Shown: piece after piece, positions 1 to 64,000 of the stretch
Position numbering within the stretch: the stretch's first letter is position 1
How the letters are laid out: each line of letters starts with the position of its first letter
IMG/VR virus record: IMGVR_UViG_3300042546_000893
Span: 1-64,000 of that record
Source of the DNA: a virus
Direction: 5' to 3' (one strand)
Length of the DNA: 64,000 nt
Position numbers and translations under genes: made by a program
The notes under the pieces: generated by a model
What the model was told of the DNA's origin: nothing
The model's database searches: none
The model's input: only the letters and a program-made list of their open reading frames with translations

Positions 1-761
1 ACGAGTTCCCGTCAGAACGGATATTGAGAATTGCACAACGGACAAATGCGGCAATGTCTCAAGGTTATGAGATTCCACTTATGTCCGATCATAGCAAGCA
101 ATTGATCGGGGCGGACGGTGAACTCAAGAAACTTGGGATTTTTGTTAGTCCTTTCGAGTGTCGGGTTATCCGTCAAGAGGATTTACCCAACCCAAAAATG
201 CAACACTTAATCGGAAAATTAGGTGCATTTTCCAGGGTTAATATTCTTAATAAGGTTAACGAAGTCCGATCAAAACTAATTAATCTTTTAAGTCCGGGCG
301 TTGATCTAAAACTTGAAAGGTTAGCAGAAGTATCCGCCGTTGCTTTTCCTGCTATTCACGGCCCCGCGCTTTTCGCTGCGTCATCTACTGTTCAAGACTT
401 GAGTTTTGCTTCAGTCAAAGAGGAGCAGGGAACGTTTAAGCGACAAAGAGAGGACTTGCTAGAGGAGTTTGAAATCCTATTACAAACCATCCAACGGATT
501 CAAAAAGCCTCACCTGAACAATTGGTAGCGGTAACTCCTGAGCAATTGTTATCAACTGCGATTGACGAATTTACGGCAGAAATTAAGCAATATTTTGGGC
601 TTGATAATTTGAGTCAATCAATAAATCAAGAACCGGAATCGCCGTACAATTCAAGCCCTTATGCTAATGAATTAATTAAAGGGCAAGCCACTTATTCCCT
701 GGGTAACACTACTTCTAATTTTGGTGAGACGGGGTTAAGGCGACGGAGAAAGAACCGATAA
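1..761 (+). CDS. Partial phage head-region protein, C-terminal part (N-terminus outside window)
   Basis: The reading frame is open from the first bases, so this is the C-terminal part of a longer protein; about 250 residues are visible. I do not recognise a named family. It lies directly upstream of the head genes, so a portal or portal-associated protein is possible by position only. The middle (about residues 130-170) is rich in charged residues and likely helical or coiled. The C-terminus ends SNFGETG followed by LRRRRKNR. This A/S-x-F motif plus an arginine cluster recurs in the small paralogues that follow, which suggests a shared maturation or localisation signal (inference). Stop at 759-761. 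Confidence 0.5.
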   Translation, partial: EFPSERILRIAQRTNAAMSQGYEIPLMSDHSKQLIGADGELKKLGIFVSPFECRVIRQEDLPNPKMQHLIGKLGAFSRVNILNKVNEVRSKLINLLSPGVDLKLERLAEVSAVAFPAIHGPALFAASSTVQDLSFASVKEEQGTFKRQREDLLEEFEILLQTIQRIQKASPEQLVAVTPEQLLSTAIDEFTAEIKQYFGLDNLSQSINQEPESPYNSSPYANELIKGQATYSLGNTTSNFGETGLRRRRKNR

Positions 762-799
762 TTTTGTTATTTTCACACTAAGTATTTAAGGAGACAAAA

Positions 800-1204
800 A
801 TGAGTTATTACCAATACGAACCGCCTGTAGCTATGTTTTCTATGGCAGAAGTTGATAAATATAATAATTATCAAAACGGTGCGGGTATTGCTGTTTTTGC
901 AAAAGATCCGTTTGGGCCAGGGCCGGGATGGAGAGCTAAAGAAGCAGTTAAAGGCTTCCCTCGTACTGTTGGTCGAGCCGCAGGAAAAGGGATGGGTGTT
1001 GCAGGAAAAGGTGTGCAATCGGCTGGCAATGCTGCGGGTACGGGCGCGAGAAAGTTAGGTATTTTGATGAGAAAGAATCCGACACTAGCTGGTGCAGGTA
1101 TCTTGGGTGCTGCTGCGATTGGTGCTGGGGCTGGTGGGGTAATGTTTATGCGTCGCCGTCGTAGCAAAACCGGAAAAATGATTGTTGAACAAGTGAGACG
1201 CTAA
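800..1204 (+). CDS. Array paralogue 1: glycine-zipper protein with RRRR-GK-VEQVRR tail
   Basis: First member of the nine-gene tandem array, 134 residues. The ATG is preceded by a good ribosome binding site (AAGGAG, 789-794). It lacks the MIIVRR start of most later members; its N-terminus (PPVAMFSMAEVDKY) matches that of the third member at 1492. A Gly/Ala-rich helix with GxxxG spacing (about residues 92-117) looks like a glycine-zipper membrane segment and is followed directly by RRRRSKTGK and VEQVRR. The stop overlaps the next start as TAATG, so translation is probably coupled. The family is unknown to me. A membrane-active or internal virion protein is a guess from the hydrophobic segment and from the position next to head genes. 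Confidence 0.75.
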   Translation: MSYYQYEPPVAMFSMAEVDKYNNYQNGAGIAVFAKDPFGPGPGWRAKEAVKGFPRTVGRAAGKGMGVAGKGVQSAGNAAGTGARKLGILMRKNPTLAGAGILGAAAIGAGAGGVMFMRRRRSKTGKMIVEQVRR

Positions 1205-1464
1205 TGATTATTGTCAGAAGGGTTAGGCACAAAGAATCCATTGCCAGTTTCTCTGGTCGTTATTGGGATTGGGATAAAGATGTTTGGGTAGAAGACCCGA
1301 AATACTCGCAAACAAATCCCAAAACAGTACCTAAATCTGGATCAAACTCAAAAGCGGTATTAGCAGGTCTAGCTGCTGCGGGTTTAGTAGGTGCAGGAGC
1401 TTACTTTATTGGGAGACGAAAATCATCTAAAGGTAAACAAATTATTGAGAGGGTTAGACGCTAA
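1204..1464 (+). CDS. Array paralogue 2: MIIVRR glycine-zipper protein
   Basis: 86 residues. It starts MIIVRRVR, has the A-x-F motif (IASFSG, residues 12-17), a short acidic/aromatic variable part, a hydrophobic Gly/Ala segment (about residues 50-69, AGLAAAGLVGAGAYF) and the conserved basic tail GRRKSSKGKQIIERVRR. The start overlaps the previous stop (TAATG). This is one of the shortest members and shows the minimal architecture: basic N-terminus, A-x-F, linker, glycine zipper, basic tail. Function unknown. Confidence 0.75.
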   Translation: MIIVRRVRHKESIASFSGRYWDWDKDVWVEDPKYSQTNPKTVPKSGSNSKAVLAGLAAAGLVGAGAYFIGRRKSSKGKQIIERVRR

Positions 1465-1491
1465 TGCAAAAGACAAAAGTAGAGGTACGCC

Positions 1492-1953
1492 GTGCCAATA
1501 TTCTCTCAAATTGAAGTTAATAAATATCAGAAATATGCCAATTTTGGGGTAAAAACAGAAGTTGTTGATAGCGACCCTTGGGGTGGTGGATATCCTAAAA
1601 AAGCAAAGGGCGCTGATATTTTTGACAGAGTTGGAAATAGAGTTGCGGATTGGGCTGAAGCTCCTCATCAAAATGCGGTTAAGAAAGTGAATGACGCACT
1701 TAGGGAACAGCTTAAACAAAACTCTCGCGCAACCATTCATCCGGCTGACGCAAAAAAACTGACTGAACTTTATAATCGAGCGGAATCTTTTAGGAGACAC
1801 TCTCGCTCGGTTGGAAAACTAGCTGTTGGCGGTGCTGCTGGATTGGGTCTACTTGCTGCGGGTGCGGCTGTCGCTGGGGGTGCAACGTTCATGCGTCGTC
1901 GTCGAACTAAAAAAGGCAAGATTGTTGTTGAACAAGTTAGGAGAAAACAATGA
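1492..1953 (+). CDS. Array paralogue 3: glycine-zipper protein, GTG start
   Basis: 153 residues. I accept GTG at 1492 because an AGAGG ribosome site lies seven bases upstream. An ATG at 1464, in another frame and overlapping the previous stop, gives only a 16-residue peptide (starting MQKTKVEVRR) before a stop. That suggests the ancestral MIIVRR-type start was lost by a frameshift and replaced by GTG. The N-terminus (PIFSQIEVNKYQKYANFG) is close to that of paralogue 1. A hydrophobic Gly/Ala segment lies at about residues 110-132, followed by MRRRRTKKGK and VVEQVRRKQ. It overlaps the next gene (ATGA). Confidence 0.7.
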   Translation: MPIFSQIEVNKYQKYANFGVKTEVVDSDPWGGGYPKKAKGADIFDRVGNRVADWAEAPHQNAVKKVNDALREQLKQNSRATIHPADAKKLTELYNRAESFRRHSRSVGKLAVGGAAGLGLLAAGAAVAGGATFMRRRRTKKGKIVVEQVRRKQ

Positions 1954-2477
1954 TCATTGTTCGTAGGACTAGACCCGCCAAATCCGCGCTGTTTGCTACT
2001 TATGCACTTCCAGAAGGGCGTAGGAGTAAGGGTGATGACAGGAAACAAAGGAGGGCTACGAAAACATACGCAAGGCGTGGTTATGAACGGGGTTGGCAAT
2101 CTTTGGATAGAGACTTATGGACAGGGAACCCGTCGAGAGTTATCCGTGTAGGAGGGGAGTCTGCAACTCCAACACCAAAATCTTATACCGAAAACTTAAC
2201 CCCTCGTCAAAAAGAGCTAACACAAGAAGCTGAAAGACTGCGCCAGAAATTAAATGATTCTTTCAAGGAAACACAAGAAAGGGTAAATCAAAAAGTTCAT
2301 GTAGAACCGCCTAAGTTTAACCTCACGGAAAAAGATGTACCTAAAAAAATACCAACAAAGCTATTACTAGCTGGTTTGGGTGTTGCTGGGTTGGTCGGTG
2401 CGGGTGCGTTCTTCACCCGAAGGCGTAGGTCTAAAAATGGAAAAATAGTGGTCGAACAAGTTAGGAGAAAAGCATGA
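1950..2477 (+). CDS. Array paralogue 4: MIIVRR glycine-zipper protein (longest member)
   Basis: 175 residues, the longest member. It starts MIIVRRTRP with an ALFATY motif near residue 14, then a charged middle with a probable coiled coil (about residues 85-125), a Gly/Ala hydrophobic segment (about 138-154, AGLGVAGLVGAGAFF) and the tail TRRRRSKNGKIVVEQVRRK. It overlaps both neighbours by four bases (ATGA). The ribosome site of the next gene is embedded in the codons of the tail (AGGAGA for RR), so the conserved C-terminus also serves translation coupling. Confidence 0.75.
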   Translation: MIIVRRTRPAKSALFATYALPEGRRSKGDDRKQRRATKTYARRGYERGWQSLDRDLWTGNPSRVIRVGGESATPTPKSYTENLTPRQKELTQEAERLRQKLNDSFKETQERVNQKVHVEPPKFNLTEKDVPKKIPTKLLLAGLGVAGLVGAGAFFTRRRRSKNGKIVVEQVRRKA

Positions 2478-2833
2478 TTATTGTAAGACGAAGGGTAAGC
2501 AATGAAGCAAACTTTGGACTCGTTGATCTAATTAAAGAGCCTTTTCGTAAGTACGGGCGATATCTTGCTGAAAAGGCAAAGGATAGAGCAGGTGCAGCCA
2601 TGCAAGAAGTTGTCAAGAATCCGAGTGCTGCTAACACTAAAAATGCTGCCAACTTAAACGCTGCCGCTAGTTGGGCAAAACAGAACCCAGGAAAGTTAGG
2701 TGCTTACAGGGTTGCCCCATTAGCTGCTGCTTTTATTGGAGGTGGCATGATTGCAGCCGGATCAAAAAGTTTCACCCGCCGTCGTCGTACCAAAAACGGA
2801 AAAATCGTTGTTGAGCAAGTAAATAGAAAATGA
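2474..2833 (+). CDS. Array paralogue 5: MIIVRR glycine-zipper protein
   Basis: 119 residues. It starts MIIVRRRVSNEANFGLVD, with the A-x-F motif at residues 12-14. The middle is Ala/Asn-rich and helical. The hydrophobic segment PLAAAFIGGGMIAAGSKSF is followed by TRRRRTKNGKIVVEQVNRK. It has ATGA-type overlaps with both neighbours. Function unknown; same architecture as the other members. Confidence 0.75.
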   Translation: MIIVRRRVSNEANFGLVDLIKEPFRKYGRYLAEKAKDRAGAAMQEVVKNPSAANTKNAANLNAAASWAKQNPGKLGAYRVAPLAAAFIGGGMIAAGSKSFTRRRRTKNGKIVVEQVNRK

Positions 2834-3075
2834 TAATTGTTAGGAGGTTTGTTAAGTCTAAATCATCTGCTAATTTTGCCTATGCTCCTGATTTCAAAAA
2901 TATGTATTGGGATGAGGCTGAGGAGGCTAGGGCTAAAGCAAATAAGTCTAAAATAGATCCTAGATTATTGTTAGCAGGATTGGGTGTAGCTGGTGCGGTT
3001 GGTGCGGGTGCTTACTTTATCCGTAGGCGTAGATCCAAAAACGGTAAACAGATTGTCGAGAGGGTTAAACGATGA
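2830..3075 (+). CDS. Array paralogue 6: MIIVRR glycine-zipper protein (shortest intact member)
   Basis: 81 residues, the shortest intact member. It starts MIIVRRFVKSKSSANFAYAP, followed by a short acidic helix (about residues 29-42), the glycine-zipper segment (LLLAGLGVAGAVGAGAYFI) and the tail RRRRSKNGKQIVERVKR. It overlaps both neighbours by four bases. The almost complete lack of a variable middle shows that the two ends and the hydrophobic segment are the conserved unit. Confidence 0.75.
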   Translation: MIIVRRFVKSKSSANFAYAPDFKNMYWDEAEEARAKANKSKIDPRLLLAGLGVAGAVGAGAYFIRRRRSKNGKQIVERVKR

Positions 3076-3452
3076 TAATTATTAGAAGGGGTGCTAATCG
3101 AAATCAATATACAAATCATTTAACGGCTCAATTCGGATTTTATGATTGGCTTGGAAGAAAAGGAGGTGATGTTCTGGAATGGCAAATTAACAACTTTCAA
3201 AAAAGAAACCCGCAATATTACAATAACCCCGATTTCAAAAATGAGACAGATGAGTATATTAATCGAGTCAACAGATTCAGAGCCGATCCCCAAGAGAACC
3301 GTGCGTTTGGCAAGCGTATAGCAGGAATCTACGGGAAAATGGCTTTAGGAATTGCAGCTACTGGTGCTGTTGTCGGTGCTGGTATGTACTTTACTAGAAA
3401 ACGAAAAACCAAAAACGGTAAAGTAGTTGTTGAGAGGGTGAAAAAACGATGA
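3072..3452 (+). CDS. Array paralogue 7: MIIIRR glycine-zipper protein
   Basis: 126 residues. It starts MIIIRRGAN and carries AQFGFYDWLG near residue 23. The middle is polar and charged with several aromatic residues. The hydrophobic segment (MALGIAATGAVVGAGMYF) is followed by TRKRKTKNGKVVVERVKKR, where lysine partly replaces arginine in the tail. It overlaps both neighbours by four bases. Confidence 0.75.
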   Translation: MIIIRRGANRNQYTNHLTAQFGFYDWLGRKGGDVLEWQINNFQKRNPQYYNNPDFKNETDEYINRVNRFRADPQENRAFGKRIAGIYGKMALGIAATGAVVGAGMYFTRKRKTKNGKVVVERVKKR

Positions 3453-3739
3453 TAATTATAAGAAGAATAAGATCCCCTTCTTTAGCTCAATTTGGTTTTA
3501 ATCCGTTTGGTCGAATAGAACGGGTAAATAAAGGGGCAGAACGTCAAAGAATAACCTTGCAAAAGGCTTTAGATTCTGCAAAATCTGAGGGCAAAAATCT
3601 TCGAGATCCCAAGGTTTTAAGACAGGTTATGCTCCCTGTTGCCCAAGCCAATAAAGGTCGAACTGGCGGATCTGCTTTCACTCGAAGGCGGAAAACCAAA
3701 AAGGGCAAAATAATCATAGAACGGGTAAACAGAAAATGA
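3449..3739 (+). CDS. Array paralogue 8: MIIIRR protein lacking the hydrophobic segment
   Basis: 96 residues. It starts MIIIRRIRSPSLAQFGFNPFGR and ends TRRRKTKKGKIIIERVNRK, so both conserved ends are present. The glycine-zipper segment of the other members is missing: the stretch before the tail is polar (VAQANKGRTGGSAF). This member is therefore probably soluble, which argues that the shared ends do not exist only to serve a membrane segment. It overlaps both neighbours by four bases. Confidence 0.72.
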   Translation: MIIIRRIRSPSLAQFGFNPFGRIERVNKGAERQRITLQKALDSAKSEGKNLRDPKVLRQVMLPVAQANKGRTGGSAFTRRRKTKKGKIIIERVNRK

Positions 3740-4013
3740 TTATTATTAGGAAGGTTAAACATCGAAATCAATTAGCTTCTTTCAATGCCTTACTATATGG
3801 TACGGCTGCAATTGGAGGTGTGCTTTATATGGTCGTAGTCAACTCAGGCAAAACAATAGAGAATACCTTGAAAAACGCCCAAAAGTTAAGCAAGGACTTC
3901 TCATCTTGACAAGACCTGAAGCTGCTATCGGTATCGGCATAGGAAAAACGTTTTCCCGTCGTTGCCGTACCAAAAATGGAAAAATCGTTGTAGAACAAGT
4001 TAGGAGGAAATAA
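3736..4013 (+). pseudogene. Array paralogue 9: frameshifted copy
   Basis: ATG at 3736 overlaps the previous stop and encodes MIIIRKVKHRNQLASFNALL and a hydrophobic segment, but this frame ends at TGA 3907-3909 after 57 residues. The conserved tail (FSRRCRTKNGK, then VVEQVRRK) is encoded in a different frame and ends at TAA 4011-4013. One indel near 3900 would join the two parts. Either the copy is decayed, or the short product is made alone. The tail keeps its AGGAGG, which serves as the ribosome site of the scaffold-like gene at 4015 and may explain why the end is preserved. Confidence 0.65.
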
Positions 4014-4014
4014 A

Positions 4015-5007
4015 GTGGATTCACTTAGTCAAATTCAAGCAATCTTAGAGTCAACAACTTTCGAGGAAGTTCACGATTCAGCAGAAACATTTTCGGCATT
4101 TCTTGAATTAGCTCAATCTGCCCTTGATCAAGAGGATAGGGAAGTTTTGGGCGAAGAAGAAATGGATGATGTAATCGCTGAAGGGATTGAAGATTTTGCT
4201 TCTACTCTTTATCAAATTTTTGGAATTGACGTAGAAGAATCTCGAATGGAAGATGAAGGCGAGATGGAAGATGAAGATGAGATGGAAGAATACTCCCAAA
4301 ACATGGGATATGTTGCTTCTTTTTCTCAGGGATTTGGTCAAACTTTAGCGGGTTTGATTGAGCAACGTTTCAACTCAATTGATGATGGTGTTGCTGTTGT
4401 CAGTGAGATCACCGGATTAGACGGGCGAGATATTTCTAGCCTGTTTGATGGGACGCTGGCAATCGAACCCGAAACCGCCGCCGAATTAGCAGACGCTTTT
4501 CAGTTAAACGGTCAAGATTATAACGATTTCGTTAATCTGGCTGCCAATGCTTTTACTGAGTTAGGGGGATCTCCCAATGATTCTTATTCCCTCAGTGAAG
4601 GCATTCATGCTGAACCCGTTGTCACCATGAATGCTGACATCGGACTCCGTGCCGAATTTGAAGCCCTCAAGGAACGGCAAGCCATTGGAGAAACCCTCCG
4701 AGCTATCGAACGGCAATGTGATCAGATGATTGCCGCTGGGATTTTAACAACCCATGAGCGCCGACTGCTGATTGGAGAATTTGAAACGGGTCAAGATCGG
4801 ACGGCTCAATTTTCCTCGGCTTGTGAAGGGTTAAGCGTCCCACCGGGTCAACAGTTAGATCGTCTGCAATATTACCTTTATATTGCCAACGCTCGCGGCC
4901 CTATCGCTCAATTTGGACAAATGGCTAACGACCCGATTGACACAGACTTCTCCCATGAAGATGTGCAGTCCATTCAATCATTCCGCACCCGCAATGGATA
5001 CGTTTAG
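4015..5007 (+). CDS. Acidic scaffold-like head protein
   Basis: 330 residues. GTG start at 4015, with AGGAGG at 4002-4007. The N-terminal 100 residues are very acidic (runs of E, D and M near residues 78-95). The C-terminal third is helical and polar. It lies just before the decoration and major capsid genes, the usual place of scaffold or protease/scaffold genes. No clear catalytic triad of a known prohead protease is visible, so scaffold is the safer call (inference from position and composition). It contains A-x-F motifs at VASFSQG, TAQFSSA and IAQFGQM, the same motif found near the start of the array proteins. These may be processing sites. Confidence 0.5.
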   Translation: MDSLSQIQAILESTTFEEVHDSAETFSAFLELAQSALDQEDREVLGEEEMDDVIAEGIEDFASTLYQIFGIDVEESRMEDEGEMEDEDEMEEYSQNMGYVASFSQGFGQTLAGLIEQRFNSIDDGVAVVSEITGLDGRDISSLFDGTLAIEPETAAELADAFQLNGQDYNDFVNLAANAFTELGGSPNDSYSLSEGIHAEPVVTMNADIGLRAEFEALKERQAIGETLRAIERQCDQMIAAGILTTHERRLLIGEFETGQDRTAQFSSACEGLSVPPGQQLDRLQYYLYIANARGPIAQFGQMANDPIDTDFSHEDVQSIQSFRTRNGYV

Positions 5008-5016
5008 GAGTAACAA

Positions 5017-5928
5017 ATGAAAGTAACCCGTTTTTATTCAGACCCCCCAGTTATCGCGGTTAATACCAATACCGAAGCCGCGTTTTCTTGCTGCTTAGAG
5101 GAGTCGGACATCCCATCTATTGCAGGATCTAAATCCGTTCCTGCGGGTGTTTTTCTTGCTAAGAAATCTACAGGCGGTCATCGTCCTTTAGGTCGGGCTA
5201 AGATTCTCGCTCCCTATGTTTCCGGCGAAACTGTTGTAATTGTGGAATGCCCCCAGGTTTTCAAGATTGGAGATGTACTTCGCTACATTGCAGCACCAGG
5301 GGTTTCACGGTACACAGAAGAAACCGCTATTCGTGCAGCTACAGCCCCGCTATTTGGGACTGTGACGGGTATTGATTCTTTGACTCAAAGACAAGTTACA
5401 ACCGTTACCTTTGCTTCGGTTGCTGTTGGCAATATCTTTACCGTTTCCATCAATGACGCTCCGATTTCATTCGTTGCCACGGCTGCATCAAATCAGAACG
5501 TTGCCGATGGTCTAAAAGCGGCTATCACCAAAGCACAATCTGGGTCTTCTCCCTTAGAAGAAATCCGAGTAACAACTCCGGGCGGTGTTTTGACACTGAC
5601 TACAGACCAGGAAGGAATCATCTTTACCACGGCTGTAACGGTAGCTCAGGGCGTTGCTAACACTTTAGGGACTGCGGTTGCTGATGTGACCACTGCAATC
5701 GGAACCTTGACGATCACCCCTCAAGGTGGTAACGCCTCCCTAGCTATTGGAGCCAAGATCGGCACGATTGGGGATGTTGTTGTCGGAGTGTTGAATAGCA
5801 CTATCTCGCTCTATGACGGAGATCAGTTTATCGCTCCATACTCAGGTGGTGTCGTTTATATTAATGCGTTGCCATACATTGACGGTGACATCCAAAGCCA
5901 ACTGCCGAAACTAACTTTTATTCCTTAA
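5017..5928 (+). CDS. Head decoration-like protein
   Basis: 303 residues, ATG at 5017 with GGAGT upstream. The N-terminal part (VPAGVFLAKKSTGGHRPLGRAK, with the pattern of a gauge of start-up cost of decoration proteins: a P-A-G-x-x-L core then G-x-x-R-P) resembles lambda D-type decoration proteins encoded just before the capsid protein. An inserted Thr/Val/Ala-rich beta domain (about residues 110-230, with VSINDAPISFVATAA) resembles add-on domains common in phage tube and decoration proteins. The call rests on position and this weak similarity. Confidence 0.5.
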   Translation: MKVTRFYSDPPVIAVNTNTEAAFSCCLEESDIPSIAGSKSVPAGVFLAKKSTGGHRPLGRAKILAPYVSGETVVIVECPQVFKIGDVLRYIAAPGVSRYTEETAIRAATAPLFGTVTGIDSLTQRQVTTVTFASVAVGNIFTVSINDAPISFVATAASNQNVADGLKAAITKAQSGSSPLEEIRVTTPGGVLTLTTDQEGIIFTTAVTVAQGVANTLGTAVADVTTAIGTLTITPQGGNASLAIGAKIGTIGDVVVGVLNSTISLYDGDQFIAPYSGGVVYINALPYIDGDIQSQLPKLTFIP

Positions 5929-5944
5929 CGGAGGGACTTGATTA

Positions 5945-7072
5945 ATGTATATTGCAGATTTCTTAAATAACGTATCGGCTGCGCAGGTTCAACTCCTGTA
6001 TGAAGATACTTTTCAATTCTTGATTGACCCAGATAAAGAATCCCTCCTACAACGGATGGGCAAAAAACCCGACCCCGGCGTTCTGAGTCAATACAAACTG
6101 ATGGATGATTTTGTCACCCTTGAGTTTTCCGATGACCCTGATGTGTTGGCATATCTTGTTAAACAAAACCTAGCAATCGCTTCCGTGATTTCCGTTGATG
6201 GTGAGGTTGTCTCAACGGGTGCAGGAAGTCTAATTAAGTTTGATGGAGACTTCTTTAAGCTGGCGATCGCCCACAACTGGGATGAGAAAAAGCAGGAGCA
6301 AATGCTGAAGTTTAAACGGATGTTACCGGGCAATATGTCCCAGACATTCATTGATATGCTTTACGGCTCCGTCGCTAGTTTGCAGCCACGGGTGATCAAA
6401 CTAGCCAACGTCTTAACTTGGCAAGTTTTACAGTCGGGTCAAGTTAGTTATACCGACCCCCGATCCGGTGTAACGGCTAAATTGGCTTATACCACTACAG
6501 CCGATCAGTATCCTACAGCCTTATCTGGGACGGCTAAATGGGATGCTTACACTACAGCCACAGGGTTGCAGGATATTGAAGATCACTTACTCAACTTCTA
6601 CGACAAGAAAGGATATTACCCCGACAAGATTGTGATGTCTAATCGGTTGGCTATCCATTTAAGCCGTCAAGAATCAACCCGTAACCGAGCGTTATCTACT
6701 GGGATGTTGTCTAATGTTCCGGCTGCGGGTGTGGCTAGTGCCGTTTCCCCTGAGATTCTAATGCGGGTTGTCCCTCAACTGGCAATGTCCAAAACTCAAT
6801 TAGAGATTTACGATGCTCAGTATGAGATCGAAACCGCGCCGGGTCAAACGGTCAAAGGTCGTTACCTGAATGACAATGCCTACTGTTTCCTGACTGCTGG
6901 CATGGGCAAAAGATTATTCGGCCCCACGATTGAGAATGAAGGGAGATCGGGTTTATTTGTGAAGACTGAACAATTGCAAACATCCCCACCCCGTGACCGT
7001 TCCTACTGCGTTGGCAAAATGGTTCCTTTCTTCCCACAGCCTGACTTATTAGGAGGTCGGACAGTCGCATGA
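5945..7072 (+). CDS. Major capsid protein, lambda gpE type
   Basis: 375 residues, within the usual size for the Phage_cap_E family. The C-terminal pattern (NAYCFLTAGMGKRLFGPT, then GLFVKTEQLQTSPPRDRSY and VPFFPQPDLLGGRTV) is characteristic of this family. It assembles the icosahedral shell together with the decoration protein encoded just upstream. GGAGG lies 12 bases before the ATG. The 3' end overlaps the HhH gene by four bases. Confidence 0.85.
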   Translation: MYIADFLNNVSAAQVQLLYEDTFQFLIDPDKESLLQRMGKKPDPGVLSQYKLMDDFVTLEFSDDPDVLAYLVKQNLAIASVISVDGEVVSTGAGSLIKFDGDFFKLAIAHNWDEKKQEQMLKFKRMLPGNMSQTFIDMLYGSVASLQPRVIKLANVLTWQVLQSGQVSYTDPRSGVTAKLAYTTTADQYPTALSGTAKWDAYTTATGLQDIEDHLLNFYDKKGYYPDKIVMSNRLAIHLSRQESTRNRALSTGMLSNVPAAGVASAVSPEILMRVVPQLAMSKTQLEIYDAQYEIETAPGQTVKGRYLNDNAYCFLTAGMGKRLFGPTIENEGRSGLFVKTEQLQTSPPRDRSYCVGKMVPFFPQPDLLGGRTVA

Positions 7073-7542
7073 TAGATACCACTAGACCTGTAAAACTTCT
7101 CAAAATGGCGGTCAATCGAGGGAATGTCTATCACCCTCGAATCTATAACCCTGGCGAATTACCAGAGGAAGTGTTAGCACGGGTTGATATTTTGCAACAG
7201 GATGAACCAAAAAACCCTGATGCAGTATTAACCCCAACTATCAATAACTCGGACGTGAAAGTTGAGAATAGCATCTCATTCTCGGTAGAAGCTCCGAGTA
7301 CAATTCCCAAAGCCTTTCCCACTGAAACCGTTGTTGTTGGTGCTGTTTTACCCAAAACAGATATTAATAAAGCCACGATTGACGAGCTTTCTAAATTGCC
7401 AGGTGTTGGTGCTGCGATCGCCACTAAACTTGACAAAGCACGGGAGCAACAACCCTTTACCTCTGTTGAGGATTTAGATACAAGAATCCCACTTAGAGGG
7501 AAGTCTTGGGACGAATTAAAAGAATCTATTTTGATCCAATGA
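7069..7542 (+). CDS. Head-region protein with C-terminal helix-hairpin-helix domain
   Basis: 157 residues. The N-terminal half is unassigned. The C-terminus (about residues 100-157, DINKATIDELSKLPGVGAAI, then SVEDLD) is a ComEA-like helix-hairpin-helix domain, which binds DNA backbone non-specifically. A DNA-binding domain encoded in the middle of the head genes suggests a role at the portal/connector or in DNA ends (inference). It overlaps MCP (ATGA) and the next gene (ATGA). Confidence 0.6.
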   Translation: MIDTTRPVKLLKMAVNRGNVYHPRIYNPGELPEEVLARVDILQQDEPKNPDAVLTPTINNSDVKVENSISFSVEAPSTIPKAFPTETVVVGAVLPKTDINKATIDELSKLPGVGAAIATKLDKAREQQPFTSVEDLDTRIPLRGKSWDELKESILIQ

Positions 7543-8096
7543 TTTACACAACTCCTGACCGCATAGCTCGAATATTAAGAGGGAGGCTTGAACTCAGTAC
7601 AACCGCGTCGGGTGTTCCCTTTGGATCTAGCTTTGGTGCTAAGGAAGTTGACCTGGAATTGTTGGATCAAAAAGGCAGTCAAATTGAGGCTCAGGTAAAT
7701 TCAATTCTTAACTTTGTTTATGAGTTGCCAATACCTTCAAATGCCCGCGATGCCTTACAGATTATTAGTTCTATTGTTGAGGATTTGACGGTCGCTTCCC
7801 TTGCGGTGGTGCATTTTCAACAGATGCAAAACCCACAAATGGGGGGAGATATGGGATTTGGGGCTATCCTTTACCGGAATGCTTTGTACACCCTTAGACA
7901 GTATGTAGCGGGTTATCAATTAGATTTCAACATCCCGGGTTTACCTCCTCCTATGGTTAACCCGATGATGCCAACACAAACCTTGAAGTTGCCCGGCGTT
8001 AAGTTGAAAGTTTTGACCCCAGGAACATATACCCGTCAAACCACAATTGTTGCTCAAAAGAATCCCTGCCAAGCTGATAAAATTAATTGGAGTTAA
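7539..8096 (+). CDS. Probable head-tail connector protein (gp36/DUF1320-like)
   Basis: 185 residues from ATG 7539, chosen because it overlaps the previous stop by four bases; an upstream TTG at 7506 would overlap the HhH domain coding. It begins MIYTTPDRIARILRGRLEL, which resembles the start of small connector proteins that follow the capsid gene in many phages. Mostly helical in its first two thirds; the C-terminus is Pro/Met-rich (PGLPPPMVNPMMP). Confidence 0.45.
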   Translation: MIYTTPDRIARILRGRLELSTTASGVPFGSSFGAKEVDLELLDQKGSQIEAQVNSILNFVYELPIPSNARDALQIISSIVEDLTVASLAVVHFQQMQNPQMGGDMGFGAILYRNALYTLRQYVAGYQLDFNIPGLPPPMVNPMMPTQTLKLPGVKLKVLTPGTYTRQTTIVAQKNPCQADKINWS

Positions 8097-8111
8097 AAAG
8101 AAAAATTAATT

Positions 8112-8504
8112 ATGATCAATGCTTTTGTAGATAGAGCGCCGTTAAATGGATTTATATTAGAAAGACAGAGGACAATCCCCGTCACTGTTACAGTAACGGG
8201 GACGGGGTTAACGGGTGGGAAACTTAAATTCGTAGCTAAAGATTTGATTGCTTTGCCCGACTTAGATGATTCCCGATCTAAGATTATTAAGACTACCCCG
8301 ACTCAAATTGTTGTTGATACTGAAGCTAGTAATAGTCAAAGGATTGTGGCTCGATTTGATATAGGGCCGTTAGACACTAATGCGTTAACAGTTGATACCC
8401 TTTATTGGGGTATTCAGTTTGAAACTTCGGTCGGTGTGATTCCTTTTAACGAATTACAAGGGATTCTAAAGATTGAAAATGATCGGGTTAAAACTTTAGT
8501 TTAA
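8112..8504 (+). CDS. Small virion protein with Ig-like beta fold (predicted)
   Basis: 130 residues, rich in Val, Thr and Ile in alternating patterns (TIPVTVTVTGTGLTGGKLKF), consistent with a beta sandwich. It resembles short structural proteins of the BppU/Ig type in outline only. Its place between connector and tail genes supports a virion role. The ribosome binding site is weak. Confidence 0.45.
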   Translation: MINAFVDRAPLNGFILERQRTIPVTVTVTGTGLTGGKLKFVAKDLIALPDLDDSRSKIIKTTPTQIVVDTEASNSQRIVARFDIGPLDTNALTVDTLYWGIQFETSVGVIPFNELQGILKIENDRVKTLV

Positions 8505-8519
8505 AGGTGCGAGGATTAA

Positions 8520-10616
8520 ATGATTGACTTTCCAACTTTGTTTCCGAGTCTTGTTAAATACATCCCGAACTGGATGGAAAAGTTCTATCCTCGCATAGCA
8601 CAATTCGCACGGGGTGAGGGATATCCCTGTGGCAATAAAGGGGTTTTTATCCCGCGTCGTAATAAGTGTTGGACGCATCCCAAAACGGGTAATAGACTCA
8701 AGCAACCTCTGACTTATCAAAAGTATCAAGAGGCTAAAGAAAAGAGTCAGAAAAGCCGTACAGAAGCGGGTAGAACGGCTTTACAAAACCGTGAGCAAGG
8801 TTTTAAAGATAAGGCACGGGAGAAGGCTAAGGGGTGGCAGAATAAAACACCCGATTCAGGCGTAAGCGAGAGAGCGATCGCAGATATAGGAAAGGTTAAA
8901 TCTGGACAGATATTGCTTAACGAAAAAGAGAGATACAGATTACAACATGACAGGGGGATGTATCTATTAAACGATCCAAAACTGTCAGCTAGACAGGGCG
9001 GAACATCAAAAAAACTAACCGAAAAAGAAGCTACGGATTTTCTGGCGGAACAGTACGAAAAAGGGGAAACCAAATACACGCCTAATAGAGAATACCTTGG
9101 CGGTGTTGGGCATAAGTTGTTTATAGATTCAAACACCCCAGAAGGAAAGGCTTTATTAGAGGCTGAGGAATTAGTTAAAAAAACTAAAAAAACTAGCTCA
9201 AATTATCGTGTTGCTGTAGATTTTAAAAATGTTGCTACAGTTGACTATATTGCAAAACGTTCAGCTAATTCGCCAACTAAAGAACAACAGGAATATAACA
9301 ATAAACAACCCGATAAAATTGAATTAGAAAAAGGTATGGGATTATCTGAAGGATGGAGGTCTGAGAATGCTAAAAGGCGTTACTCTGGCAAGTCTGAGGA
9401 TATAACCGCTCACAATGATGTTACTGGTATTCCCTGGAAAGTTACATCATCTAATGGCAGGGAAGATGTCATCGTGGGTGCAAAAGTGTCAGATAGTTAT
9501 GATGGAGAAAAAAGACAACTCACGCTGCACAAATCCGATGGCACTATGTCGTTTAGTCCTTTTGCTAAAAATGATAAAGAAAAAGAAAATAGAGCAAAAA
9601 GGTTAGTTAAAGAAATCACTCAGGGCAAATCCCAAAACGTTAACATTGACGATATCAATTCAATGATTGATAGTGGAAAGCTACCCAAACCATCCCTAAA
9701 TTCAACAGGGGTTAAGGGTGCGGGGGGTAAATCGGTTGATCAACAATATAAGGATATTATTGCTAAGTCGAAAGATCCAAAGGGAACAGAGGAAGAAGTA
9801 TCTATAGCATTAATGCGGGGGCTTCCTGATTTTCACAGAGATAATTATAACGAATATTCGACTGCAATAAAAAATAATACTGTTCCAAAAGGGTACGAAA
9901 GTCATTATCAATCGCAAGTCGATAGATTTAAGCCTGTTGTTGATAATGAAGACTTTATAAATGAGAGACGAAAAAAAGCAATAAAAGGGGATTATGAAAC
10001 AGAAGGAGAGGCGAGGGTTTATGTTCTTAATAAGATGAAAGAAAAAGGCTATAAAGAGCATGAATATTATGATAGCCCTGATTACGAAAAGGATTACGAT
10101 AAATTAAAAGGCGTGATGAAAACGAAGGATGTTCCGCCGCCGTTGTCTGGAAGTGTACCAAGCAAGGATTTAAGAAAAACATTAAATCCTGGGGATAAAC
10201 TCTTTGTTAAGTCTTACGTTTCAGAAAGATTGAGTAATCCGTCTGATTATAAAATTGCGGATGGAGGGGAAGTTTTAAAAGTTAATATTAAAAATGCAAA
10301 AGTTAGAAATAGAGGAACCTCTTTAAACGGGAAGCCTTACGATGTTGAAGGTGTGGCTACTCTTGATGAGATTTCCCACATTATCCGAGATGGTAAACGT
10401 TACAAAGTAGATGATTCTGATAGTTCCCCTAATGACTTAGGAGTACAAGAGAAGGCAACTACCAAGAGACGCACTAAGAAAAAAGACTTTAATTCTAATC
10501 TTAAACTCGCTCAATTTGCAAAACCAGGATGCTGTTGTGATGCCTCCAAACCTTTAAGACGCCGGAAAACAAAGCAAACCCCTAGACTGAAAAGAAGGGG
10601 GACTCGATATGCTTGA
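8520..10616 (+). CDS. Large basic polyvalent-type protein of unknown function, late operon
   Basis: 698 residues, lysine-rich and polar. Near the N-terminus: IAQFARGEGYPCGNKG, then R and K followed by C-W-T-H-P-K-T-G. At the C-terminus: KLAQFAKPGCCC and a basic RRRKTK tail. Residues about 560-650 (DKLFVKSYVSERLS, GGEVLKVNI, then TLDEISHIIRDGKRYKV) faintly recall ADP-ribosyltransferase modules of phage head proteins, but no clear E-x-E motif is visible, so I do not assign it. Such long proteins encoded among virion genes are often packaged and injected. AQF motifs and the arginine cluster link it to the array proteins. Confidence 0.55.
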   Translation: MIDFPTLFPSLVKYIPNWMEKFYPRIAQFARGEGYPCGNKGVFIPRRNKCWTHPKTGNRLKQPLTYQKYQEAKEKSQKSRTEAGRTALQNREQGFKDKAREKAKGWQNKTPDSGVSERAIADIGKVKSGQILLNEKERYRLQHDRGMYLLNDPKLSARQGGTSKKLTEKEATDFLAEQYEKGETKYTPNREYLGGVGHKLFIDSNTPEGKALLEAEELVKKTKKTSSNYRVAVDFKNVATVDYIAKRSANSPTKEQQEYNNKQPDKIELEKGMGLSEGWRSENAKRRYSGKSEDITAHNDVTGIPWKVTSSNGREDVIVGAKVSDSYDGEKRQLTLHKSDGTMSFSPFAKNDKEKENRAKRLVKEITQGKSQNVNIDDINSMIDSGKLPKPSLNSTGVKGAGGKSVDQQYKDIIAKSKDPKGTEEEVSIALMRGLPDFHRDNYNEYSTAIKNNTVPKGYESHYQSQVDRFKPVVDNEDFINERRKKAIKGDYETEGEARVYVLNKMKEKGYKEHEYYDSPDYEKDYDKLKGVMKTKDVPPPLSGSVPSKDLRKTLNPGDKLFVKSYVSERLSNPSDYKIADGGEVLKVNIKNAKVRNRGTSLNGKPYDVEGVATLDEISHIIRDGKRYKVDDSDSSPNDLGVQEKATTKRRTKKKDFNSNLKLAQFAKPGCCCDASKPLRRRKTKQTPRLKRRGTRYA

Positions 10617-11055
10617 TCCTATATGTCTTAAATTAGCTAAATATTTGCAGGAGTGGTTAAATTCTGAACTTAAAAAGATTGACCCCAATCTGATCGCGTG
10701 TCGGGATACAGTTTGTTATGATGCCGTCAATCCTGACTTATCGCGGTTTCCATTACTCAAAGTTTATCGGTTATCTGACAACTTTGAGTATGGACACCCG
10801 AAAAGCCAAACCAGCTTTGTAATTTCCTATTGCCTATCATTCCCAGATCAGGAGCTTTTGCCGGGCATTTTGAGATGGGTTAGTTGGCAATTAAACGAAG
10901 CTCTAACTCAGTGGAAAGAGTCTAAGAACTGTTCCCCAATCATAGCACAAGGAGGCTTTAGATCCGAGTATAGAATCATGGTAAATGAACTATCTCAACC
11001 TGTCTATGCTTTCTTGCGTTTTAGCTTTACGGGAATTGATTATTTAGAGGATTAA
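10609..11055 (+). CDS. Probable tail terminator/completion protein
   Basis: 148 residues, overlapping the previous gene by eight bases. It sits between connector genes and the tail tube gene, the usual site for tail terminator proteins, and has the mixed alpha/beta pattern (FPLLKVYRLSD, TSFVISYCLSFPDQ) seen in such proteins. The call is positional; no diagnostic motif. Confidence 0.45.
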   Translation: MLDPICLKLAKYLQEWLNSELKKIDPNLIACRDTVCYDAVNPDLSRFPLLKVYRLSDNFEYGHPKSQTSFVISYCLSFPDQELLPGILRWVSWQLNEALTQWKESKNCSPIIAQGGFRSEYRIMVNELSQPVYAFLRFSFTGIDYLED

Positions 11056-11059
11056 AACA

Positions 11060-11866
11060 ATGCAGTCACAACGCGATGCGGTAACTTTTCAATTTGTTGC
11101 TTCTACCAATGCAACCCTGAGAGATTTAAAAACCGGATTAATTTATAACTGGAAAACTCCATCAAACATCACCATTAACCCTAACCGCCAAACTCGGAAA
11201 ACAACCCGACGCAACAACTTAGGGGAAAACATCACCGATGACATCTTGGTGCAAAGCTCCGACCCCGTGGCAACACTAACCTACTCAGGTTTTAACTTCG
11301 AGATGATGGCGTTTGCTATGGGCAAAAAACTTGAGAGTGGTACTTATGACGTCACCCAACCCTTTCAAGTTCAAGCTAAGACTGCTACCTATGCGGCTGC
11401 AACGACTGGACAGGTAGGCTTTGGTGTGGTAGCTGATGCTGAAACCTATGGCTCTAAAACTGATATCACAGGGGCTAAAAAATCAGTTCCTTTGACTCAA
11501 CAACCTTATGCTTCTTTTACAGCGACAACCGCCGATACTTTTGCTGTTGGTGCTAATCGGGCTTTGAAGTTTTCCGATAACTTAGTTGAAGCTGGGGCGT
11601 TTATCACCCTTTCAATTAGTCGGTCAATCACTGGCAATTCTATGGGTGATCCTTTAAACGCTCATGAGTTTTCTGGTTTAGTTGTCGGGACTGACAAACG
11701 GGTAATGATTATATTTATCCCAGAGGTGATTATTGACCCATCTCAAGGTCAGTTTGATCCTAGCTCTGAACAGCTACAAATCCCCATGCAGATCATCCAA
11801 CCCCTTGACTGGTGCGACCCGTTCAAACTAATTGACACCGCCGAAACCGTTTACTGTGCAGCTTAA
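11060..11866 (+). CDS. Major tail tube protein (probable)
   Basis: 268 residues, rich in Ala, Thr and Val with beta patterning; ATG follows AGAGGATTAAAACA. It lies immediately before the tail assembly chaperone and tape measure genes, which is the conserved order in long-tailed phages. This supports the tube subunit call. No sheath gene is visible, so a siphovirus-type non-contractile tail is likely. Confidence 0.6.
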   Translation: MQSQRDAVTFQFVASTNATLRDLKTGLIYNWKTPSNITINPNRQTRKTTRRNNLGENITDDILVQSSDPVATLTYSGFNFEMMAFAMGKKLESGTYDVTQPFQVQAKTATYAAATTGQVGFGVVADAETYGSKTDITGAKKSVPLTQQPYASFTATTADTFAVGANRALKFSDNLVEAGAFITLSISRSITGNSMGDPLNAHEFSGLVVGTDKRVMIIFIPEVIIDPSQGQFDPSSEQLQIPMQIIQPLDWCDPFKLIDTAETVYCAA

Positions 11867-11870
11867 AAAT

Positions 11871-12386
11871 ATGACTGAAATTAAAAAAAGACAACCCAGA
11901 CGGACGGCAACAGTTAGCTATTACGATCCGATAACAGGGGAATTTATCACCTCTGAATTAATCACGGCTGCACCCTTTGTTAAATGGGGAAAAATTGCAG
12001 AAATTCAGAAGTTAATCCTTGAATTATATGTTGAGATTGGGGGATCTATTGGTGACTTATTTTGCCATGAAACCTTTATCCCATTGTGTCAACAATTATC
12101 AACATTAATTCCGGTTGTCGGTCAAACCCGCCCGATTGATTTTCAGGCTTTAGTTGATGCCGATGACTGGCCCCAAATTACCCGACTATTTGTTACCACG
12201 TCCTACGATGACGCTGGTAATCGAGATGTTGACGCTAAAGGCGAAGCCACGCTAATCGAACCCGGAACAATAGCGGATCTGCACAATCTCAATTTTTTGC
12301 AAATCCTAGTGGACAAAGAGAGGGAACGGCAGAAAATACGGGAGAAGGAACTCGCCGAATTAGAAGCAGTGGAAGTTACGAAATAG
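11871..12386 (+). CDS. Tail assembly chaperone (gpG-like, short form)
   Basis: 171 residues from ATG 11871, four bases after the tube gene stop; an in-frame TTG at 11832 lies inside the tube gene and is less likely. Position between tube and tape measure, and a second open frame downstream in the -1 frame, are the signature of lambda G/GT-type chaperones that coat the tape measure during tail assembly. The C-terminus is a charged helix (KERERQKIREKELAEL). Confidence 0.6.
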   Translation: MTEIKKRQPRRTATVSYYDPITGEFITSELITAAPFVKWGKIAEIQKLILELYVEIGGSIGDLFCHETFIPLCQQLSTLIPVVGQTRPIDFQALVDADDWPQITRLFVTTSYDDAGNRDVDAKGEATLIEPGTIADLHNLNFLQILVDKERERQKIREKELAELEAVEVTK

Positions 12387-12670
12387 ACCTATTAGCTCAG
12401 TTAGTAGAAGCCTACGAACCTCAAGGAGCGATCGCCCTCTCGAAAGAGTATCCGGCTGAGTTTCTTGAGTGTTTGTTGTTCCAAACTGTTGAACATCGGA
12501 TGAGCGACGAGGATCGGGCAAAACGTCAAGCTGAGGAAACTTTGAAAGGTCAAAAAGCCGATCTCCTAAAACGGGAATTGAGGATCTCAATCTCAGGGGA
12601 ACGGATGCCACGGATTCTGTCTATGGCTTCATTCTTTCCAGATGCCAACACGGGGGAAAATGGGGATTAA
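11871..12670 (+). CDS. Tail assembly chaperone, -1 frameshifted long form (gpGT-like)
   Basis: Frame 0 encodes the short form. The -1 frame is open from upstream of 12299 through 12670 and encodes a coherent domain (YEIDLLAQLVEAY, then SKEYPAEFLECLLF) with no convincing start codon of its own. A slip at TTTTTTG (12293-12299) would give a protein of about 266 residues, close to lambda gpGT (279). The mechanism is inferred from the sequence and from the known family. Confidence 0.55.
12293..12299 (+). promoter_or_regulatory. Candidate -1 ribosomal slippery heptamer TTTTTTG
   Basis: The heptamer reads T-TTT-TTG in frame 0, so it fits X-XXY-YYZ exactly and both tRNAs can re-pair with TTT after a -1 slip. 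No other clean heptamer is seen before the frame 0 stop at 12384-12386. Confidence 0.5.
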
Positions 12671-13121
12671 ACTTAGCATTGATTCATCAGAAATCAACAA
12701 AGAAATTAAACGGATTGCAGGGTTTAAACTCAGGGCGGAAGATATCACCGCCGCCGCCCCCGCGATTCGTTTGATGATGCAAGAAGATGTAGATACCCGT
12801 TTCAATAACGCCCCATTAACAGAAGTTGGAGGGGATGTTTACGGGGGTGTTGAATGGCGATCACTCTCGGAATCTTATCTAGTCCAAAACCCTAGACGTT
12901 ATGGGGGTCAAATCCTTAGAGACACGGGAGAACTTCAACAGTCATTAACAGCCGAGGGTCATCCCTACGGTGTTTTTGAAGTCACTGAATCACAGATAGT
13001 ATTTGGGACAGCATTAGCCAAAGCCTCTCGATTACAACGTGATTTTCCGTTTATATTCTGGCATCCAATCTTATTAGAAAAGATTGCCAATTATTTAGTT
13101 AACTGGGTACAGGGAGGTTAA
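12660..13121 (+). CDS. Phage virion morphogenesis protein (Mu gpG/Phage_tail_S type)
   Basis: 153 residues from ATG 12660, preceded by GGGGG; an upstream ATG at 12642 has no ribosome site. The core (RRYGGQILRDTGELQQSLT, then QIVFGTALAKASRLQ) matches the L-x-D-T-G-x-L-x-x-S pattern of phage virion morphogenesis/tail completion proteins. It overlaps the end of the frameshifted chaperone frame and precedes the tape measure. Confidence 0.65.
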   Translation: MGIKLSIDSSEINKEIKRIAGFKLRAEDITAAAPAIRLMMQEDVDTRFNNAPLTEVGGDVYGGVEWRSLSESYLVQNPRRYGGQILRDTGELQQSLTAEGHPYGVFEVTESQIVFGTALAKASRLQRDFPFIFWHPILLEKIANYLVNWVQGG

Positions 13122-13125
13122 AACA

Positions 13126-16100
13126 ATGGCAGACGCAACCGCTAGTTTAAAGTTAGGCTTAATTGATGATGGATTTGTTGCTGGTGTTTCAAGTGCATCA
13201 ACTCAATTAACAAGTTTACAACTAGCTTCCACTGCGGTTGGTGCTGCCCTTCCCTTGCTTGAGAAAGGGTTAAGAGCTAATGCTACTCAATATTTATTGG
13301 GATCTAAAAATGCCGAACTCTTAGCAACAAATCTCGGTAAAATTGTTAACTCCAACAAAGAACTAGGAAGTCTATTAGGCAAGGCATCAAACATTGGATA
13401 TTATGCGCTACAACTTACTACTTTAGCTAAGGGTGCGTCCGATGCCTACACTACCCTAAACAGGATTCCAGAAGCATTAGAACAAATGAATCGGTCGGGA
13501 GTTAGTACCGATTCCATTCAAGGGTTTATGACTCTAAGGGATGCTATATCAGGTAGTCAAGTTGCGGTTGAAAGTTTTGCTCAGGTAGCTGTTGCCAAAC
13601 TCAACGCCGTTGAGAGTGCGTCCGCAAGGGTTGGGACTATCCTTAAATCCTCCACTGAGTTTACAGAATCGGGGACGGCAAGACGGGCAACGGCTACCGA
13701 CTTAAATAAAAACAGGAAACAGATCCAAAAGTTACTCAGGGATAAATTAGATAATGCTGTCACCACAACCGACGCATTACTCGGACAATATGAAGTTTTG
13801 TCTGGGGGTTTTACTTCTGAAAAAACATCTCAACAGGTTGCAGAATCTGGCTTTAAATTATTAGGAATTGCCAAAGCAGGGGGTCAAGCTGCCGATCCTA
13901 CTGCCACACTTCAGTTATTGACAAAAACCCTCCGGGCTTATGGTTTAGAAGCATCTCAAGCTAACAGAGTTTCGGCTATTTTAAATGGTACGGTAGAAAA
14001 TGGGATTACCACGATTCAAGAATTATCCCAAACTTTCGGACAGGCTTCTCAAGTAGCTAAAACCGCAGGGATTAGTATTGAAGATTTAGCCGCAGCAACG
14101 GCAGTCTTAACCGCCCAAGGTACATCAACACCCGTGGCATTAACAGGTATTCAGGCTTTAGCTAGAAGTATTATTGATAAAACACCCGAAGCTGCAAAAG
14201 AGATCGCTAAACTACGAGATAAAGAAGGAAACCGGATTAGATTTGATATTAGAGAAGTTCAGCAAAAAGGGCTGGCAAAATCAGTTCAAGATATTTTTGA
14301 AGCGACGGGGGGAGATCAAACCAAGTTAGCTCAAATCCTACCAGATACCCTAGCTTATCGGACGGCGTTAGGTTTAAATTCCAACAAAGGACAGGACTTT
14401 ACAAATGTCACAGCAAACATCAAAGCTAACGCCAACGTCACCAGTTTAGACGAAGTTTTTAAGGGTGCTACCGATGACAAGATTTCTAGGTTTCAAAAGA
14501 TAGCCAACCGCTTTGAAGAAACAATAATCCAGTTAGGAGAATCATTAGCACCTGTATTTGAACCTGGACTTAAATATTTAGAACAGGCAAGTAAATTAGT
14601 TGCCAATATTCCCGACCCGATTAAGAAGGCTATCGGTGCTTATCTATCATTTCAAATTCAAACTAAAACGGTCGGATTAGCATTCAAACAACTATCGGGC
14701 GCTGTAATTTCTGTACTCGGTAACTTTGCTTTACTGCGAGTCATTAACTTGGTAATCACAGGTCAATTTGGTAAACAAGTTGCCGTGATTAAAGATTTAA
14801 TCTTACAGAAGAAAGGACTCGGTGCAGTTGTTAAGCAATTGTTAGGATTTGATCAATCTCGATTATTAGTAACTAAAGAAGCAACGGACGCTATTGTTAA
14901 AGAAGGGGTAATTCAAAAAACCGTAAACGCTGCCAGAGAACAAGCTAACAATATTATTAAAAAGAATATTAAGGGATTTGTTGACCAAACAGAAGTAGTT
15001 AAAAATAGCGGTGTAGTAATCAATAGCACTAAGGGTAAATTTGCTGAATTTGTTGAGGCAATCAAAGGTACAACGGTTGGCAAAAAGATTGAGGAAATCA
15101 CAGGAAAGTTTTCGGGTCAAAAAGCTGCAATTCAAGAATTAACCAAAAAGACGCAGGAATATTTTAATACCCTTAAAAATACAGCAGGTGAAGGGATTGA
15201 AAAAATAAAAAGCCCTCAACCGTCTGAGATGGATCGGCAAGTTGAAGCCTATGCTGCCAAAAGACGCGCTGAAATAGAGAAAAACATCCCAGATTCCCCC
15301 GATAGTTTTGGGGAAATGTTAGAGGTAGACCCCGAAGCAAAAAGGGAAACCAGACGGCGGGAATTATTGGCAGAACGGGAACGCAGAAATAAGATTAGAC
15401 GGCAACAAAGGTTAGACAGTTTAATCCCAGACACAGAAGGGAAAACCTTTGGCGAAAGTTTTGGTATTGATTTACCCTTTGGAGACTTTGCAGAAATAGA
15501 AAATAGAGAAGCTAAAAACAAGCGTCGGCAGTTATTAGAAGATATCAGAACTAGACGGGCTGCCAGAGATGCGGGGGTTGCGTCTGTTGCCTCTAATGCC
15601 GTCGGTGATGGGTTATCCTTTGGTGATTTTCTGTCGGGTGGCGGTGATGCTCCGAGAGTAGATCGGGATTCATTGAGAGATCGGGCTGCGGGTCGGGGTT
15701 TTGGTAACTTAAACAGAACCAGGGAACGGTCGGCTATAGCTTCGCGTGCCATTGCTTCTCAGGTGTCTTTATTTGAATCCTTAAAATCTGTCTCAGGTAG
15801 TGCGTTCTCAGCTATTGGTAAGGGTGTCAAGTCTAGTTTTGGACTAATTATTGAGTTAGCCGGGGGAGCTATCACGGCACTCGGCCCTATTGTTCCATTA
15901 GGTTTGGCTATTGGTGCGGCGTTTGCACTTGCGGGCAAAGAAATTATTCATATTTTCGGCGGCGGTACTGCCAATAAAATCAGCAAAGGCATTGACGAGA
16001 TAACTAAGGCACTCAAGGAATTAGAAAAGGAATCTGGAAAGGATGGGGCTTTATTGGAGTTTAAAGCCAATCTAGTTGCACTCTCGGAATCCAACACCGG

Positions 16101-19100
16101 AAACGCCGACGCACTCGATCCCCTCAAAAACAAATTAAACGAATTAAAAGAAGCTGGCAATCTTACCTCTGGACAATTCGCAACTATGTCCAAGGCTATG
16201 CAAAAAGCAGGGGAAGACGGAAAAGTCACGGCTCAGGAATTATCTATCTTACAGAATCAAATCGAGGCTTTCAGAGCAGGCGCACCGGGTGAAATTGAGA
16301 AGGGAATTGGTGATCGGATTGGCGAGGTTTTTTCGCTAGAGGGTTTAGGGAAAGCTACTAATTTTATAGGAAATCTTAACGCTGCGGTTATCACTACCCT
16401 TTACAACCCGTGGAAAGGTATTACGACTATTGACGAAGCTAACGCTAACCGAGAAGGCGATCGCTTAATCAAGATGCAATCTAAACTCAGAAACGAGATT
16501 TTAAATGAAGTTGGTGACAATACCACTGACACAATTAAACAAACTAAAGAACTTAACGCTGGTTTATTCCAAACAGAGGAAGCCAGAAAATTAGCATCAA
16601 AAGGATCACAAGTTCAGGGTGTTGTTCTGGAAAAAGAGAATAAGGAAACTAATGATTTAATTAAAGCCAACGAACTCTTAATATCTGGTTATCAATCCCA
16701 ACAGAAAGAACGACAAAAACTACTTGATGAGACTACAGACACAGGATTAAAGGAACAAATAAAAGGTCAATTTGATAATGCTCAAAATCAAATTGATAAC
16801 CTTCAAAAACGTACAGAGGCGTTAAAACAAGCTAGGGAACAAATCACCAAATATTATAATGAGACTCTACCAGTATTACAGCAAGCGGTGGTAGCTTCGT
16901 CTGTTAATCCATTAGAGGGAAATAACGCTTTAGATGATGCCTTCTCAGTGTTTAAAGAAAAATATATTGACAAGGGTAAAGTATTTTTAAAAGATGTCCA
17001 ACAGCAAAGAACTGAAGGGCAAGCGGTACTAGATCAAATCCTGCAAAACTATGACCGGAATCTATTAAAAAGTGGTGATGTTGCCAACAAAGTTAAAGAT
17101 GTTTTAGATAAGTCATTTATTACCTTAACCAAGGATGGAAAACAGATTAAGGGTTCTATTTTTGATATTGATACCCAGAAAAATTTAATCAGTCAAATCG
17201 CCCAATTTAGCTCTCAAGCGACGGCAGAAAGAATCTCCCAAATTGAGTTAGAATCTTCTACCGCAGTAACAGCCGGACAACTCCGTCAAGCCACAGAGGA
17301 AGATGTTATTAAGAAAACCTCTGGACTGCAACAGGAAAAACTAGGGTTACAGAAAAAACAACTTGAGTCAGAAATTGAACTCCGTTTACAATATGGAATC
17401 AAAGTTACCGACCTAGAGAATCAACTTAAACAGACAAACCTTGAGATTGCACAAGCTGAATTTAATGAACGGGAAAAGCTAATTCAGAAGCGATTAGAGC
17501 GTCAAATTCAGGCTATGGAAACCGAGAAAACCTTGATTTCTGCACAAGTAGCTGAACGGGGTTTGTCTGAAGAAGATGCTCAGACAAAAATGGCGGGTTT
17601 GCAGATTAAAGAATCTAAATTAAGAGCCGATGAATTAAAGCGTCAACTTGACCAATTCAAAGCTAACGGGGTTAAAAATGTAGAACTTGAGAATGAATAC
17701 GCACAAGCTAGAAACCAAATTAGAGGAGCCGAAGCTAAGGAAAAAGAGCGATTAATTCAACAGGAATTGCAGGAGAAAATCAAATCTTTAGATATTGAAC
17801 AATTGGCGGTTGAAGTCGGACTTTCTGAACGTACAACATCAGAAAAGAGTGCTCAAAATGCAATTAGTAAATATCGAATTGATCAAGAAAAACTAAAGTT
17901 AGCAGAATTAGATCGGCAATTAGAGGAATTAAAATCTAATGGCAGTAAGTCAGTTTCTTTAGAACAAGAGACTGCGATCGCTCGCTCTCGCGTTAGAAAA
18001 ATGGAGGCAGACGAAAAAAACCGAGTAGAAGATTTGGATTTTGAAACCCAGAAAAAACAACTTGAGAATGAGAACCAACGGGCGGGATTAAGAAGACAGG
18101 CTTTAGAATCTGAATATGACTTACTCCAAAAACAAGCGCAACTTGTAGAAGCCATCACCAGCAGTAGGAATCAATTAGCTGACACTGAATCGCGTTATGT
18201 GCAATCACAGCTACAGAACCAAGCTAAGTTAACCCGTGACCCATTAAAACAAGCTGAAATTGAATTAAGAATAATTAAAGAAAGGGAAGTTGATTTAGTT
18301 CGGACTCAAAAAGCTGAATTAGAAAGTTTGGCTACCCGTCAAAAACTTGCAGATTTGGATTTAAAGCGTCAAGTTTTCCAGATTCAATCACAAAAACTTG
18401 AGGCGGAATCCCAGGCTCAAATCCTAAAATTTGAACTAGAAAGGGCAACCAGGCAAAAGAGATCGCCCGAAGAAATTGAGGCGATTAAACTTCAAATTCA
18501 AGGGAATAAACAACGGACTGAATCACTTACTCAACAACTAAACTTAACGGGTCAACAAATAAACCAACAGGGAGAAATAAACAAGAATGAACAAAAACGA
18601 GTTAGATTAACCCAACAGATTGAATCAGAGAATGCCAAAATTGAAAAGAAATTAGCCAAGCAAAAACTGATACAGGAACAGATTGATAAAGCTACCAAGC
18701 CGTTTGTTTTAAGTCAGCAACAAATCCAACAGGGATATGATAAACAGACGGCTGCACTGGAAAAACAGAATACAATCTTTAGCTTTCAAAAACAATTAAT
18801 TGAGGCTAAACAACGGGCTATCAGTGACAGGTTGGGTATCGTTACCTCTGAACTGGGTTTAGCTTCCCAATTAATAGTTAACGATAAACAAAGACAGGTA
18901 TTAGCTCAGGCGACGGCTACGATCAAATTAAAGGCGTTAGATCAGCAACAAAAAGCTGAGCGCGAGGTCTTGTTGCTTAATCAACAGCAAGCTAAAGTTC
19001 AGCAACAGATTGATGCTATTAAATTAAAAGGGCAACAGGCTCAAAATAAAGCTGAGGTAGCGCAGGCACAAGCTGATTTGGCTAAACTCGAAGCGTCAGG

Positions 19101-19923
19101 AGCTACACCAGAAGAAATCGTTGCGGGTCAAATGAATCTTGAAGCGAAGCTAATGGCAGGACAAGGATTAGCTTTGCAAGCCTCACTTTTACCCTTACAG
19201 TCTCAACTATTGGATTTTTCCCAACAACAGGAAATCATGAGTTTAGACCAAAAACAAAAGCTAGACCGGATGCAAGCTAAGTCTGAACTAGCTAACACAT
19301 TGCCAGAGGGAAGACAGAAAGCACAACTAAAGCAATCAATTATCAATGAAGCCTTGAGTGATGTTTTTGGTAAGAATGTTACCGATTGGAACTATACCAG
19401 CGTCCTAGATCAAATTCAACGAGGTAATCAAGCCGACCTGAATAAATTAATTACAGGGAAGGATCGAAGGGTGATGCCTCGAAATATGGGATATGTTTAT
19501 ACTGACTATGGGAAAGCCCCCGAAGTTCAGGGGTTAAACGTTCCATCAGATCACGAGGATCGAACCTCAATGAGACAACGATCAGGGTCGGTTTATATAG
19601 ATTACGGGAAAGCCCCCGAAGTTCAAGGGTTAAACGTTCCATCAGATCGCTTTGATGAGATATTAAAAAAAATACAATCACTAAGCGATCCCATTTCTCC
19701 TGACTTACGGATGGGGACACCTTCCGCACCAAGTCTTAGTATTGGCCAGACGGAGTACACTCGATTCCAACAATATGCTCAGAACGTAGAGAATAACGTC
19801 AAGATGGAAGTGGGGGGGATAAAGATAACAGTTACTTCGCCGGGTGATGTTGGTAAAGACTTAGAACAGGAAATGTTAAATACTTTTGATCGGATTATGG
19901 TGGAAGCTAAGAGACGGATGTAA
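13126..19923 (+). CDS. Tail tape measure protein
   Basis: 2265 residues. The N-terminal region (about residues 190-480) has the pattern of the TP901-type tape measure core (repeated SGISIEDLAAATAVL-like segments). Hydrophobic segments occur around 510-550 and 905-940. From about 1390 to 2080 it is a very long glutamine/lysine/glutamate-rich coiled coil. If the usual relation of about 0.15 nm per residue holds, the tail would be around 340 nm long (inference). GGAGG lies nine bases before the ATG. A near-perfect internal repeat lies near the 3' end. The gene closes the plus-strand late operon. Confidence 0.85.
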   Translation: MADATASLKLGLIDDGFVAGVSSASTQLTSLQLASTAVGAALPLLEKGLRANATQYLLGSKNAELLATNLGKIVNSNKELGSLLGKASNIGYYALQLTTLAKGASDAYTTLNRIPEALEQMNRSGVSTDSIQGFMTLRDAISGSQVAVESFAQVAVAKLNAVESASARVGTILKSSTEFTESGTARRATATDLNKNRKQIQKLLRDKLDNAVTTTDALLGQYEVLSGGFTSEKTSQQVAESGFKLLGIAKAGGQAADPTATLQLLTKTLRAYGLEASQANRVSAILNGTVENGITTIQELSQTFGQASQVAKTAGISIEDLAAATAVLTAQGTSTPVALTGIQALARSIIDKTPEAAKEIAKLRDKEGNRIRFDIREVQQKGLAKSVQDIFEATGGDQTKLAQILPDTLAYRTALGLNSNKGQDFTNVTANIKANANVTSLDEVFKGATDDKISRFQKIANRFEETIIQLGESLAPVFEPGLKYLEQASKLVANIPDPIKKAIGAYLSFQIQTKTVGLAFKQLSGAVISVLGNFALLRVINLVITGQFGKQVAVIKDLILQKKGLGAVVKQLLGFDQSRLLVTKEATDAIVKEGVIQKTVNAAREQANNIIKKNIKGFVDQTEVVKNSGVVINSTKGKFAEFVEAIKGTTVGKKIEEITGKFSGQKAAIQELTKKTQEYFNTLKNTAGEGIEKIKSPQPSEMDRQVEAYAAKRRAEIEKNIPDSPDSFGEMLEVDPEAKRETRRRELLAERERRNKIRRQQRLDSLIPDTEGKTFGESFGIDLPFGDFAEIENREAKNKRRQLLEDIRTRRAARDAGVASVASNAVGDGLSFGDFLSGGGDAPRVDRDSLRDRAAGRGFGNLNRTRERSAIASRAIASQVSLFESLKSVSGSAFSAIGKGVKSSFGLIIELAGGAITALGPIVPLGLAIGAAFALAGKEIIHIFGGGTANKISKGIDEITKALKELEKESGKDGALLEFKANLVALSESNTGNADALDPLKNKLNELKEAGNLTSGQFATMSKAMQKAGEDGKVTAQELSILQNQIEAFRAGAPGEIEKGIGDRIGEVFSLEGLGKATNFIGNLNAAVITTLYNPWKGITTIDEANANREGDRLIKMQSKLRNEILNEVGDNTTDTIKQTKELNAGLFQTEEARKLASKGSQVQGVVLEKENKETNDLIKANELLISGYQSQQKERQKLLDETTDTGLKEQIKGQFDNAQNQIDNLQKRTEALKQAREQITKYYNETLPVLQQAVVASSVNPLEGNNALDDAFSVFKEKYIDKGKVFLKDVQQQRTEGQAVLDQILQNYDRNLLKSGDVANKVKDVLDKSFITLTKDGKQIKGSIFDIDTQKNLISQIAQFSSQATAERISQIELESSTAVTAGQLRQATEEDVIKKTSGLQQEKLGLQKKQLESEIELRLQYGIKVTDLENQLKQTNLEIAQAEFNEREKLIQKRLERQIQAMETEKTLISAQVAERGLSEEDAQTKMAGLQIKESKLRADELKRQLDQFKANGVKNVELENEYAQARNQIRGAEAKEKERLIQQELQEKIKSLDIEQLAVEVGLSERTTSEKSAQNAISKYRIDQEKLKLAELDRQLEELKSNGSKSVSLEQETAIARSRVRKMEADEKNRVEDLDFETQKKQLENENQRAGLRRQALESEYDLLQKQAQLVEAITSSRNQLADTESRYVQSQLQNQAKLTRDPLKQAEIELRIIKEREVDLVRTQKAELESLATRQKLADLDLKRQVFQIQSQKLEAESQAQILKFELERATRQKRSPEEIEAIKLQIQGNKQRTESLTQQLNLTGQQINQQGEINKNEQKRVRLTQQIESENAKIEKKLAKQKLIQEQIDKATKPFVLSQQQIQQGYDKQTAALEKQNTIFSFQKQLIEAKQRAISDRLGIVTSELGLASQLIVNDKQRQVLAQATATIKLKALDQQQKAEREVLLLNQQQAKVQQQIDAIKLKGQQAQNKAEVAQAQADLAKLEASGATPEEIVAGQMNLEAKLMAGQGLALQASLLPLQSQLLDFSQQQEIMSLDQKQKLDRMQAKSELANTLPEGRQKAQLKQSIINEALSDVFGKNVTDWNYTSVLDQIQRGNQADLNKLITGKDRRVMPRNMGYVYTDYGKAPEVQGLNVPSDHEDRTSMRQRSGSVYIDYGKAPEVQGLNVPSDRFDEILKKIQSLSDPISPDLRMGTPSAPSLSIGQTEYTRFQQYAQNVENNVKMEVGGIKITVTSPGDVGKDLEQEMLNTFDRIMVEAKRRM
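19495..19648 (+). repeat. Internal direct repeat in tape measure gene
   Basis: Two copies of about 58 bp (19495-19552 and 19591-19648), 96 bp apart, encode nearly the same peptide (DYGKAPEVQGLNVPSD). The reading frame is kept, so the duplication adds 32 residues. Confidence 0.8.
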
Positions 19924-19973
19924 ATTGTTTTTATTAAATTGTATGTTCTATACTACAACTTAATAAAAAATGA

Positions 19974-19979
19974 TATAAT
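19974..19979 (+). promoter_or_regulatory. Promoter -10 (TATAAT) for the 20051 regulator gene
   Basis: TATAAT lies 14 bases before a nested hairpin. The same spacing and flanking bases (GATATAAT...TTAATA or similar) occur before the homologous leader at 34899, which supports both elements. A good -35 is not evident. Confidence 0.5.
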
Positions 19980-19992
19980 TAATAATAACAAA

Positions 19993-20023
19993 ACCCCTCG
20001 CGGTGCGCTTAACACCCAGGGGT
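19993..20023 (+). ncRNA. Nested-hairpin leader RNA, copy 1
   Basis: Outer stem ACCCCT/AGGGGT (19993-19998 with 20018-20023), internal linker CGC, inner stem GGTG/CACC (20002-20005 with 20013-20016), 7-base loop, and a single C linker. It matches copy 2 at 34918 in geometry, with compensatory changes in both stems. It lies in the 5' leader of the gene at 20051, 28 bases before its start. Confidence 0.65.
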
Positions 20024-20050
20024 AGTAACTACTATTAAGGAAATAGTCAC

Positions 20051-20593
20051 ATGGATAATATTACCAGAGCCGAACGTTCTACAGTTAAATTTTGTGAGGG
20101 TGTCGAAGTCGATGGGTATTTATTGCCGTCCGGTGAGTTTAGGGTTGGCAAAATTTCGACTGCGCTGGCACTGGGATACGGAAAAGATTGGGTAACTCGG
20201 ACTATAAACGGGGTCGCATCGGGCAAAGGTAAAGACGCTGAAACCCTTACCCAGTGGGGATTTAGTGGGGTCGCATCCCCTGTAGAAATCACTGGATCGG
20301 CTAGAGGGACTACAATCTCGGAAACTATCAGCTTAAAAGATTTTCGGCAATTGATTAGATTAGCTGCAAAGAGAGGTAAACCACAAGCTGAAGCGTTACT
20401 GGATGCCCTGTTAGACGTGGGGATTGAGGATTGGTTTAGATTGGCTTTCGGTCAAGAGCAACTTACCCTAGAGGAAAAGCGCAATAGATTTTATAAAGCA
20501 TACGCGGCGACTATTGACTGGTTACTTGAGGATAGGCAGGAATTGAGATTGATTGAGGATCAAGAATTATTTTTAGCTGGCAACTGGAATTAA
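20051..20593 (+). CDS. Putative phage regulator/antirepressor-like protein
   Basis: 180 residues, ATG preceded by AAGGAAATAGTCAC. The start (VDGYLLPSGEFRVGKISTAL) resembles a widespread cyanobacterial family of small regulators that recall the KilA-N/antirepressor style of a DNA-binding N-terminus; the exact family is uncertain. The C-terminal half is helical and acidic. It is a single-gene transcription unit with its own promoter, structured leader and terminator, separate from the late operon upstream. Confidence 0.5.
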   Translation: MDNITRAERSTVKFCEGVEVDGYLLPSGEFRVGKISTALALGYGKDWVTRTINGVASGKGKDAETLTQWGFSGVASPVEITGSARGTTISETISLKDFRQLIRLAAKRGKPQAEALLDALLDVGIEDWFRLAFGQEQLTLEEKRNRFYKAYAATIDWLLEDRQELRLIEDQELFLAGNWN

Positions 20594-20603
20594 GCATTTA
20601 AAA

Positions 20604-20634
20604 AGGCACGGATTTAACCCCGTGCACCTATTTT
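20604..20634 (+). terminator. Terminator after the 20051 gene
   Basis: GCACGG (20606-20611) pairs with CCGTGC (20620-20625), with a weak extension GG/CC, followed by TATTTTA. It lies 11 bases after the stop. The opposite-strand gene ends at 20667, so it may serve both. Confidence 0.55.
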
Positions 20635-20666
20635 ATGGATTGAAATAATAAAGACAATCCCAACAA

Positions 20667-23600
20667 TTATAAGAAAGTTGATGGCGGGATTAATCGAGAT
20701 GGGACATTCTCTAATTCAAAAACCCCTTGAGCTCCGAACAAAGGATCTAGCCAAACCTCCAAAGGATAGCCTGTGCCTAACTTGTCTCTATCTGTGGCAC
20801 TGTTAGGGATTAATTCTTGATCTAATACAAAATCAATCTCAATCGGATATCCCACGCTAAGGGTCATCGTCCCTGTGGCAAAAGGTTTATTATTCAGGTT
20901 GCCTTGAAAAACGATGGTAGAAGATATAGATAGAATCCTGCGCTTGCGTCTTTCCCCATTAACAAAATAGGTTAGCCGATCACCTGGACGCATCGAGGGA
21001 TTAAAAAAAGTGGTGAAGTTTTCCGTGTAACTGTTCCGAGCGTTCTCTATATCCAGATTGGTTTTAATTGCCGTCCTGACTTCCCCTAGAGTTTTGGCAT
21101 AAGGAAAGCTCATTGACCCCGATACTAATTGGTCAAAGGGTGTTTTGTCCGGCGCTGATGGTGTCCAGACTTTATAACGGTATCTCTTAGGATCGGATTG
21201 GTTTTGCTTTTCCTCTGTTTCTGCCGGGTTCTCCTCCTCTACCCGCTCCCAGATTGGAGGTAGTCGTCTTGATGATTCCGGTCTACCTTCAACTTCCTCT
21301 GTTTTGTTTTCTGCAATCTGAGAGCCAAATCCCGACCCATTCCCCCCTGTTGAGGATGATTTTGTATAGGCAATAAAAGTATCTTTTTCGCTATCTCCAG
21401 TATTCCTATATCCCGGCGTGTTTAAACTTCGATTAATTTTTACCTTGTAGGATTCAGAGGTTTCCGAGCCTGTAGTTAAAGGGGGAAATTCTGGCTTTTC
21501 CTTTTCGTTATTGGGTTTCTTCTGATTAAATTCTCTGATTGCGGGATTCCTGGGATCTTCCATTGATGCCATAGCCCTAACTATTTTACTCCTAGCTGTA
21601 ACAATATAAGGTTGTTGAAACGTCCTGTCTATTGCTGCCAATCGTCGGCTCGTTCCGTCTGGCATACACCACTTAACCTCATCAACACCCTGAACCGCCG
21701 CGTCTTTGTAATATTTATCCATTGGCTCATGATAGTAAGTCTCCCTCTCAAAGATAGAAATTCGCTGCGGGGTATAGGCTTTTCCTGCTAATTCCTTAGT
21801 CATTCGGTCGGCTTCGGTGGCTTTGTCTCCTAGTTCGCTATATCGTTGTTGAGATGAGAGTGTGGGATATTGTTCCGTTGGATCGGCTTCTGAATCTGAA
21901 ACATTAATTTCTGGCTCCGTAGCGAAAACGTGAAACCGCCATCCTGTTTTTTGATAACCCAAATATAAGCCTTCATAAGCGGTTTCTCCCTGACTATAAG
22001 AATGTTGGGTTGTAGTTTCTTCTATTATTTGCCAAAACCCTCTAACGTCAACTTTCTTTAACTTCCAAACGCCCTGATTGTATTCGTAAATATCCTTAGC
22101 TAACGGCCCATTGAAAGCATATTTTTGTTCTGTAACTTGAAACTCAAAACCATCAATAGTTTTAATCTCTCGTTTAACCTTGACGTAGTTTTGTCCAGAC
22201 TTCCAGAAGGAAACCGACAAATCATTAATATTAACTGAATTAGGCGGTGTAGCTGCTATATCAGGGTCTTCTGTCCTTTGCTCATATTTGCGCTGTCTCA
22301 TTCGGTATTCTGGCAGTGTAGGCGCTCTATTCCCTTGATTTTCCTCCTTCTGTTCCTGGAACTTTTCAAGAAATTCTCCCGTGACTTCTTGCTTCGGCCA
22401 TATATAAGAAGCCCCATAAATATTAGTTACATCTTCATTCTTTAAGGTAATAGTCTGTTTGGGTGTGATACTGTTTGGCAATCCCACAATAATTTCCTGT
22501 TGAAAGGCGGAATTAGGGGTAAGCGATCGCTGTTTACCTGTGGAACAGTTAACAGAAATTGCCGATAAAACATCCGTTTCTTGTAATAGCCATTCCTTTG
22601 TTGAGTCCCATTTTTTGCAGTAGACAGTATCAGAGTCCGATAAATCTAAAAAACAATTATTCTGTCTTAACCTCGATTGAATTTCACTCCGTGGTATTCT
22701 CCCTTCCTCTGGACTAACATCATTGGGGACTGGTATTTCCCCCTCCATTCCTGATAACTTCCCCCCAGCTTCACTGCAAAGCCACGTTAACGTTCTTGAT
22801 TCAGCTAATTTACTTTCGGGTTGCGATGGGCTGTTAGTTAAGCATTCAGGGTCAACACCTGAGCTGAGTGAGAAAGCATGGTAAGAAATCTTCCAATCCC
22901 CAGAATAGAGAATAGGTGACAGTCCATCCAGAGGATCATTGTCATTGTACTTTCTGGGAACCAAAGGAACCTCTGTATCAAGCCACCAATGGGGATCTGT
23001 TAAGGAAATTGAAACCTCTATTTTTGGGTGCGATAACTCCGATCTCATCTTTTCATTAATCTCTAGCCCATCTACTCGCCACCCAATCCCGAACGCTTCA
23101 AACTTTGCGCCCCGGCATAAATGTTTCAAAACTAAACTCTTATAACTAAACCAAGTCTCGAAACTCATCTGTCCGTTTTGAGATTGTTCTAAGGATGTGG
23201 AATAACTGAACTGACCCAATAAAGGCAACCATTGTAAAACCGTTGGCAACTTATCTATATAGTCAGTATCGTAATTAATATTAGATGTGTTGTTGACAAC
23301 CGATATCTTAATGGGTGTAGTATTTGCTGTTACCTTAACTCCCGATACCTGTACAGCTAAATTTTGCGGGGCTGTGAGGATGGTTTTGGCTAAAGACTGA
23401 ACAGGAATAAAGGTTAATTCTTGGGATGTAGAATTGTAAACCGCTTGACCCTGCAACAAATCCCCTGCAAGTGTTCCGGGCGGTTTGACCGTGTAGCTAA
23501 TCCCACCAATATAGACACTCGTAGCACTGCTATAGTTTGGGACTGATACGGTTACGGGGTTGGCAGGGGATGTGACTTGAATATATTTTGGTTCTGAGTA

Positions 23601-23906
23601 TTGAGCGATCGCCACCTGTTGAGTATAGGGATTATAAATAAATTCATCCGGTGCGAGTTGTGCCGTGTCTACTGATTCCGATAATTGGTAAACCTTATTA
23701 TTGACAACAACTGAGACAATCTTCTGACTTTGAGGTGTAGGGATAATTAAAACCGGATCGGTCGTGGGACTTACTGCTACAATAGAAACATCATCTTTAA
23801 CTAATATTTCCTTACTTAACCCGTCGGGAACTCCCAAGGATAAACCAAAAGCACCGGACTGTTTAGTATTTAGATTTAATTGCGGGGTGTTTAATTTTAA
23901 GTACAT
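20667..23906 (-). CDS. Large tail/baseplate-type protein
   Basis: 1079 residues on the minus strand, surrounded by tail genes. The N-terminal 200 residues are rich in Val, Thr and Ser (beta). A middle part contains GQMSFETWFSYKS and RGAKFEAFGIGWRVDG. The C-terminal part (RPGDRLTYFVNGERRKRRIL, then TLSVGYPIEIDF) could belong to a tail hub. No enzyme motif is seen. Its large size next to the tape measure suggests a distal tail component. It is transcribed divergently from 23946, with only 39 bases between the two starts. Confidence 0.5.
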   Translation of the reverse strand: MYLKLNTPQLNLNTKQSGAFGLSLGVPDGLSKEILVKDDVSIVAVSPTTDPVLIIPTPQSQKIVSVVVNNKVYQLSESVDTAQLAPDEFIYNPYTQQVAIAQYSEPKYIQVTSPANPVTVSVPNYSSATSVYIGGISYTVKPPGTLAGDLLQGQAVYNSTSQELTFIPVQSLAKTILTAPQNLAVQVSGVKVTANTTPIKISVVNNTSNINYDTDYIDKLPTVLQWLPLLGQFSYSTSLEQSQNGQMSFETWFSYKSLVLKHLCRGAKFEAFGIGWRVDGLEINEKMRSELSHPKIEVSISLTDPHWWLDTEVPLVPRKYNDNDPLDGLSPILYSGDWKISYHAFSLSSGVDPECLTNSPSQPESKLAESRTLTWLCSEAGGKLSGMEGEIPVPNDVSPEEGRIPRSEIQSRLRQNNCFLDLSDSDTVYCKKWDSTKEWLLQETDVLSAISVNCSTGKQRSLTPNSAFQQEIIVGLPNSITPKQTITLKNEDVTNIYGASYIWPKQEVTGEFLEKFQEQKEENQGNRAPTLPEYRMRQRKYEQRTEDPDIAATPPNSVNINDLSVSFWKSGQNYVKVKREIKTIDGFEFQVTEQKYAFNGPLAKDIYEYNQGVWKLKKVDVRGFWQIIEETTTQHSYSQGETAYEGLYLGYQKTGWRFHVFATEPEINVSDSEADPTEQYPTLSSQQRYSELGDKATEADRMTKELAGKAYTPQRISIFERETYYHEPMDKYYKDAAVQGVDEVKWCMPDGTSRRLAAIDRTFQQPYIVTARSKIVRAMASMEDPRNPAIREFNQKKPNNEKEKPEFPPLTTGSETSESYKVKINRSLNTPGYRNTGDSEKDTFIAYTKSSSTGGNGSGFGSQIAENKTEEVEGRPESSRRLPPIWERVEEENPAETEEKQNQSDPKRYRYKVWTPSAPDKTPFDQLVSGSMSFPYAKTLGEVRTAIKTNLDIENARNSYTENFTTFFNPSMRPGDRLTYFVNGERRKRRILSISSTIVFQGNLNNKPFATGTMTLSVGYPIEIDFVLDQELIPNSATDRDKLGTGYPLEVWLDPLFGAQGVFELENVPSRLIPPSTFL

Positions 23907-23945
23907 AATATTATTATAAATTCATAAGTCTATTCTAATTATAAT

Positions 23946-24527
23946 ATGGCTGTAATCACTGGCAAGTTAATTTTTGAAACTCCATCCTCAATCAAAGATA
24001 AATATTATGAAGCCCTGACCTGGAGGGATGGCGACGGTGCAATCCGTAAATCCTACTTTAACGACAGTGGAAACCTAGAGTTAATGATTCCGGGTGACAA
24101 GTATCAAGAGAACCCCAACCCGTCCCCCGGCTCCGTATCTAATCGCTTCGGCGGTGACTGGGTACAAGTTAGTAATATCCGGTTTGGCTTCTCGATTGAC
24201 GTGATTGAAGAAATGGCAGAATTGCGTTTTATCTTTCAGGAATTAAGGCGTTACCAAGGGGCAACTATTCAAAGCAGTAAATCATTTAGGGCTTTAAGGG
24301 TTTGGGATTATGTAGGGTTTGATATTGCTGATTATGCCGCGGGCGTTACAGAGCGTCATGTTAAAATATTAGGGATAGAACCTCAAGGGGGATCGGGCGT
24401 GATGCAAAAAGGATCTCAACAGTGTGTTAGTGGTAGTGTAACTAATACCCCTGACAGTCCCAGACGGTTTTTAGGGCAACCATTCAAGGTAACATTTGAG
24501 GAGTTTGGACACCGTGAAACCTATTAA
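23946..24527 (+). CDS. Distal tail-region protein, unknown
   Basis: 193 residues; no recognised domain. Mixed alpha/beta composition with several aromatic residues (KYYEALTWRDGDGAIR, RVWDYVGFDIADYAAG). It lies after the tape measure region and divergent to the large tail protein, so a distal tail role is likely. No clear ribosome binding site precedes the ATG, as is also true of its divergent neighbour. Confidence 0.5.
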   Translation: MAVITGKLIFETPSSIKDKYYEALTWRDGDGAIRKSYFNDSGNLELMIPGDKYQENPNPSPGSVSNRFGGDWVQVSNIRFGFSIDVIEEMAELRFIFQELRRYQGATIQSSKSFRALRVWDYVGFDIADYAAGVTERHVKILGIEPQGGSGVMQKGSQQCVSGSVTNTPDSPRRFLGQPFKVTFEEFGHRETY

Positions 24528-24531
24528 TGTC

Positions 24532-24741
24532 ATGACAGAAATAAAAGGAAAATATCAAATTTCATTATGTAGAGGTCAAAACTGTTGCCCTCAGTTAATC
24601 ATTGAGAATGGTAAGTATATTATTACCGATGATTCCGGCGGGAGGGTTGTACTGGATAAAAGTAATATTGACGAATTAATTAATCAGTATCAGGAATTTC
24701 AGGATTTAAAATCACTCAAGGAATGGTCGTTAGGTAAATAA
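24532..24741 (+). CDS. Small hypothetical protein
   Basis: 69 residues from ATG 24532, five bases after the previous stop; an earlier in-frame ATG at 24496 lies inside the upstream gene. It contains two close cysteines (CRGQNCCPQL) and a charged helical C-terminus. Its stop overlaps the next start (TAATG). Function unknown. Confidence 0.45.
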   Translation: MTEIKGKYQISLCRGQNCCPQLIIENGKYIITDDSGGRVVLDKSNIDELINQYQEFQDLKSLKEWSLGK

Positions 24742-25052
24742 TGCTATCTGATTTAATTGTTTTCCTATTACTGTCTCTCGGTTTGCGGTGGTTTATTTTT
24801 AAGCACTCCCTACTCTATCCTGTTCGGGTGTGGCTTGAAAGCTCCAAGGCACAGTCATTCTTTAGTAAATTATTTCAATGCCCCTACTGCCAAACCTTTG
24901 AGGCTTCTGTTATTGTGTATCTGGTACTCATGCCATTTTCACCTGCTATTGGGTTTCTAGCAGGTTTATTTAATGGCTATGTTGCGATCGCAGTTGAAAA
25001 CTTAATTGAATCCCAAATTGATAAGTTTGAGGCAAGAAACGAAAACAAATAA
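24741..25052 (+). CDS. Small membrane protein with CPYC motif
   Basis: 103 residues with an N-terminal hydrophobic helix (about residues 5-19), a CPYC motif near residue 47, and two further hydrophobic stretches (53-67, 71-84). The pattern recalls DUF1360-type phage membrane proteins, which carry a similar C-P-x-C segment next to a membrane helix. A role in lysis or the envelope is possible but unsupported. Confidence 0.5.
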   Translation: MLSDLIVFLLLSLGLRWFIFKHSLLYPVRVWLESSKAQSFFSKLFQCPYCQTFEASVIVYLVLMPFSPAIGFLAGLFNGYVAIAVENLIESQIDKFEARNENK

Positions 25053-25109
25053 AAAAGTAAGTGCGCTGCAAACGGTTAGGTTGAAATTGCTGCATAAAAA
25101 GTTAGGGAT

Positions 25110-25946
25110 TTAAGCGATATCAAATAGACTCAATTGTTTAAATTCAGGTTTGTTTAATTCTTTAATTTCTATCTCTAATTCTGAGTATTCCCTGGGTTGA
25201 TTAATCCTGTCACAAGCAATATCAAAATATTCCTTTTCCTTTTCGATGCAGATATAATTACGTCCCAATTCTTTGCAGGCTACCGCAGTCGTACCACTGC
25301 CACAGAAAGGGTCTATTACCACGTCCCCAGGGTTTGTTATCCACTGAATAAGTGTTGAAAAAACTTTTATTGGTTTTTGAGTGGGGTGTTCTGACCGTTC
25401 GGAAATCTTCATGCAGGGCTTGTTAGGAGCATCAATAACATCGGTTTGATGTCTTGTTCCTAGGTTTATCTCAACAAATCCGTCAGGGTTCCCCATCGTC
25501 AATTGACCGCCCCATGAACTTCTTTTTATTCCAGGGTTTTTCTTCTCGTAGGGTTCCCCATCTTTTGTTATCTTGTTAAAGGTAATCTCACTTACTTGAT
25601 AGTTGGGATGAGCAAACACCGCATATATTTCCATTTTTGAGGGTGGTTTCTTTGCGTTGTAACTTCTGAACCCGTGATTTGGTTTTAACCATACTCCAGT
25701 CCACCTTATAGGAAATACTAATGAGAACTTTGCCAACAATTCTATAGATCCAAATGTAGCTATTTGCCCAGTATCTTTTAGTTTTAATAGTAATAAACTT
25801 AAAAGACTATCAATGTCATAATTTGCTTGGTCAAAATGTAAGCTAGTCGTTAAATAAGGCGGGTCAGTTATCACAGCGTCAATACTTTTGTCAGGAATAT
25901 CTTTCATTACCTCCAAACAATCCCCATGAATAATTTGATTTAACAT
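25110..25946 (-). CDS. DNA methyltransferase (N6-adenine/N4-cytosine, DPPY type)
   Basis: 278 residues. The catalytic motif TDPPY occurs near residue 31 and the SAM-binding motif VIDPFCGSGTT near residue 216, so this is a beta-class enzyme (catalytic motif before SAM motif). The start MLNQIIHGDCLEVMKDIPD is typical. It methylates DNA, probably to protect phage DNA from host restriction; the target site is unknown. It is monocistronic in appearance, with an AT-rich upstream region. Confidence 0.85.
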   Translation of the reverse strand: MLNQIIHGDCLEVMKDIPDKSIDAVITDPPYLTTSLHFDQANYDIDSLLSLLLLKLKDTGQIATFGSIELLAKFSLVFPIRWTGVWLKPNHGFRSYNAKKPPSKMEIYAVFAHPNYQVSEITFNKITKDGEPYEKKNPGIKRSSWGGQLTMGNPDGFVEINLGTRHQTDVIDAPNKPCMKISERSEHPTQKPIKVFSTLIQWITNPGDVVIDPFCGSGTTAVACKELGRNYICIEKEKEYFDIACDRINQPREYSELEIEIKELNKPEFKQLSLFDIA

Positions 25947-26016
25947 CTTAATTAATTAGCATTATTTAATATTATATTTATAAAATAACTCCTAATTATA
26001 GGGGTTATTTCGTTAA

Positions 26017-26805
26017 TTATTCCCCAATAATCATTTGGCGATCGCCTTTCTGATTTGCCCACAACTCCAACTCCGTATCCAACTCAATACCTTGATCAAG
26101 TTCATTGGCAACATTCAAGAAATTAGACACTTCTGACAGTGGCAGTTCAAACCATTCACCACGAATCCGGTAGGCATCATGATATTCATGCAGTAATCTC
26201 TCTAACTGAGGGGCATCTACTGAAAAATATCTGTACAGGACTCTGATTTCAAATGGAGTAGATGTCTGTATATTTGATGCTCTTTTGTAAACTTCTTTTG
26301 AGTAGCCTATCTTGTAGCGTTGCACTCCCACCGATTCTATCAGATAGACAAACCCAGACGGATCTCGTTCAAATCCTGAAGTTTTTGGGAATATGTCAGG
26401 GTTGCATCCTGTAAAGTGTTTTATTAATCCGTCAAAAAGCGTTAACTTTACAGCAAAATAAGATTGCGCTTGTGCAATTTCAATCTTACGAGGATCGGCA
26501 CTTATTACGACCAGATAGCAGGCATATCGAGAAAGCTGATAATCGTCCCCAAACCGACCTTTGCTAGTAGGCAACCCCGGTAAGTGGGTGAAATGCTCGT
26601 CTGGGTTCCCATTGGAGTTTTTGAGCGAGATTTTAGACCTTTCTATGGCATTCTCAAACCTTTGCCATTTGACGTATCCCAAAAGTTTCATCAACTCCCG
26701 TGCTAACCAGTATTCGCAGCCTTCACGGTCAACGCGCTTAATTGAGTCAAAAGGGGATTTGGATTGACTGTGATCTTGATTGCCAGATAATGCTATATTA
26801 GACAT
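26017..26805 (-). CDS. DinD/BRO-N-like regulator fused to a T5orf172 (GIY-YIG-like) domain
   Basis: 262 residues from ATG 26805, chosen for the GGAAA upstream and because the 31 extra N-terminal residues overlap the leader hairpin. The N-terminal part (REGCEYWLARELMKLLGY, then RYACYLVVISADPRK) matches DinD/antirepressor-type N-domains. The C-terminal part (GFVYLIESVGVQRYKIGYS, then ERLLHEYHDAYRIRGEWFEL) matches the T5orf172/MUG113 nuclease-like domain of the GIY-YIG superfamily. Likely a phage regulator or a DNA-damage-linked protein. Transcribed with its own structured leader. Confidence 0.75.
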   Translation of the reverse strand: MSNIALSGNQDHSQSKSPFDSIKRVDREGCEYWLARELMKLLGYVKWQRFENAIERSKISLKNSNGNPDEHFTHLPGLPTSKGRFGDDYQLSRYACYLVVISADPRKIEIAQAQSYFAVKLTLFDGLIKHFTGCNPDIFPKTSGFERDPSGFVYLIESVGVQRYKIGYSKEVYKRASNIQTSTPFEIRVLYRYFSVDAPQLERLLHEYHDAYRIRGEWFELPLSEVSNFLNVANELDQGIELDTELELWANQKGDRQMIIGE

Positions 26806-26835
26806 AGATTTCCAATAAATTATTACAACGTTTTT

Positions 26836-26875
26836 GAGAAAAGCCGGAGAAGGTAGAAAACCTCTGGCTTTTCTC
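26836..26875 (-). promoter_or_regulatory. Leader hairpin upstream of the DinD-like gene
   Basis: A perfect 10-bp stem (GAGAAAAGCC with GGCTTTTCTC) encloses a weaker inner stem. On the minus strand a TATAAT lies shortly upstream, near 26884-26889, so this is probably a 5' leader. On the plus strand the hairpin is followed by a T run and could also terminate transcription. Confidence 0.5.
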
Positions 26876-26916
26876 TTTTTTATTATACACCAAAACACTT
26901 TAAGCTATTTATTCCA

Positions 26917-29900
26917 TTAACTCCCTGCTCTCAACTTTCCTAATTCTTCCCTCTGATTATTTAACATCCCAACAACCTTAAATAAATCTTGATTCTTGCG
27001 GGTGATGCTACCCTCCAAAGCATTAAGTCTATTTTGGCGTTTAATGCCCGATGCCGACCCATCTAACGGCTGCTCTTTGAGTGCGGTTATTTCCCGTCGC
27101 AGTGTTGCCATTTCAGATTGAATACCCGTTAACTGTTTCTGGGTATTTACTATCTGACCTTTAAGGATTTGGATTTGCTCATTCTGTAATGGCGGTAATC
27201 TCAAGTCTCTAACATCTTGAATAACCTCCCCTAACTGCTGTTGTTTAATCTGTTTTTCTAGTTGTAACTTACTCAGTTGAGCCTCTAACTTTTTAGTTCC
27301 TTTCTTGGCAATACTAAGCTGTTGAATTTGTTGTTGAATTTCAGATATTTTAGGCTCTAATTCAGTCAAGGCTTGATTAAGAATATTCCGATCTCTAATC
27401 ATTGCCGAGGCTTTATCAGCTTGATAAGTTAGCGGTTCTATCTTGATTTCTCTCATGTTCAGAGATTGTTTTAACTTATTCTCAATCTCATCTAATTGTT
27501 TAAATAGTTCCCCCCTCTCGATAGCTTTTCCTTTCACATCAAAGAATACGGGTTTACCAGCATCCTGTCTGACCTTCTCCCATATTTGTAGGGTGTTGTC
27601 TGCGTTATCTCTAATTAGATTTGAGCTATCAAGATTGTATCTATCAAGTTGTTCCAATAGAATATTTTGCTCATTTAATAATTTCTTCTGAGCATCATTT
27701 AAGGATCTAATTCCATTCCCTGTTACCTCTCCCTGTTCCTTGAGTACAGTATATTTACGTTGCCAGTCTTGATATTTGCCTACGGTTTTCCGTAGTTGAC
27801 CTTGTACATCATCGGGCTTGATTGATTGTCTAGCCTGTAAGTCTGAAGCCTTTTTACCCTCTAAAGATTTCCAGAGTTTATCAACTCGCTCATAACTTGA
27901 CCCCTGCCAGTTGTCAGATGTTGATGATTTAATTTGGTTCTGCCAGTACACGGCTTGATCTTCTGCCCATTTTAAAAACTCGCCTTCCTCAATTAATCCA
28001 TTTTCAGTAAATACTTTAAACTGGGTATCTTTTTTGAGTGTTCTAATACTGGACTGGACAATACTGTACTGCCTTAAAGTTTCGTCAGCTAACTGTCTAA
28101 TGGCTTCATAACCCACTTTTTTACCAGTAAGCGGTAAAAAAGTCAAGTCTTCAGGTGAAAGCCCGTTAGCATCAAGCCACCGCCGAACCTTGAGAGCTTT
28201 TCCCGTGGCATCAACACCATCATCAATCTTTTGACCGATATCAATTAAAAACCCTATATTCCAATCCTGACCTATGGCTTCCAACTTTTTAACAGCATCC
28301 TCAATTTGATTGATGCGAGACTCAACCATTGGGGATAGATTCTTTTCCCATGATGGAGTCTGTTCATCCCCAAACCGTTGTTTTTCGTATTGCTGATAGG
28401 TTTTATTTTGTGACTTTAAAGACTCATCAAGGTTAACCCGACTAGCACCAGCTAACGCTTTTAACCGTTTAGTTTCCTCTGCAATCTCACGGGATATTTT
28501 GCGCAATTCGACCGCCGCGTTATACGTCCCTATGTCAGAGTCGGGGATTTGGGTTTTGGTTATGGGAAGTTTAGAGGTATCAGCTAGAATACCATCAATT
28601 TCTTTCTGCAATTGTTCAAGTTTTTTAGTCTGTATAGCGATATCAGAAATAGTGGACTTGGCATTATCTAATCCAGGTCTAAACCTACTCTCTAATTCCT
28701 TTTTGAACTTAGGGACTTGAGCTTTAATATCCATAGCATCCTGAGTCAACTTGTCTAACGGTTGTTGTCTTTCTATCTGACTAAACGGCTCGTAGGTTTG
28801 CTCGTAGTTTTTAGTTTTCTTAACTCTATTTTCCCAATCTAATATCTGAGATTCAAGTTCTTTAGCTTGTTTTTCTAGTTGCGCTCCGGTCTTTAGATAA
28901 CCCATTCTCCCTAAGATTGATTCAGTTTGATTGGTTGTAGCTGTGAGGGTTTGATCGGTTCTTTTCAATAGTCTAACAGAACTATCAATCTCGGCCTTAA
29001 CCCTTTTTAGTTCGGCGCGAAGTGATGTCAATTCATTTTGAATATCACGCCCAAAAAAGTTCTCAGGGTAAAGAGGATCTAATAGGTTTTGATAGTGGGA
29101 TTGGAGTTCAGTTAATTTAGATTGTAAACCCTCTAGGTTTGTTTTTTCAATCAGATTAGACACGGGTTCTATAATTAATTTAGCACGGTTATTTGCTTGT
29201 TCTAGCCCCGCTATTTTCTTGTTAGGAGGGATGAAACCTTTAGACATTTGGCTGTCTATCTCGTTAGATATTTGAGCCTTTAAGCTATTGGTAGCATCGG
29301 ACAGACTAGATCCTTCATTCCCTAGATTCTCAACAGCTTGGTTTCGTAGTTTGGCTGCGGGTGTGAGATTGGGGATATCTAATTGATTAAGTGCCAGATT
29401 AGCTTTTTCAAGTTGCAATCCGATGGCGTTGGCTTTTTTTTGGGCTTGTTCTATTTTTGTTTGAATCCGAGCCTGTCTAACTTCTCTAATTCTAATTTCT
29501 TCAGGTGAGACGAACTCCTTGGGATTCCGTTTGTTCATGCGACGAAGACGGACATTAAATCTGCTCTCATCGGATCTAATTTTAGCTAACTCAATTCCTA
29601 GATCCTTGATTTCTTGTAAGGCTTCGCGTCGTTGTTGTAGCCCGATTTCCCTCTGTTTGATAATTTTACCAACTGCAATCTCTGGAGTGTCTAAAGTCAC
29701 ATCATCGGGAATCATTGGGACGTAATCATCCAATCCCACAACCTGACGTTTTTCTTGTGCTTCGATTGATTTAATTTTATCTATAGCTCTCTGTATCCGG
29801 TCATCAGAAATACCACGCTTTTTGAGTCTACGTTTTAAATCACTCCATGACTTAGAAGGTTTATCTTTTAATTCGTCAAAAATTGCCTTGGATTCGGAAC

Positions 29901-31347
29901 GGGAAAATCCCAAATTCTTTAACCACAATTCCGAAGGACTGGTTAGTTTTTCTAATTCAATCCTGAGTTTATCTTTATCAGCTAAACCCTGCAATGTTTT
30001 AAAGGCTTTACTTTTGCGAGATATCCCCTTGACATCCAATAAATCATCAATAGAACTAACTTTATTCTCTTGTAAATAATTGATTAAATCATCTAATTGT
30101 TTTTTAGGTAAAAATTCTTTTAATCCCTCTCTAATTTCTTCAGGCGTGGCGCTGTTTAACTCAACTCCATTTAAAAATAATCGGGGTTGAATCTCAATCA
30201 CACCTTGACCCGGCAATGATTCAGTCTGATTCTTGCGACGTTGACGGATCTGTTCTGCCGTCTGCACCTCTCCCGTCGCTTTGGCTATCCGGTGAAGTTG
30301 AGAGGCAAGGGCAACATCTACAAGTCCCCGTTCAACAGCCTCCCTGACTGGAGATGGGATCGAAATTCCTGGTGAAGCGACACCCGACCCCGGAACCCGT
30401 GCCTTTTTCTGTGACAATAGAATCGCTGCTAAGATACCCGCAGCTAACCATTTGGGCGGTGCATTAAATAACTTTCTTTTTTTAGATGATTGGCCGTCCT
30501 TGTCTAGCTCATCTTGATTAGAGGGATCTGCCAAACGGGGAGATAGTACACAGCGACACATAACGTGCATCGGGGGTGTATTAGCTGAAACAGTCTCTAT
30601 ATCATTAAGATCAATAGTCATCCCGTGGCGGTCTTCGCACACCTGACAACGGCGATCATCCATGATTGACAGGAAAACAACATGAGACACTAAACCCGAA
30701 TCCTTGTAAGTCTGCAACCTTCCGGCGTTATAAGCAAAAGTCAGTTCAGTGCGGGCTATCTTTTCAGCGCGATTCTTGAAACCCTTATCACCTAACTCTG
30801 AATTGATCCGCTTGAGAAGTTCTGATCTGTTTATCGGTTCCCCTGTTTCGGATTGGGGTTGGATTGCTGCAAATAGATGATTCTTAATTTTCCCCCATTG
30901 AGTTGAGGAAATATCGGATGCTAGGGTTTTTGAACGATTAGCGATCGCAGTCTGAGCAGGGACATTCTCTATAGATGCCAATTCCGTATCTAGTAGATCC
31001 TCATCAAAATTAGCCGTTCCCTTTTTCTGTTGAGACTTAATTTCATTGTTTCCATGCTTCCGCCCGATGTTCCAACCCCCTAACCACATTCCATAAATTG
31101 ATTTAGTCAACTCAGGAATTAAGACGGCTTGATAGTTTTCAATTGCCTTTGAGTCCTTGGTTCTAATCGCTCCGTCTAAATCCTTTAATGCTTTAGAAAC
31201 CACGCGACTAAAGGCATCGGTTAAAGTATTAACCCCACCACTCTCTAATCTATTCAGATTAATTTTTATCGACTTTGGCTTAACGTAGTCAGGTGTTTTA
31301 GCTCGGAATATTGCGGAACTATTTGGAGAGAAAACGGAGTCAAACAT
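26917..31347 (-). CDS. MuF-type minor head protein with very long coiled-coil extension
   Basis: 1476 residues; typical MuF proteins are much shorter. The MuF core is at residues 197-270 (IARTEL, DDRRCQVCEDRHG, PPMHVMCRC). A short hydrophobic segment is at 300-312. Residues 396-443 (VELNSATPEEI, then LLDVKGIS) look like a divergent helix-hairpin-helix domain, and a second such segment follows at about 470-520. From about 560 to the end it is predicted coiled coil, Gln/Lys/Glu-rich. MuF proteins enter the head with the portal and often carry injected cargo domains. It is encoded downstream of TerL on the minus strand; no portal gene lies between them. Confidence 0.75.
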   Translation of the reverse strand: MFDSVFSPNSSAIFRAKTPDYVKPKSIKINLNRLESGGVNTLTDAFSRVVSKALKDLDGAIRTKDSKAIENYQAVLIPELTKSIYGMWLGGWNIGRKHGNNEIKSQQKKGTANFDEDLLDTELASIENVPAQTAIANRSKTLASDISSTQWGKIKNHLFAAIQPQSETGEPINRSELLKRINSELGDKGFKNRAEKIARTELTFAYNAGRLQTYKDSGLVSHVVFLSIMDDRRCQVCEDRHGMTIDLNDIETVSANTPPMHVMCRCVLSPRLADPSNQDELDKDGQSSKKRKLFNAPPKWLAAGILAAILLSQKKARVPGSGVASPGISIPSPVREAVERGLVDVALASQLHRIAKATGEVQTAEQIRQRRKNQTESLPGQGVIEIQPRLFLNGVELNSATPEEIREGLKEFLPKKQLDDLINYLQENKVSSIDDLLDVKGISRKSKAFKTLQGLADKDKLRIELEKLTSPSELWLKNLGFSRSESKAIFDELKDKPSKSWSDLKRRLKKRGISDDRIQRAIDKIKSIEAQEKRQVVGLDDYVPMIPDDVTLDTPEIAVGKIIKQREIGLQQRREALQEIKDLGIELAKIRSDESRFNVRLRRMNKRNPKEFVSPEEIRIREVRQARIQTKIEQAQKKANAIGLQLEKANLALNQLDIPNLTPAAKLRNQAVENLGNEGSSLSDATNSLKAQISNEIDSQMSKGFIPPNKKIAGLEQANNRAKLIIEPVSNLIEKTNLEGLQSKLTELQSHYQNLLDPLYPENFFGRDIQNELTSLRAELKRVKAEIDSSVRLLKRTDQTLTATTNQTESILGRMGYLKTGAQLEKQAKELESQILDWENRVKKTKNYEQTYEPFSQIERQQPLDKLTQDAMDIKAQVPKFKKELESRFRPGLDNAKSTISDIAIQTKKLEQLQKEIDGILADTSKLPITKTQIPDSDIGTYNAAVELRKISREIAEETKRLKALAGASRVNLDESLKSQNKTYQQYEKQRFGDEQTPSWEKNLSPMVESRINQIEDAVKKLEAIGQDWNIGFLIDIGQKIDDGVDATGKALKVRRWLDANGLSPEDLTFLPLTGKKVGYEAIRQLADETLRQYSIVQSSIRTLKKDTQFKVFTENGLIEEGEFLKWAEDQAVYWQNQIKSSTSDNWQGSSYERVDKLWKSLEGKKASDLQARQSIKPDDVQGQLRKTVGKYQDWQRKYTVLKEQGEVTGNGIRSLNDAQKKLLNEQNILLEQLDRYNLDSSNLIRDNADNTLQIWEKVRQDAGKPVFFDVKGKAIERGELFKQLDEIENKLKQSLNMREIKIEPLTYQADKASAMIRDRNILNQALTELEPKISEIQQQIQQLSIAKKGTKKLEAQLSKLQLEKQIKQQQLGEVIQDVRDLRLPPLQNEQIQILKGQIVNTQKQLTGIQSEMATLRREITALKEQPLDGSASGIKRQNRLNALEGSITRKNQDLFKVVGMLNNQREELGKLRAGS

Positions 31348-31376
31348 AATCTTTTCAATAATTAATTATTATAACA

Positions 31377-33062
31377 TTAAGTAAACAATTCTCTAACCTT
31401 CTTAACAGATACCTCCTCTGGATTAAATTGCTGCTGCTTAACTTTTTCCTTGAGTACATCCTGTTCTGATACCCCATCGGAAAACGTAGGATTGGGACAA
31501 GATGATCCAATGATCACCGAGTCCCCTGCATCCGGTGAACGTTTCAGTCTAGCCCGGACGTGCTTCTTACTCTCACAAGCTATCTGTCTATCTTCCCCAC
31601 CTTTTCCCGATAATGAGTAACGGTGTGATGATAGATCCTCGAATACCTGATCCTCAATATCTCCGAGGGGTGCGATCGCTATTTTCCCTAACCTTAACCC
31701 GTCCCTAAGTTTCCAGAATAGCTCGGTCTTACGGTTTGAAAACTCATGGTTATTTTCAGCAGATTCTCCAAAAGCACAACCACGGACAAAATACCCCTGT
31801 TGTTTTAATCGTGCTAACGTCCCTGCACCCACGCCCGTTTTATCAACCGCAGCATAATAAGCACCCCCTAGTTTCCTAATCTTTTCAGCAACAATATCAG
31901 CAATTCTAATTGTGTCTAACTCATCCCCTTGAGTGGGATATAAGACTACTTCATAAAGGACATCACCGCGCCATAATGCAACGGCGTGACTATCCCCTCC
32001 ATCCCCAACATCAACCCCAAGTCTCCAAGGCGAAATAATAGCCCGTCTATCCCAATACTCAGGATTAAAGTCGTAGCGTTCCCTTGCAGCTTTTAACCAA
32101 GTGGAAGGGATGATTCCCTCGATGATATCTTCTGGAAAAATACCCTCTACCCGACCTTGCCAGAACACAGAAAACTCACCCTTGTCTTGCCTGACTTCTT
32201 CAATCCATTTCAGGGATATAGCGCCGGGGATGACATCATGGGGAAACTCGGGGGGCCATTTATCCTGAGTTTTAACTAATCCATTTGAGTCTAAAAGTTG
32301 AATTGCCACCGATGGTTTTAATCTATGGATTAACCTTAACTTACCAGCCGGATCTACCACTTCCTCAAGTTGATATGCCCAAGCCACATTGGGGTGATTC
32401 CATGCAGGGATTGTAATATTAGTGCGATCGCAAGCCTTAGAGAATGGGGATTGTTTATTCAGAGGGTTGCCAATTCTTAACCCTCTGTTTGACGATCCGG
32501 TTAGGCATGACTGAAAACCATCGTCAATAATTTCTGAGATGCCATCCGCTTCATCTGCTATGAGTAGCAACCTATCCGCGTGTTTACCTTGGAATGAGTT
32601 GGTGTCATAGTTGCGAGCGGTGAAACCATAGGCCCGTGCCGTCTCGGATTTCCTGACAAATAACTCCCCACGGGTTCCGCCTAACTTTTCTTTGTTGCGG
32701 TCATATATTTTCCGTATCTCAGACCAAAGGATTTGCTTAACCTGATCCTCTGTTGGGGCTGTAGTGATTGCCAGACCGTCAACGGCAAAAACCCACCACA
32801 AAACACATACAGCCGAACCGATAGACTTTCCTACCCCGTGCGCGGCTTTAACGTTTGTTTCTGGGTTATCTCGGACACTCTCAAGGAATCGCTGTTGATC
32901 CTCTGTTGGTTCGACTCCAATAAACCGAGAGAAACCTACGGGGTCATTTTTAAATCGAGTTAAGGAATTACGACCGGATTTAGTTTGTTTCTGCTGCCGT
33001 CGTTTCCTTGCTTCCCTTAATTCTTTCTTGAGTCGCTCCCCTTTTTGGATAGCTCGAAGCAT
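31377..33062 (-). CDS. terL: Terminase large subunit
   Basis: 561 residues. Walker A AAHGVGKS (residues 73-80), Walker B LLLIADEADG (165-174), and a C-terminal RNase H-like nuclease with GVDVGDGGDSHA and AAVDKTGVGAG as candidate metal-binding motifs. The protein pumps DNA into the prohead and cuts it. The start codon is five bases after the TerS stop. It is on the strand opposite to the capsid and tail genes, which is unusual. Confidence 0.9.
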   Translation of the reverse strand: MLRAIQKGERLKKELREARKRRQQKQTKSGRNSLTRFKNDPVGFSRFIGVEPTEDQQRFLESVRDNPETNVKAAHGVGKSIGSAVCVLWWVFAVDGLAITTAPTEDQVKQILWSEIRKIYDRNKEKLGGTRGELFVRKSETARAYGFTARNYDTNSFQGKHADRLLLIADEADGISEIIDDGFQSCLTGSSNRGLRIGNPLNKQSPFSKACDRTNITIPAWNHPNVAWAYQLEEVVDPAGKLRLIHRLKPSVAIQLLDSNGLVKTQDKWPPEFPHDVIPGAISLKWIEEVRQDKGEFSVFWQGRVEGIFPEDIIEGIIPSTWLKAARERYDFNPEYWDRRAIISPWRLGVDVGDGGDSHAVALWRGDVLYEVVLYPTQGDELDTIRIADIVAEKIRKLGGAYYAAVDKTGVGAGTLARLKQQGYFVRGCAFGESAENNHEFSNRKTELFWKLRDGLRLGKIAIAPLGDIEDQVFEDLSSHRYSLSGKGGEDRQIACESKKHVRARLKRSPDAGDSVIIGSSCPNPTFSDGVSEQDVLKEKVKQQQFNPEEVSVKKVRELFT

Positions 33063-33067
33063 GATAT

Positions 33068-33610
33068 CTAATCCTCACTATCATCTTCAGAGTTATCGAA
33101 GTTTTCAATAACAATACTGAGTTGATAACTATGTTCGTCTATCAACATAATTGTTTTTAATCCGTCCATTGCATTTTTAGATTGGACATGAACCCCTGAC
33201 TTTGTAGCTTTAGCGCAAGCCTTAACCGCATCCTGATCCTTGGCAAGATCACGATAGGCTTGATTCGTTACCTTGAAACATTGGGCTGTATTGTCTTTTA
33301 GTGCATTTCTAAAAATATCTATTTCGCGTTGTCGCTCTAAAAGTTTTTCTCTAAGTTCGGTCTTTTCTTGTTCAGACATTGGTTTTAATACCTCTGCATA
33401 TTTGTGGAATATCTTATATTTGGTTTCTTCCCATATCGGGTGTTTTTTCCAGTGCCTTATAGAACTTTCGCTTACCCCAATCTGTTTGGCTATCTCACAG
33501 TTGGTTAGCCAAGGTTTATCAAGTAGGAGTTGAACCGCTTGCTCAATTAAATCAAGTCTGAATTTTTTTATTGCGGTTAATAACGAATAACTACTATTTT
33601 AAGTTAACAT
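33068..33610 (-). CDS. terS: Terminase small subunit, with in-frame stop at codon 4 or a non-standard start
   Basis: The frame ending at 33068 is open up to 33598 and encodes an HTH (LTNCEIAKQIGVSESSIRHW), a helical body and an acidic end (NFDNSEDDSED), as expected for TerS next to TerL. The first ATG in this frame (33379) would remove the HTH. No ATG, GTG or TTG lies in the open frame upstream of 33379. The ATG at 33610, with AGAAAGG upstream, is in frame but is followed after three codons by TAA (33599-33601). So the gene uses a rare start such as ATA or ATT, reads through the stop, or carries a nonsense mutation. Confidence 0.6.
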
Positions 33611-33637
33611 AGCTATAAACCTTTCTACAACTTAAAT

Positions 33638-34882
33638 ATGACTAAACCTAAAATTATTGAAACAAATATTTCAAATCTGACACCCGATCCGAATAATGCC
33701 CGCAAAAGAACGCCGTTATCAGCTAAGGTGATTTCCAAATCCTTAGAACAGTTTGGGGCTTGCCGTTCCATTGTTATTGATGAAAATGACGTTATCCGTG
33801 CGGGGAATGGAACCTTTGAGGAGGCGGGTCAATTAGGGATTGAGAAGGTTTTGGTTGTAGAAGCCGATGGTAATACGATTGTTGCTGTTAAGCGGCCTGG
33901 GTTATCAGAGTCGGATTGGAAACAATATGCGATCGCTGATAATACCGCCTCGGATTTCTCAACATGGGATTTTGATCTATTGAATGATTTAGCTCAAGAG
34001 GTAGATTTTAGTGAGTTCTTCCCTGATTATAAATTAAATGAATTATTGGAATCGTTTGGCAAGGGTGAAGGGTTTGACTCGAATGAACAGCAAGAAGAAA
34101 ATGAGAAAGAAATTGCCGAACTTCTGGATAAGGTAGATGAAATTGAATCTAGGGTTAAGTTGGGTGAAATATGGCAGTTAGGACGACATAAAATATGCGC
34201 GGGTGATTCTACTATTGAGGGGAATGTTAGGGCTTTGTTGGGGGATAGGTTTGGGGATGTGGGGATAGTTTGGAGTGATGTTCCCTATGGAATGAATCTG
34301 GTTAAAAAAGAAATGGTTGGCGCAATATTTGAGGGTAGTTTAGCGAAAAAGGGAAGTTATAAACCCGTTATTGGGGATGACACCGGAGACACCGCACTCA
34401 GAGGTTTTTCCCTTTGTAGCAAACTAACTGGAAAGCATTTTTGGTGGGGTGCGAATTGGTATTCTGATATTCTTCCATCGTCTAGTTGTTGGGTTATTTG
34501 GGATAAGCGGTGCGATACGGGAATAGAAAATACTTTTGCTGACTGTGAGATGTGTTGGACTAATATGTCTGGGGTGACTAGAATTTATCGTCAACTATGG
34601 AATGGCATGATAAGAGAAGGTGAACACGAAAAACGAGTACACCCAACACAAAAACCCGTCGCGCTATGTGAATGGGTATTTGAAAAATATGGTCAACCCG
34701 ATGATTTAATATTTGATCCATTTCTCGGTTCAGGTATATCAATAATCGCAGCGCAAAAAATGGAAGGCGATCGCACAGTTTACGGATTCGAGTTATCGCC
34801 ACAATATTGCACCATTATTTTAGAAAGATTCACCAAACTAACAGGAATTGAGCCTAAGTTAATCGGAAGATTGCCAGATTAA
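33638..34882 (+). CDS. ParB-like domain fused to DNA methyltransferase
   Basis: 414 residues. The N-terminal 130 residues (ISNLTPDPNNARKR, then VIRAGNGTFEEA) form a ParB/sulfiredoxin-like domain, common in phage methyltransferases. The C-terminal part has the catalytic motif as SDVPY (the usual form is DPPY) and the SAM motif FDPFLGSG. DVPY is a conservative variant, so activity is plausible but not certain. It is divergent from terS and probably modifies phage DNA. Confidence 0.8.
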   Translation: MTKPKIIETNISNLTPDPNNARKRTPLSAKVISKSLEQFGACRSIVIDENDVIRAGNGTFEEAGQLGIEKVLVVEADGNTIVAVKRPGLSESDWKQYAIADNTASDFSTWDFDLLNDLAQEVDFSEFFPDYKLNELLESFGKGEGFDSNEQQEENEKEIAELLDKVDEIESRVKLGEIWQLGRHKICAGDSTIEGNVRALLGDRFGDVGIVWSDVPYGMNLVKKEMVGAIFEGSLAKKGSYKPVIGDDTGDTALRGFSLCSKLTGKHFWWGANWYSDILPSSSCWVIWDKRCDTGIENTFADCEMCWTNMSGVTRIYRQLWNGMIREGEHEKRVHPTQKPVALCEWVFEKYGQPDDLIFDPFLGSGISIIAAQKMEGDRTVYGFELSPQYCTIILERFTKLTGIEPKLIGRLPD

Positions 34883-34898
34883 TTAATATTAACTGTGA

Positions 34899-34904
34899 TA
34901 TAAT
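34899..34904 (+). promoter_or_regulatory. Promoter -10 (TATAAT) for the AntA-like gene
   Basis: TATAAT with the same spacing (14 bases) to the leader hairpin as the promoter at 19974. No strong -35 is visible. Confidence 0.5.
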
Positions 34905-34917
34905 ATTAATAGTAAAT

Positions 34918-34947
34918 GCCCTTCGCGATGTTTCAGCATCCAAGGGC
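34918..34947 (+). ncRNA. Nested-hairpin leader RNA, copy 2
   Basis: Outer stem GCCCTT/AAGGGC, linker CGC, inner stem GATG/CATC (34927-34930 with 34937-34940), loop TTTCAG, and a single C linker. Compared with copy 1, both stems differ at several positions but pairing is kept. The following bases GTAAACCTACATAACAGG lead to the ribosome site of the gene at 34973 and are also found after copy 4. Confidence 0.7.
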
Positions 34948-34972
34948 TGTAAACCTACATAACAGGATCACA

Positions 34973-35749
34973 ATGATTGATTTTAGCAAAGAACTAGCTT
35001 TAAGTTTACTCGGTTCCGGTAAAGAATACCCCGTTGATTTTGAAGACGCTTGGCAATGGTTAGGATATTCAAGTAAACAGGCTGCCAAAAAGAAGCTAAC
35101 CCGCAACTTTGAACAAGGGGAAGACTATTTATCCGAATGGATGAAAACCCCTGATGGCGGTCGTCCTAGCGAATCCATCTATCTCACCGTCGATTGCTTT
35201 AAGGCGTTAGGCATGATGTCAGGGACGGAACAAGGGAAGGCAACTCGACAATATTTCCTCCGGTGCGAAAAGGAATTAAAATATTCTAAGTCCACTGGTG
35301 GGATGAACCTGTTGGACAAACCCTCACCTCAGTTGATTAGTGATGCGATTATGGCAGTCTTCCGACCTACCAATGTTGACCCAACACTTGTCTCAGGGAT
35401 TATTGCCAACAATATCGCTAAAACTTATCCGGCGTTGGCTCCTGCGATGGAAGAAGCCAAAAAACATCTAACAGTCGAAGTTGAGGAAAAACTTCTCACG
35501 CCCACCGAACTCGGATTAATTTTAGAACAGCGCACTGGACAAAAACACTCGGCGCAACGGGTCAACAAACTATTAGCTGAGAATGGATTGCAAACCCCAA
35601 ACCCTCACGGGAAAGATCCGGCTTGGTTGCCAACGTCAAAAGGATCTGAATTTTCTAAGTTGTTACTCGCTGCACAGAAGGGGATTAAGGACGCAACCCG
35701 TCAACACTTGCAATGGTTTGAATCCGTTGTTGATGTTTTGGCGGTGTAG
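34973..35749 (+). CDS. AntA/MSV199-type phage antirepressor-like protein
   Basis: 258 residues from ATG 34973, preceded by CAGGATCACA; the 19 extra upstream residues would be encoded by the leader hairpin. The N-terminal part (FEDAWQWLGYSSKQAAKKKL, then YLTVDCFKALGMMSGTEQG and RQYFLRCEKEL) is an AntA/MSV199-type domain. The C-terminal part (LTPTELGLILEQRTGQKHSA, then PAWLPTSKGSEFSKLL) is typical of a second antirepressor domain. Such proteins counteract repressors. It has its own promoter, leader and terminator. Confidence 0.7.
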   Translation: MIDFSKELALSLLGSGKEYPVDFEDAWQWLGYSSKQAAKKKLTRNFEQGEDYLSEWMKTPDGGRPSESIYLTVDCFKALGMMSGTEQGKATRQYFLRCEKELKYSKSTGGMNLLDKPSPQLISDAIMAVFRPTNVDPTLVSGIIANNIAKTYPALAPAMEEAKKHLTVEVEEKLLTPTELGLILEQRTGQKHSAQRVNKLLAENGLQTPNPHGKDPAWLPTSKGSEFSKLLLAAQKGIKDATRQHLQWFESVVDVLAV

Positions 35750-35765
35750 GGTAGGGTGAAATAGC

Positions 35766-35797
35766 AAAAAGCCTAGGATTTAACCCCTAGGCTTTTT
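35766..35797. terminator. Bidirectional terminator
   Basis: A perfect 12-bp stem (AAAAAGCCTAGG with CCTAGGCTTTTT) and an 8-base loop. The A run before and T run after allow it to end transcription from the AntA-like gene on plus and from the minus-strand leader RNA at 35851-35881. Confidence 0.85.
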
Positions 35798-35850
35798 AGT
35801 GTGGATGTGTGTTTATTTGACCTCGTAGACGCCTGTACTAGGTGAACTCA

Positions 35851-35881
35851 CGTCCCCGAATGCAGAAACATTGCGGGGACG
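35851..35881 (-). ncRNA. Nested-hairpin leader RNA, copy 3 (no evident gene after it)
   Basis: On the minus strand: outer stem CGTCCCC/GGGGACG, linker GC, inner stem AATG/CATT, loop TTTCTG, and a C linker. A TATAAT (35885-35890) lies just upstream. The 3' flank (GTGAGTTCACCTAGTACAGG) resembles the flank of copy 4, but no reading frame of useful length follows before the terminator at 35766-35797. It may be a free small RNA of about 110 bases or the relic of a leader whose gene was lost. Confidence 0.55.
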
Positions 35882-35895
35882 CTTATTATAACAAT

Positions 35896-36327
35896 TTAAT
35901 CAGTCCCAAACTTTTCCCTGAGTGCCAACATAGCTTTTTTCTTCTTATGTCTGAGATATGATTCGGCATCGGTCAGGTTCCGACCTGGATAGATTCTCGG
36001 CCTCCCTACGGGCTTGGGGTCTGAGGTCGTGATTTTCTCATGGATTCTCGGTCGCCCCTCTGGTTTGGGATTTGAAATTTGGGACGCTCCGCAGGGTGTA
36101 CAGCGCCACTTTTGTCTCCCGTCCGAATGAACCCCGTTTTTTTTCATCTTGTGTCCGCACTTTGGACATGGCGGGTTTTTCTTGGCTTCATTGGATTTTC
36201 GATTCCGTAACCAACAGGGATTGCAGAAATACTTTTGTTTTCCGGTTGGCGTTATCCCAGACTTCCACATCTTCCCACCGCAAGTTAAGCAGCGCGGGTT
36301 GTATTTTTCCGTGTTATCTTTGTCCAT
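35896..36327 (-). CDS. Zinc-ribbon protein with AT-hook-like motifs
   Basis: 143 residues from ATG 36327. TTG 36366 is an alternative that lies within the leader. Two zinc ribbons follow each other: CLTCGGKMWKSG with CNPC, and CPKCGHKMKKNG with CTPC. Two GRPRI motifs (PEGRPRIHEK and PVGRPRIYPG) resemble AT-hooks. The C-terminus is basic. This is a likely DNA-binding protein; the zinc ribbons resemble those of transposase InsA-type proteins. An 11-bp tandem duplication (ATGGACAAAGA) covers the start region and shifts the first ATG out of frame. Confidence 0.6.
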   Translation of the reverse strand: MDKDNTEKYNPRCLTCGGKMWKSGITPTGKQKYFCNPCWLRNRKSNEAKKNPPCPKCGHKMKKNGVHSDGRQKWRCTPCGASQISNPKPEGRPRIHEKITTSDPKPVGRPRIYPGRNLTDAESYLRHKKKKAMLALREKFGTD

Positions 36328-36367
36328 TCTTTGTCCATTAGTAGCCTGTTCTGTAGGTTTACTCAAG

Positions 36368-36396
36368 TCCCCAGATGTGGCAAAACATCGTGGGGA
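36368..36396 (-). ncRNA. Nested-hairpin leader RNA, copy 4
   Basis: Minus strand: outer stem TCCCCA/TGGGGA, one-base linker, inner stem GATGT/ACATC, 6-base loop. It lies just upstream of the zinc-ribbon gene. The flank GTAAACCTACAGAACAGG is nearly identical to that of copy 2 although the two genes are unrelated. Confidence 0.65.
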
Positions 36397-36404
36397 TAAT
36401 TTTT

Positions 36405-36641
36405 CTAGGTACTCAATACAATTGTGGCCGGATAAATTGCCATGTAATCGTTTTCACCTAAGCTAATTTTCTGCTGCTCAACTAAAGTAAAAATTGCAAA
36501 CCAAAATACTTTTTCACTCAATCCCAAATCCTTCTGAGCTTTAGAGGGATAGATAAATACTGCCCTCTTTCCTAGGAATTGAGGGATTAACCATTTTTCC
36601 ACAATGGTGATCGCATTCTCTAGTTCTTGAGTATTAATCAT
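36405..36641 (-). CDS. Small hypothetical protein
   Basis: 78 residues with no recognised domain. The N-terminus is helical (TQELENAITIVEKWLIPQF); the C-terminus is mixed (GENDYMAIYPATIVL). It ends about 40 bases before the zinc-ribbon leader on the same strand. Function unknown. Confidence 0.45.
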   Translation of the reverse strand: MINTQELENAITIVEKWLIPQFLGKRAVFIYPSKAQKDLGLSEKVFWFAIFTLVEQQKISLGENDYMAIYPATIVLST

Positions 36642-36706
36642 AATTTAATCAGCACAAAACTATTGTTTTATTATATAATATAAACAGTTCTAAATGCTAA
36701 CAAAAT

Positions 36707-37063
36707 ATGGCGATCGCAACGAACCTAAACCAAAGAATAGAAGGGCAAAAACTTCTATTCACGGCTGCCACCGATACTATGATTATCGGGGGAATGGTTA
36801 GCAATCTTTCTGTAACGGATGCCTACTTTAGCTTAAAACCTTTTATGGTTAATGCTAAGATAGATCGGGGTTTTCCATTCCAACTTCAAACCAAGTTACT
36901 CGCTCCTGCATTAACAGAGGTTAAGGCTTTTGCTACCGATACCCCTGTTAATTTATTTTGGGATTCTAGCGATGGTTGGAACTCTGAAGTTTTAGAAGAT
37001 TGGAACGGGGCAATCCCTAACTTTATTCCTGTATTATCGAATATAACTATAGCGGAGATTTAA
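36707..37063 (+). CDS. Small virion protein at the start of the fibre operon
   Basis: 118 residues, beta-rich (LLFTAATDTMIIGGMVSNLS). First gene of the plus-strand fibre operon and five bases before the next. A TATAAT (36674-36679) lies about 28 bases upstream and may be the operon promoter. The ribosome site is weak. A structural role is inferred from position. Confidence 0.5.
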   Translation: MAIATNLNQRIEGQKLLFTAATDTMIIGGMVSNLSVTDAYFSLKPFMVNAKIDRGFPFQLQTKLLAPALTEVKAFATDTPVNLFWDSSDGWNSEVLEDWNGAIPNFIPVLSNITIAEI

Positions 37064-37067
37064 GATA

Positions 37068-37985
37068 ATGCCTTGGATGGGTTCAAAGGCGAATATAGCC
37101 GCAATTGTGGCGTTAAACGTTGCGGACTTACAAGATGGAATTGTCTATTTTGCCTCAACAGAAAAAGCCTGGTTAGTGCTAGAAAAGACCAACACAACGG
37201 CAACCGCAAATGATAAAAGTTGCTTTACCGCAATAGGTGGTGGTAGATGGTTCCTCTCTAGGGATTCTAAAGTAGTGGCAACTACAATACCCACGGGGGC
37301 GGCTGCTATAGGAACTCGATGGGTATATCAAGAAAATGGGGCGGTTAATTCCTACGATTCGGTTATTTCTTATATTTATAATGGTACAACTTGGATTGAA
37401 TTAGATGCCAGAGTTAGGATATCAACCGGAACCCCTGCAAGTCTTTCTAAAACCCCAAATTCCAATAGAGAATCATGGCTAAATACTACGACGGGGGTGG
37501 TTTCTAACGCTCTTAACGGGAGTTGGGTGATACCGTCTTCCCCAACTCCTACACCAACTCCTACACCAACACCAACGCCAGCCCCAACACCCGCCCCCGG
37601 AACTATTGGAATCAATCAAACCGTTAACGGCTATCTTGATTATGTACTTGATGGGGACGAGGAAGTCGTCCAGAACTGGATGGACTTTGGGCTAACAGGT
37701 ACTATTACCAATCAATCAATAACAATAACGCTTGATTCAACTTCGTCAGGTTTTGAGCCATATTTGAGAATATATGCAACACATGGCTTATTTACTGCGG
37801 GGGGTGCAGCACTTCCTAACTCTGCAAGCGACGAAGATCAAGACGGTATTGTTCAGTTTACGTTTACCCCTCTTACTGTTAACATTGGTGATGTTTTTAG
37901 AATAGAAGTAACCAGTTACAATAACGACAACAATCCATCAGATAAAGACACCGGAAATTTTGTATTGTCCACTGTTTCACCTTAG
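37068..37985 (+). CDS. Tail fibre/tip protein with proline-threonine hinge and beta domain
   Basis: 305 residues in three parts: an N-terminal domain (1-155) shared with the next gene, a PTPTPTPAPT hinge (about 156-178), and a C-terminal beta domain (about 180-305) with acidic Asp-rich motifs (NDNNPSDKDTGN) that resembles bacterial pre-peptidase-type carbohydrate- or calcium-linked domains. Likely a virion protein with an exposed binding tip. Confidence 0.6.
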   Translation: MPWMGSKANIAAIVALNVADLQDGIVYFASTEKAWLVLEKTNTTATANDKSCFTAIGGGRWFLSRDSKVVATTIPTGAAAIGTRWVYQENGAVNSYDSVISYIYNGTTWIELDARVRISTGTPASLSKTPNSNRESWLNTTTGVVSNALNGSWVIPSSPTPTPTPTPTPTPAPTPAPGTIGINQTVNGYLDYVLDGDEEVVQNWMDFGLTGTITNQSITITLDSTSSGFEPYLRIYATHGLFTAGGAALPNSASDEDQDGIVQFTFTPLTVNIGDVFRIEVTSYNNDNNPSDKDTGNFVLSTVSP

Positions 37986-38006
37986 TTTATATCAGGAACA
38001 AAGACT

Positions 38007-38489
38007 ATGGCATGGATGGGTTCTAAGACAAATATTGCTGCAATTACGGCTCTAAATGTTTCAACTTTACAAGATGGAATATTGTTTTTTGCCCTTGCAG
38101 AGAAAGTTTGGTTAACATTAGTAAAAACAGACACTACCTCAACAGCAAATGGTAAATCATGCTTCACTGCAACTGGCGGGGGTAGATGGTTTATCTCTAG
38201 GGATTCTGAAGTGGTAGCCAGTACATTGCCAACCGGAGGGGCTGCCACAGGGACTAGATGGTTATATCAAGAGAATGGGGCGGTTAATAGTTACGATTCG
38301 GTTATCTCATACATCTACAATGGCACGACATGGGTTGAGTTGGATGCAAGAATGCGTCTCCACACCGGAACCCCCGCAAGTTTAACCAAGACTCCAAACT
38401 CAAATAGGGAGACATGGAAGAACACTAGCACTGGCATTATTTACACGGCATTTAATGGTGGTTGGGTAGCGGGTGCTGGAGGGAGCTAG
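38007..38489 (+). CDS. Tail fibre/tip protein, paralogue of 37068 N-terminal domain
   Basis: 160 residues, closely similar over its full length to the first 155 residues of the preceding protein (MAWMGSKTNIAAITALNV versus MPWMGSKANIAAIVALNV), but without hinge and C-terminal domain. A recent tandem duplication. GGAAC lies before the ATG. The 3' end carries GGAGGGAG that serves the next gene. Confidence 0.65.
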   Translation: MAWMGSKTNIAAITALNVSTLQDGILFFALAEKVWLTLVKTDTTSTANGKSCFTATGGGRWFISRDSEVVASTLPTGGAATGTRWLYQENGAVNSYDSVISYIYNGTTWVELDARMRLHTGTPASLTKTPNSNRETWKNTSTGIIYTAFNGGWVAGAGGS

Positions 38490-39233
38490 TTGATTCAATT
38501 TACCTGTGGAAGTTCACAACCTTTGGACTTAACGCTATTTGACGGGGTTGTGATTGGCTACCATTGGCAGTTATTTGTTGACCGGAACGGGACTAAAAAC
38601 CCTCTGGACTTCCCAGATAAAATTATCCGAGCGCAATTCCTTTATGGGCATAAACATCAAAACCCCTGTCCATTTTCCGGTTGCGATTCAATTAAGGAAT
38701 GGGTAGGGCAACGGGTTGGGAAATTTTCTCAGGCGGATGAATGGGTACTCACCAACGAGTTCACTGATGACTTAGGGGTCGCATACCCCAACTACAAGCT
38801 CGATGACTTAAAGCGATATTGTGAAGCCGCGCATATTGCCAATCCCAAAGCTCGATTAATTTTGGGAGATTTCAAACCCCACCTATTCAATAAATGGGAT
38901 GCGATCGCCAACATCTGCCACGAATTAGCTAAGGATTTTCCTGTTGAGGTAGGGATTCAAACTCATTTGAAAACCTATAATGCTCCGGTGATCCTAACCA
39001 GATTACCTAAAATTATTGAGATGTTTGATGTTCCCGTGCATTTTATTGAAGCGAGTCTTTGGTATAAATCCGTTGCCGATAAAGCGATTTGTAATGGGCT
39101 ATGGTCGGAGTTGATATCAATAGCTGAACAGCATCAAGTCCAATCATTTTGTAATTGGTGGCTGTGTTCTGAGGATGCGGAGGTTGGGCGGCGGATGCCT
39201 ACTTTTGAGAAGTTAAGTTTATTTGTTGGTTGA
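38490..39233 (+). CDS. GH10-like glycoside hydrolase (putative tail-borne glycosidase)
   Basis: 247 residues from TTG 38490, with a strong GGAGGGAG site. Motifs match a GH10-type (beta/alpha)8 barrel: LTNEF with the presumed acid/base Glu (about residue 89), GIQTHLKTYNAP, and HFIEASLWY with a presumed nucleophile Glu (about residue 188). Domain length is short for GH10. In this position it may degrade host sheath or envelope polysaccharide during infection. It overlaps the next gene only if that gene uses its TTG start. Confidence 0.65.
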   Translation: MIQFTCGSSQPLDLTLFDGVVIGYHWQLFVDRNGTKNPLDFPDKIIRAQFLYGHKHQNPCPFSGCDSIKEWVGQRVGKFSQADEWVLTNEFTDDLGVAYPNYKLDDLKRYCEAAHIANPKARLILGDFKPHLFNKWDAIANICHELAKDFPVEVGIQTHLKTYNAPVILTRLPKIIEMFDVPVHFIEASLWYKSVADKAICNGLWSELISIAEQHQVQSFCNWWLCSEDAEVGRRMPTFEKLSLFVG

Positions 39234-39237
39234 GATT

Positions 39238-40170
39238 ATGACTGAAGAAACCTTGCCACCAGAAGTATTCGGTACAGGAGAAGTAATTTTTTTCTTTCCT
39301 ACCGTTGAATTTTTAGAGGAACAGGCGAAATACAATTGGGGAATGTCGGGGGATTATTATGTCTGGATCAGTTCCTACAACGGAGGAAGTTATACTGGTG
39401 TTAATCCATATTTATATGTTGGAGCTATTGCTGATATTAAGGGAGGGAATAATACATTTTATAGGTTTTCTTCTGATGATATTGGATATTTCTATAATGA
39501 GTCGTCGGCTTTGTTCTCTGTTAGCTTGCCCGATAAAATTAGTTTTGATAGCAGGAAGCTGTCATCAAAACAAAAAACGATCTACATCAGCCATGAAACA
39601 GTCCCAATAATTGGGGGAAGTTATGCTAAAACAGACCCTAATTTACTTTTAGTTCCATTCTTTGAAAATGCAACAACAATTCATAGCAACTTTTTAAATA
39701 CATCGGTTGATGGTTATTTTCTTGGGGTTGCAAAAGATGTTAATATAGTTAGGCACGAAAACGGAACCAATATAATTTTATATAACTCATCTCAAGATTT
39801 TATAGAAAAATGTTTAAATCAATTTGATAACACAAAAGATGGAGCAACATTCTGCCCTCTTGTTCCTGTATTGTCATTGGGGACTGTACCGGAAAGACCT
39901 GGGGTGGTGACGGATTACAATACAGCCCCTGTATTGATTGAGTCGAATAAAGGCAATGTGATCTATGACTGTTTATTTTTGTTTAGAGCTTCCGAGCCCG
40001 ACTATAGTGACGCTCTCGTTTGCTATGCAGCCCCACTAGAAAAAGACTATTGTATTATTAGTTCCTCTGAGTCTGATACTATCCCTGATCAGGTATTGAA
40101 AGGGAATATTCTTGAGATTAGCGAAATAAGAATTAAAACAGAATTAACCTGGGAGACTATAATTATATGA
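39238..40170 (+). CDS. Fibre operon protein, unknown
   Basis: 310 residues from ATG 39238; a TTG at 39223 is an alternative. Rich in aromatic residues and Asn/Ser, with beta patterning (DYYVWISSYNGGSYTGVN). No family recognised. The stop overlaps the next start (ATGA), which ties it to the following large gene. Confidence 0.5.
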   Translation: MTEETLPPEVFGTGEVIFFFPTVEFLEEQAKYNWGMSGDYYVWISSYNGGSYTGVNPYLYVGAIADIKGGNNTFYRFSSDDIGYFYNESSALFSVSLPDKISFDSRKLSSKQKTIYISHETVPIIGGSYAKTDPNLLLVPFFENATTIHSNFLNTSVDGYFLGVAKDVNIVRHENGTNIILYNSSQDFIEKCLNQFDNTKDGATFCPLVPVLSLGTVPERPGVVTDYNTAPVLIESNKGNVIYDCLFLFRASEPDYSDALVCYAAPLEKDYCIISSSESDTIPDQVLKGNILEISEIRIKTELTWETIII

Positions 40171-42881
40171 GCCAAAACAAGAAAACAAGCCAAGGAAATC
40201 ACAGGCACGATACGATAGGAGACGCAGTTACAACAATTCCAATAAAAGCCAATGTTTTCTGGGTTAAATTTGTAAAGAAATCATCGCCCGTAACATTTAA
40301 GACTGGACAGTCTTGGCTTTATGATTTTGGGGCAATGCGACGATATCCTTGTGCTAGTGCATGGCAATTCGAGGATTATATTAAATCCAATAATCTCCCA
40401 ACCGCAGCAATCGGATCACGAGAGAAAATAGTTTTTAGTAAAATGATATTACACAATCCCACGGAAAGGGATATTAGATTAATTCTTAAACGCCCTGATT
40501 CACCCCATCCTGGTGATGGCTATAGCCCCGCTACTGTCTCACCTAGAGGGTCGGGTGGAGGTTATGGTGTTGGTGGTGCAGGTGGTGAACCGATAAGCCC
40601 TCAAGATATCATTTTAGTTTCTACCTATTTTGGTAAATATACTGTTAGTCTCACAGTTGAAATAACGGCAAGTTTTGATGGTCAATATGCACCATTTAAC
40701 GCACATCAAAGTGTTTACATTCTTTCTGGCCCCCCAACAGTTCAACCTGGTGGTAACACTTGTATTTATGGGAAGATTTTGTTTTACGAGGCAGGGATTG
40801 GTATGGAAGGCTTTAAAAGCGCAAGTAGTCAAGCTGATAAGATTAGCTATAAGCCTGAGATACGGGGTGGTATGTATTCCTTTGGTTTTGATACTCCTTT
40901 TACACCAATAGAAGGCGGTGGTGGCTTGTTCGTAATGACAGCTATTCACGATGCGGGTGATGGAATATGGGCAGGAAAAGCTAGAAAATTTGGACATTCT
41001 CAATATTTTGAAGGTAAATGGACTATTTTCCCCGATGACCCTCCCGTTGCACCGGGGGGTATTTCTGCTGTTTTAAAGAGAGTTGCAGTGTCTCCTGACC
41101 CCGGATTTTTACCTTTTAATATTTATTATGGCGGTGGCGGTGGCGGTGGCGGTGGCGGTGGCGGTGGCGGTGGCGGTGATCAACCATCTCATAGTCAGGC
41201 GGGGGAAAAATTGCCCCCCAAGAAATCTGATATTGTAGATTCTCCTAACTCAAAATATATGGCTGAAATATATTTTAATAACACTAAAATATATGAGACC
41301 ACTGCGAGTGAGCTTTTGTGTACATTCCCGATCAACTTAATAGGAAGCCTGCCAGACAACGACCCAGAGACAAAGGACGATGACGCTATTCCCGATGACT
41401 GGATTCACCCTTTAGACGTGATTTTAGATGACTTTACCTGGTCAGAAAGTATTGGCTCTAACTGGGGTTTATTCCCTGGGAAAATGTCTGAAATTCTGCT
41501 CACGAACAGAGAAAACTTTGATTTTGACAAGACTAAAAATGTCGATGAAATGTTAGATCCTTTAGTGCCAAACTCGTTAAATTTATATGCAAACACTAAG
41601 GTATATTCTATTTCAAAAACTCGTCATATATTCATGTTACTAGAAGGGGCGGAACAGCAGATAAAATTGGAGACTGTTGGTTCAAGTCTAGCTATAAAAA
41701 GGAATTGTAAAAATAATTATTGCTGCTTTCAGTTTAGAAGATTGACTGTTATTGAAGTCAATGGTACATCACCAAGCGTTAAATATTATCCAATTAGAGA
41801 CGGTAAAATAACGGGTTTACCAGAATGGATAAAAGAGCTTGATTATGATGGATTTTTGAATCCTTATTTCTTCTTTCCAACATCAGATAATTTATGTAGA
41901 GACGGTACTAGCTATAGTCAATCCACTTACAGATTAAATTCTCAAGGGTTAAGCACGTCAATAGGTCTCAACTCTTATACTGTTGGTCGTGAGATACCAA
42001 TGCCCAAAAAAGATACTGATTTCAATTCAGTGTTTTCTGCCCAAAGGTTTAGTAAATTTTATGTAGGAGCAAATTCTTATAAGCCGGATGATGTTAAGTT
42101 TATTTATGGATTTCCTTTTGGTGTTTACTACAAAGGTTCAGGCTATGTATTAGGAACTGGATTAGTTACCGATGATATTATTAGATACTACAATAATATA
42201 AATTATTCAAACAATGACTTGTATCTTGCCGAAAAAATAAGTGCAGGAGAAGATGATGCCATTGACAATTTTGCGCTAGGTTTGTCGTTTCCCGTTCAAG
42301 ATACCGTTAGGGTAGGTGAGATGGTTGGCAGTAGGTCATTTGTTGATTCCCTAAAAAACGGAACAGCAAGAGCGCAATTTAAGATAGCAGAGATCGAGAC
42401 TGTCAACAACGACGCATCGCATACTATCAAGACCTACGAAAAGATATATCAAACAGGTAATGTCGTCTATGGATTTTACCCTGGTTATTCTGGAGGGATA
42501 ACAAACCCCGCATGGATAACCCCCGCAATCCTTAAAGGCATTTCAGATAATTACCCAAGAAGTTTTGATTATCCAACCCAAAAATACTACGGATTTTATG
42601 ATCTGGTATATTTGAGGGATGATAACCTTGCTGCCAATATTGGAAAAAGGCAGAAATTCCCTTATATTTCTGACAATGAAAAGATTTTCAATTTTTCTGA
42701 CAATGCAAAGTTTAGACGTTCATCGCCAGTTAAGTTGCCGAAAATAAATAATATTGATAACAAAAGTTTGGTTTATTTTGTGACAGCAATCAGGACGGAT
42801 GACGAGAAAGAGAAAGAGAGGGGGGATTACATTGACCCTTTTACTATGACGAGAGAAGACCGTTTAAAATTAAGGGATTAA
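40167..42881 (+). CDS. Large fibre/tip protein with polyglycine tract
   Basis: 904 residues, beta-rich. Residues about 322-337 are 16 consecutive glycines encoded by (GGCGGT)8. Before the tract there is Gly/Pro-rich sequence (RGSGGGYGVGGAGGE). No enzymatic motif is visible. The glycine tract probably acts as a hinge. Because the repeat unit is 6 bp, slippage would change hinge length without breaking the frame. Confidence 0.55.
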   Translation: MSQNKKTSQGNHRHDTIGDAVTTIPIKANVFWVKFVKKSSPVTFKTGQSWLYDFGAMRRYPCASAWQFEDYIKSNNLPTAAIGSREKIVFSKMILHNPTERDIRLILKRPDSPHPGDGYSPATVSPRGSGGGYGVGGAGGEPISPQDIILVSTYFGKYTVSLTVEITASFDGQYAPFNAHQSVYILSGPPTVQPGGNTCIYGKILFYEAGIGMEGFKSASSQADKISYKPEIRGGMYSFGFDTPFTPIEGGGGLFVMTAIHDAGDGIWAGKARKFGHSQYFEGKWTIFPDDPPVAPGGISAVLKRVAVSPDPGFLPFNIYYGGGGGGGGGGGGGGGGDQPSHSQAGEKLPPKKSDIVDSPNSKYMAEIYFNNTKIYETTASELLCTFPINLIGSLPDNDPETKDDDAIPDDWIHPLDVILDDFTWSESIGSNWGLFPGKMSEILLTNRENFDFDKTKNVDEMLDPLVPNSLNLYANTKVYSISKTRHIFMLLEGAEQQIKLETVGSSLAIKRNCKNNYCCFQFRRLTVIEVNGTSPSVKYYPIRDGKITGLPEWIKELDYDGFLNPYFFFPTSDNLCRDGTSYSQSTYRLNSQGLSTSIGLNSYTVGREIPMPKKDTDFNSVFSAQRFSKFYVGANSYKPDDVKFIYGFPFGVYYKGSGYVLGTGLVTDDIIRYYNNINYSNNDLYLAEKISAGEDDAIDNFALGLSFPVQDTVRVGEMVGSRSFVDSLKNGTARAQFKIAEIETVNNDASHTIKTYEKIYQTGNVVYGFYPGYSGGITNPAWITPAILKGISDNYPRSFDYPTQKYYGFYDLVYLRDDNLAANIGKRQKFPYISDNEKIFNFSDNAKFRRSSPVKLPKINNIDNKSLVYFVTAIRTDDEKEKERGDYIDPFTMTREDRLKLRD
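41130..41177 (+). repeat. (GGCGGT)8 microsatellite
   Basis: Eight perfect 6-bp units inside the gene at 40167, all coding glycine. Length changes keep frame. Confidence 0.9.
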
Positions 42882-42885
42882 TCTT

Positions 42886-43599
42886 ATGCCTAATTACAAA
42901 TCCAGTGCATTTTGGGTGGCAAATACTCAAGAGTTAACCAATAATTTCACATTTGATAATACGGATGAAGATGGGCTTTTTATGTTTGTGGGAATGGGTG
43001 CTGACCAAGCAATTTATGTTTGGCGTAAAACCGGAGTTGTTAAAAATCCGCAAGATATTCCTGCCACTCTCGGATGTTGGAAGTTTTTTAGTTCAACTCA
43101 AAAAAGTGATAGTTTTGAATTAGCAAACTGGACTCTGACAAAAGCATTGATAACTAATGGAATATCTCAAAATAGAGTTGACCTGAAATCTTATGTATTG
43201 GTTTCATGGGATGATATTGTACCTAGACTGATTCCCGTTATCAATGCCAATGAAATCGCCGAAGAAAGTTATAATTTTGAAGTTGGCAATAGTGAGTTAC
43301 TAACAAATTTTTCTTATATAAGTAGTCAATTTTTCAAAGCAAGTTTAGAAAATCAAAAGTTAGCACCCGATGATGAGAACACATCACTAACCGATTTCAG
43401 TTTTATCAACAAACAATATTATTTTCAAACCATAGAAAATAAAAGGGGTTATCTTGATAATGATGTAAACACCTTGACTAATTATGACAGTATTAGAATA
43501 GGATTAGAAAGAGCGATAGCAGAAAATAATAAAATAGATTATATTAGTAATAATTCATTGTTAACTGATTGGGGGTATATATGCCTTTTACGTTTATAG
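42886..43599 (+). CDS. Fibre operon protein with imperfect internal repeats
   Basis: 237 residues. The C-terminal half contains about four imperfect repeats of roughly 25 residues (LLTNFSYISSQFFKASLENQ, LTDFSFINKQYYFQTIENK and similar), suggesting a repetitive helical or fibrous shaft. AAGGGAT precedes the ATG. The 3' end overlaps the next gene by 19 bases. Confidence 0.5.
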   Translation: MPNYKSSAFWVANTQELTNNFTFDNTDEDGLFMFVGMGADQAIYVWRKTGVVKNPQDIPATLGCWKFFSSTQKSDSFELANWTLTKALITNGISQNRVDLKSYVLVSWDDIVPRLIPVINANEIAEESYNFEVGNSELLTNFSYISSQFFKASLENQKLAPDDENTSLTDFSFINKQYYFQTIENKRGYLDNDVNTLTNYDSIRIGLERAIAENNKIDYISNNSLLTDWGYICLLRL

Positions 43600-44561
43600 G
43601 AACCGGAGCTATTACAGACAAACCATCAGGTGCTGTACTACACTTCAATAACAAGGTTTACTGTGGAACAGCCAATGGTGGTTCGTCCAAGGGTTATATT
43701 TTTAATCCCGCTGATAACACTTTTACGACTTTCACTTTACCAAATTCCGATTATTACCCAAGAGTTTTATTGTTAGATGGTAGGATTCTTTTTTGTGGAG
43801 TTGTAAATAATAGAAGTTGGTTACTGGTAAATGAAGATGGAACCTATCAGACACTTAATGATTGGACTTTTCGCGTTAATAATGCCTCGTTGATGCGTGA
43901 TGGAAAAGTTGCTATTTGTAATGCAACTATTGATAGGAGATTTGGTTTTTTTAATCCAAAGACTACGTTTTTTGAATATTTCCCTAATACTCCATCTGTT
44001 TTATCGGACATCACACCAGCTACAACAACATTACTACCTGATGGGAAATTATTATTAGTTAATAATAGTTCTACATATCAGGCATATATATATAATCCAT
44101 TTAATCATGTTTGGGAACAAATAGATTCAAACGGATTTAATGCTTCAAATACCTGGGACAACGAAGGTGCATTGCTTTATGATGGTGGTTTGGCTGTCTT
44201 TGGTAATGTTCATGGGTTAAATTTAATTGATATTTACAGTAAAAAGATAATAGACCAAGAAGGGATGACTGGTTCAAGCGTTGCTTTTACTAGATTGTCT
44301 CCTGATGGTGATGTTTTCTTGGTTAATAGTTCAACAATAAACAAATATCACATTGAAAATAATATTTTAACTAATGTTGGACATACAACGCTGCCAACGT
44401 TACAGCAACTCCCTAGTGGTATGGTGATGCTACCATCAGGAAAAATGTTTTATTGTACACATGGTGCAGTATTAGATAATAATGGTTTCACAATTTGGGA
44501 TTCATCTTTGGGAACTTTACCCAAAGAGGTTTGTTTAAGTGCTTTTTATAATAGAGGGTAA
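43581..44561 (+). CDS. Kelch-like beta-propeller fibre protein
   Basis: 326 residues from ATG 43581 (GGGGG just upstream). It contains repeated blades of the type LLPDGKLLLVNN, MLPSGKMFYC and GYIFNPADNTFTTF, typical of kelch/galactose-oxidase-like propellers. It ends SAFYNRG. Likely a receptor-binding tail protein. The next gene encodes a related protein. Confidence 0.6.
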   Translation: MPFTFIGTGAITDKPSGAVLHFNNKVYCGTANGGSSKGYIFNPADNTFTTFTLPNSDYYPRVLLLDGRILFCGVVNNRSWLLVNEDGTYQTLNDWTFRVNNASLMRDGKVAICNATIDRRFGFFNPKTTFFEYFPNTPSVLSDITPATTTLLPDGKLLLVNNSSTYQAYIYNPFNHVWEQIDSNGFNASNTWDNEGALLYDGGLAVFGNVHGLNLIDIYSKKIIDQEGMTGSSVAFTRLSPDGDVFLVNSSTINKYHIENNILTNVGHTTLPTLQQLPSGMVMLPSGKMFYCTHGAVLDNNGFTIWDSSLGTLPKEVCLSAFYNRG

Positions 44562-44564
44562 ATC

Positions 44565-45587
44565 ATGTTATTTGTTGCTGATTCTGGTAGTTTTTTAAAA
44601 AGAATTGACAATATGGTTTTGATGCCGGACGGTAATGTATTCTGCAAGTTTACAGAGAAAACGTGGGGCTATTCAATTTATAACCCTTTGACAAATTTAA
44701 GGGGTGCTGACTTTGCTAATCACGAATATGCTACTAATTCACCAAGTTATGGAAAGGGTGTTTTATGTGCCGATAAAAAAACTATTGTTTTCCCCCCTAG
44801 AAATTGGAAAAAACCTTTAATTTATAATAGTCAAGCAAACACATTTAACATCACCTCAACATGGGAAGAAGAAATAATAACGGTCACAACCAATAGATAT
44901 TTAGGGGGGACGTTACTACCTGATGGTAGGGTGTTTTTTCCTCCGTATAATGCTCTATATGCAGCAATTTACAACCCATTAGATGATAGTGTTCAAAAGA
45001 TTACAACAGTATTCTCAGGAGGGTCAACACCCGCCTATAACGGTGCTTACCTGTTGCCCAATGGTAAGATATTTTTGATTGCAGGAACTAAAGCGTTTGC
45101 GTTATTAGATTTAGGTAATTTAGTTTTAACTGAAATTTCTGAATTGACAAATTATAAACGATATATTCATGCTGTGATGACTGTTGATGAATTGTTGGTT
45201 TTGTTTCCTGAACCTGGATATAATAATAAATGTTTAATTTATGATTACGCTTCAAATAGTTTAGTCAATTCAAATAGTATTGACCCATCGGATGCGACCT
45301 GTAAAGGTGTTTCTCTGTTGGGGAATGGTAGTATTTTAGCTTTATATCCCACGGGGTTGTGGAGTATTAAGATTAAAAATAATGGTAGTTTATTTGAAAA
45401 AACTAAACTCCACTTAAACACTGAATTAGATATTAATTCTAAAATGATTGGGTTATTAAATGGCAATAGCTTGATAGTTCCTGAAGGTACGGGTATAAGC
45501 AATATACCTTATATTTTTAAACCTGGAATTGATTTAGTCCCATTTCATCCCTCTGTTTATCTGTCACCATTTTATAACCGGAGCTAA
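44565..45587 (+). CDS. Kelch-like beta-propeller fibre protein, paralogue of 43581
   Basis: 340 residues with the same blade pattern (MVLMPDGNVFCKF, TLLPDGRVFFPP, YLLPNGKIFLIAG, SLLGNGSILALYP) and the end YLSPFYNRS, close to that of the preceding protein. It is the last gene of the plus-strand fibre operon. The tandem pair may give two receptor specificities or a hetero-oligomer. Confidence 0.6.
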   Translation: MLFVADSGSFLKRIDNMVLMPDGNVFCKFTEKTWGYSIYNPLTNLRGADFANHEYATNSPSYGKGVLCADKKTIVFPPRNWKKPLIYNSQANTFNITSTWEEEIITVTTNRYLGGTLLPDGRVFFPPYNALYAAIYNPLDDSVQKITTVFSGGSTPAYNGAYLLPNGKIFLIAGTKAFALLDLGNLVLTEISELTNYKRYIHAVMTVDELLVLFPEPGYNNKCLIYDYASNSLVNSNSIDPSDATCKGVSLLGNGSILALYPTGLWSIKIKNNGSLFEKTKLHLNTELDINSKMIGLLNGNSLIVPEGTGISNIPYIFKPGIDLVPFHPSVYLSPFYNRS

Positions 45588-45588
45588 C

Positions 45589-53596: not shown

Positions 53597-53876
53597 ATTT
53601 TTGTTTACGTTCAGCCATCCATTTTTCTTTCCATCTTTTAGCTGAAATCTCATTTTGCTCTTTGGTGATATTCCACTCAGAGCGAGGCTTGATACTCTCA
53701 GCACCCCAAACACAATCTTGATGTGTTTCAGACATGGGTGAATATTCTGGCATTTGTTGATAAGTGAAAAGTGTGTTAGTCACCCAATCAGGGTCAAGCA
53801 TTACATCTTTGGGCTTAAAAGTTGATTTTGCTTGTTCAATCAATAACGAAACTATCTCTGGATAATCATTTACCAT
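53580..53876 (-). CDS. YPE-family small protein C
   Basis: 98 residues; DYPEIVSLLIEQA, PDWVTNTLFTYQ, DCVWGAE, then IKPRSEWNIT align well with the protein at 48852. Its last 17 bases overlap the rhomboid start. The C-terminus is basic and helical. The three copies in the window suggest a phage-specific family. Confidence 0.6.
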   Translation of the reverse strand: MVNDYPEIVSLLIEQAKSTFKPKDVMLDPDWVTNTLFTYQQMPEYSPMSETHQDCVWGAESIKPRSEWNITKEQNEISAKRWKEKWMAERKQKYAQRF

Positions 53877-54022
53877 TTCAAAGCTCCTGGTGTCTGGTGT
53901 TGCGGTGACTGTGATTGCTGTTGGTTAGGTAGGTTAATCTTTCCTGAGTAAAGGAAAAATGCTGCTGCAACGGCTGCAATTCCTAACCAAATCAAATTCT
54001 GTTTATTTTTTGTGAAATCCAT
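53870..54022 (-). CDS. Short single-pass membrane protein
   Basis: 50 residues (starts MDFTKNKQNLIWLGIAAVAA), one hydrophobic helix at about 10-26 and a Gln/Pro-rich tail (NQQQSQSPQHQTPGALKW). It overlaps the next gene (53876) by seven bases and the previous by 20. Probably translated, given the chain of overlaps. Confidence 0.5.
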   Translation of the reverse strand: MDFTKNKQNLIWLGIAAVAAAFFLYSGKINLPNQQQSQSPQHQTPGALKW

Positions 54023-54137
54023 AATATCTGTTACAAACAATGTTGTTGTGAATTGCGACTAAAGGGGGGATTGTCAGGTAAAGAATGATTCCAAAAATCA
54101 TCCATTGGATAATGAATCTATGGTTTATCGTTATCAT
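54003..54137 (-). CDS. Very short membrane protein
   Basis: 44 residues (starts MITINHRFIIQWMIFGIILY) with one hydrophobic helix at about 8-29. It begins at an ATGA overlap with the upstream small gene. Supported by the overlap chain only. Confidence 0.4.
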   Translation of the reverse strand: MITINHRFIIQWMIFGIILYLTIPPLVAIHNNIVCNRYYGFHKK

Positions 54138-54295
54138 AAATCCCCTTGAGCGTAGGCTTGACAGAAAGCTCCGGTATTGTCTGGGGTGCGATTATCAACA
54201 ATATCAGCACCCCCTCTTTGTAAGCAAAGGAGATAAGTTAAGAACCAAACTACTATCCAAAACATCATTTCCTTTTTCGTGTACAAATTTGTCAT
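54134..54295 (-). CDS. Very short membrane or exported protein
   Basis: 53 residues (starts MTNLYTKKEMMFWIVVWFLT) with one hydrophobic helix at about 10-26 and a polar tail that holds DNRTPDNTGAF and one cysteine. ATGA overlap with 54292. Similar in design to its neighbours. Confidence 0.45.
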   Translation of the reverse strand: MTNLYTKKEMMFWIVVWFLTYLLCLQRGGADIVDNRTPDNTGAFCQAYAQGDL

Positions 54296-54558
54296 CGCTG
54301 CATTTTATTGTTGTTGTTGATGATTATGTCGGGCGATGGTTGACTAGGACGTTCAATGTATCTTGTTCCTCCTACAACAATAGGTGAAATAAATATCAGG
54401 AATATAAAACCTATTGGCAAAAGCATTATATTTGAAGACATTCCTGATGATGTAGCATTCCGGTTTGGTTGTTGTTGGCAATCATCACTTGGTTGTTGAT
54501 AGTTTTGACCGGGAGCTTCATAGTAATTGATATGGATTCCGTTCTTTCTGTTTGACAT
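54292..54558 (-). CDS. Single-pass membrane protein with Gln/Asn-rich N-terminus
   Basis: 88 residues. The N-terminal part is Gln/Asn/Ser-rich; a hydrophobic helix spans about 43-64 (NIMLLPIGFIFLIFISPIVV). The C-terminus is Pro- and Asn-rich. It starts five bases after the upstream stop. Confidence 0.5.
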   Translation of the reverse strand: MSNRKNGIHINYYEAPGQNYQQPSDDCQQQPNRNATSSGMSSNIMLLPIGFIFLIFISPIVVGGTRYIERPSQPSPDIIINNNNKMQR

Positions 54559-54563
54559 TGTTT

Positions 54564-54845
54564 TTAATTGTTTTCAAATTTGTACATATTCACTGCACCA
54601 CCATTAGGAGTCATCACAGTGTTGGGTGAAACTTGCGGCTGTAATGTTTGAGGCTGTGGTCTTGTTACTATATTTTGATAAATCAAACCTGCAACAATTC
54701 CAACTATTAACCACTGCCACCCATTTAACTTGTCAAAAAATTTATCTACCTTCATCGTTTTTTCTCCTAGTAATTCGTTAATTATTGAAAGTTTTTCGAG
54801 GTCTTTATCAGAACATTTGTCCTGTGACAAGATTCTGTTTTTCAT
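54564..54845 (-). CDS. Single-pass membrane protein with helical N-domain
   Basis: 93 residues from ATG 54845. A later ATG at 54755 with a strong AGGAG site would give a 63-residue form, so two forms are possible. A hydrophobic helix (WQWLIVGIVAGLIYQNIV) lies near residue 43-60, followed by a Pro/Gln/Thr-rich tail. The longer frame extends into the upstream gene and is not counted. Confidence 0.45.
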   Translation of the reverse strand: MKNRILSQDKCSDKDLEKLSIINELLGEKTMKVDKFFDKLNGWQWLIVGIVAGLIYQNIVTRPQPQTLQPQVSPNTVMTPNGGAVNMYKFENN

Positions 54846-54855
54846 TTGTCTAAGC

Positions 54856-55242
54856 TCAGAAGAACTTAAAGATGATTGTGTTTTGACTTCCGATGTTGAA
54901 TCTGTACCCCGATAATCCTGAATCACCGTATCCGCGTTCTGCAATCTCTGGATTCTGTTGATACTGACGTGGCTCATATTCTTGGTTTTCTTGGGGTAAT
55001 GTGTATTCGTATTCTTGGATGGTTCGACGGTTTTGGCACGGTCTTTGTGGCATAGTTTCTGTTTGCAAATATGCCTGTTGAAACTCATAACCTGGCGGGA
55101 GTTGTGCCAAGGCGTGACCTGTCATAGAGGGCGAGACAAGGCATAAGACAAGGCTTGTGCCAAGTCGTGCCAAGGTTTTGTGAGAAATTGCCGTGTCGCA
55201 TGACAGGTTGTCGTGAACCAACGGGAGAAGAATTGTATCCAT
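54856..55242 (-). CDS. Exported Gln/Tyr/Glu-rich protein
   Basis: 128 residues starting at a TAATG overlap. The N-terminal 47 residues look like a long signal peptide with a hydrophobic core (LGTSLVLCLVSPSMTG) and an ALA cleavage site (about 45-47). The mature part is rich in Gln, Tyr, Glu and Pro (EYEYTLPQENQEYEPRQYQQ), likely disordered and extracytoplasmic. Confidence 0.5.
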   Translation of the reverse strand: MDTILLPLVHDNLSCDTAISHKTLARLGTSLVLCLVSPSMTGHALAQLPPGYEFQQAYLQTETMPQRPCQNRRTIQEYEYTLPQENQEYEPRQYQQNPEIAERGYGDSGLSGYRFNIGSQNTIIFKFF

Positions 55243-55463
55243 TATTTTGAGTCCTTTTGCACTATGTTAATGAATTGGTTTTTTGCAGAGAGTAGACTGC
55301 AAATACCGTTTGCATTTGCTTGTAGCATCCAGATGACACTACCACCTCCAATACCCGTTCCAATTATTAGGAGTATGATTGTGTTAATCATTGACTTCTT
55401 AATATTGTTTGCTGTTTTTGCGATAGATGACACCATAATCTGTACCTGGTTTTTACTTAACAA
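55242..55463 (-). CDS. Small membrane protein with GxGxGGG helix
   Basis: 73 residues with one hydrophobic helix (about 26-46, NTIILLIIGTGIGGGSVIWM). Its glycine pattern is zipper-like. It may be a channel or a pilin-like subunit, but nothing decides this. Confidence 0.5.
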   Translation of the reverse strand: MLSKNQVQIMVSSIAKTANNIKKSMINTIILLIIGTGIGGGSVIWMLQANANGICSLLSAKNQFINIVQKDSK

Positions 55464-55514
55464 ATCCCTCCGTGCATAAGAAAAACCACATCGGGATACT
55501 GCTTTTTGATTGGT

Positions 55515-56060
55515 TTATTTGCCCTCTGGCAACGCAAAGTAATTGAGAATGTTTTCGCTTCCGGTAAGTTGAAATCGATCTGCTCTTTCAACCTCTCGAA
55601 TCTCGGCATCAATAATCATTCCCACTTGATTGAAACAGGTTGTTACTTTTGCAAATTCAAAGCCTTGGGCAAAATGTTCTAAGACTTTATCTTGTAGTTT
55701 TTCCGCAGCCAGTTCGACAACCTTGGGGGCTATTTGTTCGGCTAAATTGTCAGCCATTTTGTCGATTGTTTCAGCCATAGATCCGGCTGCGTGTTCTGTT
55801 TTTCCCCCCGCTTTCTTCTGTTGGGATTGCAAGTCTTTAACGTATTTTTCAACGGCTTGGGAAACAGACAATGAGTGGGTTTGTTGTATTCCGATAATTG
55901 AAGAAAGAATCGCTACCATCCCATTTTGAGGAACTTTTGTCGCGTCAAGATGGAAGTTTTCTGCTAATGCAGAAATGATTAATCTGGCTCTTTCTGGCTT
56001 GATTCCAACCGCAGATGCGATCGCGTCAAGGTCGTAGTTTTGTTGAGTTTGTGCTGTCAT
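55515..56060 (-). CDS. Helical soluble protein at the head of the membrane island
   Basis: 181 residues. The N-terminal part (YDLDAIASAVGIKPERARL) could bind DNA; a long helix lies at about 90-140 (AETIDKMADNLAEQIAPKV). ATGA overlap with the HTH gene 56057. Function unknown; the co-transcribed HTH hints at a regulatory or partition-like pair. Confidence 0.5.
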   Translation of the reverse strand: MTAQTQQNYDLDAIASAVGIKPERARLIISALAENFHLDATKVPQNGMVAILSSIIGIQQTHSLSVSQAVEKYVKDLQSQQKKAGGKTEHAAGSMAETIDKMADNLAEQIAPKVVELAAEKLQDKVLEHFAQGFEFAKVTTCFNQVGMIIDAEIREVERADRFQLTGSENILNYFALPEGK

Positions 56061-56314
56061 AATCCTCTTAATTTAATGTCGTTTAAAATCCGTTCACGGG
56101 TTCGAGTTCTTGCCCTGTTTTTATACTCGATTAACTTGCTTGCAGCATCAGCCGAAATCATGCCGTCATTGGGTTGAAAATCAAATTCCTCTGGGCTTAA
56201 AACGCCTCGGAGGTCTTGACATAGGGTTCGGAGGTAATTAACCGAAACTCCTAAACTCTCGGCTACCTGCTCACGGGTAAAATGGGTAATTTCCTCAATA
56301 CTTGCGCTCCGCAT
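56057..56314 (-). CDS. HTH protein
   Basis: 85 residues with an HTH at about 12-30 (FTREQVAESLGVSVNYLRTL), followed by an acidic linker and a basic C-terminus (RARTRTRERIL). Probably a DNA-binding regulator of the membrane island. No good ribosome site; ATG used. Confidence 0.6.
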   Translation of the reverse strand: MRSASIEEITHFTREQVAESLGVSVNYLRTLCQDLRGVLSPEEFDFQPNDGMISADAASKLIEYKNRARTRTRERILNDIKLRGL

Positions 56315-56445
56315 AAATGATTACAAATCGTTTGGTTTCTGTTTGTTAAGCGAAATGAAACGCTTAACTAACAACAACAATAAACCCATATCAAAGGGGC
56401 GACAATTCACTTGTGATTGCACTTGTGAACAAGATTGATAGACAC

Positions 56446-56482
56446 TAAAAAACCCTCCGCAGTAAAGGACTGGAGAGGGTTT
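56446..56482 (-). terminator. Terminator of the XRE gene 56503
   Basis: Minus strand: AAACCCTC pairs with GAGGGTTT, followed by a run of T. It lies 20 bases after the stop of 56503-56691 and separates that gene from the membrane island. Confidence 0.75.
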
Positions 56483-56502
56483 GGTTTTGAGTTTTCAATT
56501 TG

Positions 56503-56691
56503 TCATTGGTAGTTGGCTAATACTTTCTGGGCTTCTTTTATAGCTCTTGGTGATGGGTTGCGATCGCCTGAACTCCATTTGCTAACTGCGCTTACAGAAT
56601 AATCCATTTCTTCGGCTATCTTTTCGATAGTCCAACCTAACCGACTTTGCAGTAAATGAACTGGGTTAATACGGTCGCTTTGTGCAAACAT
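56503..56691 (-). CDS. XRE-family HTH protein
   Basis: 62 residues, nearly all one HTH domain (WTIEKIAEEMDYSVSAVSKW, then SSGDRNPSPRAIKEA). ATG with GAGG eight bases upstream. A short regulator that forms its own transcription unit with a hairpin upstream and a terminator downstream. Likely controls neighbouring early genes. Confidence 0.75.
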   Translation of the reverse strand: MFAQSDRINPVHLLQSRLGWTIEKIAEEMDYSVSAVSKWSSGDRNPSPRAIKEAQKVLANYQ

Positions 56692-56729
56692 TGTAATAGC
56701 CTCAACTGGGTTAAAGAATGGGTTGGGGT

Positions 56730-56760
56730 GGGGCTGATCGGCTGATATCCGGTCAGCCCC
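56730..56760. promoter_or_regulatory. Hairpin between divergent regulators
   Basis: GGGGCTGA (56730-56737) pairs with TCAGCCCC (56753-56760); an inner CGG/CCG stem follows. It has the two-tier form of the leaders elsewhere. It is near the starts of both 56691 (-) and 56817 (+). Confidence 0.5.
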
Positions 56761-56816
56761 TTTCAGTATTTGTGTTAATGTTATGCTGATTATATGCTAA
56801 ACGACATAAAAAAACA

Positions 56817-57068
56817 ATGGACAAAAGGTATAGAATTACGATTAAGATCCCTGCGTGGCATAATAAGCGATTAAGGGAATGGGCAGCACTCAAGGGTGTA
56901 GCACCCACAACCTTGGCGGGTAACGTATTGCAAGCTCGAATAGAAGCAAACGACCAACAAATTGTGGCGATGTTAAAGTCTCGGTCTGAGGATGAAGGAT
57001 TAACTATTGAGGAATTTATTAAAAAGATTGTCAATGATTCAGATGATCAAGAAAAGCCCACTAGGTAG
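56817..57068 (+). CDS. RHH-like small regulator
   Basis: 83 residues. The N-terminal KRYRITIKIPAWHNKRLREW followed by GVAPTTLAGNVLQARI fits a ribbon-helix-helix pattern (beta strand, helix, TT loop, helix). The C-terminal part is acidic. It is the only plus-strand gene in a long minus-strand region and is divergent from the XRE gene. Confidence 0.55.
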   Translation: MDKRYRITIKIPAWHNKRLREWAALKGVAPTTLAGNVLQARIEANDQQIVAMLKSRSEDEGLTIEEFIKKIVNDSDDQEKPTR

Positions 57069-57094
57069 AGTGAGCTTCTTTGGAGTTATCGGGA

Positions 57095-57424
57095 CTAAAA
57101 CAAACTTAATTGACCTTCACTAACCGTTTTACTTTTGGGATTGTTCCACGACTCCCCCCTAGAGTTTACACAATTTCGCCAGTGAGGGTAGGTTTTAAAT
57201 GGCTTGCCTAGCGCGATAAACTTTTGAATTAACCGCAGTTCCTCAAGCCATATCTTGTAGGGTGAATGTTCCCTGATTCCGAAGGGGTAGCGGTCGTTGC
57301 AATACTTCCGGGCATCCTTAGAGTTGGTTTGTTCGCCCAAACAAGCGCATTGCATCTCATACTCAAGGAGGGAGTTTGATATTCGATTAATCGCATGATC
57401 ACGCCACGATACTGATTTTTTCAT
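57095..57424 (-). CDS. Hypothetical early protein
   Basis: 109 residues; several Cys (CACLGEQ, KYCNDRY, WRNCVN) and aromatic residues; the end GQLSLF resembles the C-terminal clamp- or beta-binding motif style of replication proteins (weak). Two bases from the upstream small gene. Function unknown. Confidence 0.45.
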   Translation of the reverse strand: MKKSVSWRDHAINRISNSLLEYEMQCACLGEQTNSKDARKYCNDRYPFGIREHSPYKIWLEELRLIQKFIALGKPFKTYPHWRNCVNSRGESWNNPKSKTVSEGQLSLF

Positions 57425-57425
57425 T

Positions 57426-57599
57426 TCAACTACCTTCTGAACGATAATTCAACCAATACCAAAAAGCAATGATCTGGTAGTCGTAGCGACTTTTGCGGTA
57501 GACAAGATTCCACCATATTTTAAAGTTAACTGTGCAGTCATGGATTCCGTCATAGAGTCCGCCACGGGTTTCGTCGCGCATCCGATCAAATAATTTCAT
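57426..57599 (-). CDS. Short hypothetical early protein
   Basis: 57 residues (starts MKLFDRMRDETRGGLYDGIH), rich in Trp and Tyr (FKIWWNLVYRKSRYDYQ, FWYWLNY). AGAGG nine bases before the ATG; the stop is two bases before the next ATG. Supported by these signals though it is short. Confidence 0.5.
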   Translation of the reverse strand: MKLFDRMRDETRGGLYDGIHDCTVNFKIWWNLVYRKSRYDYQIIAFWYWLNYRSEGS

Positions 57600-57632
57600 T
57601 GTTTTAATCCTCTAGGGTCTGAGTAGTGGCAA

Positions 57633-57833
57633 TCATAGGCTTGTAATATTTAATTGAATGGGAACCTCGTAGCTTGTCAGCAAACCCTTTTTACTCATCT
57701 TTGCTAACTCAACCTGAACGTCTGCTATTTCAAATTGAATCTTTTTCTCGGCTCCCAATGGGGTGACTCCATCACAATTCAGGACTTCAATTAAATTCTC
57801 TGAGATTCTCCTATCTAATAAATGGAATTGCAT
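57633..57833 (-). CDS. Hypothetical early protein
   Basis: 66 residues, with a charged helix in the middle (LGAEKKIQFEIADVQVELAK). It overlaps the upstream gene by 23 bases. No domain recognised. Confidence 0.45.
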   Translation of the reverse strand: MQFHLLDRRISENLIEVLNCDGVTPLGAEKKIQFEIADVQVELAKMSKKGLLTSYEVPIQLNITSL

Positions 57834-58101
57834 TGTCTTTTAAAACCTCAAACCACTGCGCCTCTGTTGGCATCAGGTGTTCGTTATTTTTGATTGGATA
57901 AGGGAATATTCTCCTTGCCACTTTAGATGCTGCGATCGCGTCGGACTTTGAAACAAAATGACCGGGCAACAAAAGACCGGATGGAATATGAGTAACACCC
58001 CAGTAATCGTCATCACACCGGTTAACTGCCAACCATTTTCTAGCTGTGGCTTGAGCTTTTCCTAGTCCATAAATTGTCTGTGTTGTAATTGTTTTTCTCA
58101 T
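57811..58101 (-). CDS. Hypothetical early protein
   Basis: 96 residues; N-terminus basic (TIYGLGKAQATARKWLAVNR), middle contains GVTHIPSGLLLPGHFVSKSD. It overlaps 58098 by four bases. Function unknown. Confidence 0.45.
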   Translation of the reverse strand: MRKTITTQTIYGLGKAQATARKWLAVNRCDDDYWGVTHIPSGLLLPGHFVSKSDAIAASKVARRIFPYPIKNNEHLMPTEAQWFEVLKDNAIPFIR

Positions 58102-58283
58102 ATTCTCCTTGTCCTTGTAATAACCGAAACTGGTGTACCTTTCCAGTTTTCCTCAATAAAAAACTTGTCATTGCCTAGAAGGTTTAACCTTTCACATTCC
58201 TTTCTAGCTTCGCTGTGTCTTGAACTTGAAAATACAACTTGACCTAAACTATTCTTGACTACAAAGCCTTTAAATTCGCTCAT
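58098..58283 (-). CDS. Hypothetical early protein after attenuator-like leader
   Basis: 61 residues with a perfect AGGAGG upstream. It contains an alternating beta pattern (FKGFVVKNSLGQVVFSSS) and RHSEARKECERLN. It lies just after a transcription terminator, so it is expressed only when this is bypassed or from an internal start. Confidence 0.5.
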   Translation of the reverse strand: MSEFKGFVVKNSLGQVVFSSSRHSEARKECERLNLLGNDKFFIEENWKGTPVSVITRTRRI

Positions 58284-58303
58284 TGTCCTCCTGTTAATTT
58301 GTT

Positions 58304-58337
58304 AAAAAAAGGGTAGTTCAAGGGTCTTTCCTACCCC
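58304..58337 (-). terminator. Terminator/attenuator within the early operon
   Basis: Minus strand: GGGTAG pairs with CTACCC, extended by one GC pair at best, followed by seven T. It lies between 58416 and 58283, so it should reduce expression of the downstream genes. Confidence 0.65.
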
Positions 58338-58346
58338 GGATTCGTC

Positions 58347-58391
58347 TTACTTACACAAACACCAGATGACTGATGATCCTCGTCTAAACAT
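58347..58391 (-). CDS. Possible 14-codon leader peptide
   Basis: MFRRGSSVIWCLCK, preceded by AAAGGAGGTGAT, a 12-base perfect match to the anti-SD end of 16S rRNA. The spacing to the ATG is very short (two bases after GGAGG), so translation is uncertain. It sits just before the terminator at 58304-58337. Confidence 0.35.
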   Translation of the reverse strand: MFRRGSSVIWCLCK

Positions 58392-58415
58392 CACCTCCTT
58401 TCTGTTGAGTTGAAG

Positions 58416-58757
58416 TTATGCGATCGCTAATTCCCCAGAATTAACCTCAACAATCTCCCCCAATGCAAGGATGAAAGACTCCTCCCCTTGCTTGATTGTT
58501 TTCTCTCCCTGACTCCATTCTGGTTTGGGAATACCTTTCCCTATCCCTAACAATTCAACTGTTACAGACGGGCGTTTTTTGCCGTAACCATTACGAATAA
58601 CCAGGTGGGTTATCGGCTTGTCAAATCGAGCATAATAATATTGATTGATTTTTCGGTATTCTTCTTTTTTAACACCACTGGCAATCATTCTAAACCAGTC
58701 ATCATTGACAGCTAAAGTTAAAGTTCTACTTGTGATTTCGTAGCCTTTGTAGTTCAT
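58416..58757 (-). CDS. ASCH-domain-like protein
   Basis: 113 residues. The pattern LTLAVNDDWFRMIASGVKKE then YRKINQYY, ITHLVIRNGYGKKRPSVTVE and SFILALGEI matches small phage ASCH-domain proteins, which have an RNA-binding PUA-like fold. Probably an early phage gene; role in RNA binding is from the family. Confidence 0.65.
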   Translation of the reverse strand: MNYKGYEITSRTLTLAVNDDWFRMIASGVKKEEYRKINQYYYARFDKPITHLVIRNGYGKKRPSVTVELLGIGKGIPKPEWSQGEKTIKQGEESFILALGEIVEVNSGELAIA

Positions 58758-58784
58758 AATTTCTGTGTTGTAGAGTTTTGAATT

Positions 58785-58801
58785 GGGGGAATTTCACCCC
58801 C
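58785..58801 (-). repeat. GGGGG-CCCCC intergenic hairpin, copy 2
   Basis: Minus strand: GGGGG-TGAAATT-CCCCC followed by AATTCAAAACTC. It matches the element at 52246-52264 in stem, loop and flank. It lies between 58831 and 58757, after a stop codon and before the next start. Confidence 0.6.
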
Positions 58802-58830
58802 AGAGTTAAGTTAAAAACCAAGGCAATTAT

Positions 58831-59712
58831 TTAGAAATCAATACCCGCAGCCGCCAATGCTTCCACATCACTAACAGGGGGTAGCGCCGCCATAATTTGT
58901 TCGGGTTGAATCAAGGGGCGTTTAGGCTGTAATCCTTGGATACAAAAATCTTTAACTTCAGAATCAAAGCCAACAAAGTAGTTTTTCCATGTTTCTAGTG
59001 TGGGCTTTTCGTAGCTCACAACTTTACACGCGGGACTTTTTATTTTATCCCCTGCTAACTCGCGTTTGGTAGTAAAAGCAAAAACACAAAGGGACTTGAA
59101 CATCTGTGTTTTTTCACTAGCGGGAATGCCATTAACTATGGCGTGGCACGATGTTAAGTCACTGATAAATTTTCCCCATTCAATTGAAAAACTAGCTTGA
59201 GCCGCGCCTTTCAATTTGAGGCTTAAAGGTACTTGGTGCAACGGCTTGTTATTTTCGTCAAGTAAGATGATGTCGAACGCCTGGAAGTTTTGAAAGTTAT
59301 CATTTTCTTTGTGAATAGCTTTCTTGTAATAACCAGCAAAAACAATATGTTCTTGTTCTTTTGTCGCGGCTTTATCTAATGCCAGAACTGGAGTCCGAGG
59401 ACAAACGAGTGCGCGCATTGACGTGAACAGCAACCCTTGTTCTTTTTTGTCTCCACTTGCAAAGGCATAATCAATAAGGGTTTTTTCGTCAAAGTTTAAC
59501 CATCCGGCTTTTGCGGCTTGATCAATGGGGATAAAATAACCGCATTGTGACGGGTCTTCCCCTCGCATGGCTTGAATGCGGGGAAGTTTTGCATCTGGAT
59601 TGATGTATTCCTCAGACGCAAATTCATCACGGATGACGGATTTACCCTCGTCCATTGGTTTAATTTCAGTTTGCATAACTTCGGTTTCAGTGGTTTTTGT
59701 TGTGGTTTTCAT
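58831..59712 (-). CDS. Conserved cyanobacterial phage/plasmid protein, unknown function
   Basis: 293 residues from ATG 59712; GTG 59748 is an alternative. Typical segments: FASEEYINPDAKLPRIQAM, CGYFIPIDQAAKAGW, LLFTSMRALVCPRTPV. It resembles a family of roughly 300-residue proteins in cyanobacterial mobile elements (possibly DUF5895), whose role is unknown. The presence of WG and long strands suggests a nucleic-acid-binding role at most; not assigned. Confidence 0.55.
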   Translation of the reverse strand: MKTTTKTTETEVMQTEIKPMDEGKSVIRDEFASEEYINPDAKLPRIQAMRGEDPSQCGYFIPIDQAAKAGWLNFDEKTLIDYAFASGDKKEQGLLFTSMRALVCPRTPVLALDKAATKEQEHIVFAGYYKKAIHKENDNFQNFQAFDIILLDENNKPLHQVPLSLKLKGAAQASFSIEWGKFISDLTSCHAIVNGIPASEKTQMFKSLCVFAFTTKRELAGDKIKSPACKVVSYEKPTLETWKNYFVGFDSEVKDFCIQGLQPKRPLIQPEQIMAALPPVSDVEALAAAGIDF

Positions 59713-59755
59713 TGGATTTCTGTTAGGTTTATTCGGGCTTAATCGCACCGCCCCA

Positions 59756-59787
59756 ACGCTTCACAAATCAAGGTATTTATGAAGCGT
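59756..59787 (-). promoter_or_regulatory. 8-bp hairpin upstream of 59712
   Basis: ACGCTTCA pairs with TGAAGCGT across 16 bases. It lies in the gap between 59804 and 59712 and may be a leader or an mRNA processing element. Confidence 0.4.
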
Positions 59788-59803
59788 AAGGGAAGGGTGA
59801 TTA

Positions 59804-60022
59804 TTAGTTGCGTGCTTTGTACATATCAAAAGGACAAAAATCGTCATCCGGCATTTCAGAAAAGAATCTGTCGCTACCGTCAGCAAATAGAATAATTCCC
59901 CCTGAATCGTTGGGGTTCTTGATAAAAATGTCCCCCGCTGGATTTAAAAAATAATCCAGACTTAAACTAGATCCACGATCAGATCCGATCTCATAGGCTC
60001 TATCTAAATTTTTTCTGTCCAT
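59804..60022 (-). CDS. Hypothetical early protein
   Basis: 72 residues from ATG 60022 (GGAG upstream; ATG 60037 overlaps the previous gene). Acidic, with many Asp and Gly (NPNDSGGIILFADGSDRFFS). Unknown. Confidence 0.45.
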   Translation of the reverse strand: MDRKNLDRAYEIGSDRGSSLSLDYFLNPAGDIFIKNPNDSGGIILFADGSDRFFSEMPDDDFCPFDMYKARN

Positions 60023-60023
60023 G

Positions 60024-60224
60024 TTAGTTTTCTCCAAGAATTGAATTAATTAATTCGTTAAACTCATTCATTGTTCCCTGTGGAATCTGCTTAATAATTG
60101 CAGGGATCAAAACATCGTCAATCTCAATACATCGGTCGTTATAGGTTTCGTTGAACTCGACAATGAAGTCGCGTTCTTCTATTAATTCGACGAATCTTTC
60201 AGCTAACTCTTTGACATCATCCAT
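60024..60224 (-). CDS. Hypothetical early protein
   Basis: 66 residues, acidic and helical (KELAERFVELIEERDFIVEF). ATG 60224 overlaps the previous stop (TGATG). Unknown function. Confidence 0.45.
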   Translation of the reverse strand: MDDVKELAERFVELIEERDFIVEFNETYNDRCIEIDDVLIPAIIKQIPQGTMNEFNELINSILGEN

Positions 60225-60673
60225 CACGCCACCTCCTCAGTCCATGACTGCTCAATTAAGCAGTCAACAGCTAACTGAAAACTGCTGTGTCGGGATTGGG
60301 AATATTGATACCCTTTTCCGTGAACTAACATCTCGGAAACAGCGTAAAACTGTTTGCGGTATTGGACTATATAGCCTAATTTGCAGCCCAGTTCCCAGAT
60401 AGCCGTCCCTGTTTCTTTGGCTAACTTGACAACTTCAACTTTTTCTTCGGGCTGGCTTTTTGCTTGGATCTGTTCCCAGTAGTAGGAAAACTGATCGACT
60501 GAGATAGGAACAGCCCCAACTCCGACCCGATACCAAATAATCCCTTCAACGACATTACTAATGGCTTTGATGTCTTCTGGTTTGTAGGCTGCTTCGGTTC
60601 CATAGGTGAAATTGTCCCAACTCAAGACTTGAGCAACGATGTCTAGGTCGTAAATGTTAGATTTGGGTGTCAT
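60224..60673 (-). CDS. First gene of the leftward early operon
   Basis: 149 residues, no recognised domain. Contains IYDLDIVAQVLSWDNFTYG and YAVSEMLVHGKGYQYSQSRH. It is the first gene after the leftward promoter/operator at 60757-60788, so it should be controlled by the XRE repressor. Confidence 0.5.
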   Translation of the reverse strand: MTPKSNIYDLDIVAQVLSWDNFTYGTEAAYKPEDIKAISNVVEGIIWYRVGVGAVPISVDQFSYYWEQIQAKSQPEEKVEVVKLAKETGTAIWELGCKLGYIVQYRKQFYAVSEMLVHGKGYQYSQSRHSSFQLAVDCLIEQSWTEEVA

Positions 60674-60756
60674 GGTTTTAATTGGGTTTTATCCCGTAAG
60701 GCGGTTGGCATTTGACCTCAGAAATCTGGGTGCTGACCGCTTTTGGCTTTGTATCT

Positions 60757-60785
60757 ACAATCTTATAATACCATTATAAGATTGT
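60757..60785. promoter_or_regulatory. Left operator: perfect 13-bp inverted repeat
   Basis: ACAATCTTATAAT (60757-60769), spacer ACC, ATTATAAGATTGT (60773-60785). It is a perfect palindrome and overlaps the leftward promoter. The same half-site recurs at 61109-61119. Confidence 0.8.
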
Positions 60786-60788
60786 CAA
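60760..60788 (-). promoter_or_regulatory. Leftward early promoter
   Basis: Minus strand: TTGACA (60788-60783), 17 bases, TAAGAT (60765-60760); TATAAG with 15 bases is an alternative -10. The operator covers the spacer and -10. Confidence 0.6.
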
Positions 60789-60795
60789 GCGATTT

Positions 60796-61056
60796 TCAAA
60801 AGTTTTTTACAAGTACCGTAGGGAAGACTGAACTAATGTCACTGCCAAGACTCCACAGCAAAGCATCCAGCTTTTCTCTACTCACAGCCTCAACTTCTCC
60901 AAGCTCTAATTTAATGATCGTTGGCTCCGAGACTGTTCCATTGGTTAATTCAGCCAACTGCCGACGCGATAATTTTGTAGCATCTCTAATCTTTCTTAGT
61001 GCTGCGCCAGCCTTCTTATCCCAGGAAATCATCAAGACCCGACTATAAGGAATCAT
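60796..61056 (-). CDS. XRE-family phage repressor (CI/Cro-like)
   Basis: 86 residues, ATG 61056 with GGAGAAATT upstream. HTH at about 29-51 (LSRRQLAELTNGTVSEPTII). No cleavable C-terminal domain, so it is a compact repressor. It is flanked by two operators with the same half-site, overlapping a leftward and a rightward promoter and its own promoter. This arrangement is that of a lysis-lysogeny switch. Confidence 0.75.
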   Translation of the reverse strand: MIPYSRVLMISWDKKAGAALRKIRDATKLSRRQLAELTNGTVSEPTIIKLELGEVEAVSREKLDALLWSLGSDISSVFPTVLVKNF

Positions 61057-61096
61057 AATTTCTCCATCCGTGCCACCGTTACTTTTTTTTATCTTT

Positions 61097-61119
61097 TCTT
61101 ATATTGACATTATAAGATT
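61097..61119. promoter_or_regulatory. Right operator (imperfect)
   Basis: TCTTATATT, spacer GAC, ATTATAAGATT. The right half matches the left operator exactly; the left half differs at one core position. The spacer is 3 bases in both operators. Confidence 0.7.
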
Positions 61120-61132
61120 CTTCGTTTATCAT
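61104..61132 (+). promoter_or_regulatory. Rightward promoter (replication operon)
   Basis: TTGACA (61104-61109), 17 bases, TATCAT (61127-61132). The -35 lies within the right operator. Confidence 0.65.
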
Positions 61133-61137
61133 AGCAA
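61109..61137 (-). promoter_or_regulatory. Repressor promoter
   Basis: Minus strand: TTGCTA (61137-61132), 17 bases, TATAAT (61114-61109). The -10 lies in the right operator, so the repressor probably controls itself. Confidence 0.6.
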
Positions 61138-61149
61138 TAGTCAAGGAAT

Positions 61150-61266
61150 TTGGCAAGACCATCTGACCAAATCCCTAGCTCCCTAGAAACAACGAAGCTA
61201 CCCCCTGATGGACTGCGAGAACAAAAGGGGTTTCCAGAACCGGATTTAGCTTTGTTGAAATTTTAG
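61150..61266 (+). CDS. Possible 38-residue ORF in the repressor-replication gap
   Basis: TTG start with AGGA shortly upstream; residues include SLETTKLPPDGLREQKGFPE. It lies in the 428-base gap 61057-61484, which otherwise holds only the operator and promoters in its first 80 bases. The rest (61267-61484) shows no gene. Weak support. Confidence 0.25.
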   Translation: MARPSDQIPSSLETTKLPPDGLREQKGFPEPDLALLKF

Positions 61267-61484
61267 GGTTAAAACCAACAATTTATTGAAACGGGAGAAA
61301 TTGCCTATATAAAAACGAAAACGGTCTGATTGTAGATACCTATTTACTTGTCAAAAGCCGGGGCGAAGTTTCAAGCCTTCCCCCTTGGTTTCCTTTCAAA
61401 GATTGACTCCAACTTAACTACAAAAAGCAAGAAGTCAACAACCCAAAACCCTGTAAGAGTAAAATCCATCGTAGCCAATCAAAA

Positions 61485-61694
61485 ATGAAGTTTCAACTAT
61501 TTCAACTTGCAATCGGATCAACCTTGATCGTCATGATTTCCTCAACCTACTTATTAGATTTTGTCAACAGAGGAAGTGGAAGGGGAGAAAACAAGACCCC
61601 ACCGCCAAAAACTCAAACCCTTGAGTATGGCAAATTTGCAGCGACAACACCAACAGATGAATCCCCAGAACGTGGGGACGGGAGACGCGAATGA
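61485..61694 (+). CDS. Small protein with N-terminal membrane/signal segment
   Basis: 69 residues. A hydrophobic segment at about 4-24 (LFQLAIGSTLIVMISSTYLL) is followed by a polar Gly/Pro/Arg-rich part. It overlaps the next gene in another frame. First gene of the replication operon. Confidence 0.4.
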   Translation: MKFQLFQLAIGSTLIVMISSTYLLDFVNRGSGRGENKTPPPKTQTLEYGKFAATTPTDESPERGDGRRE

Positions 61695-62124
61695 GAAGTT
61701 TTATTTCAATTACAAGATTAGCCTTGGTGCATCCCAGCAAGTGGGAAGTGGAGGCTGCATGATTGTCATTAGAAGCGGTGATAGAACAAGCCCAATCCTT
61801 ACCGATTGTCGGCTAAGTCCCAAAGCAAACGCAATACTGGCTTTTATTCTTTCCCACCCTACCCCGTGGGTTTTAAAAGTTAACGATCTTTGGCATTCAG
61901 AAACAGATGATAACTCGGTATTAGAGAGTTTGTCCGAGCTTTACAAAACGGATTATTTATTATTTTTCCGGTGGCAACTTCTGAGTGGTAATTGGGTAGA
62001 GGAGTATTTGATTTTTGAATCCTTGAGATTGAAAAATGACTACCTTCGAGTCCTTCCAGATGATAGGAAGCAATACATTTGTGACCCTCGCCCACCAGCT
62101 TATAAACGATTGGGGGGAGCATGA
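61627..62124 (+). CDS. Hypothetical protein of the replication operon
   Basis: 165 residues from ATG 61627; the start is uncertain, as no good ribosome site is seen and ATG 61657 or GTG 61672 are possible. The part after residue 20 has strand-helix pattern (FYFNYKISLGASQQVGSGGC, then KANAILAFILSHPTPW). It overlaps the initiator gene by four bases. Unknown. Confidence 0.45.
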   Translation: MANLQRQHQQMNPQNVGTGDANEKFYFNYKISLGASQQVGSGGCMIVIRSGDRTSPILTDCRLSPKANAILAFILSHPTPWVLKVNDLWHSETDDNSVLESLSELYKTDYLLFFRWQLLSGNWVEEYLIFESLRLKNDYLRVLPDDRKQYICDPRPPAYKRLGGA

Positions 62125-63281
62125 TTGACAGCATCATTGACGAGCATTTTGGCGGCTATTCCGTTGTCCGTGTTGATTATCTCGAAATAACTGGGGATGC
62201 TTGCGCGGCTCAGATATTGCATTCCTTAGAGTATTGGACAGCCCACCGATTCAGGGAGATTGAACGAATAGAGCAACAAAACGCCGAGGCAATCAAAAAC
62301 GGGGGTCAAATTACTCCGGTTCCTAGCGAGTGGCTCTATGAAAAGATTCAAACCTTTGTCGATGCCATCTGTGGGACGTTTAAGCGCAACAAAGTGATCG
62401 AGGCTTTGAAGCTATTGAAAAATAAGGGTTTCATCGAAAGCAAACCTAGTTCAATCCCTAGAGATCAAACCCTTCTCTACAGATTCAACATTGAACAAGT
62501 AGAGCAATCATTGAGGGAAGCCAAGGCTAGTAAGGGTTTTAGCTCCAAAAGGAAAACCAAATCCCAGAGTTTAGATATAAACGATGAGAGTTTAAATTCA
62601 AACCTCTCCCAGAGTTTAGATTTAAACCGCCAGAGTTTAGATTTAAACAGTGTACAGAGTTCAGATTTAAACTCTGATCTTTATATAATTCATGATCTAA
62701 ATATTCAAGTCTTAAATTCAAAAGACCCCCCTACCCCCCAAGGGGAATCGGAGTGGGGGGGGATTCCAAACGAAGCCGTTTTAGTTTCAAACGAAGACCA
62801 CGGACAAGAGGGTACAGAGGACTTGACTCCTCACCAAAGCCCAGAACAAGACCCACCTGTTAAAAACCATCTTCCTACTCCTGAGATCAAACATCCCGCC
62901 GCCGTCGAGTTCGATTCTCGATTTCTGCCAACAGACACAACCGCAGAAAATATGGCGACCTGGAAACAAATTGCGGCGACCGGAGCCATGAGAGGTGAGC
63001 GTTCCCCCGACCCTGAATTTTTGGAATATTACCGGGTGCTGTTAAGCAAATGCTCCCATTACAGAGGGAAGGATTGCAACTCTAACCACGCCAAATCTTC
63101 CCTAGCTCAGAAGTGGAAATCCGAACCGCTAAAAATTCTTGCCGATGCCGAAAGTTGGCTCAAAGCAAAAGCCAAGTTTAGCGGTGGCAAATCAACTCAG
63201 ACCCGAAACATTGACGAGCTTTCTAAGGATGAACGCCTCGCCATCCTTAGAGCCAAACGCGAACAAAAATTAGGAGCTTAA
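62121..63281 (+). CDS. Replication initiator protein (lambda O-like) with internal origin
   Basis: 386 residues. The N-terminal 135 residues (DACAAQILHSLEYWTAHRF, then RNKVIEALKLLKNKGFIES) form a winged-helix domain typical of phage initiators. Residues about 149-184 are encoded by iterons and read as repeated SLDLN/SLNSN units, so the DNA repeat shapes the protein here. The C-terminal part (about 275-386) carries EYYRVLLSKCSHYRG and a basic end. It precedes a probable loader and DnaB. ATG overlaps the previous stop (ATGA). Confidence 0.65.
   Translation: MIDSIIDEHFGGYSVVRVDYLEITGDACAAQILHSLEYWTAHRFREIERIEQQNAEAIKNGGQITPVPSEWLYEKIQTFVDAICGTFKRNKVIEALKLLKNKGFIESKPSSIPRDQTLLYRFNIEQVEQSLREAKASKGFSSKRKTKSQSLDINDESLNSNLSQSLDLNRQSLDLNSVQSSDLNSDLYIIHDLNIQVLNSKDPPTPQGESEWGGIPNEAVLVSNEDHGQEGTEDLTPHQSPEQDPPVKNHLPTPEIKHPAAVEFDSRFLPTDTTAENMATWKQIAATGAMRGERSPDPEFLEYYRVLLSKCSHYRGKDCNSNHAKSSLAQKWKSEPLKILADAESWLKAKAKFSGGKSTQTRNIDELSKDERLAILRAKREQKLGA
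62565..62672 (+). repeat. Five 18-bp iterons; probable replication origin
   Basis: Consensus CAGAGTTTAGATTTAAAC. Copies begin at 62565, 62586, 62610, 62631 and 62655, with spacings of 21, 24, 21 and 24 bases. Two copies (62610 and 62631) are identical to consensus. A partial inverted copy lies at about 62665-62676. A strongly AT-rich stretch follows (62677-62721), then C runs (62726-62739) and a G run (62755-62762). Confidence 0.7.
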
Positions 63282-63283
63282 CC

Positions 63284-63853
63284 ATGACCGAGCTTAACGA
63301 TGAAATCTTTGATCAGGGAATTGAAAACCTGAAAGAAAACTTTCCCGACGCGATTTTTACACAACTCAAGTACGAGATTTGGTTTGACAAACTCAGTCAA
63401 GAGTTATCGGCAGAAGAATTTGAGATGGCAATCTGGGAGGCGATTTTCAATCTTAGACAATGCCCCACGGGTAAAGAGCTTGTAAACCTCGTTAAAGAGT
63501 CCGACCGTGAATTAGTATCTAATTGTTGGTCAAGATGCCTAGAATCGCTCGCTAACCGCCTCCCGTTAAATAATTTGGATGATGCTACCCAGTACGCAAT
63601 TTTCAAACTCGGTGGGATATCTCACCTTGGATCGATTGAAAGTACCCAACTGCAATACCTGAGCAACGATTTCAAGATCCACTGGCAAGCCTACCGAAAA
63701 TCCCCGCGAGAATTTGAGCGCCCAGTGCAAATCATTCCCCCTGAGCAACGGGAATTCAAACCCAATGGACTCAAGCCAGAACTTTCAGAGGAACAACGGG
63801 TAAAAAATCAGGAATTTCTAAATAACCTGATCGCCACAAAAATGAGAACTTAA
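63284..63853 (+). CDS. Probable helicase loader/replication accessory protein
   Basis: 189 residues; ATG three bases after the initiator stop, with GGAG upstream. It has LSAEEFEMAIWEAIFNLRQ and a conserved-looking PTGKELVNLV, similar in outline to small phage loaders of the G39P/P type, and it lies between initiator and DnaB. The call is from position and outline only. Confidence 0.45.
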   Translation: MTELNDEIFDQGIENLKENFPDAIFTQLKYEIWFDKLSQELSAEEFEMAIWEAIFNLRQCPTGKELVNLVKESDRELVSNCWSRCLESLANRLPLNNLDDATQYAIFKLGGISHLGSIESTQLQYLSNDFKIHWQAYRKSPREFERPVQIIPPEQREFKPNGLKPELSEEQRVKNQEFLNNLIATKMRT

Positions 63854-63866
63854 ACGGAGCGAAATA

Positions 63867-64000
63867 ATGGAAACAGTAATCATGGAAAATGTCGAGGCAG
63901 AACAAGCCGTTTTAGGGGGGATTCTATTAGACCCAGAAGCCATTGGTCGAGTTGCAGAAATGTTGCAACCTGAATCATTCTCTCTGCGATCGCATCAAAC
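63867..64000 (+). CDS. dnaB: Replicative DNA helicase DnaB, N-terminal fragment (cut by window end)
   Basis: 44 residues are visible from ATG 63867 (CGGAG upstream). VEAEQAVLGGILLDPEAIGR and ESFSLRSHQ are the classic DnaB N-terminal signature. The rest is outside the window. With the initiator and probable loader it completes a phage replication module. Confidence 0.8.
   Translation, partial: METVIMENVEAEQAVLGGILLDPEAIGRVAEMLQPESFSLRSHQ

Follow-up and report, generated by a model that had tools for sequence, protein, structure and literature searches.

A tandem array of small basic proteins beside the head genes of a virus is a probable set of prohead cargo processed at an A-x-F motif

Nine paralogous genes lie in tandem on the plus strand between the head-maturation protease and the scaffold of a virus, at positions 800 to 4013 of the window (the 64,000-nucleotide stretch analyzed here, taken from a virus record of 84,746 bases). 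We consider it fairly likely, from the sequences of these genes and their neighbors, that the array products are prohead cargo processed at A-x-F by the phage's own protease; the limits on this confidence include the kinship among the leaders that carry the motif and that between the two phages used for comparison, Pam2 and PA-SR01. Delivery of the products into the host, of which we are less confident, and membrane activity are plausible. This is a freshwater virus whose host is probably a cyanobacterium, since its distant relatives include the Pseudanabaena phages Pam2 and PA-SR01, related in capsid protein and protease, and the Planktothrix phage PaV-LD, related in one large protein.

Results

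The earlier note on this DNA had described nine paralogues, eight of them intact and mostly linked by overlaps, and the gene coordinates and junctions bear this out. There is one TAATG overlap, then a gap of 27 nucleotides before the third gene, and ATGA-type overlaps thereafter. The first array gene in every case, A0 (800..1204, 134 aa), has the leader MSYYQYEPPVAMF (800-838) and a second A-x-F at residue 31. It is followed by B (1204..1464, 86 aa), whose leader ends in IASF (1204-1251) and which has a glycine-rich transmembrane (TM)-like segment and the tail; C (1492..1953, 153 aa, GTG start), with a leader ending in YANF (1492-1545); and D (1950..2477, 175 aa), with the leader MIIVRRTRPAKSALF (1950-1994), both also with TM-like segment and tail. 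E (2474..2833, 119 aa) has a leader ending in EANF (2474-2515) and the tail, and F (2830..3075, 81 aa; SANF, 2830-2877) and G (3072..3452, 126 aa; TAQF, 3072-3134) have both segment and tail. In H (3449..3739, 96 aa; leader MIIIRRIRSPSLAQF, 3449-3493) the tail is kept without a TM-like segment. The last gene, I (3736..4013; leader end LASF, 3736-3783), is frameshifted; the identical broken reading occurs in two relatives (L005 and L013), and intact orthologues are found in three others (L006, L017, and L022).

The features reported as common to the nine were also recovered. All have A-x-F ending at residue 13 to 21 and a basic tail made of an Arg/Lys cluster followed by GK-x(1-2)-(I/V)(I/V)E(Q/R)V, and seven start with MII(V/I)R(R/K). 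Counted by signature, the window and its relatives together hold 14 array families, the middle regions of which form no fewer than 11 separate clusters (automatic clustering gave 11 groups, some of them merging families). The recurrence of tail and leader across families with such separate middles argues that they are not there by chance. The leader is thus a short N-terminal stretch of 13 to 21 residues common to otherwise unrelated proteins, and it ends in A-x-F in 12 families, in T-x-F in 2, and in LxE or IxE in none. The products are basic, with pI values of 10 to 12. A glycine-zipper segment had been attributed to most of the proteins; a TM-like glycine-rich segment stands directly before the tail in about 9 families and is missing from 5, though the tail is present in all 14.

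No known family had been thought to fit, and profile searches with PHROG, Pfam, and NCBIfam models agree, as none gives a model that explains the array proteins. No array protein passed an E value of 0.01 against PHROGs, the Pfam and NCBIfam searches returned just marginal or below-cutoff matches of anchor or TM type, and there was no match to the described phage ejection, holin, or spanin families in PHROG or Pfam. One of the anchor matches, to Gram_pos_anchor, barely exceeded its cutoff (21.6 versus 20). Together with the TM-like segment that precedes the Arg cluster in about 9 of the families, these weak matches to anchor and sorting-signal models would suit membrane proteins that act outside the virion, in lysis, exclusion, or a sorted envelope, where segment and cluster would form a stop-transfer or sorting signal. 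We regard this as scarcely probable, because the leader is charged and no N-terminal signal peptide is present, about 14 further residues of conserved tail follow the Arg cluster, and the 5 families that lack the segment retain both leader and tail. A C-terminal sorting signal (LPXTG, MYXO-CTERM, and similar) was rejected on the charged leader, the length of the tail beyond the cluster, and these same 5 families. The retention of the tail in families without the segment indicates that it serves as a tag and not as a stop-transfer signal. The phenylalanine before the Arg cluster is invariant, but its context (Y/T/F at P2, I/T/M at P1') differs from that of the N-terminal site; it lacks the usual flanks of the N-terminal consensus, which makes removal of the tail by cleavage doubtful.

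The placement of the array beside head genes was confirmed, with a protease upstream and a scaffold downstream, and the gene order is protease, array, scaffold, head protein, major capsid protein. The record begins inside the protease gene, of which the 3' part is found at 3..761 on the plus strand; the full gene in a relative (L034) spans 7443-8333 and encodes 296 aa. All 13 homologues of the 3-761 product matched phrog_976, "head maturation protease," with a best E value of 1.3e-5, which is weak per sequence. The truncated window copy alone gave no profile match, there was no match to a Pfam protease model, and an AlphaFold model of the protease had a pLDDT of 37. The PA-SR01 homologue (ORF24) was assigned by HHpred as a Mu-like I protein (PMC10286775). 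The protease ends in TSNF/GETGLRRRRKNR (the slash follows the phenylalanine, here and below), that is, F and then a basic tail. In the relative L034, a 461-aa gene on the other strand, upstream of the protease, is read as a putative portal from its position and sequence.

Downstream of the array, an acidic scaffold-like protein (4015..5007, plus strand, 330 aa) contains three copies of the motif, VASF/S, TAQF/S, and IAQF/G, and the A and F of its RTAQFS are invariant down to 22 to 25% identity. It is followed on the same strand by a head protein gene (5017..5928) with a weak match to phrog_909 ("major head protein") and by the major capsid protein (5945..7072; phrog_29, E value of 3.6e-17). 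A 698-aa protein (8520..10616, plus strand) is predicted to be further cargo: it has an N-terminal RIAQF/A and a C-terminal LAQF/A followed by an Arg/Lys-rich tail, and its residues 245 to 640 are related to PaV-LD ORF061 (49%). The position of the array within this head-assembly block and the sharing of the leader motif with scaffold and protease further argue against membrane proteins that act outside the virion, and the lysis reading was likewise rejected.

Known prohead proteases recognize short motifs of three residues and cut behind them. With no motif chosen beforehand, 1,200 residue pairs (gaps of 0 to 2) were scored by over-representation against composition in the protease-to-scaffold block. 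A-x-F ranked first in PA-SR01 (19 occurrences versus 5.8 expected), second in Pam2 (20 versus 7.1), and third in the window (19 versus 6.8), after RR and IxxR, which both come from the leaders and tails; these counts are not fully independent, because of the paralogy among the leaders and the close relationship of Pam2 with PA-SR01. With T4 gp67, gp68, gp21, and gp22 as a positive control, the same scan placed IxE first and LxE second, which is the correct answer, since (L/I)-x-E is the known motif of the T4 prohead protease (PMC9026906). A-x-F ranked 739th in T4 and 845th in PaV-LD, which has a different protease and in which the motif is not enriched. The significance lies in block-level tests, as the counts per protein were not significant after allowing for protein number. 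The extended pattern A[NQSELM]F[SGAN] has 6 occurrences versus 0.31 expected in three head proteins outside the array (scaffold, protease, and the 698-aa protein), and 7 versus 5.5 in the remaining proteome; its residue sets were partly drawn from the same data, so that the P values are indicative. Flanking residues were biased both at P2 (45 of 51 sites versus 34 of 111 at the other A-x-F sites, used as background) and at P1' (37 of 51 versus 43 of 111). From this enrichment we infer recognition by the protease, and A-x-F is most likely the cleavage site of the phage's own head-maturation protease.

Pam2 and PA-SR01 have homologues of the protease (about 29 to 32% identity), the scaffold (22 to 25%), and the major capsid protein (27%). 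Like the window, they carry the A-x-F motif and encode glycine-zipper proteins between protease and scaffold. These are, however, fused proteins with multiple sites, in contrast with the single-leader genes of the window array, and the RRRR-GK-VEQV tail is absent from them. The genes in question are annotated just as hypothetical, and the virion proteins of PA-SR01 have been analyzed by SDS-PAGE in a study whose authors call for mass spectrometry as well (PMC10286775). In the Pam2 group these genes encode polyproteins. Stretches such as "QDPATIQRLIQ..." reappear in them in differing contexts, bounded by A-x-F. Internal homology ends within 12 aa of the motif in 8 of 14 cases (2.3 expected) and starts within 12 aa of it in 8 of 24 (4.0 expected).

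A short motif repeated in scaffold and cargo could also be a binding site, with A-x-F docking the proteins onto scaffold or shell and the cargo packaged whole, and the T-x-F of two leaders would fit this. We judge it very unlikely, given that the same scan, run on the T4 counterparts of these genes, finds the motif at which T4 proteins are actually cut, that homology breaks in the relatives often fall at A-x-F, that small residues are preferred at P1', and that in the Pam2 and PA-SR01 proteases and in the 698-aa protein the motif is followed by a basic C-terminal tail.

The close relatives of the virus are environmental IMG/VR contigs. A scan of IMG/VR with the array alignment returned the same clade only, a DNA-level search in phages gave no match, and scans of genome collections with protease and array gave no confirmed relative and hence no prophage or host genome. 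The earlier note had proposed comparing copy number between related phages, and the comparison gave 3 to 11 cassettes per phage. Their order is fixed, with every array drawn from the series A0-(J, M or N)-B-C-D-E-F/K-L-G-H-I. There are three in L020 (A0, H, and I), four in L017, nine in the window, and eleven in L022, where ten were recognized by signature and the end of A0 makes one more. The end of J in L006 is nearer to B than to the J of L009, and the end of C in L013 matches the D/E junction; both junctions are consistent with cassette loss through crossovers in the shared ends. Alleles are also replaced, as seen for A0 beside a near-identical protease (window versus L034, dS of 0.006 for the protease and 0.8 for A0).

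For the divergent alleles of A0, H, and I, dN/dS lies at about 0.2 to 0.45, so that they are maintained proteins; the capsid protein has a ratio of 0.03 to 0.05 in the divergent pairs, and the values near 1 seen between near-identical sequences depend on a small number of changes. The sequences thus indicate purifying selection with recombination, and positive selection as the driver is ruled out for the divergent alleles by dN/dS below 0.5. The set had been called rapidly diversifying, which stands as regards gene gain, gene loss, and allele replacement but not as regards positive selection.

Discussion

Packaging in the capsid, which the earlier note had proposed, has good, if indirect, support from the sequence, because the array lies between head protease and scaffold, its leader ends in the candidate cleavage motif, and the motif recurs in scaffold, protease, and relatives. 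In the mechanism that we propose, the small basic array proteins would be cargo of the phage prohead, each recruited to the scaffold core by its N-terminal leader of 13 to 21 residues. During maturation, the head-maturation protease (3-761) would cut after A-x-F, with a preference for N/Q/S/E at P2 and A/G/S/N at P1'. Once mature, the proteins, often with a glycine zipper, would remain in the head together with the DNA and would probably be ejected into the host, where they may meet a host target; the zippers point to an association with membranes once ejection has taken place. The Arg-rich C-terminal tail would be a second common tag, for scaffold or DNA binding, and is perhaps also trimmed. 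Conserved ends would permit cassettes to be gained, lost, and exchanged, so that each phage would come to have its own set.

The statement that no described system has this form was too strong, as the array would be of one kind with the T4-type internal proteins and their capsid-targeting leaders, from which it differs in leader sequence and in the motif for cleavage. IPI, IPII, IPIII, and Alt, which are processed by gp21, are likewise small basic proteins with unrelated middles and a short common N-terminal leader (PMC9026906, PMC12373910). Their leaders are 10 to 19 residues long (PMC9026906), compared with 13 to 21 in the array, and in both systems the set varies between related phages. The T4 leader ends in the prohead-protease motif, and the array leader in a motif that is the candidate for this role. 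In contrast with T4, the motif is A-x-F rather than (L/I)-x-E, the leader sequences are unrelated, the genes form one contiguous run of up to 11 between protease and scaffold, the proteins have an extra conserved C-terminal tail and glycine-zipper segments, and the Pam2 group has a polyprotein form.

A further parallel is found in the giant Salmonella phage SPN3US, where gp245 cuts after A-X-E, again a motif of three residues, in which Ala occupies P3 and after which Ser is favored at P1' (PMC10052503). Among the gp245 substrates and E proteins of this phage, two substrates have short leaders of 20 and 24 residues, and the protease has a C-terminal propeptide. There, however, P1 is Glu rather than the Phe of the window motif, no sequence relationship was detected, and no such array has been described. 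In the literature searched, which covered few subscription journals, we found no description of the array system. Relative to the T4 internal proteins, the cleavage code, the extra tail tag, and the array or polyprotein architecture appear to be new.

T4 also offers a different precedent, since two proteins of its core, gp22 and gp67, end up as fragments after cleavage (PMC9026906), and the Pam2-group homologues are cut-prone polyproteins adjoining the scaffold. The array products could accordingly be components of the prohead core only, which would shape the core, be chopped at A-x-F, and leave the head, with nothing delivered. This we hold to be unlikely, because most array proteins have a single canonical N-terminal motif, like the retained T4 internal proteins, rather than many internal sites, and because a range of 3 to 11 cassettes between closely related phages is not expected of a core that determines size.

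Returning to cargo processed at A-x-F, a broader reading is that an A-x-F-ending leader and a basic tail form a portable capsid-import code. It would serve recombining cassettes of injected, membrane-associated effectors, also in the form of a protease-cut polyprotein, and head cargo would become readable from sequence once the motif is obtained from enrichment. We advance this tentatively, with somewhat less than even confidence.

If the proposed processing is correct, freshwater cyanophages with long tails share the strategy of the T4 internal proteins, but their prohead protease has a new specificity, with Phe at P1, and their swappable set of cargo is unusually large. The motif scan, which recovered the T4 motif, may also be of use for predicting cargo and protease specificity in further uncharacterized phages. 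Since the three T4 proteins of this kind block host restriction enzymes of type IV (PMC12373910), the 14 array families are candidates for injected antidefense or membrane-active proteins of cyanophages.

Cargo-like proteins of the head region and beyond

The 698-aa protein encoded at positions 8520 to 10616 of the window resembles the array proteins at both ends, carrying the motif as well as the basic tail. Its residues 245 to 640 match ORF061 of Planktothrix phage PaV-LD at 49% identity; the N-terminus of ORF061 is unlike that of the window protein, which suggests that this large putative cargo domain may be exchangeable. Comparison of L056:9909-11609 with L039:8051-9379 revealed an entire additional glycine-zipper segment in the former, flanked by two A-x-F sites; Pam2_15 has a single A-x-F site at the position of this insertion. 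In PA-SR01, an opposite-strand helicase gene (L061:13391-15187) splits the block, with cargo-like genes on one side and the scaffold on the other. The Pam2 record labels Pam2_03 and Pam2_54, found among other phage genes, as "botulinum neurotoxin type B/A"; these are probably spurious automatic names.

The last array gene (3736 to 4013) has an identical broken reading in the relatives L005 and L013, hence in three contigs in all, so inheritance probably explains the defect better than a sequencing mistake.

Elsewhere in the window, the 1,476-aa Mu F-like protein (26917 to 31347, minus strand), which has a weak helix-hairpin-helix match, carries A-x-F at residue 12 (SSAIF|R). The 177-aa protein (52273 to 52806, minus strand), with GANF|S near residue 31, is a possible additional protease substrate outside the head block.

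The PaV-LD head-region protein ORF079 (L027:34305-36080) contains ADP-ribosyltransferase-like domains (Pfam ART, 2.4e-5) and recalls T4 Alt. The PaV-LD proteins adjoining it have a domain in common at their N-termini, which carries a CGNTSYNCGKACI-type motif.
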